NCBI GenBank assembly: GCA_913058495.1 | Contig: CAJXQC010000010.1 | Span: 1 to 64,000 of the forward strand | Direction: 5' to 3' | From: an uncultured Balneola sp. | GTDB lineage: Bacteria > Bacteroidota > Rhodothermia > Balneolales > Balneolaceae | DNA length: 64,000 nucleotides | Part shown: positions 1-64,000 of the stretch, in pieces | Layout: each line of letters starts with the position of its first letter | Numbering within the stretch: the first letter of the stretch is position 1 | The notes under the pieces: generated by a model | Databases searched by the model: none | Told to the model about the DNA's origin: nothing | Seen by the model: the letters and a program-made list of their open reading frames with translations, nothing else | Program-made: the position numbers and the translations under genes

Positions 1-196
1 CCGACAAAAGTACCAAAAACTCCCGACAAGAATTATTGGCGCGAACTCCATTACACCGACTAATCATTACAAAAGGTCTTCGTTCGTATGATATATATTC
101 ACGAATCAGCCAGAGTGTAATGATTACTCCTTCGGAGTCGTCGATTCCATTGCGTTCTTGGCTCGCCAATAATTCTAAAGGTCGGTGTAGTTGGAG
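1..196. repeat. Intergenic repeat cluster with scrambled inverted modules
   Basis: No gene is supported here. The stretch is made of short inverted copies of itself. Positions 29-41 are a perfect 13-bp inverted match to 164-176, and 61-71 is a perfect 11-bp inverted match to 116-126. Positions 46-60 match 181-196 in inverted orientation with one small indel. The pairs are not fully nested, so one simple hairpin does not explain them. Rearranged copies of a dispersed repeat are more likely. A short open frame across it looks fortuitous. Confidence 0.5.
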
Positions 197-203
197 GCTT
201 TTT

Positions 204-231
204 AGATTTTACGCATTTGTTCGACATGACA
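204..231. repeat. REP-like 28-bp dispersed repeat, single copy
   Basis: This 28-bp segment matches 21 of 28 positions of the repeat arm at 4762-4789. Both begin AGAT and end in a TTCGAnATGACA-like block. It lies just beyond the stop codon of the minus-strand oxidoreductase gene. It looks like a solitary arm of an intergenic palindromic repeat. No transposase is nearby. Confidence 0.5.
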
Positions 232-237
232 TATAAT

Positions 238-1341
238 TCAAACCAACTCAGAAGCTTTTTTACCTAAGTTCATTCCCAAAGCCACGCCCATGCCACTAAG
301 TCCGGCTGCGAGTACACAGTTCCTGTCAATATTTTCTAAGATATATGATTTGGATTCTGTAAAGCCCATAATTCCTGACCATTCTTGCTCTATTTCCCAG
401 CCTCCGGGTAATTCCAATACATCATTGGCAAAGCTGACAAGGTATTTTTTGATCTCTTCATTTACTCCAAACTCAGAAGTTGTTTCGGCATCGTAATTTA
501 CATTTCGTCCCCCGCCTATCAGAATTCTGTTATCTCCTACATTTCTGAAATAGACATATCCTTTATTGTAATGAAAGGTGCCTTTCCACTTTAGTTGGTC
601 TATTTCTTTGGTAATAAATACATAACCTCTTCCGGGTTTTATATTGATTTGAGGAAAAATTTTATCTGTAAATGCATTGGTCGCGATGATCAAGCTGTCT
701 GCCTGAAAGCGGATGAGAGATTGAGAGGAAATAAGATTTGTTTCAGTATCAATGTGATCGATGTTCGTGTTCCATCTGAACTCTATTCCGGATCGAATGC
801 ATTTTTCATATAAAGTCCGGATCATCTTACCCGGATGCAGCATCCCTTCCACACGATTGTAGAAAGAGCGAAATGATAAATAAGTCCCGGCTTTAAAAAC
901 TTCTTTTTCACCGATCATTTCTTCCATAATAGAATTCAGTCGGGGTACGTAGTCTGTTAGCCTTGCGTATTCATCCGAATCTGTGAATATTTCCCATCCT
1001 CCACAGGAATCATAATCAATGTTTTCATCTCCAAGAGTTTCACGCAGCAAAAGCAATCCATTATAACGATCCTGAATTCGTTGTTTTATAACTTCTTCGG
1101 TTTCTAATTCAAGATCTGAAACCAGTTCACCAACACTTCCAATGCATGCAAACCCGGCATTTCGGGTACTTGCACCAATGGGATAAAATCCCCGATCAAT
1201 CACTAATACTCTTGCATCAGGATTTTTTTTCTTAAAAAAATAAGCGGAAGAAAGTCCGGTTAACCCGGCACCTACTACTATCAGGTCGTGTTTCTGATTA
1301 TAGAGTTCTTCTTCCCAGTATGATCTTTTTGGTTCAGGCAT
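238..1341 (-). CDS. FAD-dependent oxidoreductase (DAO/glycine oxidase-like)
   Basis: A 367-residue flavoprotein of the D-amino-acid oxidase (DAO) fold. Family members oxidise amines or amino acids and pass the electrons to oxygen or a carrier; the substrate here cannot be read from sequence. The dinucleotide-binding motif VVGAGLTGLSSA lies at residues 22-33, followed by an acidic residue ending the second strand (VIDR, 47-50). A STRNAGFA segment near 58-65 is typical of the YurR/PuuB-like branch. A C-terminal GLSGMGVALG stretch matches the usual second FAD contact. There is no signal peptide, so it is cytosolic. Its start lies 2 bp after the stop of the amidohydrolase gene, so the two are probably co-transcribed and may act on the same amino-acid derivative. 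The family call is firm and the substrate is unknown. Confidence 0.85.
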   Translation of the reverse strand: MPEPKRSYWEEELYNQKHDLIVVGAGLTGLSSAYFFKKKNPDARVLVIDRGFYPIGASTRNAGFACIGSVGELVSDLELETEEVIKQRIQDRYNGLLLLRETLGDENIDYDSCGGWEIFTDSDEYARLTDYVPRLNSIMEEMIGEKEVFKAGTYLSFRSFYNRVEGMLHPGKMIRTLYEKCIRSGIEFRWNTNIDHIDTETNLISSQSLIRFQADSLIIATNAFTDKIFPQINIKPGRGYVFITKEIDQLKWKGTFHYNKGYVYFRNVGDNRILIGGGRNVNYDAETTSEFGVNEEIKKYLVSFANDVLELPGGWEIEQEWSGIMGFTESKSYILENIDRNCVLAAGLSGMGVALGMNLGKKASELV

Positions 1342-1343
1342 GA

Positions 1344-2531
1344 TTATTTCTTCAACACTAATGCTGCCATTAACGGAGCTGCAGTTAAAAAGAATCGATC
1401 ATCCACATTATATTTAGGGTGATGCCACACGTAAGTAGACTCCGACTCTTCACTTCCACTTCCGACAAAAAAGAATGCTCCCGGAAAAATCTCCTGATAA
1501 AACCCAAAATCCTCTCCTGCCATACTGGGGCGTTCAACTTCAATTGCAGCTTCATTCCCGAATAATTCCTGTGTTGTTTCAAGAACATTCATGGTCTCAG
1601 CTTCAGAATTTATAACAGCGGGGTAGCCTCTGCGATAATCCAATGAATAACCTCCTCCATGAGCTTCAGTAATTCCTTTTAACAGAGCATGAAGTCTTTG
1701 CTCGATCAAATCTTTAGTGTCCTTGCTGAAAGTTCGTACAGTCCCATACAAGCGGATCTTTTCGGGGATGATATTATGAGCAGTTCCACCTTCTATTTTA
1801 CCGATGGTAACCACAGCTGATTCAGTTGGATCAACAGAACGACTGACTATAGTTTGTGCTGCTGTGATGAACTGCGACGCTATAACAACGGGATCTACTG
1901 CTTCATGAGCACGAGCGGCATGACCGCCTTTTCCGGTAATCACAATGTCAATTTCATCGGGGCTGGCCATGAATTCCCCAACTCTGATCGCTGCTTTTCC
2001 GGGTTTATGGCTTGGAGAAGTATGAAGACCATAAATAGCATCAACATTTTTTGATTGAAGAAATCCTGTATCACATAAGAGTTTTCCTCCACCGGGAAGT
2101 TTTTCTTCTCCCGGCTGAAATACTAAAAGAACGGTTCCTTCAATTTCGTCTTTCAATTCCATCAAAATACGGGCAACACCTAACAAATTAGAAGTATGAG
2201 CATCATGTCCACAGCAATGAGCAGCGCCTTCATTTTTTGAGAAGAAATCTTTTTTGAAATCTCCTTCTTCAGTCATTGCCAGAGCATCGATGTCGGCACG
2301 TAGCGCTATAACACGATCTGATTTCTTATTTCCTTCAATAATCCCTACACAACCTGTTTCCAAAGGACTTTCATAAGGAATTCCGAGTTCATCAAGCTTA
2401 GATTTGATGAACTTCGTTGTTTCAAATTCCTTATAACTTACTTCAGGATGTTGATGCAGATAACGTCTGGTTTCGATCATTTCCTGATGAAAATTCTTAG
2501 TGAGGTCTTTTATTTTGTTGTGAAGATTCAT
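1344..2531 (-). CDS. M20D family amidohydrolase (N-acyl amino acid / hippurate hydrolase type)
   Basis: A 395-residue metallopeptidase of the M20D family, which releases amino acids from N-acyl or IAA-type conjugates. Metal ligands are visible in ALRADIDALAM (77-86), HCCGHDAH (105-112) and QPGEEKLPGG (139-148). MAGEDFGFY near the C-terminus is the usual late metal-ligand motif. The dimerisation insert sits in the middle, around GKGGHAARAHEAVDPV. Length is normal for the family and there is no signal peptide. It is the first gene of a two-gene minus-strand operon with the DAO-type oxidoreductase, 2 bp apart. A plausible role is to release an amino acid that the oxidoreductase then uses, but that is inference. 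Confidence 0.9.
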   Translation of the reverse strand: MNLHNKIKDLTKNFHQEMIETRRYLHQHPEVSYKEFETTKFIKSKLDELGIPYESPLETGCVGIIEGNKKSDRVIALRADIDALAMTEEGDFKKDFFSKNEGAAHCCGHDAHTSNLLGVARILMELKDEIEGTVLLVFQPGEEKLPGGGKLLCDTGFLQSKNVDAIYGLHTSPSHKPGKAAIRVGEFMASPDEIDIVITGKGGHAARAHEAVDPVVIASQFITAAQTIVSRSVDPTESAVVTIGKIEGGTAHNIIPEKIRLYGTVRTFSKDTKDLIEQRLHALLKGITEAHGGGYSLDYRRGYPAVINSEAETMNVLETTQELFGNEAAIEVERPSMAGEDFGFYQEIFPGAFFFVGSGSEESESTYVWHHPKYNVDDRFFLTAAPLMAALVLKK

Positions 2532-2643
2532 GCTTTTTATGGATAAAATTAGATGAAGGAATAATATATATACTTAGCTATCAAATCTGTAACTTTAGAT
2601 TAAAGCGAGCGTAAGGAATGTTTGTGCATTCAAATAGAAAAAT

Positions 2644-3918
2644 ATGAAAAATAGATCCTGGGAAATAATTGTTGCAGGCCTGTTCTTATTACTGGTGGCT
2701 ATTATTATCACTTCAAAGGCTGATGATAATAATCATTCACATGATGAAGAAGAGAATAAGGCAAGGACAACGGCAACGGCTACATCTTCAGAAAGATCAA
2801 GAGCCTCTACCAGAAGTGTAACGGTTATTGATGTTGAAGAACTTGCGAAGATGGAAGAACTTAAAGAGCTGGAAGAACTGAAATCTCTGGATGGACTTGA
2901 GAAATTAAAAAGCTTAGCGGCACTAATTCCTGAAGAAGCTAAGCAGGAGATGATGACCGAACTAGACGCTGCTTTAAAAGAACTTGAAGATGACAGCTTT
3001 TCCATCAACATTGATCTGGCTGAAGGTCTGTTGATGCTTAAAAAAGAGTATAAAGTAACACCGGGTGAATGGAGCAATGTGTCGCCGGGAGTGTATGCAT
3101 TTACTGAGGAATTTGATGCAACAGGATTGGATGATATTTCTGTTCAGTTAACATCAGGTTCAATTGTATTGGTTGGTTCCGATAACACTAAAGCATCTAT
3201 AACTGTAAAAGCTTCAGGAGAGATAGCTACAAAAGAATCATTGAAAGAAATGGTGTCGGTATCTACAAAAAAGAACGGTTCTTCTGCAGAACTCAGAGTG
3301 GTTAATACTAAAAGCAACGATTCAAATATTCAGGTTCAAACCACTATTTATATCCCATCATCAATGGATATAACTTCTTTTACAAGTGGCGGACATATTG
3401 AAGCAACAAACTTTCAGGGCGATGTAGAATGCAAAACTTCAGGTGGACATATAACTTTGAAGGACCTTTCCGGTGACATAACTGCATTTACGGAAGGTGG
3501 ACATATAAAAATGTCAGATTCAAAAGGAGATGCTTCGTTGAAATCTTTGGGTGGACATCTATCAGCTGTTAATTTTGAAGGTGATCTGGAAATGAGTACA
3601 TCCGGTGGAAATGTATCCGGTAAAGACCTTTCAGGAAGTACGAATGCATTTTCAAGCGGAGGAAATATCAAACTGAGTTTCCTGAGTATTGGCGGAGATA
3701 TACAAGCCAGAAACGGAGCCGGACAGATCGATCTTTTTCTCCCTGCTGATGTTAATATTGATCTGAACGTAAACGGCACAAAAGTAGAGATCGATGAAGC
3801 CTTTCCTTTCAATGGAAGCAAAAAGAAAAGCCAGATCATAGGAAAAATTGGTAAAGGTGGAGTAGAAGTTGTAGCCAAAACAGGATACGGAACGGTATCG
3901 ATCAATAAGAATGAGTGA
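2644..3918 (+). CDS. Membrane-anchored DUF4097-like repeat protein
   Basis: A 424-residue protein with one N-terminal membrane segment (about 8-24, VAGLFLLLVAII). A low-complexity acidic/Lys linker with coiled-coil character follows (about 30-120). The C-terminal half (about 150-420) is a beta-rich DUF4097-type repeat domain. SGGHI/GGHL/SGGN motifs recur about every 16-18 residues from about 247 to 345, which suggests a right-handed beta-helix ladder. The gene overlaps the MnmC-like methyltransferase gene by 8 bp, so they are transcriptionally linked. DUF4097 proteins are often cell-surface or periplasmic and their function is not settled. No enzymatic motif is visible. Confidence 0.75.
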   Translation: MKNRSWEIIVAGLFLLLVAIIITSKADDNNHSHDEEENKARTTATATSSERSRASTRSVTVIDVEELAKMEELKELEELKSLDGLEKLKSLAALIPEEAKQEMMTELDAALKELEDDSFSINIDLAEGLLMLKKEYKVTPGEWSNVSPGVYAFTEEFDATGLDDISVQLTSGSIVLVGSDNTKASITVKASGEIATKESLKEMVSVSTKKNGSSAELRVVNTKSNDSNIQVQTTIYIPSSMDITSFTSGGHIEATNFQGDVECKTSGGHITLKDLSGDITAFTEGGHIKMSDSKGDASLKSLGGHLSAVNFEGDLEMSTSGGNVSGKDLSGSTNAFSSGGNIKLSFLSIGGDIQARNGAGQIDLFLPADVNIDLNVNGTKVEIDEAFPFNGSKKKSQIIGKIGKGGVEVVAKTGYGTVSINKNE

Positions 3919-4687
3919 ACGCCCTGATTATCACATAACAAAAGACGGTTCCTCCACACTCTATTCCAATACTTATAATCAGTATTTTCACAATCCAAAC
4001 GGATCTGTTTCCGAAAGTAAGTACGTTTTTTTTGAAACGTCCGATGTACCGGATGCTTTAGTCCAGAACGAGAAAGTTACAATTTTCGAAACCGGATTCG
4101 GAACCGGATTAAACTTCCTTTTACTGCTGGATTATTATCTCTCAGGGAAGTGCACTTCTAAAGTTGAATTTCACAGTGTGGAAGCTTTTCCAATTTCAGC
4201 TGATGAAGCAGGTAAACTCAATTACGCTTCTTTTTCGGATTTTGCAGAACTGGAACCGGTTTTGAAAAATATCTTCACAGACCTTAAAAAGGGGATGAAT
4301 ATCATAAAACCGTTGCCTGATGTTGACGTGACTCTGTTCCTTTTTATTGGGAAGTTCGAGGATTTTGAAGGCGAGGTAGTACAAGCTGATTTCTTTTTCC
4401 ACGACGCCTTTTCTCCTGAAGTGAATGAAGAATTATGGAGTCCGGAATCATTCCAAAAACTTAAATCGCTTGCACATGCTGAAGCAATGCTAAGCACATA
4501 TTGCGCAGCTTCAAAAGCGAGGGCAGCGATGGCAGTAGCAGGATGGAAGCTTGCAAAAGCGAGAGGTGCGCTGGGTAAGAGAGAAATGACAATTGCTTCT
4601 CTATCTGAAAATAATCTGACCGATTTTAAAAGGATAAACGAAGAACGACTTATCGAGCGATTCAATAATGGAGACTTTGATCGCTGA
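3911..4687 (+). CDS. mnmD: tRNA U34 methyltransferase, MnmC methyltransferase domain only (MnmD-type)
   Basis: A 258-residue SAM-dependent methyltransferase matching the methyltransferase half of MnmC, which finishes mnm5s2U34 in tRNA. The SAM loop ETGFGTG lies at 60-66. The family signature HDAFSPEVNEELW sits near 163-175, and STYCAASKARAAMAVAGW and GKREMTIAS follow in the expected order. The FAD-dependent oxidase half of enterobacterial MnmC is absent, as in many bacteria with the stand-alone form. The start codon lies 8 bp inside the upstream DUF4097-like gene. I am confident of the family; the exact modification step is inferred. Confidence 0.85.
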   Translation: MSERPDYHITKDGSSTLYSNTYNQYFHNPNGSVSESKYVFFETSDVPDALVQNEKVTIFETGFGTGLNFLLLLDYYLSGKCTSKVEFHSVEAFPISADEAGKLNYASFSDFAELEPVLKNIFTDLKKGMNIIKPLPDVDVTLFLFIGKFEDFEGEVVQADFFFHDAFSPEVNEELWSPESFQKLKSLAHAEAMLSTYCAASKARAAMAVAGWKLAKARGALGKREMTIASLSENNLTDFKRINEERLIERFNNGDFDR

Positions 4688-4705
4688 TTAATTACTTCAA
4701 TTTTT

Positions 4706-4789
4706 TGTCACTTCGAATGAATATGAGAAGTCTAAAAACTCTATTAGTAACAAAAATTTATAGATATCTCACATCCGTTCGATATGACA
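4706..4789. repeat. Imperfect inverted repeat, REP-like (28-bp arms)
   Basis: Two 28-bp arms, 4706-4733 and 4762-4789, match in inverted orientation at about 21 of 28 positions, separated by 28 bp. It fills most of the gap between the mnmD-like gene and the convergent serA. A single arm of the same family occurs at 204-231. It could also act as a structured 3' end for both convergent genes, but there is no clear U-tract. Confidence 0.6.
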
Positions 4790-4817
4790 GAGACAAAATT
4801 ATATAAAGAAACCTCTT

Positions 4818-6407
4818 TCAAGAAAAACTTACATATCGGATATGCTGAATTCCATTTAGTTCATTAATGGTTTTCAGTTCATCATCTTCAAGCTTTTTAT
4901 CTATAGTTAAAGCGGTAATGGCATTTGAGCCTTTTTCAGTTCTTCCTAATCCAAGAGCACCGATATTAATGCTTTGCTTAGCCAAGGCTCCGCTTACAGA
5001 AGCTAACATGCCCGGAACATCTTGGTTTTGATAAATAATGATATCTCCTTCTAAACGAAGTTCAATTCCGTATTTATCAATTTGAACGATCCTGTAATCA
5101 TTATCGCCAAAAACGGATGCTGAGATGCTTCGGTATTCTGCTCCTTCTGCAAACTTAATCGTAACTACATCATTAAAAGTTTTTCCTTTGGAGGAAAGAA
5201 TTTCTTTGATAGAAAATCCGCGCTCATCTGCAAAATGACGTGCATTGATCAGATTTACGGAATCTTCTACATAATTAGTGAGCATTCCCTTGAGAATACC
5301 GTCGGTTAATACATCTGCGAACTTTGCACAATCTCCGGAATATTCAAATTCTAAGCTGCTGGCATGTTCGGGAGAAAGCTGAACAGCCATTGCGCCAAGC
5401 TTTTCTGCCAGTTGCAGATAAGGTTGTACTTCTGCATTCGTTAACAGCGAAATTGACTTGCCATTCAAACTTCCTTTATAGTTTTTGTTTTCCAGCGCAT
5501 CCGACATTTGAGCAGCTATTTGTTCAGCTACTTTTTCCTGTGCTTCTTCAGTTGAAGCTCCCAAATGTGGAGTACAAATAATTCCGGGATGTTCCAGCAC
5601 TTTATAGAGTTCTTCAGTTGGTGGTTCCTGAGAATACACATCCAGTGCAATTCCACCAACAACACCGGAATCCAGTAATTCAGGCAAATCTGATTCTTCA
5701 TAAATTCCACCACGTGCACAGTTCACTAAACGGATTCCTTTATTGAGTTTATCTGCATTTTTCAGAGAAACCAATCCTTTTGTTTTTTCAGTGAGTGGAG
5801 TATGAACAGAAAGAAAATCAACAGTTCCTAAAAGGCTATCTATATCAACTAATTGAATTCCCATTTCAGTAGCATGTTCTTTAGTAGCGAACGGGTCATA
5901 AGCCAGAACTTCCATTCCAAAAGCCTGCATTCTAAGCGCTACCTCCGATCCTATCTTTCCAAGTCCAACAATTCCCAGTTTTTTTCCGTGAACTTCAGTA
6001 CCCATATATTTTTTCCGATCCCATCCTCCGCTTTTTACCGTAGAAACTGCTGTGGGGATATTTCTTGCCAAAGCGATGATCATTCCACAAGTATGTTCGG
6101 CAGTAGAAATTGTATTTCCATCAGGAGTATTCATTACCAGAACTCCTTTTGTAGTTGCCGCTTTGATGTCAATATTATCAACTCCCACGCCGGCACGTCC
6201 GATCACTTTCATATTGGATGCTTTTTCAAGCAATTCGGGAGTTACAGTAGTAGCACTTCTGACAACCATCCCATCATAATCCCCAATCCGGTCAAAGAGT
6301 TCTTCTTCAGTAAGTTTTCCGGGTTGATCTGCTTGAATATCTCTTGATTTAAAAACCTGTGCACAAACTGGGTCTACGCTGTCGAGTAAAAGTACTTTGA
6401 ATGACAT
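4818..6407 (-). CDS. serA: D-3-phosphoglycerate dehydrogenase
   Basis: Oxidises 3-phosphoglycerate to 3-phosphohydroxypyruvate with NAD, the first step of serine synthesis. At 529 residues it is the long form. It has an N-terminal split substrate domain, an NAD-binding domain with GLGKIGSEVA (about 148-157), an intervening regulatory domain (about 315-450) and a C-terminal ACT domain starting at QDVPGMLASVSGAL. Catalytic motifs are present: NCARGGIYEE (Arg), DVYSQEPP (Glu) and CTPHLGASTEEA (His). The ACT domain suggests serine feedback, as known for the family. It is followed on the minus strand by a convergent repeat and has no tight operon partner; engB ends 22 bp upstream of its start, so read-through from purF-engB is possible. 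Confidence 0.96.
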   Translation of the reverse strand: MSFKVLLLDSVDPVCAQVFKSRDIQADQPGKLTEEELFDRIGDYDGMVVRSATTVTPELLEKASNMKVIGRAGVGVDNIDIKAATTKGVLVMNTPDGNTISTAEHTCGMIIALARNIPTAVSTVKSGGWDRKKYMGTEVHGKKLGIVGLGKIGSEVALRMQAFGMEVLAYDPFATKEHATEMGIQLVDIDSLLGTVDFLSVHTPLTEKTKGLVSLKNADKLNKGIRLVNCARGGIYEESDLPELLDSGVVGGIALDVYSQEPPTEELYKVLEHPGIICTPHLGASTEEAQEKVAEQIAAQMSDALENKNYKGSLNGKSISLLTNAEVQPYLQLAEKLGAMAVQLSPEHASSLEFEYSGDCAKFADVLTDGILKGMLTNYVEDSVNLINARHFADERGFSIKEILSSKGKTFNDVVTIKFAEGAEYRSISASVFGDNDYRIVQIDKYGIELRLEGDIIIYQNQDVPGMLASVSGALAKQSINIGALGLGRTEKGSNAITALTIDKKLEDDELKTINELNGIQHIRYVSFS

Positions 6408-6429
6408 TTTATATTAAGTGGGGTGAAAG

Positions 6430-7026
6430 TTATTCTCTGATAAAATCCTGAATCAACTCCTGAATTTCAGGGATTCCCTTTCGCGAACTGGCTGAGTAGC
6501 CCAGAATAGGGACTTCAATATTCATTTCTGCAAGAATATTTTTAACTGCTTTTTTTGATTGAGCGAATTTGTTATTCGAAAGCTTATCTGCTTTAGACAT
6601 CAACACACAAAAGGGCATTTCGTTAGATGCTAGCCAATAGAAGAAATCCTGATCAAGGGCAGAAGGTTCATGGCGTGCATCTATCACAGATAGAATAAGC
6701 CTCAAACTTTCTCTTTCAGAAAGATACTTTCGAATGCTTCGTCCCCAGCGCTCACGTTCTTTTTTCGGAACCTTTGCAAAACCATAACCGGGAAGATCTA
6801 CAAAAAAGCAATCATCTCCGATTTGGTAATAATTCATTTGCTGGGTTTTACCGGGCACATTGGAAGTACGTGCAATGTTCTTACGATTTACAATTGCGTT
6901 TATCAACGAAGACTTTCCAACATTGGAGCGACCCGCAAAACAAACTTCCGGAAATTCATCCGGTGGGCATTCTTCAATTTTGGTAGCGCTGGTTATGAAT
7001 TTAGCTTTACCGTTAAACAAGTTCAT
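6430..7026 (-). CDS. engB: Ribosome biogenesis GTPase YsxC/EngB
   Basis: A TRAFAC-class GTPase needed for large ribosomal subunit assembly. GTPase motifs are in order: G1 GRSNVGKSS (32-40), the switch-I threonines in ARTSNVPGKT, G3 DLPGYG, G4 SKADK and G5-like SASS. I start it at the internal Met (199 residues, MNLFNGKAKF) because this gives the normal short lead before the G1 loop. An ATG 21 bp further upstream would add seven basic residues. Either start overlaps the end of purF, so translation is probably coupled. Confidence 0.93.
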   Translation of the reverse strand: MNLFNGKAKFITSATKIEECPPDEFPEVCFAGRSNVGKSSLINAIVNRKNIARTSNVPGKTQQMNYYQIGDDCFFVDLPGYGFAKVPKKERERWGRSIRKYLSERESLRLILSVIDARHEPSALDQDFFYWLASNEMPFCVLMSKADKLSNNKFAQSKKAVKNILAEMNIEVPILGYSASSRKGIPEIQELIQDFIRE

Positions 7027-8515
7027 TCTCTTCCTTTTCAACACCAAAATTTACAGGGACAGGATAGTTGCTCGTAAAGCAAGCAGTACAATAATCGTGA
7101 CCCGAAGGGTTCGCTTCCTTAACTGCATTTACCAATCCATCAGCGGATAAATATCTTAAACTGTCCACGCCTATTTCTTCAGCGATCTTATCTACATTTC
7201 GTTCAAATTTATTGGCGATAAGTTCTTCAGGACTTGGGAAATCCATTCCGTAATAACACGGACTGATAATTGGAGGAGAACTAACCAAAAAGTGAATTTC
7301 TGCAGGATTACAAGCACGAATCATATCAACCAATAAACGGGAAGTTGTGCCTCTTACGATAGAATCATCAACAATAATAACGGATCGTCCTTCAATGACG
7401 CCACGAACCGGGTTGAATTTCGTTCGAACTTTTTGCTCTCTTGATTTTTGTCCGGGAGAAATAAACGTTCTACCTACATAGTGATTACGGATCAAGCCAA
7501 TGTCATATTTGCATTCGTGGCCCATTTTCTGATTCTCATTAGCATATCCGATTGCCGCAGTATTACTGGAATCAGGAACTGAAATGATGACAGGCTTTTT
7601 GGAAGAGTCTTTAATGGTAACTACTTCATCAATAGGATGTTCTTTTGCTAAAGCTTGCCCTAAATTTCTTCTGATCTTGTCAACCATTTCACCGAAGATC
7701 ATACTATCCGGACGGGAAAAATAAACATATTCAAAAATACACTGGCTTGTTTTAGTGCCTTCCTTTGGTTCAATGAAGTATGACTTGACTTCTCCGGAAT
7801 CAGAAGCTTCTTGATCAATTACCACAACTTCGCCTGGTTCAACATCACGAATGTATTCCGCGTTATTGATATCGAAAGCACAAGTTTCGCTGGCAAGACA
7901 GAATTTCCCGTCTTTTTTCCCAAGTGCTAAAGGTCTGAAGCCGTTAGGATCTCTTACACCGATCAATTTATCATCAGTCAGTATTACCAGACAATATGCT
8001 CCTTCAATTTGATGCAGAGCGTCCATTATTTGCCCCATTTGATCCTGCTTCAAGCTGTGTGAAATCAGATGAAGGATCAATTCGGTATCGGAAGTACTTT
8101 GAAATAAAACACCTTCTTTTCTGAATCTCGAACGAATCTGTTTTGCGTTAGAGAGATTCCCATTGTGACCGATGGCCAGATTTCCGTTTCTGTAATGAAC
8201 TCTGAAAGGCTGGATGTTTGCCGGGTTTTTAGAAGACCCGGAAGTTGAATATCTATTATGCCCGATAGCTGAACGCCCCTTTAAGATCTTATTCATGATC
8301 TTTGGTTTGTCGAAAACACTAAGCACCAAACCAAAATCTTTATAAGAAGGCATAACCATGCGTTCTTTTTCTTTGTCGTAATGACTGGTAACAATTCCGG
8401 CTGATTCCTGGCCGCGGTGTTGAAGTGAATGCAGGCCGTAATATGTGGTTAGTGCAGCTTCTTCATGATCAAAGATGCCAAAAATTCCACAATACTCGCG
8501 AGGTTTGTCGCTCAT
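7013..8515 (-). CDS. purF: Amidophosphoribosyltransferase
   Basis: Converts PRPP and glutamine to phosphoribosylamine, the first committed step of purine synthesis. At 500 residues it is normal length. The N-terminal nucleophile Cys9 (CGIFGIFDHEEA) implies removal of a short propeptide. HRGQESAGI and the PRPP loop VDDSIVRGTTSR are intact. Cysteines at CIFEYVYFSRPDS, SPCYYGMDF and the late CTAC pair match the 4Fe-4S type known from Bacillus subtilis. The 3' end overlaps engB. It is the only purine gene in view, so it is not in a pur cluster here. Confidence 0.96.
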   Translation of the reverse strand: MSDKPREYCGIFGIFDHEEAALTTYYGLHSLQHRGQESAGIVTSHYDKEKERMVMPSYKDFGLVLSVFDKPKIMNKILKGRSAIGHNRYSTSGSSKNPANIQPFRVHYRNGNLAIGHNGNLSNAKQIRSRFRKEGVLFQSTSDTELILHLISHSLKQDQMGQIMDALHQIEGAYCLVILTDDKLIGVRDPNGFRPLALGKKDGKFCLASETCAFDINNAEYIRDVEPGEVVVIDQEASDSGEVKSYFIEPKEGTKTSQCIFEYVYFSRPDSMIFGEMVDKIRRNLGQALAKEHPIDEVVTIKDSSKKPVIISVPDSSNTAAIGYANENQKMGHECKYDIGLIRNHYVGRTFISPGQKSREQKVRTKFNPVRGVIEGRSVIIVDDSIVRGTTSRLLVDMIRACNPAEIHFLVSSPPIISPCYYGMDFPSPEELIANKFERNVDKIAEEIGVDSLRYLSADGLVNAVKEANPSGHDYCTACFTSNYPVPVNFGVEKEENELV

Positions 8516-8624
8516 TAAAAACTCCGAATTTGGATGATTCTTGAGAAGTCTAAAGATAAGAAATGAAAAGCTTAATGTTGAATTAGGATGTGGCTTTTTA
8601 TTTCTTTTAAATATCGCTCTTTAT

Positions 8625-10748
8625 TTATCCTTTTTTAGGAAGAGTTAAGAAAAAGGTTGTGCCGACATTTTCTTCACTTTCAAAATAAATTTCACCATTC
8701 ATTCTGAGTACGAATTCTTTGCATAAGCTTAAACCAAAACCATTACCCAACTCCATATTAGTGCCCAGGCGTGTTTTTGACTTATCTTTAAAGATCGAGT
8801 CACGTAGATTTGCGGGAATCCCAATTCCGGTATCCTTGATAGTGAAGGTAACAGAGCCATTATCTTCAGTGCAATCAAATTCTATTGAACCACTTGATTG
8901 AGTGAATTTAATACTGTTAGAAAGAAGATTTCTAATAATGAGTTTGAAAGCGTTCAGGTCCACAAAAGCAATTGTTTGCTCAGGGACTTTATTCGAAATA
9001 GTCAGCTTTTTAGCATCTATCTCAAATAGTTGTTTAGAAATTACATCATCAATAACAGGCTTGGTATCAATGTCCTGAGGATTTATAGTGATACCCGACA
9101 TTTGTTTTCTGGCCCAAGCAAGCAGGTCATCCAGAGTGTTTATATTTTTTTGAAGTGTTGGTTCCAAACTAATCACCAGATCTTTAACCTCCTGAAGGGA
9201 TAGCTCACTGCTGTTGATCATATATAAAATACCTTGCAGCGATGCCATTGGCGAACGAAGGTCATGTGCTACAATAGCGAAAAGTTTATCTTTTGTCTGA
9301 TTAAGCTCTTCGAGTTCTTTTTTCTGATTATTCAGAACCAGATTTACTTTTTTGCGATCAGCTCCCGATCTGAAAACAACATACAATAGAACTAATATGA
9401 TTACTATAACTACTACTGCTGCGATATTAAGATTTCTTGTCAGAACTAATTGTCGTTCCTGAATTACCTGTTTTTCTTCCAGAAGGCGGTTGATTTCTGT
9501 TTGTCTGTTCAGCTCAACTTCACTCTCCAGTTCTGAAAGAGCGGCATCTGATTCTTGCTTCGCAATACTATCTGAAAGAGCTTTAAAATTCTCGAGTGCT
9601 TTCAGTGCCTGAGCGGTTTCTCCGGCTTTTTTGTTGGTTAAATAAAGTTTTTCATGAAGTTGAACTATATAGAGGTTTTGATCCAGATCAGTTGCTACAT
9701 CAAGTGCTTTTTGATACCAGTTAATTGCGGAATAAGGCTGAGAGAATTTTTCATACAGATCTCCTAATCCTTTGTAATTAAAATACAATCCCTGAGGAAT
9801 TTTAAGATCGATGCAGTACTGCAGAGATTCTTCAAAGGCGTCTTTAGCTTTTGTAAACTGCCTTTTGTTGCTGTAAAGAACTCCCAGATTATAGACGATC
9901 TGAAAAGGAGGTGTATCTGGTCTTACTTCTTTATTTAAAGCTAAAGCCTGTTCGTAATACTTTAAAGCTTCGTCGTATTTCTCACTATTGCTATAAGTAT
10001 TACCCAGATTTAAATAGATTCTGAGCAGATCCGGGGTATAACTATTTTTTAATGCTATAGTTTCCGCTCTTTTTAAATAATACTCAGCGCGTTCATATTG
10101 CGAATAAGAATTATATGTATCTCCCAGGTTATTCAATGTGATCGTCAAAAAAGAAGAATCTTTTGTTGATTCTGCAAACTGTAATCCTTCAAGATAGTTT
10201 TTTATAGTATTGGACCTGTCGCCAAGTTTGTGATAAGCACCCGCCATGTTTACATGAATGGCTGCAATAGATCGGGACTTTTTATCAGGAGGGAGGAACT
10301 CAATATAGTTTAAGCCTTTTCTGAAAGATTCAATTGCCAGTTTAGACTGTCCTTTATAATTGTAAGCCGCAGCCTGTGTATTATAAAAATTGAAACGTAA
10401 TTTGCTGTCAGGAAATTGATCAATAACTTTATTTATGGAAGTAAGAGCAGAATCGATTTGTTTCTTAATCAGTAATATTTCTGCCCGTTTTACACCTGAA
10501 AAAGCTAATCCGTATTCATAATCAAATTGTTCAGACAGGAAATCTACGGAATCTAGTTTTTGATAAGCCTTTGTAAAGTTACCTATATCCATTAAGTGTT
10601 CAATGTCCGAAAACATTGACTTAACTTGATTGGTATCACTTTGGAACGTTTGAAAAACTGTAAATACATTGCTGTATGAGTTAGCAGACAATACTAACCA
10701 AATTCCAAGTAATAGAAGTAGTTTTGAAACCCGTATTTTTTTAGCCAC
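8625..10748 (-). CDS. TPR-repeat sensor histidine kinase
   Basis: A 707-residue membrane sensor kinase. A signal peptide (1-21) precedes a long tetratricopeptide array (about 40-390, with repeats such as NLGDTYNSYSQYERAEYY). Then come a coiled coil (about 395-438), one membrane helix (440-459), a HisKA domain with phospho-acceptor His495 (AHDLRSP) and a HATPase domain. The latter shows NLLSNSIKFT (N box), DTGIGIP (G1) and GNGFGLSLCKEF (G2). The TPR array is therefore periplasmic and the kinase cytosolic. No receiver domain or response regulator is adjacent, so its partner lies elsewhere. The layout is typical of Bacteroidota; the signal is unknown. Confidence 0.92.
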   Translation of the reverse strand: MAKKIRVSKLLLLLGIWLVLSANSYSNVFTVFQTFQSDTNQVKSMFSDIEHLMDIGNFTKAYQKLDSVDFLSEQFDYEYGLAFSGVKRAEILLIKKQIDSALTSINKVIDQFPDSKLRFNFYNTQAAAYNYKGQSKLAIESFRKGLNYIEFLPPDKKSRSIAAIHVNMAGAYHKLGDRSNTIKNYLEGLQFAESTKDSSFLTITLNNLGDTYNSYSQYERAEYYLKRAETIALKNSYTPDLLRIYLNLGNTYSNSEKYDEALKYYEQALALNKEVRPDTPPFQIVYNLGVLYSNKRQFTKAKDAFEESLQYCIDLKIPQGLYFNYKGLGDLYEKFSQPYSAINWYQKALDVATDLDQNLYIVQLHEKLYLTNKKAGETAQALKALENFKALSDSIAKQESDAALSELESEVELNRQTEINRLLEEKQVIQERQLVLTRNLNIAAVVVIVIILVLLYVVFRSGADRKKVNLVLNNQKKELEELNQTKDKLFAIVAHDLRSPMASLQGILYMINSSELSLQEVKDLVISLEPTLQKNINTLDDLLAWARKQMSGITINPQDIDTKPVIDDVISKQLFEIDAKKLTISNKVPEQTIAFVDLNAFKLIIRNLLSNSIKFTQSSGSIEFDCTEDNGSVTFTIKDTGIGIPANLRDSIFKDKSKTRLGTNMELGNGFGLSLCKEFVLRMNGEIYFESEENVGTTFFLTLPKKG

Positions 10749-10787
10749 GATAGAAAATAATTAGCTGATTATAGCATTCTTAGGGCC

Positions 10788-10819
10788 AAAAAAAAAGCCA
10801 TTCACATTGGAATGGCTTT
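10788..10819 (-). terminator. Rho-independent terminator of the OsmC gene
   Basis: On the minus strand this is a 9-bp stem (AAGCCATTC/GAATGGCTT) with a 6-nt loop, followed by an unbroken run of nine Us. It begins about 29 bp after the stop of the OsmC-family gene. Confidence 0.85.
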
Positions 10820-10847
10820 ATATGTGAAAATTTAAGTAAAAATAAAG

Positions 10848-11276
10848 TCAGGCCAGAGAAGCCTCTAATTCGATATCCACACTTTCAAGAGCACGGGAAA
10901 CCGGACATGCTTCTTTTGTAGCCGATGCAATTTTTTGGAATTCACTGTCGCTTAGTCCGGGAACATCAGCTTTGGTTGTTAATTTAATTTTCGTGATTGT
11001 AGGTGTGCCGTCTACCATTTCTAAAGATACATCGGCATAAGTTGAGACACTTTTGGAGTCATGACCGGCGCTGTGTAATTCATTAGATAATGCCATTGAA
11101 TAACAGCCGGCATGTGCCGCACCAATAAGTTCTTCGGGATTAGATTTGCCTTCATCTTCAAATCTGGATGCAAAAGTAAAGGCAGCTTCTGACAATACCC
11201 CGCTTTCAGAATTAATAGATCCGTTTCCTTCCTTCAAGTTTCCGTTCCAAACGGCTGACGCTTTTTTAATTGGCAT
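10848..11276 (-). CDS. OsmC family peroxiredoxin
   Basis: A 142-residue OsmC/Ohr-fold protein; the family reduces organic hydroperoxides using two conserved cysteines. Cys58 (AAHAGCYSMAL) and Cys124 (ATKEACPVSRAL) are both present at the expected spacing. The sequence follows the OsmC subgroup (SAVWNGNLKEGNG start, SNPEELIGAAHAGC) more than Ohr. It is a single-gene unit with its own terminator. Cytosolic oxidative-stress defence fits with katG and Dps elsewhere in the window. Confidence 0.93.
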   Translation of the reverse strand: MPIKKASAVWNGNLKEGNGSINSESGVLSEAAFTFASRFEDEGKSNPEELIGAAHAGCYSMALSNELHSAGHDSKSVSTYADVSLEMVDGTPTITKIKLTTKADVPGLSDSEFQKIASATKEACPVSRALESVDIELEASLA

Positions 11277-11355
11277 AATATACCTCTGGTAAAATGTTTT
11301 GGTTTTTTTTCACTATACCAAACAGTAAGCTGTACTAAGAAATTCCAATTCCGGA

Positions 11356-12465
11356 TTATTCACTAGTGTTAAAAAATATAAGCTGGCTTGATGCTCCACC
11401 ATATGTAGAAATAACTATATTTCCGTTAGTGAGTTTAATCGGATTTCTAAAACCATAACTTTCAGGAGGGATGAGATATTCGTCCAGCAGATCTCCTTCA
11501 ATACTGTACAGATAGACTTCTTCTCGCGTGTTATATAAAAAATTACCGGCCTCAGTTTCAATAATTTCTGATCTGGTAAAACTAAAACCGCTTAATGAAG
11601 TATCCCACTCAATATTTAAGTTCTTATCTGTTTTGTATCCCCGACCTCTATTATCAACAAGTAAATAAGATCTGCTTTTATCCAGAAATACACCGAAAGA
11701 AAGAGGAAGAGTAGGGTAATCTTTTTCCTTAATAGTCTTTCCGTTAATGTCGGCAATTTTGACGACACCACTTAAACTATTTGTATTTGCACCCACAAAG
11801 ATGGCTTTATCATTAGAGATTTTGCGAACTGTAAACCTTCTAAATTCAGATTCTGTAACTTCTTCATTTATTTCAGATCCATCTTTAGATATTTCAAATG
11901 TGGAATGTTTGGTTTGTAGTTCATCATCAGAGGCTAATAGAAAATAGTTGTCGTCGCCTTCAAAAAGGGAAATTGAATATCTTTTGTAATCGGTAAAACT
12001 CAGTATTTCTTTCTCCCATAACATCTCTCCATCCGAATTAAATTTGAATGCTGTATACATATTGGAAGCCAATCCTAATGCGACTATTGAACCGTCTGAA
12101 GTGTTAATATATTTGTCAACAGAACTTAAAACATAAGAGCTGCTACTTTTTGGGCTGCTGAATTCATTAATGTTAAGTGCATTTCCTTCGTTATCCCAGG
12201 TTGTAATGGTATTAATGTATTCATTATTCTGAGAATCGTAATAATAGCCCAGACACATGAACCCTTTTTTGGTTGCCATAAGAGATTCGCATGAAGAGTC
12301 TCCATTTTCATCGGGATAAAGGAGACTGGCATCAACCATTTTTTCGACGGTGATCGCTTCTAAGGACGGTTCGAAATCAAACCCATTTTTACAAGAAGTG
12401 ATCGCTATTAAAATCACTAAAAAATACCAGTATTGATGTGAAGGTATACTATTTTTCGATGTCAT
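11356..12465 (-). CDS. Putative propeller-type lipoprotein, divergent paralog
   Basis: A 369-residue exported protein with a hydrophobic leader and lipobox-like ITSCKN (Cys at about 26). Segments such as KFNSDGEMLWEKEIL resemble the repeated blades of PQQ-like or delta-propeller proteins. It shares layout and several phrases with the next two upstream paralogs, but is clearly more diverged. No catalytic motif is visible. It is probably a surface or periplasmic lipoprotein of unknown role. Confidence 0.65.
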   Translation of the reverse strand: MTSKNSIPSHQYWYFLVILIAITSCKNGFDFEPSLEAITVEKMVDASLLYPDENGDSSCESLMATKKGFMCLGYYYDSQNNEYINTITTWDNEGNALNINEFSSPKSSSSYVLSSVDKYINTSDGSIVALGLASNMYTAFKFNSDGEMLWEKEILSFTDYKRYSISLFEGDDNYFLLASDDELQTKHSTFEISKDGSEINEEVTESEFRRFTVRKISNDKAIFVGANTNSLSGVVKIADINGKTIKEKDYPTLPLSFGVFLDKSRSYLLVDNRGRGYKTDKNLNIEWDTSLSGFSFTRSEIIETEAGNFLYNTREEVYLYSIEGDLLDEYLIPPESYGFRNPIKLTNGNIVISTYGGASSQLIFFNTSE

Positions 12466-12517
12466 AATTCTGAGATAGATTTTAAGAGTAAAATAAATTT
12501 TGTTAGCTACACCTAAA

Positions 12518-13645
12518 TTATTGCTGCTGATAAATATTTATACCGGCATTTAAACCAAGGTGGTATACTACTATAGCATCATTATTTCCACGAGAAAGAA
12601 CCTTACGAACAGTGGGGTAGTTTCCATTATGTTCTATGATATTTCTCGACAGGATTTGTCCTCCGGTTCCTATTACTGAAATCACATAAGCAGTATAACT
12701 ACCGGGAGAAAATGATCTTTCTTCAATTATTGCATATTTGTGTTCTGCTATTGAGGCAGGGCTTATATGGCTATGTGAGTATTCCGGGGTGTAACTCCAT
12801 TCTGTTTCAAAATTTGAATCTAATTTCAATAAGTCCCCGGAGTAAGCAAAGTAACCGTTTTCTGAACCTTGAGCTTCATTCAGATAACTTACTGCTAAAG
12901 GGATATTTAATTCCGAAAGGAGTTGCAGGTTTCTGTCATAAACTTTCAGATCTGTACCGCCATCATTTGGGGAAGTATAAATCTTCTTTCTTGAAGGGGT
13001 GTGGATAATGTTAAAATGATTATATGTGAAACTAGGGCTTTCAATATCCTCCAGAATATTTCCGTTGGTATCCAAAGTTACTTTTCTAAATGTGTCAGAA
13101 CCGAATTCATACGGATATGCGACTATTTCTCCATTTGCTTTATGTGTTCCCGATATAAATATATCATAATCGGAGTAATCAATAGTTTGTTCCCACATAA
13201 GATCTCCGGCAGTAGTAAACTTATAGACGTGGTAATCAAACTTTGAAATGTTTTCTGCATCTCTTGCGGCAGCAAAAATCACAACTTCATCCGCGTCGGT
13301 AGTTACCAGATCCAACTCGTCACATTTTGATACATTTATATCTGAGTATTTTCTTTTCCATAGTTCTTCGCCATCAAAACTAACCTTTAACAGGAAGAGC
13401 TTCATCCCCAGGCATGAGCTGTTAAGGTCTTTATAAGCACCAAGTATAACTACTCCGTTAGAAGCCAGTTCGGCGTCAATTACATTAGTTCGTTCAGTAC
13501 CGATTTCGGTTTCAAAATTGATACTTTCAAGAGCAGGATATTCTTGTTCTTCTACTACTTCAGGTGATGTTCCGCTATCCGAGCAAGCTGCAAACCCAAT
13601 AAAGATTAAAGAAAGAAAGGCAATAAAGTTAAGCTTTTTAATCAT
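12518..13645 (-). CDS. Putative propeller-type lipoprotein, tandem copy A
   Basis: I start this at the Met of MIKKLNFIAFLSLIFIGF (375 residues) because that gives a standard lipoprotein signal with lipobox GFAAC. A longer frame upstream would run through the promoter. Blade-like phrases recur (KVSFDGEELWKRKYS, KFTTAGDLMWEQTI, TLDTNGNILEDI). It is a close paralog of copy B at 13884-15017, sharing long stretches of identity in the first two thirds and diverging in the last third. The shared upstream region shows a recent tandem duplication. Function is unknown; outer-membrane or surface attachment is likely. Confidence 0.75.
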   Translation of the reverse strand: MIKKLNFIAFLSLIFIGFAACSDSGTSPEVVEEQEYPALESINFETEIGTERTNVIDAELASNGVVILGAYKDLNSSCLGMKLFLLKVSFDGEELWKRKYSDINVSKCDELDLVTTDADEVVIFAAARDAENISKFDYHVYKFTTAGDLMWEQTIDYSDYDIFISGTHKANGEIVAYPYEFGSDTFRKVTLDTNGNILEDIESPSFTYNHFNIIHTPSRKKIYTSPNDGGTDLKVYDRNLQLLSELNIPLAVSYLNEAQGSENGYFAYSGDLLKLDSNFETEWSYTPEYSHSHISPASIAEHKYAIIEERSFSPGSYTAYVISVIGTGGQILSRNIIEHNGNYPTVRKVLSRGNNDAIVVYHLGLNAGINIYQQQ

Positions 13646-13673
13646 GGTACTATCATTAGTTATATAATAAGCC

Positions 13674-13702
13674 ATTATAGAAAAGAAGCTTATAAATATC
13701 AA
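13674..13702 (-). promoter_or_regulatory. Sigma70-like promoter of lipoprotein copy A
   Basis: On the minus strand this reads TTGATA, a 17-bp spacer, then TATAAT. It lies 29 bp upstream of the chosen ATG. The same arrangement is conserved before copy B. The match to the housekeeping consensus is close, and I infer activity from sequence alone. Confidence 0.65.
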
Positions 13703-13732
13703 TTATATAACTAAAAATGATGACTACCTGCG

Positions 13733-13813
13733 TTACTCTCTGCTAAACATGGAGATGGATAAAAATCCAATAATGGTCCGGTAAAAATCACTAAAAATAC
13801 CATAGGATTTTGT
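13733..13813 (-). pseudogene. Orphan 3' tail of the MFS transporter gene
   Basis: About 80 bp here nearly duplicate the last codons and stop of the MFS gene at 15105-16307 (compare 15105-15186). The MFSRE-stop ending is recognisable, with scattered substitutions and a 1-bp deletion. The rest of the MFS gene is missing. This is the footprint of the tandem duplication that made the two lipoprotein copies, with its breakpoint inside the MFS gene. Confidence 0.8.
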
Positions 13814-13883
13814 AACTCTGCTCTCTAAATAACTGCTTGACAAAGAAAACCATGAAGTGGTTGTTTACGGAAAAGTAGTTTAA

Positions 13884-15017
13884 TCAAAAATTATTTCTAT
13901 AAACGTTTACTCCGAAGTTTAACTCATTTTGGTAAACAAATATTATATCATTATTACCACTTGTTAGCGCTTTCTTTGTATCGGGATATGATCCATCAGC
14001 AGCTGTAATAACAGATCTCGATAGCAGTTGTCCACCATCTTCTATAACAGATATTACGGGGGACTCCCCATTTCCGGGAGAATAGGATCGTGAGCTTATG
14101 TTTGCATATCTATTCTGTTCTATTTGGATTGGAACAGATGCAATATCGAAATCGTATTTATATTGCCATTCAACTTCAAAGTTAGAATTAAGTTTTATAA
14201 AACTGCTTTCCGAGTATTTGTAACCAAAATACCCATCCTGAGGATCTATAGTCCCATTTATATACGCAATATAAGGTAGAGTGGTATCTAAAATATTCTG
14301 TAGATTTTTGTCATACACTTTTAAATCGGTACTACTTTCGTTAAGGGAAGAGTAAATTTTCTTTCTTGATGGGGTGTTGAAAATGCTAAACTCTTCACCT
14401 GGAAAAATAGGGTTTTTAATATCCTCCAGAATATTTCCGTTGGTGTCCAAGGTTACTTTTCTAAATGTAGAAGAACTGGTTTCATATGGATATGCAACTA
14501 TTTCACCATTTGCTTTATGTGTTCCACTAATAATAATATCTAATCTGGCGTAATCAATAGTTTGTTGCCACATAAGATCACCTACTGTAGTAAACTTATA
14601 AACGTGATAATCATAATCACCTGTTTCAACAACACGGGTAGCTCCAAAAACAACAACTTCATCCGCATCTGTAATAACTAAATCTAAACGATCACATTTG
14701 GACGCATCAATATCAGAGTATTTTCTTTTCCATAGTTCTTTACCGTCAAAACTAACTTTTGCTAAGAACAACTTCATACCAATGCATGAGCTATCAAGGT
14801 CTTTATAAGCACCAAGTATAACGACTCCGTTAGAAGCCAGTTCGGCGTCAATCACATCTGTACGCTCAGTACCAATTTGAGTTTGTAAAGTTGAAATTAA
14901 TTCTAATTCCGGTATTTCGGGATCGGCATCGACTGGTGCAATACTATTATCAGAACAAGCTACAAACCCAATAAAGATTAAAGAAAGAAAGGCAATAAAG
15001 TTAAGTTTTTTAATCAT
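13884..15017 (-). CDS. Putative propeller-type lipoprotein, tandem copy B
   Basis: A 377-residue lipoprotein starting at MIKKLNFIAFLSLIFIGF with lipobox GFVAC, chosen over a longer frame for the same reason as copy A. It sits directly downstream of the MFS gene, 88 bp from that stop, and keeps the same promoter as copy A. The N-terminal region and most blade motifs match copy A nearly word for word. The C-terminal third has drifted, which fits diversification of an exposed surface. Being next to the intact MFS gene, this copy is probably in the ancestral position. No known function. Confidence 0.75.
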   Translation of the reverse strand: MIKKLNFIAFLSLIFIGFVACSDNSIAPVDADPEIPELELISTLQTQIGTERTDVIDAELASNGVVILGAYKDLDSSCIGMKLFLAKVSFDGKELWKRKYSDIDASKCDRLDLVITDADEVVVFGATRVVETGDYDYHVYKFTTVGDLMWQQTIDYARLDIIISGTHKANGEIVAYPYETSSSTFRKVTLDTNGNILEDIKNPIFPGEEFSIFNTPSRKKIYSSLNESSTDLKVYDKNLQNILDTTLPYIAYINGTIDPQDGYFGYKYSESSFIKLNSNFEVEWQYKYDFDIASVPIQIEQNRYANISSRSYSPGNGESPVISVIEDGGQLLSRSVITAADGSYPDTKKALTSGNNDIIFVYQNELNFGVNVYRNNF

Positions 15018-15045
15018 GGTACTATCATTAGTTATATAATAAGCT

Positions 15046-15074
15046 ATTATAGAAAAGAAGCTTATAAATATCAA
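15046..15074 (-). promoter_or_regulatory. Sigma70-like promoter of lipoprotein copy B
   Basis: TTGATA, a 17-bp spacer and TATAAT on the minus strand, 29 bp before the chosen start. It is identical in layout to the copy at 13674-13702, and conservation between the duplicates supports function. Confidence 0.65.
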
Positions 15075-15104
15075 TTATATAACTAAAAATGATGACTACC
15101 TGCG

Positions 15105-16307
15105 TTACTCTCTGCTAAACATGGAGATGGATAAAAATCCAATCAATGGTCCGGTAAAAATCACCAAAAATACCAACGGACTTTGAAAATGTGCCCACAT
15201 TAAATTTACAAGCTGGATACTTACAATCGTTATTGCAAAACCAATACTGTTAACAATGGTAAGCCCTGTGGCGATGTAGGAACTTTCTGTTGATTGAGCT
15301 ACAAGTGTGGAAAATTGAGGAGAGTCCGGAATCACAAATATTCCCCAAATCAATAGAAGCCCCAGAAATACCCAGGCCGGTGCATTAAACAAGAAAGGAA
15401 TTAATACAGAGCACAATCCGGAGATTAAAAGCGAAATCTGAGAAACTAGTTTACTTCCTTTTTTAAGAGAAATATATCCACCAACAGCGCAACTTATTCC
15501 TCCAATACCAATAATAATGGACGACCACAAAGGGATATTTATTACGAAGTCGTGGTTCGATAGCGCGTAGAAAGCAAGTAAAGTAGGAATGAAAGCCCAG
15601 AACGTGTACAATTCCCACATGTGTCCGAAGTATCCGAAAGCAGCAGACCGAAAGTTTGAGTTTTTAAACAGAGTAAGAAACATAGAAGGATTGAAAGAAT
15701 TTCTTCTTACACGATAAGGACCATCAGCAACAGAAAAGAAAAGCATTAAGCCTCCGATAACAGATAGAACAGAAGTTCCTGCGATCACAAATCTCCATGG
15801 TAAGTCGCCACCTAGATATTTAAGAAAGTGCGGGAAAGCGGTTCCTAACACAAGTGCTCCCACCAAATATCCTAGTGCTTTTCCAAGACCTTCTTTATGC
15901 CAGTCGGAAGCTATTTTCATTCCAACAGGATAAATTCCGGCAAGAAAAAACCCGGTAAATAATCGAGCGAACATTACTTCTGTAAAATTTGAACTGTAAA
16001 TGGTCAGAATATTTGCCAGCGCTCCCAAAACAGAACACACTAAAAATACTTTTACTGGAGAAAATCTATCCGCAACACTTAAGACTGCAAATACTAAAGT
16101 TCCAATGATAAATCCCGATTGTACAGCCATCGTGATGAATCCCACAAACATCTCCAGCAAATTAAGTTCTTCGATGAGTTCAGGAACAACGGCATTTCCG
16201 GCAAACCAAAGAGAAGTTCCCGCAAATTGTGAGAATACAATTACAGGAAGAATATGTTTGGGGATGGACGTGTTAATTTGCATAGAAGAAGAAAAGGAAG
16301 AATCCAT
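15105..16307 (-). CDS. MFS transporter
   Basis: A 400-residue major facilitator superfamily protein with about twelve hydrophobic helices. The loop after helix 2 carries VADRFSPVKVF, a diverged form of the MFS A-motif. LFTGFFLAGIYPVGMKIASDW resembles the helix-4/5 region of cyanate/nitrate-type and YNFM-like permeases. Substrate is not predictable. It is divergently arranged from katG across 117 bp. A truncated copy of its 3' end remains at 13733-13813. Confidence 0.85.
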   Translation of the reverse strand: MDSSFSSSMQINTSIPKHILPVIVFSQFAGTSLWFAGNAVVPELIEELNLLEMFVGFITMAVQSGFIIGTLVFAVLSVADRFSPVKVFLVCSVLGALANILTIYSSNFTEVMFARLFTGFFLAGIYPVGMKIASDWHKEGLGKALGYLVGALVLGTAFPHFLKYLGGDLPWRFVIAGTSVLSVIGGLMLFFSVADGPYRVRRNSFNPSMFLTLFKNSNFRSAAFGYFGHMWELYTFWAFIPTLLAFYALSNHDFVINIPLWSSIIIGIGGISCAVGGYISLKKGSKLVSQISLLISGLCSVLIPFLFNAPAWVFLGLLLIWGIFVIPDSPQFSTLVAQSTESSYIATGLTIVNSIGFAITIVSIQLVNLMWAHFQSPLVFLVIFTGPLIGFLSISMFSRE

Positions 16308-16345
16308 TTAAAATATACCCAAATAGTAAGATTGATTTTAACGCC

Positions 16346-16373
16346 TTGATAATGAATATCTATCAATTAGAAT
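16346..16373 (+). promoter_or_regulatory. Candidate katG promoter overlapping a palindrome
   Basis: TTGATA (16346-16351) and TATCAA (16361-16366) form inverted 6-bp arms with a 9-bp spacer. TTGATA also serves as a -35 with TAGAAT (16368-16373) 16 bp downstream. A repressor or activator of katG could bind here. Which one, whether PerR-, Fur- or OxyR-like, cannot be told from the sequence. Confidence 0.35.
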
Positions 16374-16412
16374 GAAATGATTTTTTATGTTGTTGATGGA
16401 TTAAAACTGTAA

Positions 16413-18641
<2,229 letters not shown>

Positions 18642-18660
18642 TTTAATCCGAGTTGATACT

Positions 18661-18691
18661 CGCTCCGATGGTCTCCGTCGGAGCGTTTTTT
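18661..18691 (+). terminator. Rho-independent terminator of katG
   Basis: An 8-bp GC-rich stem (CGCTCCGA/TCGGAGCG) with a 9-nt loop and a T-tract, 20 bp after the katG stop. A similar 20-bp phrase recurs at about 20680-20699, before the tRNA. Confidence 0.85.
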
Positions 18692-18772
18692 ATGGAAGAT
18701 TTCATTTCTAAAAAGAGATTACCCGATAGATAGAGCCAAGTTAGAACGTACTCGTTAACTCTGAACGAGAAT

Positions 18773-20365
18773 CTATTTTATTAAAAGCATTTTCTTTGTT
18801 TTAATGAAATTGTCAGCTTTAACTGTGTAAAAATATACACCACTTGAAAGTGCTGAAGCATCAAAATTCACTGTGTACTTTCCTGCACTTTTGCGTTGGT
18901 TAACTAAAGTAGCTACTCGCTGACCAAGAGTATTAGTTATCGTTAGCTGAACATTGGCTGCTTTCGGAAGTATATAGCTTATTTGAGTTGTTGGGTTGAA
19001 AGGGTTTGGGTAATTTTGAGATAATTGGATTGATGCCGGAAGATCAAGATGATCTTGTTCATTAGAAACTGGGGTTCTCTCAGATTGAGAAATAGTATAA
19101 ATTCCATATCCAACAGGATATTCATCACCTCGGTTAAAGATCATCGATAATATAATTTGTCCATGATTAAAAACAATTTTTTCAGCAAAGCCAAGAGTAA
19201 ATGGAATCAAATCAGAGCCTTTGGCTACTAAAACCAGCGAATCTATGCTACTGTTTGTAAAACTGGAACGTTCTTTCATCCTATAAGCATTAAAACTACT
19301 ATAGTTAGCATTATAGAAAGTAAGTACATCTCGATTTTTCTCAATTACACCTTCATTAGAAGTAGTTCCGGTATTAGTGATTTTAACAGCTTGGTAGCCG
19401 AAATTCAGATCCGATTCATTAACCAAGACGAGCGATGTTTTGTGAATCATTAAAACTTTAGCCTCCATTTCGCCTTCGTTGTTGCTTCTGGAAGCTCTGA
19501 AATAAATATAGTTATCTCCTTTTCCTATAATAGTAGTGTTTTTGTATTGAGGGTATTCGATTTGGGTGACAAGCTCGGGTTTTGCAGGATTTGCTACACT
19601 AAAAGAAGCGGCTTTTCCATCTTTGGTTACAATCACCGTGTCGCCATTTACAAAAGTAAGTTGATTGGGGTTAATGCTATTCAAAAAGGTAGCAGGATCA
19701 CCATCCTCGATGTCACCAGTTTCTATATTATAGCCAACTAGATTTACCCATTCTTCCCGATTTGCATCCCGGGCAGAACTGAAAGGAATGATATTAAGAC
19801 CTCTTGATATCCACTTCAACCCATTATTATTAAAAATGCCCGGTGGAGAAATACCTTCAGAAGTTTGATAGTCTTCGTATTCGACATCATTTAGTAATGA
19901 ATAAGAAGGATAAACTTTGTCGTTAGGCCCATCGCCGGGTTCCTCCAATTTATAGAGTCTTCCAAAGAACTTTGCGCTTCCTGATTCAGGATCCTCAGCT
20001 ATATAATAGGCAAACCAAAGATCGGTGCCTATCGCAAAAGATCGAAACGATATATATTCGTGATTAATGGAAGAAGGATTATCCTCCAGCTTCCAATCCT
20101 GAATCCCTTCCCACTCAGGTACTCCTTCTATCGGTATATCTTCATAATTATAAACAGCATAAGCCTGAACTGTTCCGTCAAAATCATCTGGTTGTTCAAA
20201 AGCATATAAATATGGGAAGTGAAATATTTGAACCGTTGGTACATCATTGGTATGCCCTTGTTGAGTCGTAAAGTGGCGAACCAAATCAAGCTGCAGAGAA
20301 TCTTGAGATAAACCAATTAAAGGTTGAAATACACCAATGCAAAGAATGGAAAGAAACTTAATCAT
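18773..20365 (-). CDS. Secreted protein with C-terminal sorting tail
   Basis: A 530-residue protein with a signal peptide (about 1-20, LSILCIGVFQPLIGLSQ). The body, of unknown function, may be a beta-propeller. The last ~80 residues form a type IX-like sorting domain: LSQNYPNPFNPTTQISYILP, then a beta-sandwich (LTITNTLGQRVATLV) and a basic end (KTKKMLLIK). This tail directs export and surface attachment in Bacteroidota and related groups. No enzymatic motif is seen in the body. It is a single-gene unit convergent with katG. Confidence 0.8.
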   Translation of the reverse strand: MIKFLSILCIGVFQPLIGLSQDSLQLDLVRHFTTQQGHTNDVPTVQIFHFPYLYAFEQPDDFDGTVQAYAVYNYEDIPIEGVPEWEGIQDWKLEDNPSSINHEYISFRSFAIGTDLWFAYYIAEDPESGSAKFFGRLYKLEEPGDGPNDKVYPSYSLLNDVEYEDYQTSEGISPPGIFNNNGLKWISRGLNIIPFSSARDANREEWVNLVGYNIETGDIEDGDPATFLNSINPNQLTFVNGDTVIVTKDGKAASFSVANPAKPELVTQIEYPQYKNTTIIGKGDNYIYFRASRSNNEGEMEAKVLMIHKTSLVLVNESDLNFGYQAVKITNTGTTSNEGVIEKNRDVLTFYNANYSSFNAYRMKERSSFTNSSIDSLVLVAKGSDLIPFTLGFAEKIVFNHGQIILSMIFNRGDEYPVGYGIYTISQSERTPVSNEQDHLDLPASIQLSQNYPNPFNPTTQISYILPKAANVQLTITNTLGQRVATLVNQRKSAGKYTVNFDASALSSGVYFYTVKADNFIKTKKMLLIK

Positions 20366-20728
20366 GCTAAAAAATAAAATTTAGTTTGATTGAACCTAAG
20401 CTTAAAAATGAAGCATAGAACTACCCAAATATGTAGTATATGCTGTTTTCAGTGTTGAATATTTACAGTGAACCTTTCAAATGAATCAAAAAGCTAACTG
20501 GAAGCAGGTTTCATGATTAAGGCTTTAAAAAAATTTATGAACACGGTAAAATTAAAGTTGAACTACAGTGAAAAAAATGACTTTAATTCATTCCCATAAA
20601 TTGAATGAGTTTAAATCCATTTTGCCAAAAGTGGGGTGATGGATTACTGATAAGGAAAAAATTAAATTCTCTCTCAGATGGTCTCCGTTGGAGCGAATCT
20701 TTTTTATTGCAATTAGTTCAAATTAAAG
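20366..20728. other. Intergenic stretch without a gene
   Basis: About 360 bp, AT-rich, between the divergent sorting-tail gene and tRNA-Gly. I see no convincing coding frame. It holds a partial copy, at about 20680-20699, of the katG terminator phrase. Promoters for the minus-strand gene presumably lie at the left end but none stands out. Confidence 0.5.
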
Positions 20729-20760
20729 TTGAATTAGAGAGCGAAGGAGCCTTATATTTG
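20729..20760 (+). promoter_or_regulatory. Promoter of tRNA-Gly
   Basis: TTGAAT at 20729-20734 and TATATT at 20753-20758 are separated by 18 bp. The -10 region also fits the Bacteroidota TAnnTTTG pattern (TATATTTG, 20753-20760). The tRNA begins 13 bp downstream, which fits a short leader. Confidence 0.6.
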
Positions 20761-20773
20761 CAGTCCTTCAAAA

Positions 20774-20846
20774 GCGAGAATAGCTCAGTTGGTAGAGCAC
20801 AACCTTGCCAAGGTTGGGGTCGCGAGTTCGAGTCTCGTTTCTCGCT
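20774..20846 (+). tRNA. tRNA-Gly (anticodon GCC)
   Basis: A complete cloverleaf: acceptor GCGAGAA/TTCTCGC, D arm GCTC...GAGC, anticodon stem CAACC/GGTTG with loop TTGCCAA (GCC at 20807-20809), and T arm GCGAG-TTCGAGT-CTCGT. The CCA end is not encoded. It is followed by a strong terminator. A defective second copy lies at 21166-21240, beyond a GIY-YIG gene. Confidence 0.97.
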
Positions 20847-20852
20847 CATTTA

Positions 20853-20885
20853 AAGCCTTTTAGAAAATTCTAAAAGGCTTTTTTT
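20853..20885 (+). terminator. Terminator after tRNA-Gly
   Basis: Stem AAGCCTTTTAGAA/TTCTAAAAGGCTT with a very short loop and a T-run. Nearly the same element follows the defective tRNA copy at 21244-21278, so tRNA and terminator were duplicated together. Confidence 0.9.
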
Positions 20886-20895
20886 ATTTTATAGA

Positions 20896-21168
20896 ATGAA
20901 GTCCCATCAAACCTATATCATTTTTAGCGAAACTAAAGACAAATATTATATTGGTTCAACTTCTGTTGGTACAGGCTTAAGAGTGGAAAGACATAATAAA
21001 GCCTGGACAGTATCGACTAGATCAGGAATTCCTTGGATATTGAAATATGTAAAAAGTTTTGGTTCAAAATCTGAAGCTATAAAATGGGAACGCTTTATTA
21101 AAAAACAAAAAAGCAGAAAATTTATTGAAAAACTCATCGAATCTGATGAGAATGAATTTATTCAGTAG
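20896..21168 (+). CDS. GIY-YIG nuclease family protein (URI-type), inserted at tRNA-Gly
   Basis: A 90-residue stand-alone GIY-YIG nuclease domain. The GIY motif appears as TYII (6-9) and the YIG motif as YYIGST (17-22). The catalytic arginine/histidine strand is LRVERHN (28-34), and the C-terminal SEAIKWERFIKKQKSRKFIEKL helix carries the metal-binding Glu. It starts 50 bp after tRNA-Gly. Its TAG stop (21166-21168) is the TAG of the D-arm region of the second, broken tRNA copy. The gene therefore lies exactly between two tRNA-terminator units, which looks like an insertion or duplication mediated at the tRNA gene. Such small GIY-YIG proteins are common in Bacteroidota genomes and their roles are poorly known. 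Confidence 0.85.
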   Translation: MKSHQTYIIFSETKDKYYIGSTSVGTGLRVERHNKAWTVSTRSGIPWILKYVKSFGSKSEAIKWERFIKKQKSRKFIEKLIESDENEFIQ

Positions 21169-21240
21169 CTCAGTTGGTAGAGCACAACCTTGCCAAGGTT
21201 GGGGACGTCCCGAAGTTTCGGGAAGTCTCGTTTCTCGCTC
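21166..21240 (+). pseudogene. Defective second tRNA-Gly copy
   Basis: From 21166 to 21204 it matches tRNA-Gly(GCC) exactly through the D and anticodon arms, and the final ~17 nt (GTCTCGTTTCTCGCTC) also match. The 5' acceptor strand is missing, replaced by the end of the GIY-YIG gene. The T-arm is replaced by a 7-bp palindrome, TCCCGAA-GT-TTCGGGA. It cannot fold a normal acceptor or T arm, so I call it a pseudogene. Confidence 0.85.
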
Positions 21241-21243
21241 ATT

Positions 21244-21278
21244 TAAAGCCTTTTAGAATTTTCTAAAAGGCTTTTTTT
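21244..21278 (+). terminator. Terminator after the tRNA-Gly pseudogene
   Basis: A near-identical copy of the terminator at 20853-20885 (AAGCCTTTTAGAA/TTCTAAAAGGCTT plus T-run). It would end the GIY-YIG transcript. Confidence 0.85.
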
Positions 21279-21441
21279 ATGTCTGATGTTTTAGCAAGCT
21301 AAAGATTGGGGGATTTGCCTGAAATATCGGTCTGACGGCTTGAGTCCGACGGATCGAAACCCGTTTATGGCACGAAGGATTTCCATCAACGGCATATCCA
21401 TCAGATGAAAATTTCTGATAGTAATCTGAAATCTATATTTC

Positions 21442-22140
21442 CTAAGATTCTTTTTCCTCCGCTCTCATCTTCTGGCACTCACAGTTGATTCCATATTCCT
21501 CACAAAGTGGATGATCAGGAGCTGACGAAATCCTTGCTTTACAAGGTCCCCGGCCGTGGTGGATCATAAGGTGTGAGAGATCAGTCCAGTTTTCCTGAGG
21601 GATTAATGCCATCAGATCACGTTCGATCTTGTCTGTATTTGATTTGTGCTTCGTCAATCCAAACCTGTTAGAAAAGCGTTTAACGTGCGTATCAACTACC
21701 ACACCTGCATTAATTCCAAATGCATTACCCAGTACAACATTAGCTGTTTTACGAGCAGCTCCACGGAGTTTTAAAAGATCATCCATATTCTGTGGAACCT
21801 TGCCATCAAACTCTTCCGCTAAAATTGTGGAGGTTTCTTTTAATGATTTCGCTTTATTTCTGAAGAAACCGGTTGTTCTTACCAATTCTTCCAGATCTTC
21901 AATGGGTGCATCTTTCATTAATTCCGGAGTTGGATAGAGCTCAAATAATTCAGGAGTTACTTTATTTACCCGAACGTCGGTGCATTGTGCACTTAAAATA
22001 GTAGCGATCAACAGCTCAAAAGGATTTCGGTGATCTAATTCACACTCCGGATCAGGGTAATAAGTATAGAGTTCATGTAAGATCTTTTGAGCTCGTTCTT
22101 TTTGCTTCTTTGTTTTTCTTGGAAGTTTTTGCTTCGACAT
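21442..22140 (-). CDS. nth: Endonuclease III
   Basis: A DNA glycosylase/AP lyase for oxidised pyrimidines in base excision repair, 232 residues. The helix-hairpin-helix carries the catalytic Lys (LRGAARKTANVVL) and the catalytic Asp is in GVVVDTHVKRFSNR. The C-terminal four cysteines that should bind a 4Fe-4S cluster are present in number, but their spacing is Cx12Cx6CxC (from GPCKAR to NCECQK). The textbook spacing is Cx6Cx2Cx5C. The frame is clean across this region, so a frameshift is unlikely. The cluster may be rearranged or absent. A lysine-rich N-terminus (LPRKTKKQKERA) is extra. Confidence 0.93.
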   Translation of the reverse strand: MSKQKLPRKTKKQKERAQKILHELYTYYPDPECELDHRNPFELLIATILSAQCTDVRVNKVTPELFELYPTPELMKDAPIEDLEELVRTTGFFRNKAKSLKETSTILAEEFDGKVPQNMDDLLKLRGAARKTANVVLGNAFGINAGVVVDTHVKRFSNRFGLTKHKSNTDKIERDLMALIPQENWTDLSHLMIHHGRGPCKARISSAPDHPLCEEYGINCECQKMRAEEKES

Positions 22141-22260
22141 GTATAAATTTCTTTAAAGCTTAGTTCAATTCAGATTTCAACCAGAATACAATATTAGGTC
22201 ATTCCTGTATATGTTAGGTAATTTGATGACAAAATTTCTTTATACCAACCTCAATATTGT

Positions 22261-22297
22261 AAGCAGGTCATCCCGAATTTATTTCGGGATCTTACGT
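22261..22297. repeat. REP-like hairpin, left arm of cassette
   Basis: GTAAG...CTTAC brackets a TCCCGAA/TTCGGGA hairpin. The core 22268-22294 is a 27-bp inverted match, with 2 mismatches, to 22562-22588. The two copies enclose a broken GIY-YIG gene. Confidence 0.75.
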
Positions 22298-22320
22298 AAA
22301 GGCTTTTAGTCTGTTCTTGT

Positions 22321-22525
22321 TTACCATCCTCTTAAGGTGTCATACCAATCCTCTAACGTTGGATTGTTTTGCTTTTCCAGATTCCATTTCCACTGTTTAT
22401 GCCAATTCTTTAGTTGTTTCTCCCAATGTATGTTTCCACACTCTTGAATGAATGTTACTGGCAACTCCGATATAAATCGTAGTTCTTCGATAGTTAGTAA
22501 GAAAGTACATATAGCCTTTATTCAT
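22321..22525 (-). pseudogene. Broken GIY-YIG nuclease gene
   Basis: On the minus strand an ATG at 22525 opens MNKGYMYFLTNYRRTTIYIGVASN followed by IHSRVWKHTLGE, the GIY-YIG core. The reading frame then shifts, and the family's C-terminal signature continues in another frame: KQLKNWHKQWKWN, then NNPTLEDWYDTLRGW and a stop. The middle of the domain, about 25 residues that normally carry the catalytic Glu helix, is deleted. It is enclosed by inverted REP-like hairpins at 22261-22297 and 22562-22588. It is a different GIY-YIG subgroup from the gene at 20896. Confidence 0.85.
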
Positions 22526-22561
22526 AGTAAGTAAGACTGTTTCAAGAGCAATTCCTTACAA

Positions 22562-22588
22562 AGATCCCGAAACAAGTTCGGGATGACC
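22562..22588. repeat. REP-like hairpin, right arm of cassette
   Basis: This is the inverted copy of 22268-22294 (25 of 27 positions). It is itself a TCCCGAA...TTCGGGA hairpin. Confidence 0.75.
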
Positions 22589-22653
22589 CTATATATTTTA
22601 CCGTTCAAAAACTGTCATCGAATTAGCTAACATCTACAATCCCTGTGAAGGTA

Positions 22654-22691
22654 GGAATCCGGATCTAGCTTTTAATACAAATCTGGATTCC
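22654..22691. repeat. Short palindromic repeat
   Basis: Arms GGAATCCGGAT (22654-22664) and ATCTGGATTCC (22681-22691) pair at 10 of 11 positions around a 16-nt loop. It lies in the otherwise gene-free stretch before the MFS gene. No T-tract follows, so it is unlikely to be a terminator. Confidence 0.5.
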
Positions 22692-22807
22692 GGGCATACG
22701 CCGCGGAATGACTTTGAATTTCATTCTAATTCAATTTCAGGTTCTAAACATAAAGATTGTACCATAGATAAGGAACTTATGTGAAATATAGTTTCTAAAT
22801 TCCCGCC

Positions 22808-24061
22808 ATGAATTATTCCGGTAAAAATAACCGCCCTGATATTTATGCATTAATAGCTCTGCTTACTTTGATGCTGATCTATATTTGTAGTTTTGTAGAC
22901 AGACAGATCATTGCAGTGCTTGCATCACAGATAAGAGTAGATCTGAATTTTTCGAATACTCAAGTGGGTATTCTTTACGGACCTGCTTTTTCTCTGGTAT
23001 ACGCTTTCTGTGGAATCTTTATGGGAAGAATGGCGGACCGCTTTTCAAGAAAATATATAATCCTGTCCGGTTTGTTGATCTGGAGTATGATGACCTTTGC
23101 GAGCGGTTTTGCGAACTCCTTTGCTTTCCTTGTTTCTGCAAGATTTGCAATTGGAGTTAGTCAGTCTGCATTAAGTCCGTCGGTGTATTCACTATTAGCA
23201 GATTATTTTAAGCCAAAACACAGAGCACGAGTTTTTTCGGTGTACGCTTCGGGAATCTTCATCGGTGTTGGACTTTCTTTTTTGATAGGAGGAACTATTG
23301 CTGAAAACTACGACTGGCGGATCGCATTAAAATCAGTTGGTTTACCCGGAGTTGGTTTAGCAGTTCTCGGATATTTTTTATTGAAAGAACCATCCAGAGA
23401 AAAGTCGGAAAAAGGGGAAACTCTGGATCAAAGCTTTATTGAAGTACTATCATTTATTCTAAAAAAGCCAACCGTTAGATATCACCTGATTGGATTTTCA
23501 TTGTTGGCGCTAAGCGGATATTCTATTTTGGCTTTTATCGGAACCATATTAACGGATGTATTCGATTCCTCTAACCTGATCAGTAGCTATGGTTGGTTTA
23601 TGTTTGCTACCGGAGTCAGTGTTAATCTTTCAGGTTGGATGGCTGATAAACTGGCATTGAAGTTCGGTGAGGAAAAGAGATTTATATCCGGAATAGTAGC
23701 AGCGCTCGGAGGGTTGCCATTTTATTATTTTGGGTTATTTGCTGAAACTGCTCTAATGGGATTGATACTGATAGGAATAGCGAATGTAATTTCGTCATCC
23801 TACAATGGTGTTGCTGCAGCATTAATTCAGGATTTTGTGGGTTCAAAAATGCGAGGAGTTGCCGGATCTATTTATCTGTTTGTGGTAAGTATTGTCGGGT
23901 TTGGGATTGGTCCACCGGTAACGGGTTGGTTGATGGATCATATTTTTACCGGAGCAAAAGGTCCTTCTCAGGCTATGTTCTCGGTATTTCTTGTATGCGG
24001 AATACTTGCTACACTTTCCTTTCTGAAGGCTATGAAAAGTTTTGCAGAAGATAAGGTTTAA
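22808..24061 (+). CDS. MFS transporter, spinster-like
   Basis: A 417-residue major facilitator protein with twelve predicted helices. Helix 1 ends with FVDRQIIAVLASQI, the D-R signature of the spinster/ACS-like subgroup. The A-motif is GRMADRFSRKY (69-79). A second half-motif occurs at WMADKLALKFGEEKR. Substrate is unknown; relatives move organic anions or sphingolipid-like molecules. It is monocistronic and preceded by about 640 bp holding a pseudogene and repeats. Confidence 0.88.
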   Translation: MNYSGKNNRPDIYALIALLTLMLIYICSFVDRQIIAVLASQIRVDLNFSNTQVGILYGPAFSLVYAFCGIFMGRMADRFSRKYIILSGLLIWSMMTFASGFANSFAFLVSARFAIGVSQSALSPSVYSLLADYFKPKHRARVFSVYASGIFIGVGLSFLIGGTIAENYDWRIALKSVGLPGVGLAVLGYFLLKEPSREKSEKGETLDQSFIEVLSFILKKPTVRYHLIGFSLLALSGYSILAFIGTILTDVFDSSNLISSYGWFMFATGVSVNLSGWMADKLALKFGEEKRFISGIVAALGGLPFYYFGLFAETALMGLILIGIANVISSSYNGVAAALIQDFVGSKMRGVAGSIYLFVVSIVGFGIGPPVTGWLMDHIFTGAKGPSQAMFSVFLVCGILATLSFLKAMKSFAEDKV

Positions 24062-24143
24062 CAAAGGCTGTTTCAGTTATTAAACAAGTCTTTCAAATGC
24101 GAGATTGAGTTCATAATCTACTTAAAATTGAACAGCTGAATAT

Positions 24144-24635
24144 TTATTCGGTAGACAAAAGATTGATCTGAAAGATGATGTTGCTATAAGGAGGAATTCC
24201 TTCAGCCCCATTTTTACCATACGCATATCCTGACGGCACAAATAACGTAATCGCCCCTCCTTCATTAATTTTTGGGATGCCTATCTGCCATCCAACAATG
24301 AGTTCATCCAAAGAATACGAAACAGGTTCTTTTTTTAAATCGATTACTTTGCCGCTAAGAAGTTTTCCCAGATAAGTAATCGAAACTCTGCTACAGGGAT
24401 TTACAGGTTTTCCTGTTCCTTTTTTATTAATTATATAACGAATACCTGTGCTGTCAGTTTGAGCGTCTATATTGTTTTCAGATAAATACTCGTCAATAAT
24501 TTCAATGTCAGTTTCAAGTGTGCTTTGATCAGTTTTAAGATCGATGGAACCATCACAAATATTTTTTTTAATGCAGGTATTCGGAACCAGAATTATCGAA
24601 AGCAGAGGTAGTATCAGAGCTTTTTTAAAGATCAT
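24144..24635 (-). CDS. FKBP-type peptidyl-prolyl isomerase, exported
   Basis: A 163-residue protein with a hydrophobic N-terminus (ALILPLLSIILVP) and an FKBP domain (about 60-163). Diagnostic pieces are VSITYLGKLLSGKVID, VGWQIGIPKINEGGAITLFVPSGYAYG and IPPYSNIIFQINLL. It probably assists folding in the periplasm. The Cys after the leader (NTC) is a poor lipobox, so secretion or an N-terminal anchor is as likely as lipidation. Confidence 0.85.
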   Translation of the reverse strand: MIFKKALILPLLSIILVPNTCIKKNICDGSIDLKTDQSTLETDIEIIDEYLSENNIDAQTDSTGIRYIINKKGTGKPVNPCSRVSITYLGKLLSGKVIDLKKEPVSYSLDELIVGWQIGIPKINEGGAITLFVPSGYAYGKNGAEGIPPYSNIIFQINLLSTE

Positions 24636-24695
24636 GAAGTAAAGTGAAATTTTGTACTGAAATTAAGAAGGTTTGTAGAACAATGATAAAGGTTA

Positions 24696-26117
24696 TTATA
24701 CTTCGCTCAACGCCTCATTCAAAGCTTGCAAGCTCTTTTTAGCATCTCCGAAGAACATTTGGTTTTTTTCTGTATAAAATAATGGGTTATCAATACCTGC
24801 ATAACCAAAACTCAAACTTCGCTTAAAGACGATCGTTCGCTTGGCTTCGTCCACATTCAGAATGGGCATTCCATAGATGGGACTTCCCGGCGAGGTTTTT
24901 GCCATGGGATTTACAACATCATTTGCTCCGATCACCAACACAACATCCGTAGATGCAAATTCTGGATTGATCTGATCCATATCATACAATTGATCATAAG
25001 GAACATCAGCTTCAGCTAATAATACATTCATATGACCCGGCATTCTTCCAGCAACCGGATGAATTCCATACTTCACCTGTACTCCGCGTTCTTCCAGTTT
25101 AGTAGCTACTTCTTTGATGATGTGTTGAGCCTGAGCTACAGCCAATCCATAACCGGGTACAATCACAACTTTGGATGCATAAGCAACCTGAATGGCAAGA
25201 TCCGCAGCTGAAGTTTCTCTAACTGTTTTGTCACCATCAGACCCTGAGTCTTTTTCTGAAGATGAACCTCCGCCAAAACTTCCGAATACAACATTGAAGA
25301 GTGAACGATTCATTGCTTTACACATGACCTGAGTAAGAATTAAACCGGCAGCGCCTACTAGAGCACCTGAAACTATGAGTAAGTTATTTCCGATCACAAA
25401 GCCAGCCATAGAAGCGGCAAGTCCCGAATAGGAGTTCAGTAAAGAAATTACCACCGGCATATCAGCTCCGCCAATTGGCAAGACCGATGTAATTCCTATT
25501 AAAAGAGACAGACCAAGTATGATCCAAAAAATAGTTTGATTTGCAGGATCATAAGTAAAAACACCGATCAAGACTACAACTCCAATCATAGAAGCAATGT
25601 TGATGAAGTTGAACCCGGGAAAAGTAATCGATTTTCCTGATATGAAGCCTTTCAGCTTTCCAAACGCAACAAAACTTCCTGTCAAAGTTAGCGCTCCGAT
25701 AAAAATACTAAGACCTGTAGTAACCAGACCAGAAGCTTCCATCACAGAAGGATCAGCATATTTACTGAGTTCTCCCCACGCCACCAAAGCCGAAGCACCA
25801 CCACCAAATCCATTAAAAACTGCAACCAGTTCCGGCATGGCCGTCATGGCAACTTTTTTAGCCAGAATTATTCCTATCAAACTACCTATCAGTACCCCGA
25901 TAATGATCCATTCAAAAGAAACAATTTGTTGATCAAACAGAGTGACGATGATTCCGATCAGCATTCCTGTTGCTGCAAGCTGATTTCCTTTTCGGGCGGT
26001 TGCCGGGGATCCGAGTAATTTCAAACCGCGAATAAAGAAAGCGGTAGCGATCAGATAAATTAGCTGAATAGCATCGGGCAAATAGTTGACAATATAATCC
26101 GGAAGAAACTGACTCAT
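24696..26117 (-). CDS. pntB: NAD(P) transhydrogenase subunit beta
   Basis: The membrane and NADP-binding subunit of proton-translocating transhydrogenase, which makes NADPH from NADH using the proton gradient. At 473 residues it has about nine membrane helices, a linker (SSSEKDSGSDGDKTV) and a C-terminal NADP domain. The latter shows VIVPGYGLAVAQAQH, HPVAGRMPGHMNVLLAEADVPYD and GANDVVNP. Its ATG overlaps the TGA of pntAB by 4 bp. Confidence 0.96.
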   Translation of the reverse strand: MSQFLPDYIVNYLPDAIQLIYLIATAFFIRGLKLLGSPATARKGNQLAATGMLIGIIVTLFDQQIVSFEWIIIGVLIGSLIGIILAKKVAMTAMPELVAVFNGFGGGASALVAWGELSKYADPSVMEASGLVTTGLSIFIGALTLTGSFVAFGKLKGFISGKSITFPGFNFINIASMIGVVVLIGVFTYDPANQTIFWIILGLSLLIGITSVLPIGGADMPVVISLLNSYSGLAASMAGFVIGNNLLIVSGALVGAAGLILTQVMCKAMNRSLFNVVFGSFGGGSSSEKDSGSDGDKTVRETSAADLAIQVAYASKVVIVPGYGLAVAQAQHIIKEVATKLEERGVQVKYGIHPVAGRMPGHMNVLLAEADVPYDQLYDMDQINPEFASTDVVLVIGANDVVNPMAKTSPGSPIYGMPILNVDEAKRTIVFKRSLSFGYAGIDNPLFYTEKNQMFFGDAKKSLQALNEALSEV

Positions 26118-26404
26118 TTGTCGTCTCCCTTTTTCTTAAACATCTCCAGCATCCGGTCGGTTACCATAAATCCACCAACCACATTTATTGTAGCAAAAAT
26201 AATTGCTGCTACACCAAGAATCTGAGTAAGCAACCCTCCTTCACCGCCGGTTACAATAAGCGCTCCAACTATGGTAATTCCCGAAATTGCATTAGCTCCC
26301 GACATCAGTGGTGTGTGCAAAGTGGGCGGTACTTTGGAAATCAGCTCAAACCCAATAAAACAGGCGAGAACGAAAATGAATAGAGAAAATATGAGTATGG
26401 ACAT
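26114..26404 (-). CDS. pntAB: NAD(P) transhydrogenase subunit alpha, membrane part (PntAB)
   Basis: A 96-residue protein of about three membrane helices, matching the C-terminal membrane part of PntA, which is a separate gene here. FELISKVPPTLHTPLMSGANAISG is the diagnostic stretch. It overlaps pntB by 4 bp and follows pntAA by 65 bp. The split alpha subunit is usual outside enterobacteria. Confidence 0.95.
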   Translation of the reverse strand: MSILIFSLFIFVLACFIGFELISKVPPTLHTPLMSGANAISGITIVGALIVTGGEGGLLTQILGVAAIIFATINVVGGFMVTDRMLEMFKKKGDDK

Positions 26405-26469
26405 AGTAAGAATATTGAATAACGAACAAGGAATAATGAAAGTCGAACTTCCTTACTCTATGTTTGATG

Positions 26470-27588
26470 TTACTTGAGCATTGGTGAAATAATCTCGCCG
26501 TTATGGGTAATAGTTGTGTTTAGTAGAATTTCATCTTCAAAATCGAAATTTGGCTTTCCATCTTTTAACAGCAGATTCAAAAGAGCCAATATATTTTTTG
26601 AGTAAAGCGTACTTGCGTGGTTTGCCAGTTGACTGGGAAGATTAACAGGTCCAACGATCTTCACTTCATTCACAACTTGCGTAGTTCCTGCTTCAGTAAG
26701 TTCACAGTTTCCTCCATTTTCAGCGGCTAGATCAACAATCACTGAACCGGGTTTCATTTCAGCTACCATTTCTTTGGTAATTAAAAGCGGAGCAGGTCGG
26801 CCGGGAATCAATGCCGTAGTTATAATGATATCCGATTTTTTTGCATGCTGATGGATCAGTTCACGCTGTTTGAGCTTGTCATCTTGGGTAAGTTCTTTCG
26901 CATACCCGCCTTTAGTTTCTGTTTCTTCATCAGATAATTCTACTTCAATAAATTTTGCACCTAAACTTTCTACCTGTTCTTTTACGGCAGGGCGAACGTC
27001 AAAGGCTTCAACAACGGCACCAAGTTTTCTGCAGGTTGCAATAGCTTGTAATCCTGCAACTCCGGCTCCAAGTATCAGAGCTTTGGATGGAGGGATGGTT
27101 CCAGCCGCAGTCATCATCATCGGGAAATATTTGTCGAGCTCATTAGCAGCGATCAATGAAGCTTTATATCCTGCAATTGAACTCATAGAAGAAAGTGCAT
27201 CCATATTCTGAGCTCTGGAAATCCTTGGAATTGCATCCATGCCTAGTGATGAAATTTTATGCTCTTTTAGAAATGAGACAAGATCCGGATTTTGTAGTCC
27301 CCAGATAAAACTGATTAAAACAGCTCCACTTTTAAGTTTATTCAGGTCTTCATCTGAGGGCGTCTGTACTGAAAGTAGTATATCTGCTTTTGCAAGAAGT
27401 TCATCTTTAGAAGCACTAATGGAAGCTCCTTCTTCTTGGTAGAAACTGTCCGGAAAGTTAGAAGCCAGTCCGGCGTCTTTTTCAATCCAAATTTGAAGGT
27501 GGTCATTATTAAGTTTACGAACAACTTCCGGGGATAGAGCAACCCTTTTCTCATGTTTTGCAGTTTCCTTTAATACCGCTAAGATCAA
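26470..27588 (-). CDS. pntAA: NAD(P) transhydrogenase subunit alpha, NAD-binding part (PntAA)
   Basis: A 372-residue soluble NAD(H)-binding subunit related to alanine dehydrogenase. The Rossmann motif is LGAGVAGLQAIATCRKLGA with the acidic tip FDVRP. RISRAQNMDALSSM and the conserved IPGRPAPLLI loop are present. It is first in the pntAA-pntAB-pntB operon. The 65-bp gap to pntAB holds a small AGTAAG/CTTACT-bounded palindromic stretch. The NADPH produced could feed thioredoxin reductase, encoded about 2 kb away. Confidence 0.96.
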   Translation of the reverse strand: MILAVLKETAKHEKRVALSPEVVRKLNNDHLQIWIEKDAGLASNFPDSFYQEEGASISASKDELLAKADILLSVQTPSDEDLNKLKSGAVLISFIWGLQNPDLVSFLKEHKISSLGMDAIPRISRAQNMDALSSMSSIAGYKASLIAANELDKYFPMMMTAAGTIPPSKALILGAGVAGLQAIATCRKLGAVVEAFDVRPAVKEQVESLGAKFIEVELSDEETETKGGYAKELTQDDKLKQRELIHQHAKKSDIIITTALIPGRPAPLLITKEMVAEMKPGSVIVDLAAENGGNCELTEAGTTQVVNEVKIVGPVNLPSQLANHASTLYSKNILALLNLLLKDGKPNFDFEDEILLNTTITHNGEIISPMLK

Positions 27589-27722
27589 ATCTAACCTCCG
27601 CTAATGTTTTCGATCGCAGGTAACATACGAAATGGAACTTTAGGAGAAAATAAATAAAAAAAGGGTTGAATAATTCAAAAAATAATCCATCTTATTATCA
27701 ATTAAAATAAAAGTAATGGGTT

Positions 27723-28208
27723 ATGAGTAAGGTAAGAATCCTGTTCATTCTGGTAAGCATATCTATTATTATTTCTTGTAAGAATAAAAGTGACCCGGAG
27801 AGAGGAACTGAATTTCCGCAAGAGTTTTTAGGAGTTTGGGAGGCAGATCAAACACAGGATCCTGATAACGAAGGAATATTTACTCATTTTAAAAAAGACA
27901 CGGTAACATATTACGGGAGAATAGGCGACGCTGATGATCCTTCCGCTTGCTATTTTACAAGCCCACTTTTTGAAATAGTAGAGTTTGAAGGTGATTTATT
28001 CACATTAAAAGCAATTGGCATCGATGAAGAGGAGGAGCCTTTAGGGGAGCTAACTATTCGTATAGATGGAAACATAATGGAATGGGTTTTCGCTGAAGAC
28101 GATAAAGATCGCTGGAATAGAAGACCAACATTAAGTAATGAAGATCTTATGCCTCCATGTGAGGGTTTTAAAGTAGCAACTTTAAATAATCAAATATTCT
28201 CTCAATGA
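27723..28208 (+). CDS. Small lipoprotein, paralog 1 of 3
   Basis: A 161-residue lipoprotein with leader VRILFILVSISIII and lipobox ISCKNK. The mature part starts with an ExxEFPQEFLGVWEAD-like phrase shared by the next two genes, suggesting a small beta-barrel (lipocalin-like) fold. It ends with a conserved PPCEGFK-type Cys motif. Its stop overlaps the start of paralog 2 by 4 bp (ATGA). Function unknown. Confidence 0.7.
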   Translation: MSKVRILFILVSISIIISCKNKSDPERGTEFPQEFLGVWEADQTQDPDNEGIFTHFKKDTVTYYGRIGDADDPSACYFTSPLFEIVEFEGDLFTLKAIGIDEEEEPLGELTIRIDGNIMEWVFAEDDKDRWNRRPTLSNEDLMPPCEGFKVATLNNQIFSQ

Positions 28209-28711
28209 AGTATTCAATAATTACTCTTTTAGTATACTCAATATTGATTTTGGGATTTATTTCCTGCAAAAATAACAATGATTCTGATGACGGCTTGATA
28301 CCGGAAGAATTCCAAAGAATGTGGGAATTCGATGAAAACGAATCTGGTGATGGCTATTATTTATTTTTTGAAGAAGAAAGCCTCGTAATATATGAAGATG
28401 CAGGCTTTGAGTGCATGTATAGATATACCGATAACCTGATTTCTCGGGATGGAGAAAGATACACATTTCGGGAAACGGATTTCGAAGATAACTCGACATA
28501 CTCAGTATATCTTAAAATAGTAGATGGGACACTATGGGCAAGCGGAGTGAGAACCTTCGAAACCAAAGAAATTTACGTTAAGTCAGATAGTTCAAGAAGC
28601 TCATTCGAACCTATTTGTACAGACAATTTCAAAAGTAAAGAAAAGCCAGAGATAAGCAGATCTGTATTTAACAAAGAACTACCTGTTTATGTAGTGACTG
28701 AATTAAAATAA
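28205..28711 (+). CDS. Small lipoprotein, paralog 2 of 3
   Basis: A 168-residue lipoprotein with leader IITLLVYSILILGF and lipobox FISCKN. It shares the IPEEFQRMWEFDE opening, alternating acidic beta-strands and a late PICTDNF cysteine with its neighbours. It is translationally coupled to paralog 1 by a 4-bp overlap. Function unknown. Confidence 0.7.
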   Translation: MKYSIITLLVYSILILGFISCKNNNDSDDGLIPEEFQRMWEFDENESGDGYYLFFEEESLVIYEDAGFECMYRYTDNLISRDGERYTFRETDFEDNSTYSVYLKIVDGTLWASGVRTFETKEIYVKSDSSRSSFEPICTDNFKSKEKPEISRSVFNKELPVYVVTELK

Positions 28712-28773
28712 GATGTAACTTTCTATCAGATATAAAATTTTAATAACTGCAAACTGGATAAACCCATAATTAG

Positions 28774-29277
28774 ATGAAAATTTCAGCAAAAAAATTAAGT
28801 TTACTATCACTACTAATACTTTTAAGTATATCCTGTAAAGATAAATCAGAAGACTCTGAAATTGGAACTGAATTCCCTTCTGAATTCCAAAAAGTCTGGC
28901 AAGATGACGAGTATACATCTGATGGCGATGAAATAGGTATTTATTTTACAGATACTAAAATTGGTTTCTGGGATTATGATGGAGATGATTTTGATCAGGG
29001 TGATGAGTGTTATTTTGTTTCTGAGGAAGCTACATTAATTTCTTTTGAAGGAGATATCTATACAATAGAAGTAGAAGATCCGGATGGCACAGAAAGATTT
29101 GAAGCAGAAATAACTATAAATAATGGGAAGCTGATAATTGATGATTCTGAAGAAAGCGAACCCTTTAGCCACACAGATACCGGAGATTCTGTAAGTGACC
29201 TTTCTCCATTATGTCCGGGTAATTTAGCTAAAAGACTAAGTACGCAGAATAAATCAATACCTTTTCTTAGATATTGA
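28774..29277 (+). CDS. Small lipoprotein, paralog 3 of 3
   Basis: A 167-residue lipoprotein with leader LSLLSLLILLSI and lipobox SISCKD. The EIGTEFPSEFQKVWQDDE opening is closest to paralog 1, and PLCPGNLAK is the late Cys motif. It lies 62 bp after paralog 2 and may be in the same transcript. It is strongly acidic. Function unknown. Confidence 0.7.
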   Translation: MKISAKKLSLLSLLILLSISCKDKSEDSEIGTEFPSEFQKVWQDDEYTSDGDEIGIYFTDTKIGFWDYDGDDFDQGDECYFVSEEATLISFEGDIYTIEVEDPDGTERFEAEITINNGKLIIDDSEESEPFSHTDTGDSVSDLSPLCPGNLAKRLSTQNKSIPFLRY

Positions 29278-29372
29278 TTTACTGAATGACTATTAAAGTC
29301 ATAGACACATTCAAATATATTGAAGCCTGATTTTTTGTACTTTAATAAAGAACAATAAATCAGGTATTTTTT

Positions 29373-30350
29373 ATGGAAGACATCGCAGGTAAAACATTTC
29401 AAGTAGTTATAGTTGGTAGCGGACCGGCAGGATTAACAGCAGCGCTTTATGCTGCAAGAGCAGATCTAAGCCCATTAGTATTTGAAGGACCGGAACCGGG
29501 CGGACAGCTGATGACCACTACTGATGTAGAAAATTTTCCGGGATATCCTGATGGAGTGATGGGACCTCAAATGATGGATGATTTTCGTCAACAGGCTACT
29601 AAATTCGGAGCTGATTGTCGTTACGGATATGTAACGGATATCGACTTTGAGTCCCGACCTTACAAAATGGTAGTTGATGAAAAGACAGAAATAAAAGCTC
29701 ATACAATTATTATTTCAACCGGAGCTTCTGCAATGTGGCTGGGGCTGGAAAGCGAAACTCGCCTAAGAGGAAAGGGTGTTTCTGCGTGTGCTACTTGTGA
29801 TGGTGCTTTTTTCAGAAATCAGCATGTAATTATTGTAGGTGGTGGAGATACAGCCATGGAAGAAGCTACTTTCCTTACCAAATTTGCGAGCAAAGTAACC
29901 GTTGTTCACAGAAGAGATGAACTACGTGCTTCAAAAGCTATGCAAACCCGAGCTTTCGAAAATGAGAAGATCGAGTTCATGTGGGATAGTGAAGTAGAGA
30001 AAGTTCTTGGCGAACAGGTTGTGGAAGGTGTGAACATCAAAAACAGAAATACCGGTGAAATTACTACACTAGATGATGTAACAGGTGTATTTATTGCGAT
30101 CGGTCACAAACCAAATACAGACCTTTTTAAAGATGTTCTAACTATGGATGATGTTGGATATATCCAAACCAAAGGACAATCAACCAAAACAGATCTTCCG
30201 GGAATTTTTGCTTGCGGTGACGCTATGGATTCATTCTATCGCCAAGCAGTAACTGCTGCAGGCACAGGATGTAAAGCTGCCTTAGATGCAGAACATTATT
30301 TAAGTAATGAACTCAGCAAAGAAGCTATTGCAGAAGAGCATTGGAAGTAA
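29373..30350 (+). CDS. trxB: Thioredoxin reductase
   Basis: A 325-residue FAD/NADPH enzyme that keeps thioredoxin reduced. FAD motif VGSGPAGLTAALYAARA (14-30), redox pair Cys139/Cys142 (ACATCDG), NADPH motif VGGGDTAMEEATFL and C-terminal GIFACGDAMD are all present. The last codons overlap the TTG start of the Crp/Fnr regulator. That links thiol redox control to the sulfide genes downstream. Confidence 0.95.
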   Translation: MEDIAGKTFQVVIVGSGPAGLTAALYAARADLSPLVFEGPEPGGQLMTTTDVENFPGYPDGVMGPQMMDDFRQQATKFGADCRYGYVTDIDFESRPYKMVVDEKTEIKAHTIIISTGASAMWLGLESETRLRGKGVSACATCDGAFFRNQHVIIVGGGDTAMEEATFLTKFASKVTVVHRRDELRASKAMQTRAFENEKIEFMWDSEVEKVLGEQVVEGVNIKNRNTGEITTLDDVTGVFIAIGHKPNTDLFKDVLTMDDVGYIQTKGQSTKTDLPGIFACGDAMDSFYRQAVTAAGTGCKAALDAEHYLSNELSKEAIAEEHWK

Positions 30351-30988
30351 ATAACTCTGTGCAGGAAAGTCTTAAATCAATATTATCTGAAGCGGGAATA
30401 GAGGATGAACTGATTCAGGAAATCCAAAACGTGGGTTTTCCTAAAACAGCCCGCTCCGGAGAACTGATCATTACTCCCGGAAGTACTTCCATGCATATGC
30501 CAATTGTACTTGAAGGATTACTAAGTGTGGTCAGGCAAGACGAAGATGCAAACGAGATACTCCTCTATTATTTAGAAGGAGGAGAAACTTGTGCGATGTC
30601 TCTGGCGTGTTGTATTGAAGGTAAAAGAAATGATTTCAAAGTAACAGCAGAAGATGAATCCGTGCTTTGGATGATTCCGATGAATTATTTGGATGGTTGG
30701 ATTCAGAAATATAAATCATTTCGGAAATATATATTTAGTTCTTATCAAGTTCGGTTCGATGAACTATTAGAAACTATAGACAGCATTACTTTTCTGAAAT
30801 TGCAGGATCGTTTATATAAATTTCTTCTGGATAAAAAAGAAGCAACAAGGTCGTATGAGGTTAATATGTCTCATCAGGAAATAGCTAATCAAATGAATAC
30901 TTCTCGTGTAGTAATATCACGATTACTCAAACAATTAGAGAGAGAAGGGAAAATCGAACAGCATAGGAACAGAATTGAAATTCTTTGA
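30341..30988 (+). CDS. Crp/Fnr family transcriptional regulator, candidate sulfide/persulfide sensor
   Basis: A 215-residue regulator with an N-terminal cyclic-nucleotide-type beta-roll (about 30-125), a long dimer helix, and a C-terminal winged helix-turn-helix with MSHQEIANQMNTSRVVISRLLKQLE (176-200). It lacks an N-terminal FeS cysteine cluster like that of Fnr. It has Cys84, Cys90 and Cys91 in GETCAMSLACCIEGK, near where cAMP would bind in Crp, so thiol or persulfide sensing is plausible. The TTG start lies inside the trxB stop region (10-bp overlap). A palindrome 3 bp after its stop precedes the SQR gene. Family is certain; signal and targets are inferred from context. Confidence 0.85.
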   Translation: MEVNNSVQESLKSILSEAGIEDELIQEIQNVGFPKTARSGELIITPGSTSMHMPIVLEGLLSVVRQDEDANEILLYYLEGGETCAMSLACCIEGKRNDFKVTAEDESVLWMIPMNYLDGWIQKYKSFRKYIFSSYQVRFDELLETIDSITFLKLQDRLYKFLLDKKEATRSYEVNMSHQEIANQMNTSRVVISRLLKQLEREGKIEQHRNRIEIL

Positions 30989-30991
30989 TAA

Positions 30992-31005
30992 GTAACATTT
31001 GTTAC
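30992..31005 (+). promoter_or_regulatory. Candidate Crp/Fnr operator upstream of SQR
   Basis: GTAAC-ATTT-GTTAC, perfect 5-bp inverted arms with a 4-bp spacer (Fnr-like geometry), 55 bp before the SQR start. The same motif recurs at 32334-32347. Confidence 0.6.
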
Positions 31006-31060
31006 AGACTGCCACTTTTAGATTTAGTTTACTTCTTAAATAACAAAAAGGAGTAAATTT

Positions 31061-32323
31061 ATGAAGACGCATTATCAGATTTTGATCATTGGCGGTGGAA
31101 CTGCCGGTATCATGCTATCCGCAAATCTTTTAAAAAAAGACAGAAGTCTTGACATCGGTCTTATTGAGCCTGCAGATACTCATTACTATCAACCAGCTTG
31201 GACTTTAGTTGGCGCAGGTACATATGATTATAAGAAAACGGGTAAGCCAATGGCTGAAGTCATGCCATCCGGAGTGGATTGGATCAAAGACTATGCAAGT
31301 GGTTTTAATGCTTCCGGAAATGAAGTTCATACTAAGGAATCAGGTTCTATCACCTACGATTATCTGGTTGTTAATCCGGGCTTGGTAATGGAACCTTCCA
31401 TGATTGAGGGATTGCAAGAATCATTAGGCAAAGGAGTTGTATGTAGTAATTATACTGACCCTGAGCATACATTTGAAGCACTTAAAAATTTTAAAGGCGG
31501 AAATGCTTTATTCACTCAACCGACAACTCCTATTAAGTGTGGTGGGGCACCTCAAAAAATAGCCTATTTAACTGCTGATTATTTGCGTAAAAATGGATTA
31601 GAATCTAAATCAAATGTGATTTTTGCAACACCCGGATCAGTAATATTTGGAGTGAAAGAAATTGCAAATACTTTGATGAAGGTTATTAATAATTATGGTA
31701 TGCATTTTCGTCCGTTTTATGCCCCGGTGAAAATTGATGGTGAAAACAGAGTAGCAACATTCAGTTACGTTGAGCCAGATGAAAATAACTGTGTGATAAA
31801 TGAAGATGATAGCATTGGAGAAATACTAACTGGAAATTCTAAGATTCAAATTCCATTCGATATGCTTCATTTAGCTCCTCCACAAGCTGCTCCTAAATTT
31901 GTAAGAGAGTCCGAATTAGCAAATGATGCCGGATGGTTGGACGTAGATCATCATACACTCCAGCACAACAAGCACGCGAATATCTTTGGGCTTGGCGATG
32001 TTGCAGGATTACCCACTGCTAAAACCGGTGCTGCTATTAGAAAACAAGTACCGATGGTTGCTGAAAGTATAAGATTAATGATCGAACATGATAAAATTAG
32101 CTCTAAATCGTACAATGGATATTCTTCATGTCCATTGGTAACAGGTTTTGGCAAGATGGTGTTGGCTGAATTCGATTATGACAAAAACTTTATTCCTGAT
32201 CCAAAGCTAAAAAGAATGCTTGTATTTGATAGTAGTAAAGAACATTGGAGACTTTGGATGTTGAAAAAATATGGGCTTCCCTATTTGTACTGGAATAAGA
32301 TGTTGAAAGGAGAAGAAGTTTGA
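31061..32323 (+). CDS. sqr: Sulfide:quinone oxidoreductase
   Basis: A 420-residue flavoprotein that oxidises sulfide and passes electrons to quinone, producing persulfide or polysulfide. FAD motif IIGGGTAGIMLSANLL (9-24). The three catalytic cysteines are present: Cys128 (GVVCSN), Cys160 (IKCGGAPQ) and Cys357 (YSSCPLVTG), numbering almost identical to the Acidithiobacillus enzyme. The GLGDVAGLPTAKTGAA stretch is diagnostic. It is expected to bind the membrane surface. A strong AAGGAG ribosome-binding site precedes it. It begins a run of sulfur genes. Confidence 0.93.
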   Translation: MKTHYQILIIGGGTAGIMLSANLLKKDRSLDIGLIEPADTHYYQPAWTLVGAGTYDYKKTGKPMAEVMPSGVDWIKDYASGFNASGNEVHTKESGSITYDYLVVNPGLVMEPSMIEGLQESLGKGVVCSNYTDPEHTFEALKNFKGGNALFTQPTTPIKCGGAPQKIAYLTADYLRKNGLESKSNVIFATPGSVIFGVKEIANTLMKVINNYGMHFRPFYAPVKIDGENRVATFSYVEPDENNCVINEDDSIGEILTGNSKIQIPFDMLHLAPPQAAPKFVRESELANDAGWLDVDHHTLQHNKHANIFGLGDVAGLPTAKTGAAIRKQVPMVAESIRLMIEHDKISSKSYNGYSSCPLVTGFGKMVLAEFDYDKNFIPDPKLKRMLVFDSSKEHWRLWMLKKYGLPYLYWNKMLKGEEV

Positions 32324-32332
32324 TTTTCCTTA

Positions 32333-32348
32333 TGTAACCTTAGTTACA
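32333..32348 (+). promoter_or_regulatory. Candidate Crp/Fnr operator upstream of the DUF2892-dps-yeeE group
   Basis: TGTAAC-CTTA-GTTACA, perfect 6-bp inverted arms with a 4-bp spacer, 49 bp before the DUF2892 ATG. It shares the GTAAC-N4-GTTAC core with the site before SQR. Confidence 0.6.
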
Positions 32349-32397
32349 CTTTTTGGAAATAATTAATGGCATTTTTGTTTTAACAAATGGAGATACT

Positions 32398-32604
32398 ATG
32401 AAAAAAAATATTGGAAGTGCTGATAAAATTGTAAGACTACTTTTAGCTGTTGCAGGAATCGGGATTTATTTCACTGATACCGTAACAGGAACGTGGGGGT
32501 TAGTAATCCTAATCGTGGGTTTAATCTTGGGTCTTACTGCACTTATAAATTTTTGCCCGATCTGGGCAGCTTTTGGAGTGAATACATCTTCTTCTAAAAG
32601 TTAG
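32398..32604 (+). CDS. DUF2892 small membrane protein
   Basis: A 68-residue protein with two membrane helices. It opens MKKNIGSADKIVRLLLAVAG, the hallmark of DUF2892, and has a late NFCPIWAAFG cysteine. I use the internal ATG because GGAG lies just upstream of it; a longer frame lacks sense. DUF2892 proteins often accompany rhodaneses and sulfide-oxidation genes, but their action is unknown. Confidence 0.85.
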   Translation: MKKNIGSADKIVRLLLAVAGIGIYFTDTVTGTWGLVILIVGLILGLTALINFCPIWAAFGVNTSSSKS

Positions 32605-32647
32605 ATACAAACGATTTTAAATCAAATTTAAATTAAGAGGTATAATC

Positions 32648-33076
32648 ATGGAAAAAGTAGAAGCTTTAAATAAGTTGCTCGCAAATCATGCTATTCATTA
32701 TCAGCGTTTAAGAAACTTTCACTGGAACATAAAGGGTCCATTATTCTACACGTTGCACCAAACATTCGAGGATATGTACACGCAGGCAGCTTTGAATGTT
32801 GATAGTATTGCAGAACGGGTTTTAGCACTCGGGGAGCGTCCTTTTTCTACATATAGAGAGTTTCTAAAGAATTCAGATTTTGATGAAACGCCCGACCATC
32901 TTAAAGCCAAAAAAATGGTTGAAGCAATTATTGAGGATCTTAATGCCTTAATTTCTCAAGAAAACAAATATCATGAAGTGGCAGAAGGGGATGAGGCAAC
33001 GCTAAACTTGCTGGATGATCTGATTGACATGCAAGAACAAGACCGTTGGATGCTGAAGGCATTTCTCGATGAATAA
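32648..33076 (+). CDS. dps: Dps family ferritin-like protein
   Basis: A 142-residue mini-ferritin that oxidises and stores iron and shields DNA. Ferroxidase ligands His25 (NFHWNIKG), His37 (TLHQTFEDMY), Glu41, Asp52 and Glu56 (NVDSIAERVLALG) follow the Dps pattern, with Glu at one usual Asp. It is preceded by GAGG. Its place inside a sulfide island suggests co-regulation of iron/oxidant protection with sulfide removal. Confidence 0.92.
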   Translation: MEKVEALNKLLANHAIHYQRLRNFHWNIKGPLFYTLHQTFEDMYTQAALNVDSIAERVLALGERPFSTYREFLKNSDFDETPDHLKAKKMVEAIIEDLNALISQENKYHEVAEGDEATLNLLDDLIDMQEQDRWMLKAFLDE

Positions 33077-33106
33077 AACACAAATTGGTTTAGAAAATAA
33101 AAAATT

Positions 33107-33667
33107 ATGATAGAATTTTTAAGACAACCTTGGCCCTGGTATGTGGCCGGACCTTTGATCGGGTTAATCGTGCCATTATTATTAATAGCAGGAGGTAAAA
33201 TGTTTGGTGTGTCAGCAAACCTAAGACATGCCTGCGCCGCTTGTGTACCCGGAGATATCGAGTTTTTCAAATATGATTGGAAAAAATCAGGAAAATGGAA
33301 TCTGGTATTTGTAGTAGGAACAATCTCGGGTGGTTTTATTGGGGGTTGGTTATTAAACAATCCTGATCCGATCAATATTTCCGCACAAACCATTGCAGAT
33401 TTAAAAGCATTAGGTATTTCAGATTTTTCAGGAATGCTGCCATCGGATGTATTTAACTGGGAAAATGTAGCAAGCATTCAGGGTATTATTTTGATGGTAG
33501 TCGGTGGTTTTTTAGTGGGATTCGGAGCCCGTTACGCCGGTGGCTGTACATCAGGTCATGCAATATCGGGACTGGCCGATCTGCAGTTAGCATCATTATT
33601 GGCTGTAATAGGTTTTTTCGCTGGAGGATTGTTTATCACCTATGTCATCTATCCATTTATATTTTAA
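33107..33667 (+). CDS. YeeE/YedE family sulfur transporter, first half
   Basis: A 186-residue integral membrane protein of the YeeE/YedE (TsuA-like thiosulfate transporter) family. GARYAGGCTSGHAISGLADLQ holds the essential transport Cys. An extra HACAACVPG cysteine group lies near residues 42-50. It forms a two-gene split transporter with the next gene, 12 bp downstream. Confidence 0.88.
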   Translation: MIEFLRQPWPWYVAGPLIGLIVPLLLIAGGKMFGVSANLRHACAACVPGDIEFFKYDWKKSGKWNLVFVVGTISGGFIGGWLLNNPDPINISAQTIADLKALGISDFSGMLPSDVFNWENVASIQGIILMVVGGFLVGFGARYAGGCTSGHAISGLADLQLASLLAVIGFFAGGLFITYVIYPFIF

Positions 33668-33679
33668 TCGAACTAAGAC

Positions 33680-34099
33680 ATGAAGAATTATATAAAATAT
33701 TTACTAGCAGGAATTTTCTTTGGAATCGTATTGATCAAATCTGAAGTGGTGTCCTGGTTCAGAATTCAGGAAATGTTTCGGTTTGACTCATTCCACATGT
33801 ACGGCATAATCGGATTGGGAGTTGTAGTAGCTATGATCTCCATCCAAATTATAAAGAGGAAGAATATCAAAGATATGGAAGGGAATGCTATTACGATTCC
33901 TCCAAAAGATCCAAAACAAGTTACCCGATATATTGTTGGAGGTACTCTGTTCGGATTTGGATGGGCGCTGACGGGAGCTTGTCCCGGACCTTTGTTTACA
34001 CTTGCAGGTGCCGGGTATAGTATAATTATCGTTCCAATTTTAAGTGCTTTAGTTGGTACTTGGGTGTATGGAAAGCTCAGGCCTTCACTCCCTCACTAA
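33680..34099 (+). CDS. YeeE/YedE family sulfur transporter, second half
   Basis: A 139-residue protein of about four membrane helices. FGFGWALTGACPGPLFTLAGAG carries the second transport Cys. Together with the previous gene it covers the length of a full YeeE. It probably moves thiosulfate or a related sulfur compound across the inner membrane. Confidence 0.88.
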   Translation: MKNYIKYLLAGIFFGIVLIKSEVVSWFRIQEMFRFDSFHMYGIIGLGVVVAMISIQIIKRKNIKDMEGNAITIPPKDPKQVTRYIVGGTLFGFGWALTGACPGPLFTLAGAGYSIIIVPILSALVGTWVYGKLRPSLPH

Positions 34100-34127
34100 T
34101 TAATTTTCATAAAAACAATATAGAAAC

Positions 34128-35522
34128 ATGTATTTCAAACAAGTATTTGACAAAAAGTTAGCACAATATGCATATATAATCGGATGCCAGAAGAATGGAG
34201 AAGCGATTGTAATTGATCCGATGAGAGATATAGATCAGTATCAGGAAATTGCATCTTCGGAAGGACTGAAGATCACTCATGCTGCTGATACTCACATTCA
34301 TGCAGACTATGTTTCCGGTTTAAGAGAATTCGCTGAAAAAGGAGTAAAAGTTATAGCCTCTGATGAAGGTGATAAAGACTGGAAATACGAATGGCTGAAC
34401 GGAAGTGATTATAATTATGAGCTCGTTAAAGACAGAGATTCATTCGGTATTGGAAACATTAAATTTGATGCTATTCATACTCCGGGACATACACCGGAAT
34501 CAATCAGTTTTCTGGTAACAGATGGCGCTCTTACTGACGAGCCAATGGGCATTTTAACCGGTGATTTTGTTTTTGTTGGTGATGTTGGTCGCCCGGATCT
34601 TTTAGAAACTGCAGCCGGTGAAAAAGGTAATATGAAACCGTCTGCACAAACACTGTATAAGTCGGTTGAAAAATTCAAAGAGCTTCCGGAATACTTACAA
34701 GTGTGGCCCGCTCATGGATCAGGAAGTGCCTGCGGTAAAGCGTTGGGAGCAGTCCCCGAATCTACTGTTGGATATGAAACTCGTTTCAGTCCCGCATTTA
34801 AAGCTGCTAAAGATGAAGAATCATTTGTGGATTTTATTCTGGATGGACAGCCGGAACCGCCTCTTTATTTTGCGAGAATGAAAAAGCTGAATAAAGTAGG
34901 TCCTTCTGTACTTGGGTCGCCAATCGAACTTCCGAAAAAAGTAAGTATTCAGGAAATGGTTGGTAACGACATCACTATAATTGATACAAGGAATAAGCAC
35001 GATTTTGCAAGTTCTCATCTTGATGGCTCGATAATGGCTTCCTTTGATAAGAATTTTAACACCATAGCCGGATCTTTTCTGGATGGAGAAGATGAATTCT
35101 ACCTCATCATCGATCAGGATAATCTTCAGGAAGCTGTCAATGATCTGGCTAATGTAGGATTAAATAAATGCAAAGGCTTTGCAACGTATAAAGACCTTGA
35201 AGGTTGGAACGGTGAAATAGAATCTACCAATTCAACAGATTTTGAAGGATTATCAAAGCAGATCAATAATGGTAATATTCAAGTGCTGGACGTAAGAAAG
35301 GCTACGGAGTATTCAGCCGGACATATTCCCGGATCCATTAATATTGCACACACACGATTAGCTGCAAATCTGGATAAAATTCCTCAGGATAAAACGATAG
35401 CCGTACATTGTGGGAGCGGACAAAGAGCTTCATACTCCATTTCTCTATTGAAAAGTAAAGGATTTGATGTAATATGGGTGGATGATCTGTTTAAAAACTG
35501 GAAACCTGAGGTAAAAGCATAA
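34128..35522 (+). CDS. MBL-fold persulfide dioxygenase with two rhodanese domains
   Basis: A 464-residue protein like CstB/ETHE1-rhodanese fusions, which oxidise persulfide to sulfite and transfer sulfur. The metallo-beta-lactamase part (1-235) has His56, His58 (DTHIHADY), His121 (HTPGH) and Asp146 (TGDFVF), the iron ligands of the family. The usual His after Asp60 is Tyr61, as in other HADY/HADF members. Rhodanese domain 1 (about 270-350) has no Cys in its active loop and is probably structural. Domain 2 (about 370-460) has HCGSGQRAS with the catalytic Cys. Its stop overlaps the TauE start by 1 bp. It would act on the product of SQR. Confidence 0.92.
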   Translation: MYFKQVFDKKLAQYAYIIGCQKNGEAIVIDPMRDIDQYQEIASSEGLKITHAADTHIHADYVSGLREFAEKGVKVIASDEGDKDWKYEWLNGSDYNYELVKDRDSFGIGNIKFDAIHTPGHTPESISFLVTDGALTDEPMGILTGDFVFVGDVGRPDLLETAAGEKGNMKPSAQTLYKSVEKFKELPEYLQVWPAHGSGSACGKALGAVPESTVGYETRFSPAFKAAKDEESFVDFILDGQPEPPLYFARMKKLNKVGPSVLGSPIELPKKVSIQEMVGNDITIIDTRNKHDFASSHLDGSIMASFDKNFNTIAGSFLDGEDEFYLIIDQDNLQEAVNDLANVGLNKCKGFATYKDLEGWNGEIESTNSTDFEGLSKQINNGNIQVLDVRKATEYSAGHIPGSINIAHTRLAANLDKIPQDKTIAVHCGSGQRASYSISLLKSKGFDVIWVDDLFKNWKPEVKA

Positions 35523-36280
35523 TGATTCTATCCTGGATTGGAGCTTTATTGGTCGGACTTTCATTAGGTTTGATGGGTTCCGGAGGATCAATTCTTACGG
35601 TTCCTGTGTTAATTTACCTTGCGGGTGAACAGGAAAAAGTAGCTATTGCCGAATCCTTGGGTATAGTTGGTGCAATCAGCCTTATAGGATCTATACCATA
35701 CGCATTTAAAAAACAGGTTCATTGGAGGAGTGTCATCTTATTTGGACTTCCGGGAATGATGGGTACTTATGGTGGCGCGATCATCGCCGGGTTTGTTTCC
35801 GGTACTTTTCAACTTATGCTTTTTGCTGTAGTAATGCTTTTAGCAGCAGGTTTAATGTTCAGAAATAAAAAAGTAGATGCTGAAAATGATGAACAGGAAA
35901 AAAATCAACAATGGTGGCTTATTGCAATTGAAGGACTTATTGTTGGTGTTCTAACAGGATTAGTTGGTGTAGGTGGTGGATTTTTAATTGTCCCGGCTTT
36001 GGTATTATTAGGAGGTCTCTCTATGCATCTTGCAATAGGAACGAGTTTGATAATAATAGCACTTAAAAGTTTTAGTGGATTTTTTAAATACTTAGATGTG
36101 CTCGAAGAACTGGATCTCTCTGTAAATTGGGAGTTAGTATTGATTTTTAGCCTTATTGGAGCAGTTGGTAGCTTTGTAGGAAAAACAATCGGTTCCAAAA
36201 TTTCAGGTGAAAAACTTAAAAGGGGATTTGCAATCTTTTTATTATTTATGGGTGCGTATATTATTTACATGAATATTTAA
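35522..36280 (+). CDS. TauE/SafE family sulfite exporter
   Basis: A 252-residue permease with about eight helices in two similar halves (GLSLGLMGSGGSILTVPVL and GVLTGLVGVGGGFLIVPALV). These GxGGG repeats define TauE/SafE. It would export sulfite made by the dioxygenase. It is coupled to the dioxygenase gene by TAATG. A decayed copy of its 3' end lies at 36738-36895. Confidence 0.9.
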   Translation: MILSWIGALLVGLSLGLMGSGGSILTVPVLIYLAGEQEKVAIAESLGIVGAISLIGSIPYAFKKQVHWRSVILFGLPGMMGTYGGAIIAGFVSGTFQLMLFAVVMLLAAGLMFRNKKVDAENDEQEKNQQWWLIAIEGLIVGVLTGLVGVGGGFLIVPALVLLGGLSMHLAIGTSLIIIALKSFSGFFKYLDVLEELDLSVNWELVLIFSLIGAVGSFVGKTIGSKISGEKLKRGFAIFLLFMGAYIIYMNI

Positions 36281-36348
36281 CACCTAAGTACAAATGAAAA
36301 AAAATTATCCCAATTGTAATTCTAATTTTTACAGTAGCAGGTATTTAT

Positions 36349-36690
36349 ATGTTTAATATTTTTAAAAAAGGACAAAAGGTTCATTCACCCAAAACAGGTA
36401 ATATTGTTGAGTTTGTTCAGGAAAATCCGGGAATTATTATTGATGTACGGACCGAAGGTGAATATGAAGAAGGAAGCATAAAAGAAGCATTGACTGAGTT
36501 TGATTATTCATCCGGAGAGTTTGAGACAAAGCTCGATTTTTTAGATAAAGATAAGACGTACTATTTGTATTGTAGGTCTGGTAATAGAAGTGGAAAAGCA
36601 GCCCAGTTAATGAAAGAAAAAGGATTTGAGGATGTCCATAATATTGGCGGATATAATGGGCTGGTAGAAGCTGGTTTCGAAAAGAAGTAA
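36349..36690 (+). CDS. Rhodanese-like sulfurtransferase, copy 1 (N-terminal anchor frameshifted)
   Basis: A 113-residue rhodanese with active loop YCRSGNRSGKA (catalytic Cys about 79). The frame open from 36349 lacks the membrane anchor found in copy 2. An ATG at 36294 followed by eight As leads, one base out of frame, into a hydrophobic leader (IIPIVILIFTVAGIYMF) that runs straight into this gene. With seven As it would encode an anchored protein like copy 2. So it has lost its anchor, is rescued by slippage, or carries a sequencing error. Confidence 0.82.
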   Translation: MFNIFKKGQKVHSPKTGNIVEFVQENPGIIIDVRTEGEYEEGSIKEALTEFDYSSGEFETKLDFLDKDKTYYLYCRSGNRSGKAAQLMKEKGFEDVHNIGGYNGLVEAGFEKK

Positions 36691-36702
36691 TCTCATTCAT
36701 TC

Positions 36703-36737
36703 TATGTGCATGCATTAAAGGATATGCTAAACCAACA
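36703..36737 (+). pseudogene. Fragment of the fatty acid hydroxylase-family gene start
   Basis: About 35 bp resemble the first codons and upstream bases of the hydroxylase gene (37331-37365), including a GCATTAA(A/T)GGAT(A/C)TGCTAAACCAA core. It marks the right end of a tandem duplication unit. Confidence 0.7.
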
Positions 36738-36895
36738 TGTTAACTGGAATTGGATTTGATTATTAGATTGATCGGTGCAGTGGGAAGTATCGTCGGAAAT
36801 TTGTTGGATCTAAAATAAGCGGTGAAAAACTGAAGAAAGGTTTTGCGATATTTCTTCTTTTTATGGGAGCTTATATAATATATATGAACGTTTAA
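36738..36895 (+). pseudogene. Decayed 3' end of a TauE/SafE gene
   Basis: The last 40 or so codons are readable as KFVGSKISGEKLKKGFAIF then LLFMGAYIIYMNV-stop, very close to the end of the TauE gene upstream. The earlier part holds frame shifts and stops (a VNW remnant is recognisable). It is the left end of the second duplication unit. Confidence 0.85.
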
Positions 36896-36920
36896 TCTGA
36901 ATTAATTATTTATTTAAGAC

Positions 36921-37316
36921 ATGAAAAAATCTGTACTGATTATACTTATTGGATTGGTTTTAGCTGCAGCATATGCACTGATCTATTTTCAAAAAGAGCG
37001 CGAGTTACATGCCATTTCTCCTGAGCAAGCAATAGAAAATAAAGCTCAGGTTGAGGGAGTCATAATAGACGTAAGATCTGAGCGGGAGTATGAAAATGGA
37101 AGTTTAAAAGGAGCTCTTGTAGGTTACAACTTAACTTCCGGAGAATTTGAAGAAAAACTGGATTCGTTAGATAAGAGTAAAACCTATTATCTGTATTGTG
37201 CTTCAGGGAACCGAAGTGGGAAAGCAGCCGAGATAATGAAGGAGAACGGTTTTGAGAACGTGCACAATCTTGGCGGCTATAATGATTTGCTAGAAGCCGG
37301 CTACGAAAAGAATTAA
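36921..37316 (+). CDS. Membrane-anchored rhodanese-like sulfurtransferase, copy 2
   Basis: A 131-residue rhodanese with an N-terminal signal anchor (KSVLIILIGLVLAAAYALIYF) and active loop YCASGNRSGKA. Conserved IIDVRSEREYENGSLKGA and VHNLGGYNDLLEAGYEKN match copy 1 almost point for point. The anchor implies action at the periplasmic face. It arose by tandem duplication with copy 1. Confidence 0.88.
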   Translation: MKKSVLIILIGLVLAAAYALIYFQKERELHAISPEQAIENKAQVEGVIIDVRSEREYENGSLKGALVGYNLTSGEFEEKLDSLDKSKTYYLYCASGNRSGKAAEIMKENGFENVHNLGGYNDLLEAGYEKN

Positions 37317-37331
37317 CCTCAATTATTTTAT

Positions 37332-38144
37332 ATGCAAGCATTAATGGATCTGCTAAACCAAACTCAAACCGCAGTAGCTGTAATAGGATTGGTGGTGCTT
37401 CTGCTTTATGAACACGCGCATCCATTTTTTGACTTTTTTAAGGATAAAGGAAAACTAAGATGGAAGCACCTACTCAGAAACGCATCTTTGGGTTTGGTTA
37501 ATGCAGCAGTAACGTCGCTGGTTTTTGTTGGGATTTGGTTATGGGCTTCGAATTGGGCAAATACAAACAACTTCGGAATTTTGAATTGGTTTGCTTTGCC
37601 GTCTTGGGCTCATGTAATTGGTGCTGTTTTGCTGATGGATACATGGACGTATTTCTGGCATGTGATGAATCATCGAATCCCATTCTTTTGGAAATTTCAC
37701 AGAGTACATCACTCTGATCCGAATATGGATGTGACCACTGCAAATCGATTTCATACCGGGGAGATCATCTTCTCATCTATTTTTAGAACCGGAATTATTG
37801 TATTGATCGGATTACATATCTGGGAACTACTGGTGTATGAAATTCTGCTCATCATCGTAGTTCAATTTCATCATGCAAATATCGGAGTACCCGAAAAACT
37901 GGATAAATTTCTAAGAATGTTTATCGTAACTCCGGCCATGCACAAGGTTCATCACTCCAGGAAGCAATCAGAAACGGACTCTAACTACAGTTCGTTATTT
38001 TCGTTCTGGGATAGGATCTGTAAAACGTTCAATCTGAATGAAAATCCTCATTCCATTCATATCGGTTTGGATGAATTCGACTCAGAGGAGGATCAAAAGG
38101 TAAAGGGATTGTTCTGGATGCCATTTAAGAAGACAGACAAATAA
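37332..38144 (+). CDS. Fatty acid hydroxylase / sterol desaturase superfamily protein
   Basis: A 270-residue membrane di-iron enzyme. Histidine boxes are complete: HVMNH...WKFHRVHHSD (about 113-135), QFHHANIG (about 178-185) and MHKVHHSRKQSETDSNY (about 199-215). It hydroxylates or desaturates a lipid, substrate unknown. Its stop overlaps the next gene (TAATG). It may be read through from the sulfide island. Confidence 0.88.
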   Translation: MQALMDLLNQTQTAVAVIGLVVLLLYEHAHPFFDFFKDKGKLRWKHLLRNASLGLVNAAVTSLVFVGIWLWASNWANTNNFGILNWFALPSWAHVIGAVLLMDTWTYFWHVMNHRIPFFWKFHRVHHSDPNMDVTTANRFHTGEIIFSSIFRTGIIVLIGLHIWELLVYEILLIIVVQFHHANIGVPEKLDKFLRMFIVTPAMHKVHHSRKQSETDSNYSSLFSFWDRICKTFNLNENPHSIHIGLDEFDSEEDQKVKGLFWMPFKKTDK

Positions 38145-38596
38145 TGAAGCTCAAAGTCCCACCCGTTATAGTAGTTGCAATCACCGTATTTTTAATGTGG
38201 GTTATTGATAAATACCTGTCGATGGAATTTCTTGCATTTAATGCTCCGAAATGGATCATTATTTTGACCTCACTACTTGGTATAGCCTGTATTGTGTTGG
38301 GAGTTATTCAGTTTTCTGTAAAGAAGACAACAGTAAATCCCCATAAACCGGAGGACTCAACTTCTCTGGTTAGTTCCGGAATCTATAGTATTAGTAGAAA
38401 TCCAATGTATCTCGGAATGTTGATATTACTTGTGTTCTATGGACTGTTTCTGGGAGATGGACTCGTATTTCTGATGCTTCCGGTATTCATTTGGTACATG
38501 AATTCATTCCAGATCAAACCAGAAGAAGAGATGATGATTGAACTATTTGGAGATGAGTACAAAGATTATCAGAAAAAGGTAAGACGCTGGATCTGA
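38144..38596 (+). CDS. ICMT/PEMT-like membrane methyltransferase
   Basis: A 150-residue protein with four membrane helices. The SSGIYSISRNPMYLGMLILL motif and late PEEEMMIELFGDEYKDYQKKVRRW are signatures of isoprenylcysteine carboxyl methyltransferase-like (phospholipid methyltransferase) enzymes. It is translationally coupled to the hydroxylase-family gene, suggesting a common lipid substrate. Confidence 0.85.
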   Translation: MKLKVPPVIVVAITVFLMWVIDKYLSMEFLAFNAPKWIIILTSLLGIACIVLGVIQFSVKKTTVNPHKPEDSTSLVSSGIYSISRNPMYLGMLILLVFYGLFLGDGLVFLMLPVFIWYMNSFQIKPEEEMMIELFGDEYKDYQKKVRRWI

Positions 38597-38625
38597 ATCA
38601 CTAGCCAAAAAGAATATGATAAAAC

Positions 38626-39324
38626 CTATTCTTCATTTTTATTCTCATTGTATAAGTATCGAACAAAGAAGTAGGTAATAATGCTCGGAGCTAATCCTTT
38701 AGTAAACTGAAAAATAAAGTTAAGCCAATCATTTGAAATCGGAACCAAAGAAATCTGTTGAAAGAGAAGTTCACCAAAAGGCTGATTATCCAGAAAAAGA
38801 GTAGATATAAAATTCCAACCAACATGGAATCCTAACGCAAGGAAAATAGAGTTGGTTTTAAAATATGAATAAGCCCAAACTGCTCCTGATGCACCAGTAA
38901 TAACGAAGACATAAACCATCGGAACCAGCCCGGCTCCAAACATACCATAAGAAAACCAGTGATACACCCCGAATAGAATTGCTGAACTTAAGATGGCTGC
39001 TTTATTATTAAACCTACTGGCAAGAATATAAAGTGCGGCCCCTCGAAATAGAAGATCTTCGGTTAAAGCTGATTTGAGATGATACCACAGAGAACCAAAA
39101 ATATGAGATAAACTGATGTTGGTTTTTAATTCCCACTCAGTAGATAAAACATATGTTTCGGTCAGAATTAAAATGCTTTGAACAATACTTATAAATACAA
39201 AACCCAATAAGAACTGGATTGATCTTTTGGAAACAGGAGTAAATCCTAATACAGATAAATTCTTTTTTTCAAATAAAAATAAAAGGAGCCAAGAGGCTCC
39301 TAAAATTATAAGTATTCCAATCAC
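38626..39324 (-). CDS. CPBP family intramembrane metalloprotease
   Basis: A 232-residue multipass protein of the CAAX/CPBP (Abi) family. Motif 1 reads TEDLLFRGAALYIL, with Asp replacing the second Glu of the usual EExxxR. Motif 2 has FGVYHWFSYG and motif 3 HVGWNFI. Glu, Arg and both His remain, so activity is possible. The gene's first codons lie inside a terminator-like hairpin (39271-39301). Confidence 0.82.
   Translation of the reverse strand: MIGILIILGASWLLLFLFEKKNLSVLGFTPVSKRSIQFLLGFVFISIVQSILILTETYVLSTEWELKTNISLSHIFGSLWYHLKSALTEDLLFRGAALYILASRFNNKAAILSSAILFGVYHWFSYGMFGAGLVPMVYVFVITGASGAVWAYSYFKTNSIFLALGFHVGWNFISTLFLDNQPFGELLFQQISLVPISNDWLNFIFQFTKGLAPSIITYFFVRYLYNENKNEE
39271..39301 (-). 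terminator. Terminator-like hairpin inside the 5' end of the CPBP gene
   Basis: On the minus strand AGGAGCC-TCTT-GGCTCCT is followed by a U-rich run. It lies 40 bp after the DUF4342 stop, but within the first codons of the CPBP gene. It may end the DUF4342 transcript or attenuate the CPBP gene. Confidence 0.5.
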
Positions 39325-39341
39325 GTATCAGCTATCTGAAG

Positions 39342-39770
39342 TTATTTCTTCTTTTTCTTGCCTACGGTTTTTTCTTCCTTCTCTTCTGTTTCTTCAGCTT
39401 TAGCTTCTTCTGTATTTTCTTCATCCTCATCTTCGTCTTCGGTGATCTCGATCACTTCCGCATCCACAGAATAGTCATCTTCTTCTGGATCAACTTCTTT
39501 TTCAACTAAGATCTGGTAGTCGTTGATGAACATGGCAAACATCCCGATAGCAGAAATAACCGGAGCCATTGCCCCAACTAGTGCGGCGCCACCAACACCA
39601 AATGCCAACTGAGTCTGAAAGACAACTTCGCCTTCTTTATTCTTGATGATAAGTTTTCGGGCACTTCCTTCCTTTATCAATTCACGGATAGAACTAATCA
39701 CTTCGTTCACTCCGCCCTGTATCTCTTCGTAGACACGTTTAGCCTTGGATTTTACTTCTTCTTTCTTCAT
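39342..39770 (-). CDS. DUF4342 domain protein with acidic tail
   Basis: A 142-residue protein. The first ~85 residues match DUF4342 (VNEVISSIRELIKEGSARKLIIKN and a glycine-rich hydrophobic helix AFGVGGAALVGAMAPVIS). The C-terminal ~50 residues are highly charged, with Glu/Asp runs and a final Lys run. Membrane association is likely through the hydrophobic stretch. Function unknown. Confidence 0.8.
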   Translation of the reverse strand: MKKEEVKSKAKRVYEEIQGGVNEVISSIRELIKEGSARKLIIKNKEGEVVFQTQLAFGVGGAALVGAMAPVISAIGMFAMFINDYQILVEKEVDPEEDDYSVDAEVIEITEDEDEDEENTEEAKAEETEEKEEKTVGKKKKK

Positions 39771-39861
39771 GATATGTGTGATTTATGAAAATTTTTGTAA
39801 GGAATAGCTTCCGAACTTGTCTTACTACGCAGAACAATAAAAAAAGATACAGAATAATAAT

Positions 39862-41403
39862 ATGCTAGCCAGAGTATTTTGCGCATCCACTGTAGGTGTT
39901 GATGCGCGCATCATAGACGTAGAAACTCATCACACAAACGGAATGCCAAAATTCTTTTTGGTGGGATTGCCGGACCGTGCCGTGAGTGAATCCAGAGACA
40001 GGGTGGAAGCTGCCATCAGAAACACAGGATCTTATTATCCGTTGGGTAGGATAACCGTAAATCTTGCTCCTGCTGATCTTCCGAAAGAGGGAAATGCTTT
40101 TGATCTGCCGATAGCAATCGGTTTGTTACGGATGTCAGGACAGATCTATACCGAGAAACTGGAAGAAACAGTGATGCTCGGTGAATTATCACTGGATGGA
40201 AAGATCCGACCTATAAAAGGAGTTCTTCCGGTTGCGGTTGAAGCAAAAAAGCAGGGATTTCAATATTTGGTTGTTCCGAAAGAAAATGGAGCTGAAGCAG
40301 CAGTGGTGGAAGGAATAGAGATCTTTGCTTTTGATCATATTAATCAGGTTAAAGATTGGCTTGAAAATCGTGGGTCGATGGATCCGCTGGAAGTAGACGT
40401 GAAATCCTTTTTCAATAAAAACGGTCAGTCAAAGATCTTAGATTTCTGTGATGTACGAGGACAGGAAAATGTGAAGCGAGGTTTGGAAATTGCAGCAGCC
40501 GGTGGACATAATGCCATCATGGTCGGTCCACCCGGTTCAGGGAAAACAATGATGGCGCGGAGAATCCCGACGATTTTACCTCCGCTTTCTTTAGAAGAAG
40601 CTTTGGAAACGACAAAGATCCATTCTGTGTCAGGGATTTTAGATGGAGGAAAAGCACTTATAACATCAAGACCATTTCGAGCTCCGCATCACACGGTTTC
40701 GGATGTTGCTTTAGTTGGTGGTGGAAGCATTCCAATGCCGGGAGAGATTTCAATGTCGCATAACGGAGTTTTGTTTTTGGATGAGCTTCCTGAATTCAAA
40801 CGAAGCGCGTTAGAAGTTATGCGTCAACCACTGGAGGATGGATTTGTGTCTATTTCAAGAGCAAGAATGAGTGTAACCTATCCAAGTCGTGTGATGTTAG
40901 TGGCTTCGATGAATCCCTCTCCATCCGGAGATTGGTATGATGCTCAGGATATGAATGGGGCTTCTTCATTGGCGATGCAACGGTATTTGGGTAAGATCAG
41001 TGGACCGCTTTTAGATCGAATCGATCTTCATATAGAAGTGAACAAAGTGAGTTATGATGAACTTTCAGGGAAAGCAAAAGGGGAATCATCCCAGGAAATA
41101 AGAGAACGAGTTGTTAATGCGAGAGAAGTTCAAACCAAACGTTTTTTCGGATTGAAGTCGGTGTATTCCAATGCACAAATGAATACCAGGATGGTTCGTA
41201 AGGTGTGCAAGTTGGATGATGCAGGCTCAGAAATCCTAAAGAAAGCAATTACTTCATTAGGACTTTCAGCCCGGGCTTACGACAGAATCCTAAAAGTCTC
41301 CAGAACCATTGCTGATCTGGATCACTCAGAGAATATAAAACCAAACCATATTGCGGAAGCGATTCAATATCGAAGCTTAGACAGAGAAGGATGGCTTGGC
41401 TAG
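39862..41403 (+). CDS. comM: YifB/ComM family Mg-chelatase-like AAA+ ATPase
   Basis: A 513-residue AAA+ protein. ComM promotes branch migration during natural transformation. The N-terminal ChlI domain (LPDRAVSESRDRVEAAI) is followed by Walker A GPPGSGKTMMARR (about 222), Walker B GVLFLDELPEF and the C-terminal Mg-chelatase domain. Length and motifs are canonical. Natural competence cannot be claimed from this gene alone. Confidence 0.93.
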   Translation: MLARVFCASTVGVDARIIDVETHHTNGMPKFFLVGLPDRAVSESRDRVEAAIRNTGSYYPLGRITVNLAPADLPKEGNAFDLPIAIGLLRMSGQIYTEKLEETVMLGELSLDGKIRPIKGVLPVAVEAKKQGFQYLVVPKENGAEAAVVEGIEIFAFDHINQVKDWLENRGSMDPLEVDVKSFFNKNGQSKILDFCDVRGQENVKRGLEIAAAGGHNAIMVGPPGSGKTMMARRIPTILPPLSLEEALETTKIHSVSGILDGGKALITSRPFRAPHHTVSDVALVGGGSIPMPGEISMSHNGVLFLDELPEFKRSALEVMRQPLEDGFVSISRARMSVTYPSRVMLVASMNPSPSGDWYDAQDMNGASSLAMQRYLGKISGPLLDRIDLHIEVNKVSYDELSGKAKGESSQEIRERVVNAREVQTKRFFGLKSVYSNAQMNTRMVRKVCKLDDAGSEILKKAITSLGLSARAYDRILKVSRTIADLDHSENIKPNHIAEAIQYRSLDREGWLG

Positions 41404-41446
41404 TTAAATCACAAATATCAAAACCCAAATAACAACATCAAATTTC

Positions 41447-41462
41447 CAACATTCAACAACCA
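41447..41462. repeat. Left inverted arm flanking the four-helix-bundle gene
   Basis: CAACATTC followed by AACAACCA. It is matched in inverse by 41843-41865, where the same two blocks are separated by 7 extra bases. Confidence 0.55.
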
Positions 41463-41469
41463 TTGATTT

Positions 41470-41841
41470 ATGAAAGCGAGACAATATAACTTGCAGAACA
41501 GGCTGATTGAATTTTCAATTTCAATTATTGAAGTGAGTGAAAAGCTCCCAAAAAATTATGTAGGGCAACACTTTTCGAAACAATTGATTAGATCAGGTAC
41601 ATCTCCTGCTTTTCAACAAGCAGAAGCACAAAGTGCAGAATCTAACAAGGATTTCATCCACAAATTAAAGATTGGGATAAAAGAGTTAAGAGAAACGAAA
41701 GTCAATCTTGAAATTATAAGCAGAAAATTCTTGCCATCAGAGGTAAAAGTTCAGAATACCTTAAAGGAATGTGATGAACTAGTCGCAATTTTTTATTCAA
41801 GTATCAGAACTGCTAAAGCAAATTTTATAAAGTCAAAATAA
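41470..41841 (+). CDS. Four-helix-bundle protein (23S rRNA intervening-sequence type)
   Basis: A 123-residue all-helical protein of the S23/IVP family. Diagnostic phrases are IRSGTSPAFQQAEAQSAESNKDFIHKLKIGIKELRE and the late ECDELVAIFYSSIRTAK. First seen in intervening sequences of 23S rRNA, the family is also widespread between protein genes. Here there is no rRNA. The gene is bracketed by imperfect inverted repeats that could pair in the transcript. No biochemical role is established. Confidence 0.88.
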   Translation: MKARQYNLQNRLIEFSISIIEVSEKLPKNYVGQHFSKQLIRSGTSPAFQQAEAQSAESNKDFIHKLKIGIKELRETKVNLEIISRKFLPSEVKVQNTLKECDELVAIFYSSIRTAKANFIKSK

Positions 41842-41842
41842 C

Positions 41843-41865
41843 TGGTTGTTGGTAATTGAATGTTG
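41843..41865. repeat. Right inverted arm flanking the four-helix-bundle gene
   Basis: TGGTTGTT and GAATGTTG are the inverse of the two blocks at 41447-41462, with a 7-base insert. It starts directly after the stop codon. Confidence 0.55.
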
Positions 41866-41995
41866 ATTGATGGACAATGAAATAGTTCGCATGTTTATGC
41901 GGTGCGTTTGATGAAACAAATTAATTATTTAAAGGTTAAGGGTAATAACAACTCAATGTGTAACAAGGTAAACAGGTATGAGAAAGGAGGCAGTT

Positions 41996-42088
41996 ATGAA
42001 AAGTGAAAGATATACTTATTCAAAAAGTGGGCTTGTATTCGCACTGCCTGTTCTTATTATTATTCTTTATTTCTTGTTGACGATCTAA
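41996..42088 (+). CDS. Possible 30-residue membrane microprotein
   Basis: The ATG at 41996 follows a near-perfect ribosome-binding site (AAAGGAGG at 41983-41990). It encodes MKSERYTYSKSGLVFALPVL then IIILYFLLTI, that is a short charged head and one membrane helix. An in-frame ATG 18 bp upstream would swallow the ribosome site. It lies in the 317-bp gap between the four-helix-bundle gene and priA. There is no recognised family. The site strength and clean hydrophobic helix are the only evidence. Confidence 0.5.
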   Translation: MKSERYTYSKSGLVFALPVLIIILYFLLTI

Positions 42089-42158
42089 CAGTTGATTTCA
42101 GTTAATTAATTGGATAAGCTTTCAGCCCTTTTAATAATTAAAATTAAGTGCTGAACTC

Positions 42159-44591
42159 TTGTCATCTTTTGCAGAAATAGCATTTCCAACCGCTGTTCGA
42201 CAAACCTTTACTTATGAAGTACCAACCCAATTTCGAAAGAAAATAGAAGTAGGTGTACGTGTCTGGGTTCCGTTTCGTTCTCATTTTGCGATCGGGGTAG
42301 TTGTTGGAATACATGACAATAAACCTGAGTTCAAGACAAAAGAAATAAAAAAGGTTCTGGATTCGGAGCCGATCTTAACAGAAGAATTACTCAAACTCAC
42401 AGAATGGATTCACAGGTTCTATTTTTGTAGCTGGGGAGAAGTCATTCAGGCTGCGCTACCTGCGGGATTAAACTTCGTATCCAAAAAAAGGCTTAAGGTC
42501 GGAAGTGAAGATGGACTTGACCTCAGAACAGAAGCAGAAAAGGAAATTATAGACGATATCCAAAACGATGAATTTATAACTCTGGATATTGCAAAAAAGA
42601 GATATAAGGGCACTTCATTAAATAAAGTCTTTAAAAAATTATTGAAATCAGGCGTTCTTGAGATATGGGAAGAACCGGATATCAAAGTCACAGTAAAAAC
42701 CGAAAGAGCATGGGATTGGAAGGAAGGGAAAAGCAGAAAATCCGCTATTGAGTTTTTGGAATCACAGGATAGGAGTTTTAAATGGATGGAAGCTCTGGAG
42801 GTTTTTGCTTCTGAAGAAGTTCCCATTCGAAATTCTGATACTGATGAATTGGGAATCAACAATTACTCGATCAAAAAACTGAAAGATGAGAATTGGATCC
42901 GGCCGATAGAATTAGAAGTTGTACCGGATACATTAGATTTAGAGTTCGATCCGGATTTGATCAAAGAGCTGAACGAAGAGCAAAGTTTGGTTTTTAGTTC
43001 CATCGAAAAGTCGATCAGAGAAAAGGAGTTCAATAACTTTTTGTTGAAAGGAATAACCGGAAGTGGTAAAACAGAAGTATACATTCAAGCACTAAAACAA
43101 GTATTGGAAAGTGGAAGAGGCGGAATTGTTTTAGTTCCTGAAATTGCGCTTACTCCACAAACTGTTTCCCGTTTTTACAGGATCTTCGGTGAAGATATTG
43201 CGGTGCTTCACAGCCGAATGAATGAAAGAGAGCGGCTTGATTCATGGAGAAAACTCCGATCCGGAGAAAAGAAAATCGCCATTGGTCCTAGGTCTGCAAT
43301 ATTTTCTCCCGTTCAGGATCTTGGGATCATTATTTTGGATGAGGAACATGATAATTCCTATAAACAGATCGATCCAGGGCCAAGATATCATGCCAGGGAA
43401 GTGGCAATTATGCGGGCAAATATGACGGACTCAGTAGTTATTATGGGATCTGCTACTCCAAGTATGCAAGCTCTGGAAATGACCAATAAAGGGAAGGCAG
43501 ATCTGCTTGAACTTACAAAACGGCACGAATCCGCAAAGCTTCCGGAAGTTGAGATTTTAGATCTCAAGCAATACACAGGAGCTATGAAAGGGGAACTGGC
43601 GGTTCCGTTGCACTTAGCGATGAAAGAGGCTCTGGAGAAAAAAGAACAAGTGATTCTGCTTTACAACCGACGTGGATTTGCCAATTACTTACAATGCGAA
43701 ACTTGTGGACATATTCCACAAAGTCCGGAATGTTCGGTAAGCCTGACTTACCATAAAAGAAAAAATCAGTTGATCTGTCACTATTCAGGGTATTCAAGAA
43801 AAGCAGATACCAATTGCGAAAAATGCGGATCAGAATTTCTTTCAGAGCAAGGATCGGGAACCCAAAAAATTGAAGAACAGCTTGAAGAGCTATTTCCGGA
43901 TGCCAGAGTTCTTAGGTTTGATCGGGATTCGACTTCAAGAAAAGGAGCGCATGAAAAAATACTCGATTCATTCGGAGCAGGAGAAGCTGATATTCTGGTT
44001 GGAACTCAATTAGTGGCCAAAGGTTTGGACTTCCCGAATGTGACAGTCGTAGGAGTAACAGACGCAGATACTGAATTAGCATTTCCATCTTTTCAATCTT
44101 CGGAGAGAATGTTTCAATTACTGAGCCAGGTTGCAGGAAGGTCAGGGCGAGGAACTAAGCCGGGAAAAGTATTTATTCAAACTCGTCAACCGGATAATGA
44201 AGCACTTAAATTTGCTCAGAAACATGATTACGACGGTTTTGCGGAATCAGAACTTGATTTCAGAAAAGCTTTGAACTATCCACCGTACTCAAGATTGGTA
44301 AAATTTGTTCTGAAAGGAAAAAGTGAAAGTCAGGTTCGGGTCTCTGCATTTAAACTTAAGTCGGTACTGGAAAGATTGGTTCCTGATTTTGATTCTCTGG
44401 GGCCTTCCCCCGCGGCAATCGCCTGGATGAACCAATATTACTTGTGGGAAGTAATGGTGAAGCTCCCGACAGATAAAGGAGGAAATTTCATCGAAAGGTT
44501 ATTAGATAAAGTAATGGAAGTATACGAATACGAATCGGAAATCAGTACAAATATTGTGCGTGTAAACATCAATGTGGAAGCAATTCGGTAA
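42159..44591 (+). CDS. priA: Primosomal protein N' (replication restart helicase PriA)
   Basis: An 810-residue superfamily 2 helicase that reloads the replisome at stalled forks. Walker A GITGSGKTEVY (about 299) and the DEEH box are intact, as are the downstream helicase motifs (VAGRSGRG). The Cys-rich insert keeps all four ligands of one zinc site (CETC and CEKC). The other site has Ser in place of two Cys (PQSPEC and CHYSG). The start is TTG; no ATG in frame lies near and the N-terminus SSFAEIAFPTAV fits the family. Confidence 0.93.
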   Translation: MSSFAEIAFPTAVRQTFTYEVPTQFRKKIEVGVRVWVPFRSHFAIGVVVGIHDNKPEFKTKEIKKVLDSEPILTEELLKLTEWIHRFYFCSWGEVIQAALPAGLNFVSKKRLKVGSEDGLDLRTEAEKEIIDDIQNDEFITLDIAKKRYKGTSLNKVFKKLLKSGVLEIWEEPDIKVTVKTERAWDWKEGKSRKSAIEFLESQDRSFKWMEALEVFASEEVPIRNSDTDELGINNYSIKKLKDENWIRPIELEVVPDTLDLEFDPDLIKELNEEQSLVFSSIEKSIREKEFNNFLLKGITGSGKTEVYIQALKQVLESGRGGIVLVPEIALTPQTVSRFYRIFGEDIAVLHSRMNERERLDSWRKLRSGEKKIAIGPRSAIFSPVQDLGIIILDEEHDNSYKQIDPGPRYHAREVAIMRANMTDSVVIMGSATPSMQALEMTNKGKADLLELTKRHESAKLPEVEILDLKQYTGAMKGELAVPLHLAMKEALEKKEQVILLYNRRGFANYLQCETCGHIPQSPECSVSLTYHKRKNQLICHYSGYSRKADTNCEKCGSEFLSEQGSGTQKIEEQLEELFPDARVLRFDRDSTSRKGAHEKILDSFGAGEADILVGTQLVAKGLDFPNVTVVGVTDADTELAFPSFQSSERMFQLLSQVAGRSGRGTKPGKVFIQTRQPDNEALKFAQKHDYDGFAESELDFRKALNYPPYSRLVKFVLKGKSESQVRVSAFKLKSVLERLVPDFDSLGPSPAAIAWMNQYYLWEVMVKLPTDKGGNFIERLLDKVMEVYEYESEISTNIVRVNINVEAIR

Positions 44592-44598
44592 TTATTTA

Positions 44599-44664
44599 AA
44601 TCCTGACAGGTTTTGAATGGTAAAGTTTAACTACAAAGACGCAATTAACTAACCTGTCAGGATT
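44599..44664. repeat. Perfect 14-bp inverted repeat
   Basis: AATCCTGACAGGTT (44599-44612) and its exact inverse (44651-44664) enclose 38 bp. It lies 8 bp after the priA stop. There is no T-tract. It may stabilise the priA 3' end or be a dispersed miniature repeat. Confidence 0.65.
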
Positions 44665-44779
44665 AAACTTAAAAAGTCAGAATTATTTGGATCACCATTT
44701 TTGGAAATCAGTTTTTAAACTTGCATTCCGCCATATAAAGTTAGTATTTATGACCTGCTTTAAACGCAATTGAAAACAG

Positions 44780-46717
44780 ATGGGCGAAGAAAGGGTAAAA
44801 CTTGCAAAGAGTAATGAAGATGTTCAGAAGTTCATGAAAAACGTTCTGAAAGACGCACGTGCTCTTGAAAGAATGTTGGAAGAGGATTGGTTTGAAACAG
44901 ATGTAATTCGGATCGGGGCGGAACAGGAGTTGTGTCTGATCGACGAGCATGGTAAAGCGATGCCTAATGCCATGGAAGTAATGGATGCGCTGGGCGATGG
45001 GAACTACACAACTGAGATCGCTAAATTCAACATCGAAATAAACCTGGAACCGCTGGAGTTTAAAGACAATTGTCTTTCTCAGATGGAAGAAAATCTTCAG
45101 CGTGAGGTTGCCTATGTCCGAGAAAAAGTTCAGGAATTAGGTGGGGATATTTTATTGACCGGAATTCTTCCTTCTATCCGAAAATCGGATGTAGCGATTG
45201 AAAACCTGACACCGCTCCCACGCTACAAAGCTCTCTGTGATGCTATAGATAATATGCGGGGGAAAGAATATGAAATTCGTATTCAGGGAATGGACGAATT
45301 ACTCATGAAATTCGATACTCCGCTTCTGGAAGGGTGCAACACCGGATATCAGATCCATCTGCAAATTAAACCTGATGAGTTTGTTTCTAAATACAATATC
45401 GCCCAGGCAATTACGGCCCCTGTGTTAGCAAGTGCGGTTAATTCTCCTATTCTGCTAGGCAAAAGATTATGGGCAGAAACCCGAATTGCTCTTTTTCATC
45501 AATCGGTAGATACCCGTGGAGTAGGTGATCATTTAAGAGATTCACTGCCAAGAGTTACTTTTGGCTCCGATTGGCTTCGAGGAAGTATTCTGGATATTTA
45601 TAAAGAAGATATTTCAAGGTATCGAGTGCTTTTAAGTTCAAATCTGGAAGAGAATGTGGACGAACTTTTAAAGAACGGAATACCGCCAAAACTGATGGCG
45701 TTGAATGTTCATAACGGAACCGTTTACAGATGGAATAGACCTTGTTATGGAATAGGAGGAGGGAAGCCTCATTTGAGGATCGAAAACAGAGTACTACCAT
45801 CAGGGCCAACAGTTGTGGATGAAATTGCAAATACTGCGTTCTGGTTAGGATTGATGAATGGTATGGAGGATGCATATTCTGATATTACCAAAGTGTTGGA
45901 TTTTGATAATGCTCGGTTGAACTTTTTCGCAGCTTCTAAAATGGGACTGGATACAAAGTTTATCTGGACTGATGACAGGAAAGTAACTGCTCGCGACCTG
46001 ATCAAAGAAGAACTTTTACCGATCGCCAGAGCCGGTCTTGAAAAAGTGAATATTCTGGAATCTGATATCGACACTTATTTAGGTGTAATTGAAGACAGAG
46101 TAGAAAGTGCACAAACAGGATCATATTGGGTGGTTAAATCTTATGGAAAGCTCATAAAAGAGAATAACAGAGAACAAACACTTTCGACGATAACCGGAGC
46201 AATGGCCAAAAATCAACAAAAAGGTGAGCCGGTTCATAAGTGGGGTTTGGCACGAGTGGAAGATGTAGCATTATGGAAGCCTTCTACTTTACTGGTGGAA
46301 GAATTTATGACTACTGACCTTTTTACAGCGCGTAAAGACGATCTGATTGAGTTCGCTTCAAATTTATTGGACTGGCGGAGGATCAGATATATACCCATTG
46401 AGGATGATCAAAAACATTTAGTGGGATTGGTTTCGATGCGGATGGTGTTGAGAGAATATTCCAAGGCCGCAAATGAAGAAGGTGAATATAAAAGTCATGC
46501 GATAGAAGATATTATGATCAGCAATCCGATAACCATACATCCGGAAGCTTCGATCATTGAAGCGATGGAAATTATGCAGGATCAGCAAATTGGATGTTTA
46601 CCGGTAGTGAAGAACAGCCGGTTAGTTGGTATTATTACAGAAGATAATTTTTTAAATATCAGCAGAAGACTGATCAAAGCATTGGCAAAAGAAAACAAAA
46701 GTAAGAAGGAAAACTGA
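44780..46717 (+). CDS. GCS2-family ligase fused to a CBS-domain pair
   Basis: A 645-residue protein. Residues about 15-470 match the glutamate-cysteine ligase 2-like ATP-grasp-related family (IRIGAEQELCLID, GCNTGYQIHLQI, GNGTVYRWNRPCYG-type NVHNGTVYRWNRPCYG and PHLRIENRVLPSGPT). Residues about 510-635 form two CBS motifs (VEEFMTTDLFTARKDD and IEDIMISNPITIHPEAS). CBS pairs usually bind adenosyl nucleotides, suggesting energy-state control. The substrate could be a gamma-glutamyl or other carboxylate-amine ligation. It directly abuts the aspartoacylase-like gene, implying a shared pathway. Confidence 0.82.
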   Translation: MGEERVKLAKSNEDVQKFMKNVLKDARALERMLEEDWFETDVIRIGAEQELCLIDEHGKAMPNAMEVMDALGDGNYTTEIAKFNIEINLEPLEFKDNCLSQMEENLQREVAYVREKVQELGGDILLTGILPSIRKSDVAIENLTPLPRYKALCDAIDNMRGKEYEIRIQGMDELLMKFDTPLLEGCNTGYQIHLQIKPDEFVSKYNIAQAITAPVLASAVNSPILLGKRLWAETRIALFHQSVDTRGVGDHLRDSLPRVTFGSDWLRGSILDIYKEDISRYRVLLSSNLEENVDELLKNGIPPKLMALNVHNGTVYRWNRPCYGIGGGKPHLRIENRVLPSGPTVVDEIANTAFWLGLMNGMEDAYSDITKVLDFDNARLNFFAASKMGLDTKFIWTDDRKVTARDLIKEELLPIARAGLEKVNILESDIDTYLGVIEDRVESAQTGSYWVVKSYGKLIKENNREQTLSTITGAMAKNQQKGEPVHKWGLARVEDVALWKPSTLLVEEFMTTDLFTARKDDLIEFASNLLDWRRIRYIPIEDDQKHLVGLVSMRMVLREYSKAANEEGEYKSHAIEDIMISNPITIHPEASIIEAMEIMQDQQIGCLPVVKNSRLVGIITEDNFLNISRRLIKALAKENKSKKEN

Positions 46718-47683
46718 TTGGAAATATTGGCTGAAAAAAAAGAAAAGAATACAAATTCAGTTTCATACAAAGACCGAATAATCGGGAAACTTGAAGGGAA
46801 CAACCCTGGGCCAACAATTATTGCTCTTGCAGGAGTTCATGGAAATGAACCAACAAGTATAAAAGCAGTAGAACATGTGCTCGAAAAGATCAAAGGTCTT
46901 GAAGACAAGTTCTGCGGCAATTTTATTGGTATAAGAGGAAACCTTGAAGCACTGAGTAAAGGCGAACGTTTCATAGATGAAGACATGAATCGTATTTGGT
47001 TTACATCCATACTAGACAAAGTAAGGAGAACTCCATTTGATGAAGTGCTTACTGCCGAACGGAGAGAAACCAAAGCAGTTTTAGAAATTATAGATCCGAT
47101 TATCCTTAACGAGAATAAGAAAGAACCTGTGATCTTTGCGGATCTGCATACTTTTTCAGCAGCAACGGGTTTATTTGCCATCAGTTCCAGAGAAAAAAAG
47201 AATGTAGACCTGTTGAGTAAATTGAATGTGCCTTTGATATTTGGCATTGAAAAAGCTCTGCACGGAACTGCATTGAAATACATTCAAAGTACAGGGAATA
47301 TCGGTTTCGCATTTGAAGCAGGGATGCATTTTAGCGAAAGTGCGGAATTCAATGCTACTGCAGGGATTTATGCACTTCTGAATGCGTCAGGATGTCTGGA
47401 TCTTTCATATATTCCGGATTACGAACCATATCATGAGTTTTTAGCTCAGCAAACAGCCGGTCTCCCTAAAAAAGTAGAGTTTATATATAAACATATTATT
47501 GAAGAGGACGATGATTTTGTAATGAGACCGGGCTTCAAAAACTTTGATAAGATTAAAAAAGGTGATTGGCTCGCCAATGATAAATTAGGCAGAATTGAAG
47601 CACAGGCTGGAGGGTATATCTTAATGCCACTGTATCAGGAACAGGGAAATGATGGGTTCTTTATTGTTAAAGATCTGGGTTGA
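46718..47683 (+). CDS. Succinylglutamate desuccinylase/aspartoacylase family protein
   Basis: A 321-residue zinc carboxypeptidase-fold hydrolase. Zinc ligands are in GVHGNEPTSIKA (His, Glu) and FADLHTFSAATG (His). The TTG start directly follows the previous stop, with AAGGA inside the preceding gene, so translation is coupled. It may hydrolyse an amide made or used by the GCS2-CBS protein. The 3' end carries the first bases of the inverted repeat flanking the GxxExxY gene. Confidence 0.82.
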   Translation: MEILAEKKEKNTNSVSYKDRIIGKLEGNNPGPTIIALAGVHGNEPTSIKAVEHVLEKIKGLEDKFCGNFIGIRGNLEALSKGERFIDEDMNRIWFTSILDKVRRTPFDEVLTAERRETKAVLEIIDPIILNENKKEPVIFADLHTFSAATGLFAISSREKKNVDLLSKLNVPLIFGIEKALHGTALKYIQSTGNIGFAFEAGMHFSESAEFNATAGIYALLNASGCLDLSYIPDYEPYHEFLAQQTAGLPKKVEFIYKHIIEEDDDFVMRPGFKNFDKIKKGDWLANDKLGRIEAQAGGYILMPLYQEQGNDGFFIVKDLG

Positions 47684-47701
47684 ACCACAGAGGGCACAAA
47701 G
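47683..47701. repeat. Left inverted arm flanking the GxxExxY gene
   Basis: A 19-bp segment beginning AACCACAGAG and ending CACAAAG, the inverse of 48094-48112 at 16 of 19 positions. Confidence 0.75.
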
Positions 47702-47708
47702 GTTTAAT

Positions 47709-48092
47709 ATGTTAGAAATGGAGAAATTAAACAAATTGTCTAAGGTTGTCATTGGTGAGGCAATAGAGGTTCATAAAGAGCTGGGACCAGGTCTTTTAGA
47801 ATCGGCATATCAAGCTTGTTTGTTTTATTCTCTAACTGAAAAGGGCTTAAATGTGGAAAAAGAGAAACCAATGCCAATCAAATATAAAAATGTTGAATTA
47901 GACTGTGGCTACAGAATCGATTTGTTAGTGGAGAGGGAATTAGTAGTAGAGTTAAAGGCTGTAGAAGAATTGAATAATATTCATATTGCTCAAGTTATGA
48001 GTTATCTTAAAATGAGTAATTTCAGATTAGGTTTGCTGTTAAATTTTAATGTCAAATATTTGAAACACGGAATCAAAAGAATTATAAATTAA
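47709..48092 (+). CDS. GxxExxY family protein (PD-(D/E)xK-like)
   Basis: A 127-residue protein. It holds the family motif GPGLLESAYQACL and a PD-(D/E)xK-like core, CGYRIDLLVERELVVELKAV. I start at the ATG after the inverted arm; a longer frame would translate the repeat. It is inserted between the aspartoacylase-like gene and scpB, enclosed by 19-bp inverted repeats. GxxExxY proteins are common as solitary genes in environmental bacteria and their role is unknown. Confidence 0.87.
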   Translation: MLEMEKLNKLSKVVIGEAIEVHKELGPGLLESAYQACLFYSLTEKGLNVEKEKPMPIKYKNVELDCGYRIDLLVERELVVELKAVEELNNIHIAQVMSYLKMSNFRLGLLLNFNVKYLKHGIKRIIN

Positions 48093-48093
48093 T

Positions 48094-48112
48094 CTTTGTG
48101 AACTTTGTGGTT
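48094..48112. repeat. Right inverted arm flanking the GxxExxY gene
   Basis: The inverse of 47683-47701 with 3 mismatches. It begins 2 bp after the stop codon and ends 6 bp before the scpB start. Confidence 0.75.
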
Positions 48113-48118
48113 AATTAA

Positions 48119-48853
48119 ATGAAAAACGATTATCAATTTGTAGATGGAACACGATTATCTTCAGTTATAGAAGCACTGATCTTTGCCAGTGAAGAACCTA
48201 TTTCGGGGCAGAAAATCAAATCCATTATTGTTGAAAATGAAGAACAAATAGAAATTTCTGAAGATACAGTTAGCGACTTTGTTGGTAAACTGAACACCCG
48301 CTATGATGAAAATGGTTTAAGTTTCAGGATCGAACGTATTGCCAAAGGGTATACTTTTGTAACCCAGAAAAAATTCCATTATTGGTTAAGTATCTTTCAA
48401 CATGAAAATGCCTATCGAAAACTTTCTCAGTCAGCGATTGAGAGTCTTGCCATCGTAGCATACAAGCAACCTATTACAAAGCCGGAAGTAGATCAAATCC
48501 GTGGAGTAGATTCAGGGTATATTCTCCGACAGTTAATGGAAAAAGCACTGATTGAAGTTTCCGGAAGATCTGACAGCCCGGGGAAACCGCTCCTTTATAC
48601 TACCACTTCACATTTTCTGAGACACTTTGGTATCAATTCTGTTGATGAACTTCCGAAGCCAAGAGAAATTGAAGAAATACTTAAAGATGATGATATGGCA
48701 GAGCATCGTCAGCTACTATTGGAACAGTCCATGATCATGGAAGAGGAAGAAGATGGCTCGATAGAAATAAAAGAAGACCCCGAAGAGGGAGATGTGGAAG
48801 AGGATAATTATGAAAATGAAAAAGATGATGACTCAAAAAATGAAGAGGAATAA
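48119..48853 (+). CDS. scpB: Segregation and condensation protein B
   Basis: A 244-residue winged-helix kleisin partner of the SMC-ScpAB condensin. SVIEALIFASEEPIS at the start and SQSAIESLAIVAYKQPITKPEVDQIRG are diagnostic. The C-terminal ~50 residues are very acidic (EEEDGSIEIKEDPEEG), longer than usual. The stop overlaps rluB (TAATG), a common scpB-rluB pairing. scpA is not adjacent. Confidence 0.93.
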   Translation: MKNDYQFVDGTRLSSVIEALIFASEEPISGQKIKSIIVENEEQIEISEDTVSDFVGKLNTRYDENGLSFRIERIAKGYTFVTQKKFHYWLSIFQHENAYRKLSQSAIESLAIVAYKQPITKPEVDQIRGVDSGYILRQLMEKALIEVSGRSDSPGKPLLYTTTSHFLRHFGINSVDELPKPREIEEILKDDDMAEHRQLLLEQSMIMEEEEDGSIEIKEDPEEGDVEEDNYENEKDDDSKNEEE

Positions 48854-49692
48854 TGAATAAGAAGTCAGGACGAGGGCCCGCCAAAGGAAAAAAAGACACG
48901 AAAAAGAAAAAATCGGGGACTTCACCAAATCGCGTAGATCAGAATTACTCACAGGACGAAGAAATTCGGATTAATAAATTTATTGCACATGCAGGTTTGT
49001 GCAGCCGAAGAGAAGCGGATCAATATATTGCCGATGGTTTAGTGAAAGTGAATGGTAAAACGGTCACCGAAATGGGAACCAAGGTTCGGCGTCAGGATGT
49101 GATTGAGGTAAACGGTCAAAAAATTCAGCTTGAACCATTTGTGTATCTGCTGTTGAATAAACCCAAAAATACCATCACAACAACGGATGATGAAAAAGGC
49201 AGAAATACCGTTTTGGATGAAGTTGAAAATGCAACCGGAGCAAGAGTATATCCCGTTGGAAGATTAGACAGAAACACAACCGGGCTGCTTATTTTAACGA
49301 ATGATGGAGATCTGGCTCACCGTTTAATGCACCCAAGTTACAGTGTCAGAAAGACTTACGAAGTGGAGACGGAACGAATTTTGACGGATGAGGAGTTAAG
49401 TATGTTCAAAACAGGAATACCATTGGAAGATGGGGACGCAAAAGGACATAATGTAAAACGGTTCATGGATGCTCCGAAAATTTTTCAGCTTTCTGTGTTT
49501 GAGGGGCGAAACAGGCTTATTCGTAGAATGGTGGAACATTTTGGGACAGAAGTTACTAAGCTTAAGCGTATAGAATATGCGGGCCTTAATTTAAAAGGAG
49601 TTAAAATGGGTAGGTGGCGCTACCTCAGGCAAAAAGAAGTGAACAACATCCGTGAGCTCGTAAAATTAGAAACTTTAGATTTTAAAAAATAA
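48853..49692 (+). CDS. rluB: Ribosomal large subunit pseudouridine synthase B family
   Basis: A 279-residue rRNA pseudouridine synthase. A basic Lys-rich head (1-35) precedes an S4 RNA-binding domain (INKFIAHAGLCSRREADQYI) and the catalytic domain with the Asp in GRLDRNTTGLLILTNDGDL. GRNRLIRRMVEHFG is the usual late motif. It probably modifies 23S rRNA near U2605. It is coupled to scpB. Confidence 0.92.
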   Translation: MNKKSGRGPAKGKKDTKKKKSGTSPNRVDQNYSQDEEIRINKFIAHAGLCSRREADQYIADGLVKVNGKTVTEMGTKVRRQDVIEVNGQKIQLEPFVYLLLNKPKNTITTTDDEKGRNTVLDEVENATGARVYPVGRLDRNTTGLLILTNDGDLAHRLMHPSYSVRKTYEVETERILTDEELSMFKTGIPLEDGDAKGHNVKRFMDAPKIFQLSVFEGRNRLIRRMVEHFGTEVTKLKRIEYAGLNLKGVKMGRWRYLRQKEVNNIRELVKLETLDFKK

Positions 49693-49701
49693 CCAGCTGT
49701 A

Positions 49702-50577
49702 ATGGAATATGATAACTTATCAATCTCGTCGGGACAAATTCTTACAGATGAAGAACTGCCCATAAAATATGATCTGTATTCACCAATCAGTGGCACGAGA
49801 AAAGATTTTCCTGTTATTATATTTCTGCATGGCTTTAAAGGATTTAAAGACTGGGGTCCATTCCCGGATGCATGTGAAGATATGGCAAGAAATGGTTTCG
49901 GAGTACTGGCAATCAACTTTTCTCACAATGGAATAGGTAACGGCAGAACAGAATATGAGCGATTAGACTTATTTCAAAAATCCACGCTTTCCAAAGATCT
50001 GGACGAGATTGGTTTAGTGATCAGAGCTCTTCAAACGGGTGAAATAGATGATTCACATTCCAATTTGAATACAGACTCAATCGGAATTGTAGGGCATTCC
50101 AGAGGCGGACATACAGCAATTGCAGCGGCTGCAGAATATGAATCTGTTAAATGTTTGGTAACATGGGCAGCTGTTGCGGATTACTTAGATCGTTTTAGTG
50201 AAAAAGAAATATCTGACTGGAATGATAAAGGCTATACGATCTATAAAAACAGCCGAACCGGACAGGACATGAAAGTGGATAAGACCTGGTATGAAGACAC
50301 TAAGGAAAATGCTGATCGATTAATAGCGCTCCGTAGAGTCAAAGAACTAGTAATACCAAGTTTATTCATTCACGGAAGAGAAGATGAGGATGTAGCTCAA
50401 TCCAATTCTGAAGAGTTAGAAATAGCATGTGGTTCAAAAGAAAAAGAGTTGAGGCTTATCGCAAAAGCCGGTCACACATTTGGTGCTTCCCATCCGTTTG
50501 AAGAGGAATTCTTTCCGCCTCAGTTTAAAGAATTGGTAGATCTGACCGGAGCTTGGTTCAGGCAGTATTTGAGGTAG
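49702..50577 (+). CDS. Alpha/beta hydrolase (dienelactone hydrolase-like)
   Basis: A 291-residue serine hydrolase. Oxyanion region FLHGFKGFKDWG, nucleophile elbow GHSRGG, an Asp around FIHGREDEDV, and a His in AGHTFGASHPF. There is no signal peptide. It begins 10 bp after rluB. Substrate unknown. Confidence 0.87.
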   Translation: MEYDNLSISSGQILTDEELPIKYDLYSPISGTRKDFPVIIFLHGFKGFKDWGPFPDACEDMARNGFGVLAINFSHNGIGNGRTEYERLDLFQKSTLSKDLDEIGLVIRALQTGEIDDSHSNLNTDSIGIVGHSRGGHTAIAAAAEYESVKCLVTWAAVADYLDRFSEKEISDWNDKGYTIYKNSRTGQDMKVDKTWYEDTKENADRLIALRRVKELVIPSLFIHGREDEDVAQSNSEELEIACGSKEKELRLIAKAGHTFGASHPFEEEFFPPQFKELVDLTGAWFRQYLR

Positions 50578-50682
50578 ATTCCTTTTAAACTTTTTACACC
50601 TTACTTAAACAATAAACTTGATTACCTCATAGCATAGTCTCACTTTATCTTACTTTTGAAATTTTAAATAAATAAGTAAGAA

Positions 50683-53166
50683 ATGAACTACGGTATTAAG
50701 TTAATGGGTCGGTTTTTCGTCCTTTCTCTTTGTTTTGTGCTTGTTGTTTCCGGTTGTAAGTCTTCCGGTGCGGCTACAAAATCAGGGAGCTCCTCAGCAG
50801 CAACAAAAAAGCCACCTGCCAAAAAAGGTGATCTCAAAAAATTCAGTGAAGTAATTACTAAAGACGCCAAAACAGACGAAGGTTTGTTTAATGTGCACAA
50901 AGTGGACGACAAGTATTACTTTGAGATTCCAAACGAAATGTTGGAAAGAGAAATGTTACTTGTCAGCAGAGTTGCTGGTTCTGTGCAAAATCTAAGTTTT
51001 GGTGGCGCAGGTCAAAAAGCTCGTGGACAACAAGTAGTTAGATGGCAAAGAAAAGACAACAATATTTTGCTTCGCCATGTTTCATATTCAAGTGTTGCAA
51101 ATGAAGATGACCCAATCTATAAATCCGTAAAGAATAATAACTTTGAGCCTGTTGTTTACTCTTTCAAAATTGAAGCAAATAATGAGGACACAACGGGTAT
51201 AGTAGTTGATGTTACAAGCCTTTATACTTCAGATGTTGCTTTAATAAGTGGATTAAGCGGTTTCCAAAGAAGGAATTTTCAGGTAAGAAGATTGGACGGA
51301 AGTCGTTCTTTTGTAGAGAAAATGTCCAGCTACCCGGAAAATATAGAAGTTCGTCATGTACTAACTTATGATGCCAGTAGTCCTCCGGATAATGGATCTA
51401 CCAATACCATCTCATTGGAAATGAACCAATCTATGATTTTGCTGCCGGAAGAACCCGCTCAGCCAAGAAACTGGGACAGGCGTGTAGGTTATTTTTCTAT
51501 CGGACAGTATGACTATAGTTCTGAAGAGCATAAAGCAGCTACGAACCGATTTATTACTCGTTATCAGTTAGTGCCTAAAGACAAAGAAGCTTATTTGAGA
51601 GGAGAATTGGTTGAGCCGGTTGAGCCGATCGTTTATTATTTAGATCCGGCAACTCCTGAAAAATGGAGAAGTTATTTGATCAAGGGTATTGAAGACTGGC
51701 AGGTTGCTTTTGAAGAAGCCGGTTTTAAAAATGCAATTATTGGTAAAGAAGCGCCAACACCTGAAGAAGATCCTGAGTTTTCTCCTGAAGATGTACGCTA
51801 TTCTGTAATGCGATATATCACAAACCCAATTCAGAATGCACAAGGTCCTCATGTTCATGATCCAAGAACAGGACAAATTCTGGAAAGTGATATTCTTTGG
51901 TATCATAATATTCAGAACTTATTAAGAAACTGGTATTTCATTCAAACTGCTGCGTCCAATCCGGATGCAAGAAACGTGAAAATGTCAGACGAGATCATGG
52001 GAGACATGCTCCGTTTTGTAATGGCTCACGAAGTTGGCCACACACTTGGGCTACCACATAACATGGGATCAAGTCCCGGATACACTGTAGAACAATTACG
52101 TGACCCGGAGTTTACTTCAACTCATGGTACAGCACCTTCTATTATGGATTATGCTCGTTTCAACTATATCGCACAGCCGGGTGATGGAGTTACTCACTAC
52201 TATCCTCAAATTGGTGAATATGATAAATGGTCTATCAAATGGGGTTATACATGGTTTCCGGATATCGAAAAGCCGGATGATGAAAATGAAACTCTGAATG
52301 AGTGGATAGTTGCTAATGGCGATGATCCTTTATACTGGTTCGGTTATTCAAACGGAGCTGACCCGCGTTCGCAAACAGAAGCGATTGGTGATGACGCTAT
52401 GAAAGCAAGTGAGCTTGGATTGGCAAACCTTCAGGTTATAACGGATAATCTTATCTCGTGGACAGAGCGTGATGGTGAAGAGTTTTCAGATCTCGAAGAG
52501 TTATATTCAAATGTTCTTGGTCAGTGGAGACGCTATATGGGACATGTTACTACTTATGTAGGGGGTGTTTATCAAACCTACAAGACATATGATCAGGAAG
52601 GCGAGGTGTATGAGTTGGTTTCTGAGTCAGATCAGCGCAGAGCAATGGATTTCTTGAATACACATGCATTTTCTACACCAACATGGGCTTTCAATAAAGA
52701 TATATTGAATAGAATTGACCAATCAGGTGCTGTGGAAACATTCCGCGGAGCTCAAGTTGGGGTTTTAAACAATCTAATGAGGCCGGACAGGCTTGCAAGA
52801 TTAGTAGAAGCTGAAGCAAGAGCTGATGGTGATACTTACACTCTTACTGAAATGATGGATGCGACTAGAAACGGCATTTGGGCTGAAGCAAGAGCAAAGC
52901 AAAATACCGGAATTCACAGACGTCATTTGCAGCGGGCATATATTGAAGTAATGGGCAACCTGTTAAACGAAGAACCATCAGGATTTTTTGCACGCTCAGT
53001 TGATGTAAGCCAGTCTGATATTCGTCCGGTTGTTAGAAATGAACTTGAAATCTTAAAAAGAGATATCAATAGTGCGTTAGCCGGTAGATCTTTGAACAGA
53101 GATACTAAGAATCATTTTGAAGATGCACGAGCCCGTATAGATGATATTCTGGACGGAAACGACTAA
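50683..53166 (+). CDS. Zinc metalloprotease lipoprotein (DUF5117/DUF5118 type)
   Basis: An 827-residue lipoprotein with leader FFVLSLCFVLVV and lipobox VSGCKS. Residues 449-459 form the metzincin motif HEVGHTLGLPH, with a Met-turn phrase SIMDYARFNYI near 485. Flanking DUF5117-like (N-terminal) and DUF5118-like regions fit the large exported proteases of Bacteroidota. It is probably on the outer membrane surface. A terminator follows, separating it from the propeller gene. Confidence 0.88.
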   Translation: MNYGIKLMGRFFVLSLCFVLVVSGCKSSGAATKSGSSSAATKKPPAKKGDLKKFSEVITKDAKTDEGLFNVHKVDDKYYFEIPNEMLEREMLLVSRVAGSVQNLSFGGAGQKARGQQVVRWQRKDNNILLRHVSYSSVANEDDPIYKSVKNNNFEPVVYSFKIEANNEDTTGIVVDVTSLYTSDVALISGLSGFQRRNFQVRRLDGSRSFVEKMSSYPENIEVRHVLTYDASSPPDNGSTNTISLEMNQSMILLPEEPAQPRNWDRRVGYFSIGQYDYSSEEHKAATNRFITRYQLVPKDKEAYLRGELVEPVEPIVYYLDPATPEKWRSYLIKGIEDWQVAFEEAGFKNAIIGKEAPTPEEDPEFSPEDVRYSVMRYITNPIQNAQGPHVHDPRTGQILESDILWYHNIQNLLRNWYFIQTAASNPDARNVKMSDEIMGDMLRFVMAHEVGHTLGLPHNMGSSPGYTVEQLRDPEFTSTHGTAPSIMDYARFNYIAQPGDGVTHYYPQIGEYDKWSIKWGYTWFPDIEKPDDENETLNEWIVANGDDPLYWFGYSNGADPRSQTEAIGDDAMKASELGLANLQVITDNLISWTERDGEEFSDLEELYSNVLGQWRRYMGHVTTYVGGVYQTYKTYDQEGEVYELVSESDQRRAMDFLNTHAFSTPTWAFNKDILNRIDQSGAVETFRGAQVGVLNNLMRPDRLARLVEAEARADGDTYTLTEMMDATRNGIWAEARAKQNTGIHRRHLQRAYIEVMGNLLNEEPSGFFARSVDVSQSDIRPVVRNELEILKRDINSALAGRSLNRDTKNHFEDARARIDDILDGND

Positions 53167-53183
53167 AAATATATTTTCAAATT

Positions 53184-53210
53184 AAAGGGTAGCATGTGCT
53201 ACCCTTTTTT
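53184..53210 (+). terminator. Rho-independent terminator of the metalloprotease gene
   Basis: Stem AAGGGTAGCA/TGCTACCCTT with a 2-nt loop and a T-run, 17 bp after the stop. Confidence 0.88.
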
Positions 53211-53231
53211 ATAAACACAAATAAATAGAAC

Positions 53232-56200
53232 ATGAAAAAATTATTAACGATCAGTTTTGCAATGGTTCTCTCACTTATGGTGAGCAATGTTGGGTTAAAT
53301 GCTCAGCAATTGGATATGGAACTCTTAAAAGGGATGGAGCCTAGAAATGTTGGGCCTGCGGGGATGAGTGGTAGAATAACTGCCATCGATGTTGTTGAGT
53401 CCAATAACGATATTATGTACGTAGGATCTGCTTCCGGCGGTGTTTGGAAGTCAGAAAGTGGAGGAATTAAATGGGAACCTATTTTTGATGATTACGGAGC
53501 AGCTTCAATCGGGGCTATCGATATTCATCAGAAAAATCCCAGCATAATTTGGGTTGGAACCGGAGAAGGAAACCCGAGAAACAGCCAAAGTAGTGGCGCA
53601 GGAGTTTATAAAAGTATAGATGGGGGACGTTCTTTTGAATTGATGGGATTGGAAGGAACCAGAAATATTCATCGTGTTATCGTTCATCCTGAAAACCCTG
53701 ATGTAGTTTATATTGGTGCGCAAGGATCAGCCTGGGGTGATAGTGAAGATCGTGGTGTTTTTAAAACTACTGATGGTGGAAAAACCTGGGAAAAAATTCT
53801 TTATGTAAATACCAGAACAGGTATCGGTGATATGGTAATGGATCCATCAAATCCGAACAAAATTTTCGCAGCGATGTGGGAATTCAGAAGATGGCCATGG
53901 TTCTTTAAATCCGGAGGAGAAGGTTCAGGACTTTATATGACCTTAGATGGTGGCGATAGCTGGGAAGAAGTGACTTCTGATGATGGTTTTCCGGAAGGAG
54001 AACTGGGAAGAATGGGAATTGCAATAGCTCCCGGTAATACAGATGTGGTTTATGCGCATGTTGAGTCAAAAAAGAATGCAATTTACAGATCTGATGATGG
54101 CGGTTACACCTGGGAACTTCGCCAAACCGTTGAAAAGGATGGAGAGGTTGGAAACAGACCATTTTATTACGCAGAAATTTATGTAGATCCATTTAATGAA
54201 AATACGGTGTATAGCATTTATACATACATCTCAAAAAGTACAGACGGTGCTCGTTCTTTTGAAAGTTTGTATCCTTATTACAATTGGGTGCACCCGGATC
54301 ACCACGCTTTTTGGTTAAGCAAAGATAATCCCGGATTTATGATTGATGGTAATGATGGTGGTTTGAACATTACATATGATGGCGGAGATAGCTGGAGATT
54401 TATAAATAATATTCCGGTTGGTCAATTCTACCATGTAAATGTTGATAACAGAATTCCATACAACATTTATGGCGGCATGCAGGACAATGGTTCCTGGCAA
54501 GGTCCCGCTTACGTGTGGCGTTCAGGCGGAATCAGAAATGCGTATTGGGAAGAGCTTTTTTTCGGAGATGGTTTTGATGTGATCATGGATCAAAGTGATG
54601 AGCGCTATGTTTTTGCAATGTCACAGCAAGGAAATATAGGTAGAGTTGATCTGGAAACCGGATCAGGACGCTTTGTCCGGCCAACACATCCGGACGGAGA
54701 TGAACTGCGATTCAACTGGAATTCAGCAGTTAATTTCGATCCTTTTAATGATGAAACCATTTATTTCGGATCTCAGTATGTTCATAAAAGTAACGATCGT
54801 GGTGAATCCTGGACAATTATTTCTCCGGATCTGACTACAAACGATACCACAAAGCAAAAGCAGCATGAAAGTGGTGGTATCACCATGGATGCTACAGGAG
54901 CTGAAAATTTCACCACTATTCTGGCAATCGAACCTAGTTCTCTTGAACAAGGATTAATCTGGGTAGGTACAGATGATGGGAAAGTTCATATCACCAGAGA
55001 TGGCGGAGAGAACTGGACTGACCTCACTAAGAACATAAAAGGAATTCCGTCAGGAAGCTGGGTTGCTCAGGTTAAAGCTTCCAAATTCAATGCAGGAGAA
55101 GCTGTAGCAGTGATCAACAATTATCGTCGCGATGATTGGGGAACCTATGTAATGCACACTAAAGACTATGGTAAAAAATGGACAAATATTGCCAAAGACA
55201 AAGGCATGGAAGGTTACGCACTTTCTTTTGTGCAAGATCCTGTTGAGCCGAACCTTATGTTTGTAGGTACTGAGCTTGGACTTTATGTAAGTATTGATGG
55301 AGGAAAAGCCTGGACCAAATGGACAAACGGCTACCCAACCGTATCAACTTACGATATGGTAATTCACCCACGCGAGCATGATTTAGTAATTGGAACATTT
55401 GGACGCGCTTTTTGGGTTCTGGATGACATCCGACCACTAAGAGATCTTGCAAAAAATGGTGCTGATGAACTGGATAAAGCTATCAGAGTTTATGCAGCTC
55501 CGGATGCATATCAAGCAGACTGGAGACAAGCCAGAGGAATGCGTTTCTCAGCAGATGGTGTTTTTTCAGGGGAAAACAGATCAGGTGGAGCTCGTTTAAC
55601 TTATTCTGTAAACAGCGAAATGCTGAAAAAAGATGGTGATGAAAAGGAAATGAAGTCATCAGATAAAAAAGAGAAAGTTAAAGTAGAGGTTTTCAATATG
55701 TCGGGTGAAAAGATCCGAACTTTTGAACGCACTCCGGAGCACGACGGTATAAACAGAACATCTTGGGGAATGGATAAAGCAGGGATTCGCGGCGCAAGCA
55801 GACGTAAATCGAGACCAAACGCTCCTGAACCTTCAGGTGGAGATGTATTACCCGGAACGTACAAAGTTAAGTTTACTTATGGTGAATTCTCTGACTCTAC
55901 AACTGTAAAAGTAATGAGTGATCCGAGAATAGAAGTTTCCATGGCAGCTCTCAGAAAAGCTGTTGAATTAAGAGATCAGGTTGCTCAATTAAGTGCTACT
56001 TTAGGAAAAGCTACAAATCAATTAATTGATGCAGAAGAGATTGTGGAAACACATGAAGCTCTTGCAAAAGCTGATACTCGTGATAAAAAAGAGTTGAAGG
56101 AAATTAATGAAGCCAATAAAGAGATCAAGAAGAAAATCGAAGATCTCATGAATATGGTATTCGGAACACCTGATGATCGTCAAGGTATTACGAGAAATCC

Positions 56201-56432
56201 TGAACCAACAACCATGCAGGCAATCTTTGGTCCTTTCCGTTACTTAGGTAACGATTATGACGGTCCGGGAACAACGGAAGCAAACCTTCTTCGTTTAGCT
56301 GAAGAGGAAGTTGAGGAAGCAATCACTAAGATCAATACGTTCTTTACAGAAGACTGGCCGGCATACCAGCAGACAATGGAAAATGCTGACTTCAGTCCAT
56401 TCAAAGAATTCAAAACGGTGGATATGGACTAA
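53232..56432 (+). CDS. Exported sortilin/VPS10-like BNR propeller protein
   Basis: A 1066-residue protein with a signal peptide (about 1-24, ending LNAQQ). Residues about 35-720 contain many Asp-box (BNR) blades such as SIDGGRSFE, TTDGGKTWEK, SDDGGYTWEL and TRDGGENWTD, typical of VPS10/sortilin-like ten-bladed propellers. The C-terminal part (about 780-1060) is charged, with helical segments. It pairs often with HExxH exported proteases, as here. Binding rather than catalysis is likely, though glycosidase relatives exist. Confidence 0.88.
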   Translation: MKKLLTISFAMVLSLMVSNVGLNAQQLDMELLKGMEPRNVGPAGMSGRITAIDVVESNNDIMYVGSASGGVWKSESGGIKWEPIFDDYGAASIGAIDIHQKNPSIIWVGTGEGNPRNSQSSGAGVYKSIDGGRSFELMGLEGTRNIHRVIVHPENPDVVYIGAQGSAWGDSEDRGVFKTTDGGKTWEKILYVNTRTGIGDMVMDPSNPNKIFAAMWEFRRWPWFFKSGGEGSGLYMTLDGGDSWEEVTSDDGFPEGELGRMGIAIAPGNTDVVYAHVESKKNAIYRSDDGGYTWELRQTVEKDGEVGNRPFYYAEIYVDPFNENTVYSIYTYISKSTDGARSFESLYPYYNWVHPDHHAFWLSKDNPGFMIDGNDGGLNITYDGGDSWRFINNIPVGQFYHVNVDNRIPYNIYGGMQDNGSWQGPAYVWRSGGIRNAYWEELFFGDGFDVIMDQSDERYVFAMSQQGNIGRVDLETGSGRFVRPTHPDGDELRFNWNSAVNFDPFNDETIYFGSQYVHKSNDRGESWTIISPDLTTNDTTKQKQHESGGITMDATGAENFTTILAIEPSSLEQGLIWVGTDDGKVHITRDGGENWTDLTKNIKGIPSGSWVAQVKASKFNAGEAVAVINNYRRDDWGTYVMHTKDYGKKWTNIAKDKGMEGYALSFVQDPVEPNLMFVGTELGLYVSIDGGKAWTKWTNGYPTVSTYDMVIHPREHDLVIGTFGRAFWVLDDIRPLRDLAKNGADELDKAIRVYAAPDAYQADWRQARGMRFSADGVFSGENRSGGARLTYSVNSEMLKKDGDEKEMKSSDKKEKVKVEVFNMSGEKIRTFERTPEHDGINRTSWGMDKAGIRGASRRKSRPNAPEPSGGDVLPGTYKVKFTYGEFSDSTTVKVMSDPRIEVSMAALRKAVELRDQVAQLSATLGKATNQLIDAEEIVETHEALAKADTRDKKELKEINEANKEIKKKIEDLMNMVFGTPDDRQGITRNPEPTTMQAIFGPFRYLGNDYDGPGTTEANLLRLAEEEVEEAITKINTFFTEDWPAYQQTMENADFSPFKEFKTVDMD

Positions 56433-56476
56433 GCTTTTTTAAAGAATATTCAATTTTGAGTTTTGAATATTGATGT

Positions 56477-56510
56477 AAAACCCCCGATCAGAAATGATCG
56501 GGGGTTTTTT
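56477..56510. terminator. Bidirectional terminator
   Basis: Stem CCCCCGATCA/TGATCGGGGG with a GAAA tetraloop, with A-runs before and T-runs after. It would serve the propeller gene and, on the other strand, the convergent DPP-IV gene. Confidence 0.85.
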
Positions 56511-56522
56511 ATTATACATATT

Positions 56523-56568
56523 AAAAAGGCAATAGGGACAATTCATGAATTGTCCCTACTGCCTTTTT
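56523..56568. repeat. Long perfect palindrome inside a larger hairpin
   Basis: 56533-56558 is a perfect 26-bp palindrome (TAGGGACAATTCA and its inverse), extended by AAAAAGGC/GCCTTTTT with one mismatch. It sits beside the terminator between convergent genes. It may be a dispersed repeat or a second terminator. Confidence 0.7.
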
Positions 56569-56651
56569 CTCTTTTAGAAACTATATACTTTGCCAAATCA
56601 AAAGAATAGTAAACGAGGACACCAAATTTAATATCCTCGTAAGTTATTCAA

Positions 56652-58931
56652 TTAATCATTCGTCCATATAAGATCGAAATCGACTTCGTCCTGACTTTTA
56701 ATTTCAGGATCAAGATTAGTGATTAAATGTTGCAATCTTAATTTGTTGTAATGACGACCATGAGCTCCACGGATTCCGTGACGATTTCCCGGATACATCA
56801 TTAAGTCAAAATTCTTATCTGCTTTGATTAGTGCATCAACCAACATGGTTGTATTAGCAGGATGAACGTTGTTATCAACTGAGCCGTGAATAAGTAAGAG
56901 CTTTCCTTTCAATTGATCGGCATAGGTCATAGCAGAACCTACGTCATAACCTTCTTTATTGGCCTGAGGAGTATTCATGTAACGCTCTGTATATATAGTG
57001 TCATAACTTCTCCAATCAGTTACAGGAGCGCCTGAAACGCCTACATGGAAGATGTCAGGGTAACGAAGCATAAGTAACGCAGTCGCATAGCCGCCATAAG
57101 AATGTCCATAAACTCCAACACGATCTTCATCAGCATAATCACGCTCGGTAACCTGTTCAATTACTGCTGCGTAGTCATCAATTTCAAGAGTTCCTAACTT
57201 CCCATAGTGCAAGGTTTGAAACTCCTTTCCGCGATTGCCCGAACCTCTGTAATTAGCACGAACAACAATAAATCCAAGTTGAGCCATTCTTTGATAGCCA
57301 TCATAGGTTTTGTAGGTGTTGGTCACATCCTGATATCCCGGACCACCATAAAGTGGAAGTAAAACCGGATACTTTTTTGAAGGATCAAAACCTTTAGGTT
57401 TGTAAACTAAAACAGGAAGTTCTGTTTCGCCATCAGCAGCCATCATTGTAGTAAATTCAGGTTTTTCCAAGCCCGCTTCTTCCACATTGCTGATGTCGGC
57501 TTTCATAACATTGCGGATCATCTTACCATCTTTATTGTAAAGATTAGCTTCGTAAGGAGAGTCGAAAGAAGAGTGATTACATACATAATATTCTCCGGCT
57601 TCATTCATGCTTACACTATGGCGACCATCACCATCAGAGAGTTTTTTCATATTCTTTCCGTTCATATTTACAGAATAGAAATAACTGTCTAGTCCCATGT
57701 TTTGGTAAGCAGTGAAATAGATCTTTTTATTTTTCTGATCAATATTCTCAATGTTTCCAACCGGGAAATCTCCTTTAGTGATCTGATTGATCAGTTTTCC
57801 GCTAAAATCGTAATGATAAATATGATTGTATCCACTTACTTCAGAAGTCCAGATAAATGTTTTGTTATCATCCAACTGAAAGAAATTATCATGAAGATTT
57901 ATATACGCATCTTCTCTTTCTTCCAGAATGGTACGGACTTCTTTGGTCTTGATATCATAAGCAAGAAGTTCGAGGTGATCTTGTTTTCTGTTCAAACGAC
58001 GGAATGTTAATTCACTACCATCATTTCTCCAGATTGGTCGAACAATGTATGTATCCGGGTCGCTATTTGTGGGAACTTGTTCAATTTCACCGGATTTAAT
58101 ATCAACGATAAATAGGTTTACAGTAGGATTAGTTTCTCCGGCTTTCGGATATCTCATTTGCTCAAGTCCGGCTTCAAATGTTAATTCATGAACAATTGGA
58201 AATTGGTGCACGTCTTTTTCCTGATACTGGAGGTATGAAATCTTTGAATTATCAGGAGAGAACCAATAAGCGTCACGTTGTCCAAATTCTTCAGGATATA
58301 CCCAACTAGGACGACCGTTCATTTTCTCTTCACTTCCGTAAGTGAGTCGCTTTTCTTCTTTAGTTTTGGTGTCAACTACGTAGATGTCGTATTCCTTGAT
58401 ATAAGCGAACTTGGTATATTCATGAGAATAAGTACCATTCCAAAGCTGGCTTCTTTCCATTCCTCTCATCAGTTCATCGGTATAAAGAGGACGCTCAACT
58501 TCGGGTTTATAAAGTTTTCTGAGTTCTTTTTTCTTCAGATTAAATACATAATCAACATTGTCCTGAGTAAAGAAAATAGCTTTATCATCCATTACAAATT
58601 CAAAACGATCGAAAGGCAATGCAGAAATATTGGCGTCTGAAGTGGCATTGTATTGGCTAATCAGCGCTTCCGAAGTTGATTTGTCAAAAAGTAAGGTCCT
58701 TTTTTCTGTTTTTGGATCTACTTTATAGAAAACAGTATTACCATCATCGTCTTTTTCTGTTTCCATATATCCCATATCTCCGGGAAGCCAGTTCAAGCTG
58801 GAGCCGTCAAAGCTGACGAAGCCACGCTCGCCCATTTGTGCATAAAGTTCCAGACCGGTTTGAGCAAAAGCTCCACCGGATAAAAATGCCAGTATAAGTA
58901 GCGTAAAAAATGAATTTATTAATCTTTTCAT
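56652..58931 (-). CDS. Dipeptidyl peptidase IV (S9B family)
   Basis: A 759-residue exported serine peptidase cutting X-Pro or X-Ala dipeptides. The signal peptide is about 1-23 (ending GGAFAQ). An N-terminal propeller (about 40-480) carries the EE-type Glu motif near WVYPEEFGQRD. The alpha/beta-hydrolase part has GHSYGG (Ser about 608), an Asp in IHGSVDNNVH and a His in NRHGIRG. All catalytic residues are present. It is probably periplasmic, acting on peptides made by proteases such as the neighbouring metalloprotease. Confidence 0.93.
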   Translation of the reverse strand: MKRLINSFFTLLILAFLSGGAFAQTGLELYAQMGERGFVSFDGSSLNWLPGDMGYMETEKDDDGNTVFYKVDPKTEKRTLLFDKSTSEALISQYNATSDANISALPFDRFEFVMDDKAIFFTQDNVDYVFNLKKKELRKLYKPEVERPLYTDELMRGMERSQLWNGTYSHEYTKFAYIKEYDIYVVDTKTKEEKRLTYGSEEKMNGRPSWVYPEEFGQRDAYWFSPDNSKISYLQYQEKDVHQFPIVHELTFEAGLEQMRYPKAGETNPTVNLFIVDIKSGEIEQVPTNSDPDTYIVRPIWRNDGSELTFRRLNRKQDHLELLAYDIKTKEVRTILEEREDAYINLHDNFFQLDDNKTFIWTSEVSGYNHIYHYDFSGKLINQITKGDFPVGNIENIDQKNKKIYFTAYQNMGLDSYFYSVNMNGKNMKKLSDGDGRHSVSMNEAGEYYVCNHSSFDSPYEANLYNKDGKMIRNVMKADISNVEEAGLEKPEFTTMMAADGETELPVLVYKPKGFDPSKKYPVLLPLYGGPGYQDVTNTYKTYDGYQRMAQLGFIVVRANYRGSGNRGKEFQTLHYGKLGTLEIDDYAAVIEQVTERDYADEDRVGVYGHSYGGYATALLMLRYPDIFHVGVSGAPVTDWRSYDTIYTERYMNTPQANKEGYDVGSAMTYADQLKGKLLLIHGSVDNNVHPANTTMLVDALIKADKNFDLMMYPGNRHGIRGAHGRHYNKLRLQHLITNLDPEIKSQDEVDFDLIWTND

Positions 58932-59050
58932 AAGAGGATTAAGTTTAATATTGATCTGCAGAAAGTAACGCAGAAAATTTGTGTTTAAATATAAGGCTTC
59001 TGAATTAAGTTGCCGTCAAATTGAGTAAATGGTTTTTGCAAGAATTCCTG

Positions 59051-59088
59051 TTTATGTAGGAACGTGAGATTTTACGTTCCTACATAAA
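59051..59088. repeat. Perfect 15-bp inverted repeat
   Basis: TTTATGTAGGAACGT (59051-59065) and its exact inverse (59074-59088) form a strong hairpin with an 8-nt loop, just beyond the murI stop. The U-tract is poor, so it may be a dispersed hairpin rather than a terminator. Confidence 0.65.
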
Positions 59089-59103
59089 TGACATATTGAA
59101 TAA

Positions 59104-59910
59104 TCAAAGATGAGTTACTACAACATCAGAGATCTTTCGTCCCAAAAAACGTTCTGCCAATTCCTGGAAGCGTTGAGGGCGATCACTTACGAAACATTGA
59201 AAATCACCACCTTTACTATTCAAGAGTTCAAGAGTACTCAAAGTGTTCTTCGCTGTGAGGGCTATAGAATCTGCGGAGTCTATTATTTTAATGTTTTGCG
59301 ATTTCAATACAGAAGGAATTGCTTTCTTAAATAACGGATAATGTGTACACCCTAAGATCAATGAATTGATATCTGATTTATCAAAGACAGAGAGGTAGTT
59401 TTCCAGAGTTTTTGTGGCAACTTCGTTATCAATCCAGCCTTCTTCAGCAAGTGGAACCAACAACGGACAGGCTTGCTGTGTTACTTTGATTTCAGAATTT
59501 ATAGCGTGAATGGATTTTTCATAGGCTTTTGAATTTACCGTTGCCAAAGTACCGATCACACCAATATGATTATTTGGTGTTTGTTTAAGTGCCATTTCAG
59601 TTCCTGATGTAATTACATCTAAAACAGGAAGAGAACCGGTTTTTTCTTTTATTTCATTTTTTGCTGAAGCTGATACCGTATTACAGGCAATAAGTATCAT
59701 TTTAACACCTTTGGAAAGTAAAAAATCGGTGATCTGGAGTGCATATTCACGAACGGTTTCTTCAGACTTTATTCCATAAGGAACACGAGCCGTATCTCCG
59801 AAATAGATGATATCTTCGGTCGGTAAAGCTTTAGCTACTGCTTTTGCAACGGTTAATCCTCCGATTCCTGAATCAAAAATTCCAATGGGTGCGTTCTTGT
59901 CGGTGCTCAC
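59104..59910 (-). CDS. murI: Glutamate racemase
   Basis: Interconverts L- and D-glutamate for peptidoglycan. At 268 residues it has all motifs: GIFDSGIGGLTV (10-21), the first catalytic Cys in IACNTVSASA and the second in LGCTHYPLF. It is monocistronic, divergent from the TonB-receptor gene. Confidence 0.95.
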   Translation of the reverse strand: MSTDKNAPIGIFDSGIGGLTVAKAVAKALPTEDIIYFGDTARVPYGIKSEETVREYALQITDFLLSKGVKMILIACNTVSASAKNEIKEKTGSLPVLDVITSGTEMALKQTPNNHIGVIGTLATVNSKAYEKSIHAINSEIKVTQQACPLLVPLAEEGWIDNEVATKTLENYLSVFDKSDINSLILGCTHYPLFKKAIPSVLKSQNIKIIDSADSIALTAKNTLSTLELLNSKGGDFQCFVSDRPQRFQELAERFLGRKISDVVVTHL

Positions 59911-60063
59911 TTGTTGTTTTATAAGTTATTACTGAATGTAATGGAAATGTAATAGAGTTTTGCCGGAACTCCATCTATCTTAGTATGATTATCGTACTTG
60001 ACACTGAATACTTCATAGATCAACTTCAGGCAAAGTTGTTCCCTAATATAGAATCTTATTTTT

Positions 60064-62154
60064 TTGATTAGAAAAATTCATCTACAAATTTTATTAGCAG
60101 CTTTTATTACTTCCTTTGGAGCTGAAATTGCTGCACAGGATAAACCGGATACCCTGAAGGCTAAACTGGATGAAATTACCGTTGTTGGTTTTAGCGGGAA
60201 CAGAAGCATTATGGAAACTCCAGGTTCTATTTCTTATTTAGACAATCAGCGGATTAATGGTCTCAGTGGTCAATCATTAGTATATGGCCTCAATACGGTT
60301 GCCGGAGTAAAGATGGATGAGCGCGCTCCCGGAAGTTATAGAATTGCCATCAGAGGAAGTGCAATCCGTTCGCCGTTTGGAGTCAGAAATGTGAAAGTGT
60401 ACTGGAATGACTTTCCGCTTACGCTGCCATCAGGAAGTACACCTCTTAATTTGTTGAATAATCAGAACATAAAGCAAGTTGAGGTGATAAAAGGCCCGGC
60501 AGGAAGTATCTATGGAGCGGGAACGGGAGGTGTTTTGCTGATCAACAGCTTCCCGAAAAACCCGCAAACAGAAAGAATTGTTGATGCTTCAGTTGGTGAT
60601 TATGGTTTATTCAAATACGGAGCAGAATACAATACCAAAAATGAGTATATGATCACTCAGTATAAGTATGCTTCTCAGGTTTCTGATGGGTACAGAGATC
60701 AATCCTTTTTTGAGCGCAGAACTTTTGAAACCGGAGTAAAAGTATTTACTCCTTCAAATGTATTGGTGAGTGTTTCGACGTTATACTCAAATCTGAATTA
60801 TGGAATACCGGGAGGGTTAACACTTGAACAATTTCAGGATGATCCAACTCAAACCAGATCAGGGAGTGTAGAAAAAAACGCATCTATCGATCAGGAAGAT
60901 TTTATTATTGGTGTAAATGTAGAAAGTGAATGGACAGAGCAATGGTCAGGTGGTACTAACTTATTTGCGAACCTCAGTAAGTTTGAAAATCCATTTAATC
61001 GGGATTATAAAAGTGAGAGCAGAAAAAGCTGGGGAAGTCGCCCGTGGGTGCAGTACAAAAATAGATTTGGGGACAGTGATCTTAAACTGAAATTGGGAGC
61101 AGAGAATCATTTTGGATTTAACTATGCCAAAAATTATCAAAATGACGGTGGAGTGAGAGATACGTTGAATTTTGAAGATGAGATCGAGATCAAAAACAGA
61201 AGTTTGTATTTGACCGGTGAAATTGATCTTCCGGGTGAGATTTTTATTAATGCCGGAATAAGCGTTAATAAAGTTAGTTATCATATAAATAGAGTGGCGA
61301 CAAAAGAGGGGGGAGTTGACCCAAATCTGGTTTCCAAGAACTTTGAAACGGCTATTTTACCAAGAATAGCAGTTGCTAAGAGATTGAATAATCTTACTGC
61401 CGTTCATGCAAGCGTAAGCGCAGGCTTTTCTCCCCCAACGTTAGAAGAATTTCGAACTAATGATGGAGATATAAACCTTAATTTAGAACCTGAAAAAGGC
61501 ATTAATTATGAGGTTGGGATTCGTGGGAACACAAAAAAAGGGTTCTTCAGCTACGATATTACTGCTTTTTACTTTCGATTGACGGAGAGTATTGTACAAC
61601 AACCATCTGATGATACAACAAGAGCATCTACTTTCGTATTTAGAAACGCCGGGAGTACAAATCAAAGCGGACTTGAAGTTTCGACAAATTGGATAGCTAT
61701 CAGTAATCAGAATAAGTTTCTGAGCCTTCTGGAAATTCAAAGCTCCTACACTTTTCATTATTTCAAATACGATGATTATGTGAGAGAAGGGGTAGACTTT
61801 TCCGGCAACAAGCTACCCGGGGTAGCTCCACATACTATTTTTACTTCTTTGTTAGCGGAAACCAAGGCCGGTTTATATGGACAAATTTCATACAATTTCA
61901 CAGATGAAATTCCATTGACCGATGGAAATACAGTATACTCAGATTCTTATCATTTAATGAAAGGAAGAATTGGTTTTAAACAAGTCTTGGGAGAGAAATT
62001 CAATCTGGATATTTACGCCGGTGGCGATAATCTGCTAGATCAACAATACAGCTTGGGCTACGATATAAATGCTTTTGGAAACCGATTTTATCAACCGGCT
62101 CCGGGAATTAATTGGTTTGGGGGAATTAAGGTCAATTACTCAATTAACAATTAA
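60064..62154 (+). CDS. TonB-dependent outer membrane receptor
   Basis: A 696-residue receptor with signal peptide (about 1-24, ending EIAAQ) and a possible TonB-box-like start (DEITVVGFSG). The plug domain (about 45-160) has IKQVEVIKGPAGSIYGAGTGGVLLI, and a 22-strand barrel follows, ending in an aromatic pattern near NWFGGIKVNYSIN. It starts at TTG because an in-frame TAG lies 15 bp upstream and no ATG fits. It resembles FecA-like siderophore or metal receptors; the ligand is not predictable. Confidence 0.9.
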   Translation: MIRKIHLQILLAAFITSFGAEIAAQDKPDTLKAKLDEITVVGFSGNRSIMETPGSISYLDNQRINGLSGQSLVYGLNTVAGVKMDERAPGSYRIAIRGSAIRSPFGVRNVKVYWNDFPLTLPSGSTPLNLLNNQNIKQVEVIKGPAGSIYGAGTGGVLLINSFPKNPQTERIVDASVGDYGLFKYGAEYNTKNEYMITQYKYASQVSDGYRDQSFFERRTFETGVKVFTPSNVLVSVSTLYSNLNYGIPGGLTLEQFQDDPTQTRSGSVEKNASIDQEDFIIGVNVESEWTEQWSGGTNLFANLSKFENPFNRDYKSESRKSWGSRPWVQYKNRFGDSDLKLKLGAENHFGFNYAKNYQNDGGVRDTLNFEDEIEIKNRSLYLTGEIDLPGEIFINAGISVNKVSYHINRVATKEGGVDPNLVSKNFETAILPRIAVAKRLNNLTAVHASVSAGFSPPTLEEFRTNDGDINLNLEPEKGINYEVGIRGNTKKGFFSYDITAFYFRLTESIVQQPSDDTTRASTFVFRNAGSTNQSGLEVSTNWIAISNQNKFLSLLEIQSSYTFHYFKYDDYVREGVDFSGNKLPGVAPHTIFTSLLAETKAGLYGQISYNFTDEIPLTDGNTVYSDSYHLMKGRIGFKQVLGEKFNLDIYAGGDNLLDQQYSLGYDINAFGNRFYQPAPGINWFGGIKVNYSINN

Positions 62155-62187
62155 GAATGTGAAAATGATTTCTTAATTGTTAATTGA
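62140..62187. terminator. 18-bp inverted repeat overlapping the receptor stop codon
   Basis: 62140-62157 (starting TCAATTAACAATTAAG) and its exact inverse at 62170-62187 enclose 12 nt. The left arm contains the receptor's final codons and TAA. It could end the receptor transcript and, in reverse, the convergent lamin-tail gene. The stem is AT-rich and lacks a long T-run. Confidence 0.55.
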
Positions 62188-62203
62188 AGCATTCTTAATT
62201 GAA

Positions 62204-64000
62204 CTAAAACTTCCTCGCAATAACTACGGTTTCTTTAAAGGTACGATCTCTTCCGGCGGCGCTGTTGTAGGCTTCGAACAGTACAATATAAATTCCCACT
62301 CTGTTCTTGTTGCCGGCATCTGTTAATCCATCCCAAATTAAACTACCTGAAAATCCTGCAGGTTTGCCGTCTGCTAATTCACGTACTTCTCGTCCATACC
62401 GATCATAAATTCTGACCCGGAGTAAATAATCCGCTTCATCCAGTGTGTAATTGATAGATAAGAAATCCTCAAATCCATCATCATCGGGAGAAAAAGGATT
62501 GGGAGTAAACGTAATTCCTGAGTTATCGGGAGCAGAACCGGGCTCCTGAAAAATGGAATTCTGTTGGTTTGGCGTTCCTCCGCTTACTTCTGTACTGGAA
62601 CTCCAGTTGCTTTCATCGTTACTTGGTCCGGCTGGATTGATCTTTTCCAGAGCCACACCGTCAACGCTTACACGATTCGGATTTTGCCAGCTCTCATCAT
62701 AAAAAACTGAATCAATAGTAGTTCCTGAACTGTCAGAAATGAAAATCGCATCTCCCGAAGCGGATAAGCTCAAACTGGAACGATCTACCTGCATAGTAAA
62801 CTGATCCTGTTGAGATTCCAGACCAAAATATTCGGCGAGTTGACTTTCAGAAAAATCAAAGGTTTGATCTTCAGCATAGATCAGAAAATACCCTTTAGGC
62901 TGAATCCATTTGAATTGAGAAGAAACCGGATCAAGTCGATTAACTTCATTATCCTCATCCGGAGCATCGTTCAGAAAGATCTCTTCCAACGAAATGGCGT
63001 AATCCTGGGTATTGTATAATTCAATGTACTCGGTTTGATCGGGTAAATTGTCTTCGTCGTCAGAAAGCGGATCATACAAGATCTCATTGATGACCACAGA
63101 GCCGGGTGTAATTTTTTGAGAAATCTGTCCGGAAGCAGATGAATTTACATTCCCGACTACATCCGCAAGATCCGTAATTGAAACTTCAATGTGCTCATTC
63201 GTCGACAACCCCGAGCCATCCACCGTTACTTTATTTGCTTCCGTTGATGAGAAATTTAATACAGAACGTTGTTGTCCGCCAGCACTTATCGTGCTCCCTG
63301 AAAGGTCCACAAACTCCGAAAAAGCAATAGTTACATTTCCGCTTTCCTGAAGCTTAGCAAAAATGATCTCAGGAGAAATAGTATCTAACTGAAAAACTGA
63401 ATTTTCGACACCGGCACTGTTTCCGGATTCGGAAGTGTTACTGTTCCAATTGTTGGGATCATTAGAAGCACCATCAGGATCTTTTTTTTCAGCAGAAATT
63501 CCATTCTGATTTCCACCAAAACGTTCAGTGTAAAACAAGCTGTCTATGGTAACTCCGGATTCATTTTTAATGATAATGCCATCGCCGGAATCGTTGAGCG
63601 AAGGAAAACCTGAAAGGAAAATTCCGTTGGAGAGTGAGTTTGCAAAACTCTGTCGATCTGTTAAAACCACATAATTTCCGGCTTCAAGAGAAGTTCCTTC
63701 AGGCAGTGTGGCAGAATTATTAGCAGCATCAGAAATGGTCCAGTTGCTCAAATCGAAATTGTTGTCAGTTCTGTTGAGCAGCTCGATAAATTCCGGAGAG
63801 TTTTCATTCTCTTTTTGATAGAGAATCTCATTGATGACAATGTCTGAAGGCTCGGGAGGGGAAAATTCCAGATATCTTATCGAGATGGAAATTTGTGCAT
63901 TCGTATTCCCGAATATATCCTGCTGATCGTTTATCGTAATGGAATATGTAGTTTCATTTTTCAATGTCTCATTAAAGATCAGGTTTATCTGATTTCTATT
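62204..64000 (-). CDS. Lamin-tail-domain surface protein, partial (runs off the window)
   Basis: At least 598 residues; the frame is open to the window edge, so the start lies beyond 64000. Two lamin-tail (LTD) domains are visible: one near IVINEILYQKENENSPEFIELLNRTDN and one near VVINEILYDPLSD. The C-terminal ~100 residues hold FTPNPFSPDDDGFEDFLSI then a FlgD-like Ig fold (RVRIYDRYGREVRELADG), a common export/attachment module in Bacteroidota. It is a secreted surface protein of unknown role. Confidence 0.85.
   Translation of the reverse strand, partial: NRNQINLIFNETLKNETTYSITINDQQDIFGNTNAQISISIRYLEFSPPEPSDIVINEILYQKENENSPEFIELLNRTDNNFDLSNWTISDAANNSATLPEGTSLEAGNYVVLTDRQSFANSLSNGIFLSGFPSLNDSGDGIIIKNESGVTIDSLFYTERFGGNQNGISAEKKDPDGASNDPNNWNSNTSESGNSAGVENSVFQLDTISPEIIFAKLQESGNVTIAFSEFVDLSGSTISAGGQQRSVLNFSSTEANKVTVDGSGLSTNEHIEVSITDLADVVGNVNSSASGQISQKITPGSVVINEILYDPLSDDEDNLPDQTEYIELYNTQDYAISLEEIFLNDAPDEDNEVNRLDPVSSQFKWIQPKGYFLIYAEDQTFDFSESQLAEYFGLESQQDQFTMQVDRSSLSLSASGDAIFISDSSGTTIDSVFYDESWQNPNRVSVDGVALEKINPAGPSNDESNWSSSTEVSGGTPNQQNSIFQEPGSAPDNSGITFTPNPFSPDDDGFEDFLSINYTLDEADYLLRVRIYDRYGREVRELADGKPAGFSGSLIWDGLTDAGNKNRVGIYIVLFEAYNSAAGRDRTFKETVVIARKF

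Follow-up and report, generated by a model that had tools for sequence, protein, structure and literature searches.

Small GIY-YIG genes coupled to tRNA genes and to arm-swapped tRNA copies: a Balneola locus and its relatives across the phylum

GIY-YIG nuclease genes next to tRNA genes are known from phages. SegB of phage T6 cleaves tRNA genes and forms tandem units of tRNA-Tyr and segB, and the 3' end of segB shows microhomology to the 5' end of the tRNA (PMC13096335, Nat Commun 2026). SegB is a free-standing homing endonuclease from the tRNA region of phages T4 and T6, and the units that we describe here resemble the phage arrangement: a GIY-YIG gene lies beside tRNA genes, units occur in tandem, and the 3' end of the nuclease gene overlaps or shows microhomology to the 5' end of a tRNA. 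However, SegB is phage-borne and its cleavage of tRNA genes has been demonstrated, whereas our units sit in bacterial genomes, encode about 85 aa, have one protein clade per tRNA, and each carry an arm-swapped tRNA copy. SegB is much larger than 85 aa.

In fungal mitochondria, mORFs replace the 3' end of atp6, atp9, cox2 and nad3 and bring a replacement gene end together with the nuclease (PMC3630166). As in our units, the insertion is self-restoring: a nuclease ORF accompanies a copy of part of its host gene, whose function is maintained, and a partial copy is left over. In contrast to our units, the mORF hosts are protein-coding mitochondrial genes, the nucleases are mostly LAGLIDADG enzymes, and there is no hairpin-swapped copy. 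Islands that use tyrosine integrases to integrate into tRNA genes also duplicate part of the tRNA gene and keep its function, but our unit has no integrase, its insert is only about 0.4 kb and the tRNA copies are arm-swapped. At the protein level the closest systems are UPF0213/YhbQ-type and SLX1 nucleases, which likewise consist of a single small GIY-YIG domain. We know of no description of these nucleases as mobile or tRNA-linked. A survey of GIY-YIG proteins from 2006 is silent on such a tRNA link (PMC1564403), and a search of the open-access full-text literature brought up no account of chromosomal units in which a mini GIY-YIG gene is coupled to a tRNA and to its arm-swapped copy.

The locus lies in a stretch of 64,000 nucleotides from an uncultured Balneola sp. 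(contig CAJXQC010000010.1, positions 1 to 64,000), which we call the window. On the plus strand, a 90-aa GIY-YIG ORF lies between two tRNA-Gly sequences, each with a terminator behind it: an intact tRNA-Gly(GCC) upstream and a defective copy downstream. The intact tRNA (20774-20847; ARAGORN; Rfam 69.4 bits) is the sole tRNA that ARAGORN and Rfam find in the window. It is single-copy in the genome, where the next-best match is 75% identical. The first intrinsic terminator is a 30-nt palindrome with a T run (20852-20881), and the ORF (20896-21168) matches Pfam PF01541 with an E value of 2.9e-11. The defective copy (21166-21240), recognised by direct repeats, spans tRNA positions 8-74 and lacks acceptor nucleotides 1-7; its Rfam score of 25.5 bits falls below the tRNA gathering cut-off of 29 bits. 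Within the copy, a 16-nt hairpin, TCCCGAAGTTTCGGGA (21208-21223), substitutes for the 5' strand and loop of the T-arm. The second terminator (21245-21274) is the same palindrome with two substitutions.

The duplication consists of two direct repeats, one of 42 nt (98% identity, 20781-20822 and 21166-21207) and one of 57 nt (96%, 20831-20887 and 21224-21280). The lengths of these repeats and the recurrence of the layout in relatives exclude a chance arrangement. A preliminary description of the locus had placed the GIY-YIG gene between two copies of the tRNA and its terminator, which ARAGORN, Rfam, the direct repeats and the palindromes all confirm. It had also put the TAG stop codon of the ORF in the D-arm region of the second tRNA. 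The stop (21166-21168) forms the first three nucleotides of the copy, tRNA positions 8-10, at the boundary between acceptor stem and D-arm and close to the region named. The second copy is indeed defective; it is arm-swapped, however, and not a random relic. Rfam gives no group I intron match in the region, the ORF lies outside the tRNA and the tRNA is uninterrupted.

Upstream of the intact tRNA, a putatively promoter-proximal region (aaattaaagttgaat ... gccttatatttg, 20720-20773, plus strand) contains a 40-nt match to the sequence upstream of the empty allele, the native tRNA-Gly of relatives; at 75% identity this is a partial likeness. With respect to nth, the unit of tRNA-Gly and GIY-YIG gene has an inverted orientation (18642-21322), and no remnant of the native tRNA was found in this interval. 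A gene for a T9SS-type protein (18773-20365) separates katG from the unit. The window also holds two copies (at 22271 and 22565) of a dispersed palindrome, TCCCGAA-N-TTCGGGA, which occurs 14 times per strand in the genome and 0 to 41 times per genome in the genus, against zero for a reversed-pattern control. It is a conceivable source of the swapped arms described below.

The protein belongs to the GIY-YIG superfamily, with a domain that carries the catalytic Tyr, Arg and Glu. In an alignment of 27 members Y7, Y18, G20, H33, E65 and K69 are invariant, N34 is nearly so, and R29 is conserved in at least 90%. The AlphaFold model has a pLDDT of 93.6, and by sequence and fold the best PDB matches are UPF0213 BH0048 (1zg2) and SLX1 (6seh), with I-TevI weaker. 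The protein is thus a GIY-YIG nuclease as the preliminary description had it, but a minimal UPF0213/SLX1-like domain without a separate DNA-binding domain in place of a typical multidomain homing endonuclease. A dN/dS of 0.22 between the window gene and its homologue in the Balneola genome G006 shows that the gene is under purifying selection. A phage or plasmid origin was considered and rejected, because the protein was not found in phage and plasmid collections (tblastn against phages returned nothing). In PHROGs it matched only at E 0.07 or worse and did not fall into the SegB-like T4 endonuclease family.

The nearest homologue, in G006, is 81% identical. Two other relatives, G001 and G003, are insert-free and show the order nth, tRNA-Gly, terminator, katG. 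Outside the genus, an occupied site in G049 and an empty site in G044 have both flanks in common. Such empty sites, in the genus and in other genera, bear out the earlier proposal of an insertion or duplication at a tRNA gene that preserves a functional copy. The contrary picture, two normal tRNA-Gly genes with an unrelated ORF, did not turn up in the relatives. Close relatives differ in the presence of the unit at one and the same locus (tRNA-Gly loci; rnpB), units are patchily distributed within genera, and truncated or frameshifted GIY-YIG copies occur.

A reading of the preliminary description in which the uninterrupted tRNA is cleaved and the occupied site is safe is not supported by the sequences. 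GIY-less relatives (G001, G003, G005 and G007) have exactly the same tRNA-Gly sequence as the intact gene in the window. GIY-plus and GIY-minus genomes have tRNA-Gly alleles in common, and occupied loci show no resistance-type change. An anticodon-stem allele (TCTCG/CGAGA) was considered as a resistant form in occupied genomes and rejected, since GIY-less genomes carry it too.

G006 harbours a GIY-YIG unit with a foreign tRNA-Gly allele. Of the native tRNA, the first 26 nt are found on their own further upstream, and downstream of the unit the native sequence continues. In the acceptor stem of the intact tRNA-Gly (L075:8070-8143) there is an A4.C69 mismatch, as would be expected if one allele had supplied the 5' part and another the 3' part. 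This mismatch is suggestive of a native/foreign chimera, but the native first 26 nt stand apart upstream, beside an N gap. A foreign allele with this mismatch occurs in G006 only; elsewhere both copies match the same genome. In G007, about 6.7 kb of other genes follow tRNA-Gly, and then comes a degenerate tRNA-Gly copy beside katG. A block of 6.6-6.7 kb in this position is seen in G007 and G006 (L074:840-7584) and encodes a LytTR regulator, a histidine kinase and an ABC transporter with a peptidase domain.

To place the locus in a wider context, we searched 98 relatives and 84,980 species genomes for homologues of the window protein and examined their surroundings. A tRNA or tRNA copy adjoins the gene at 90 of 99 loci in Balneolales and other bacteria. 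The nine exceptions are two rnpB loci, two rfbB loci, one integron integrase, one duplicated terminator, two loci at contig edges and one unexplained case. By profile search, the family is present in 190 of 296 sampled genomes of the phylum, with up to 18 copies each. All 60 loci sampled across the phylum are tRNA-linked, a sample drawn from the upper part of the profile list that represents high-scoring matches and not weak ones. From the end of the intact upstream tRNA to the ORF the median distance is 55 nt; as a rough expectation, 0.3% of random genes would start within 250 nt behind a tRNA. Some Pro, Ser and Arg loci show the opposite arrangement, with partial copies upstream and the intact tRNA downstream. 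Passive duplication of a terminator and nothing more had been a candidate explanation for the window repeats; it is rejected on the phylum-wide pattern.

GIY-YIG clades on the tree are specifically associated with one gene each, as would be expected of free-standing homing endonuclease genes. On a tree of 114 proteins the identity of the neighbouring tRNA changes 16 times, compared to 68.9 times when identities are shuffled and a minimum of 11, a clustering that is partly owed to shared descent at one locus. Met and Asp form single clades with SH-aLRT support of at least 95%. The tree is built on 88 columns, which leaves its deep branches unsure. Fragments of L047 first labelled Tyr are relatives of Val and were relabelled before the tree was built. 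A tRNA as the cleavage target, as proposed in the preliminary description, is plausible and finds indirect support in this pairing of clades with isoacceptors.

A unit thus consists of an intact host tRNA with its terminator, a single-domain GIY-YIG ORF of about 85 aa and an arm-swapped second tRNA copy. The copy starts at a position that depends on the family. In the Gly family it often begins around position 8, and the TAG at 8-10 serves as the stop of the ORF; most Met copies start at positions 18-22. Units also form arrays of constant length: five units of 315 bp behind tRNA-Asp, five complete units of 450 bp behind tRNA-Leu, three of 323 bp and three of 358 bp. These arrays multiply the defective tRNA and not the functional one. 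In L095 (reverse strand), five consecutive 3' fragments of tRNA-Asn, mostly spaced by about 130 nt and with no GIY-YIG genes between them, occupy the stretch from about 600 to 40 nt before the ORF at 1518.

Arm swaps became visible in alignments of every downstream copy to the intact tRNA that belongs to it. A new perfect hairpin replaces a block of the tRNA in 73 of 93 copies, and 11.7 are expected when the non-matching letters are shuffled. Random decay is therefore rejected for most copies, while in the other 20 a new hairpin is not detectable. The hairpins are mostly of the form TCC...GGA; 61 of 81 within the tRNA span begin with TCC, if one extra 5' base is allowed. Their position is usually typical of the tRNA family: 37 in Met (10 of 11), 28 in Val (8 of 10), 50-51 in Asp (9 of 11) and 26-27 in Ala (4 of 5). 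Gly hairpins lie at 45-49 and 22-26, and those of Asn and Ser are scattered; the T-arm replacement of the window recurs in most Gly-family copies of other genera. The stems are perfect, GC-rich and clade-typical (TCCGCC in Met, mostly TCCCGA in Asp, Val and Gly, TGGCGCC in Pro(cgg)). In the Gly family the loop varies and the stem variants are compensatory across genera (CCCCGA/TCGGGG, TCCCGC/GCGGGA), a covariation judged by eye, as two rows were shifted in the MAFFT alignment of Gly hairpins. In 52 of 62 comparisons outside the swapped arm, the 3' part of the copy and its terminator are most similar to the tRNA of the genome in which they lie, and hence local duplication or gene conversion takes place.

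Some hosts are not tRNA genes. In G002, G006 and G007 the gene for RNase P RNA has an enlarged P3 arm whose loop contains an unspliced GIY-YIG ORF (L102:1537-1797 and 1766-2144; L030 1489-1749, reverse strand; L190-L192). In G006 and G007 this arm reads TCCCCGC...GCGGGGGGA. P3 is short and empty in the remaining five species of the genus, and the P3 insertions come without intron or duplication. RNase P RNA seems to tolerate the swap, and hence a restored copy would not be needed. At two further loci (L121 1567-1845 and L128 1584-1865, both reverse strand; the junction forms CGGGATTTATCCCG) the GIY-YIG gene directly precedes rfbB, and the first ~36 nt of rfbB are duplicated in front of it. In L120 (1145-1399) a GIY-YIG gene sits at the 3' end of an apparent integron integrase gene, of which about 45 nt are duplicated, and is flanked by the inverted repeats CCCGTTAGAAAT and ATTTCTAACGGG. 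In the rnpB and integron-integrase hosts the ORF lies inside a hairpin of the swapped-arm type.

We propose, with moderate confidence, that the window locus belongs to a phylum-wide family of small tRNA-coupled GIY-YIG units that are homing-type, self-restoring and specific for structured RNA genes. In cells without the unit, the nuclease would nick or cut an arm of the cognate gene, be it for a tRNA or for another structured RNA. The break would be repaired by homologous recombination with a unit-bearing donor, for which the tRNA and its terminator provide the homology. One functional tRNA would be kept, and the copy downstream of the nuclease gene would have a swapped arm and presumably resist cutting; the swapped copy would lack the target site, while the intact tRNA is the same as in empty alleles. 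Unequal recombination between tRNA copies could then produce tandem arrays. This homing-type reading draws on the tRNA linkage, the few identity changes on the tree and the empty and occupied sites within genera. The P3 insertions, the constant-length arrays, the recurrent hairpins, and the conserved catalytic residues and fold also support it, as do the foreign allele beside the native first 26 nt in G006 and the SegB parallel. Against it stand the shared tRNA-Gly alleles, because an uninterrupted target then persists beside the nuclease gene, as well as the lack of a DNA-binding domain in a protein whose fold is nearer to SLX1/UPF0213 than to I-TevI. That copies match their own genome fits plain local duplication too, and the absence of the window protein from the phage and plasmid collections, where a vector might have shown up, likewise counts against the proposal.

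The same observations can be read with the swapped hairpin, and not the tRNA, as the substrate, which we regard as possible but rather unlikely. An SLX1-like enzyme would cut the hairpin or a cruciform, and the break would drive recombination of neighbouring copies and local amplification; specificity for a tRNA would then come from homology and not from recognition by the protein. The fold agrees with this explanation, as SLX1 processes branched DNA, and so do the clade-typical stems with their compensatory variants and the ORFs inside such hairpins in rnpB and the integron integrase. Moreover, it avoids the problem of an intact tRNA unchanged from empty genomes. However, it leaves the first arrival of a unit at an empty tRNA gene unaccounted for, and it has to accommodate the copies without a detectable hairpin.

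We consider it improbable that a GIY-YIG gene of host or unknown function simply hitch-hikes behind tRNA genes, with tRNA repeats that recombine and a second copy that decays. Such passive duplication would explain why the own tRNA and terminator are the best match of a copy, but not why many isoacceptors each have their own GIY-YIG clade, why arm swaps are non-random, why RNase P RNA and rfbB carry insertions or why presence is patchy within genera. Less probable again is a unit that serves the host, for example in phage defence or in control of tRNA-gene dosage by amplification, much as SegB serves T6 against Septu (PMC13096335). Purifying selection, the arrays and the SegB precedent would suit such a role; the patchy presence, the truncated or frameshifted copies and the amplification of defective instead of functional tRNAs do not.

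A bolder reading is offered tentatively: the units may form an undescribed class of arm-replacing selfish elements. Their GIY-YIG nucleases of one domain would be specialised by clade, with a single structured-RNA gene for each (about ten tRNA identities and RNase P RNA). An arm of that gene would be exchanged for a hairpin which the nuclease itself recognises. Wherever this exchange would be lethal to the RNA, the elements would bring or retain a restored copy.

The hundreds of tRNA-coupled GIY-YIG units across the phylum point to selfish elements of an apparently undescribed kind, which sit on essential RNA genes and do not destroy them. If this is true, then most genomes of the phylum, judged by those sampled, carry sub-kilobase selfish units on essential tRNA genes, which annotation shows merely as small 'GIY-YIG proteins'. 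The units would be natural cut-and-rescue elements on essential genes and a source of tRNA-gene duplication and replacement. They would also provide a collection of compact nucleases that all differ in their target, and the pairing of clades with tRNAs makes this specificity directly testable.
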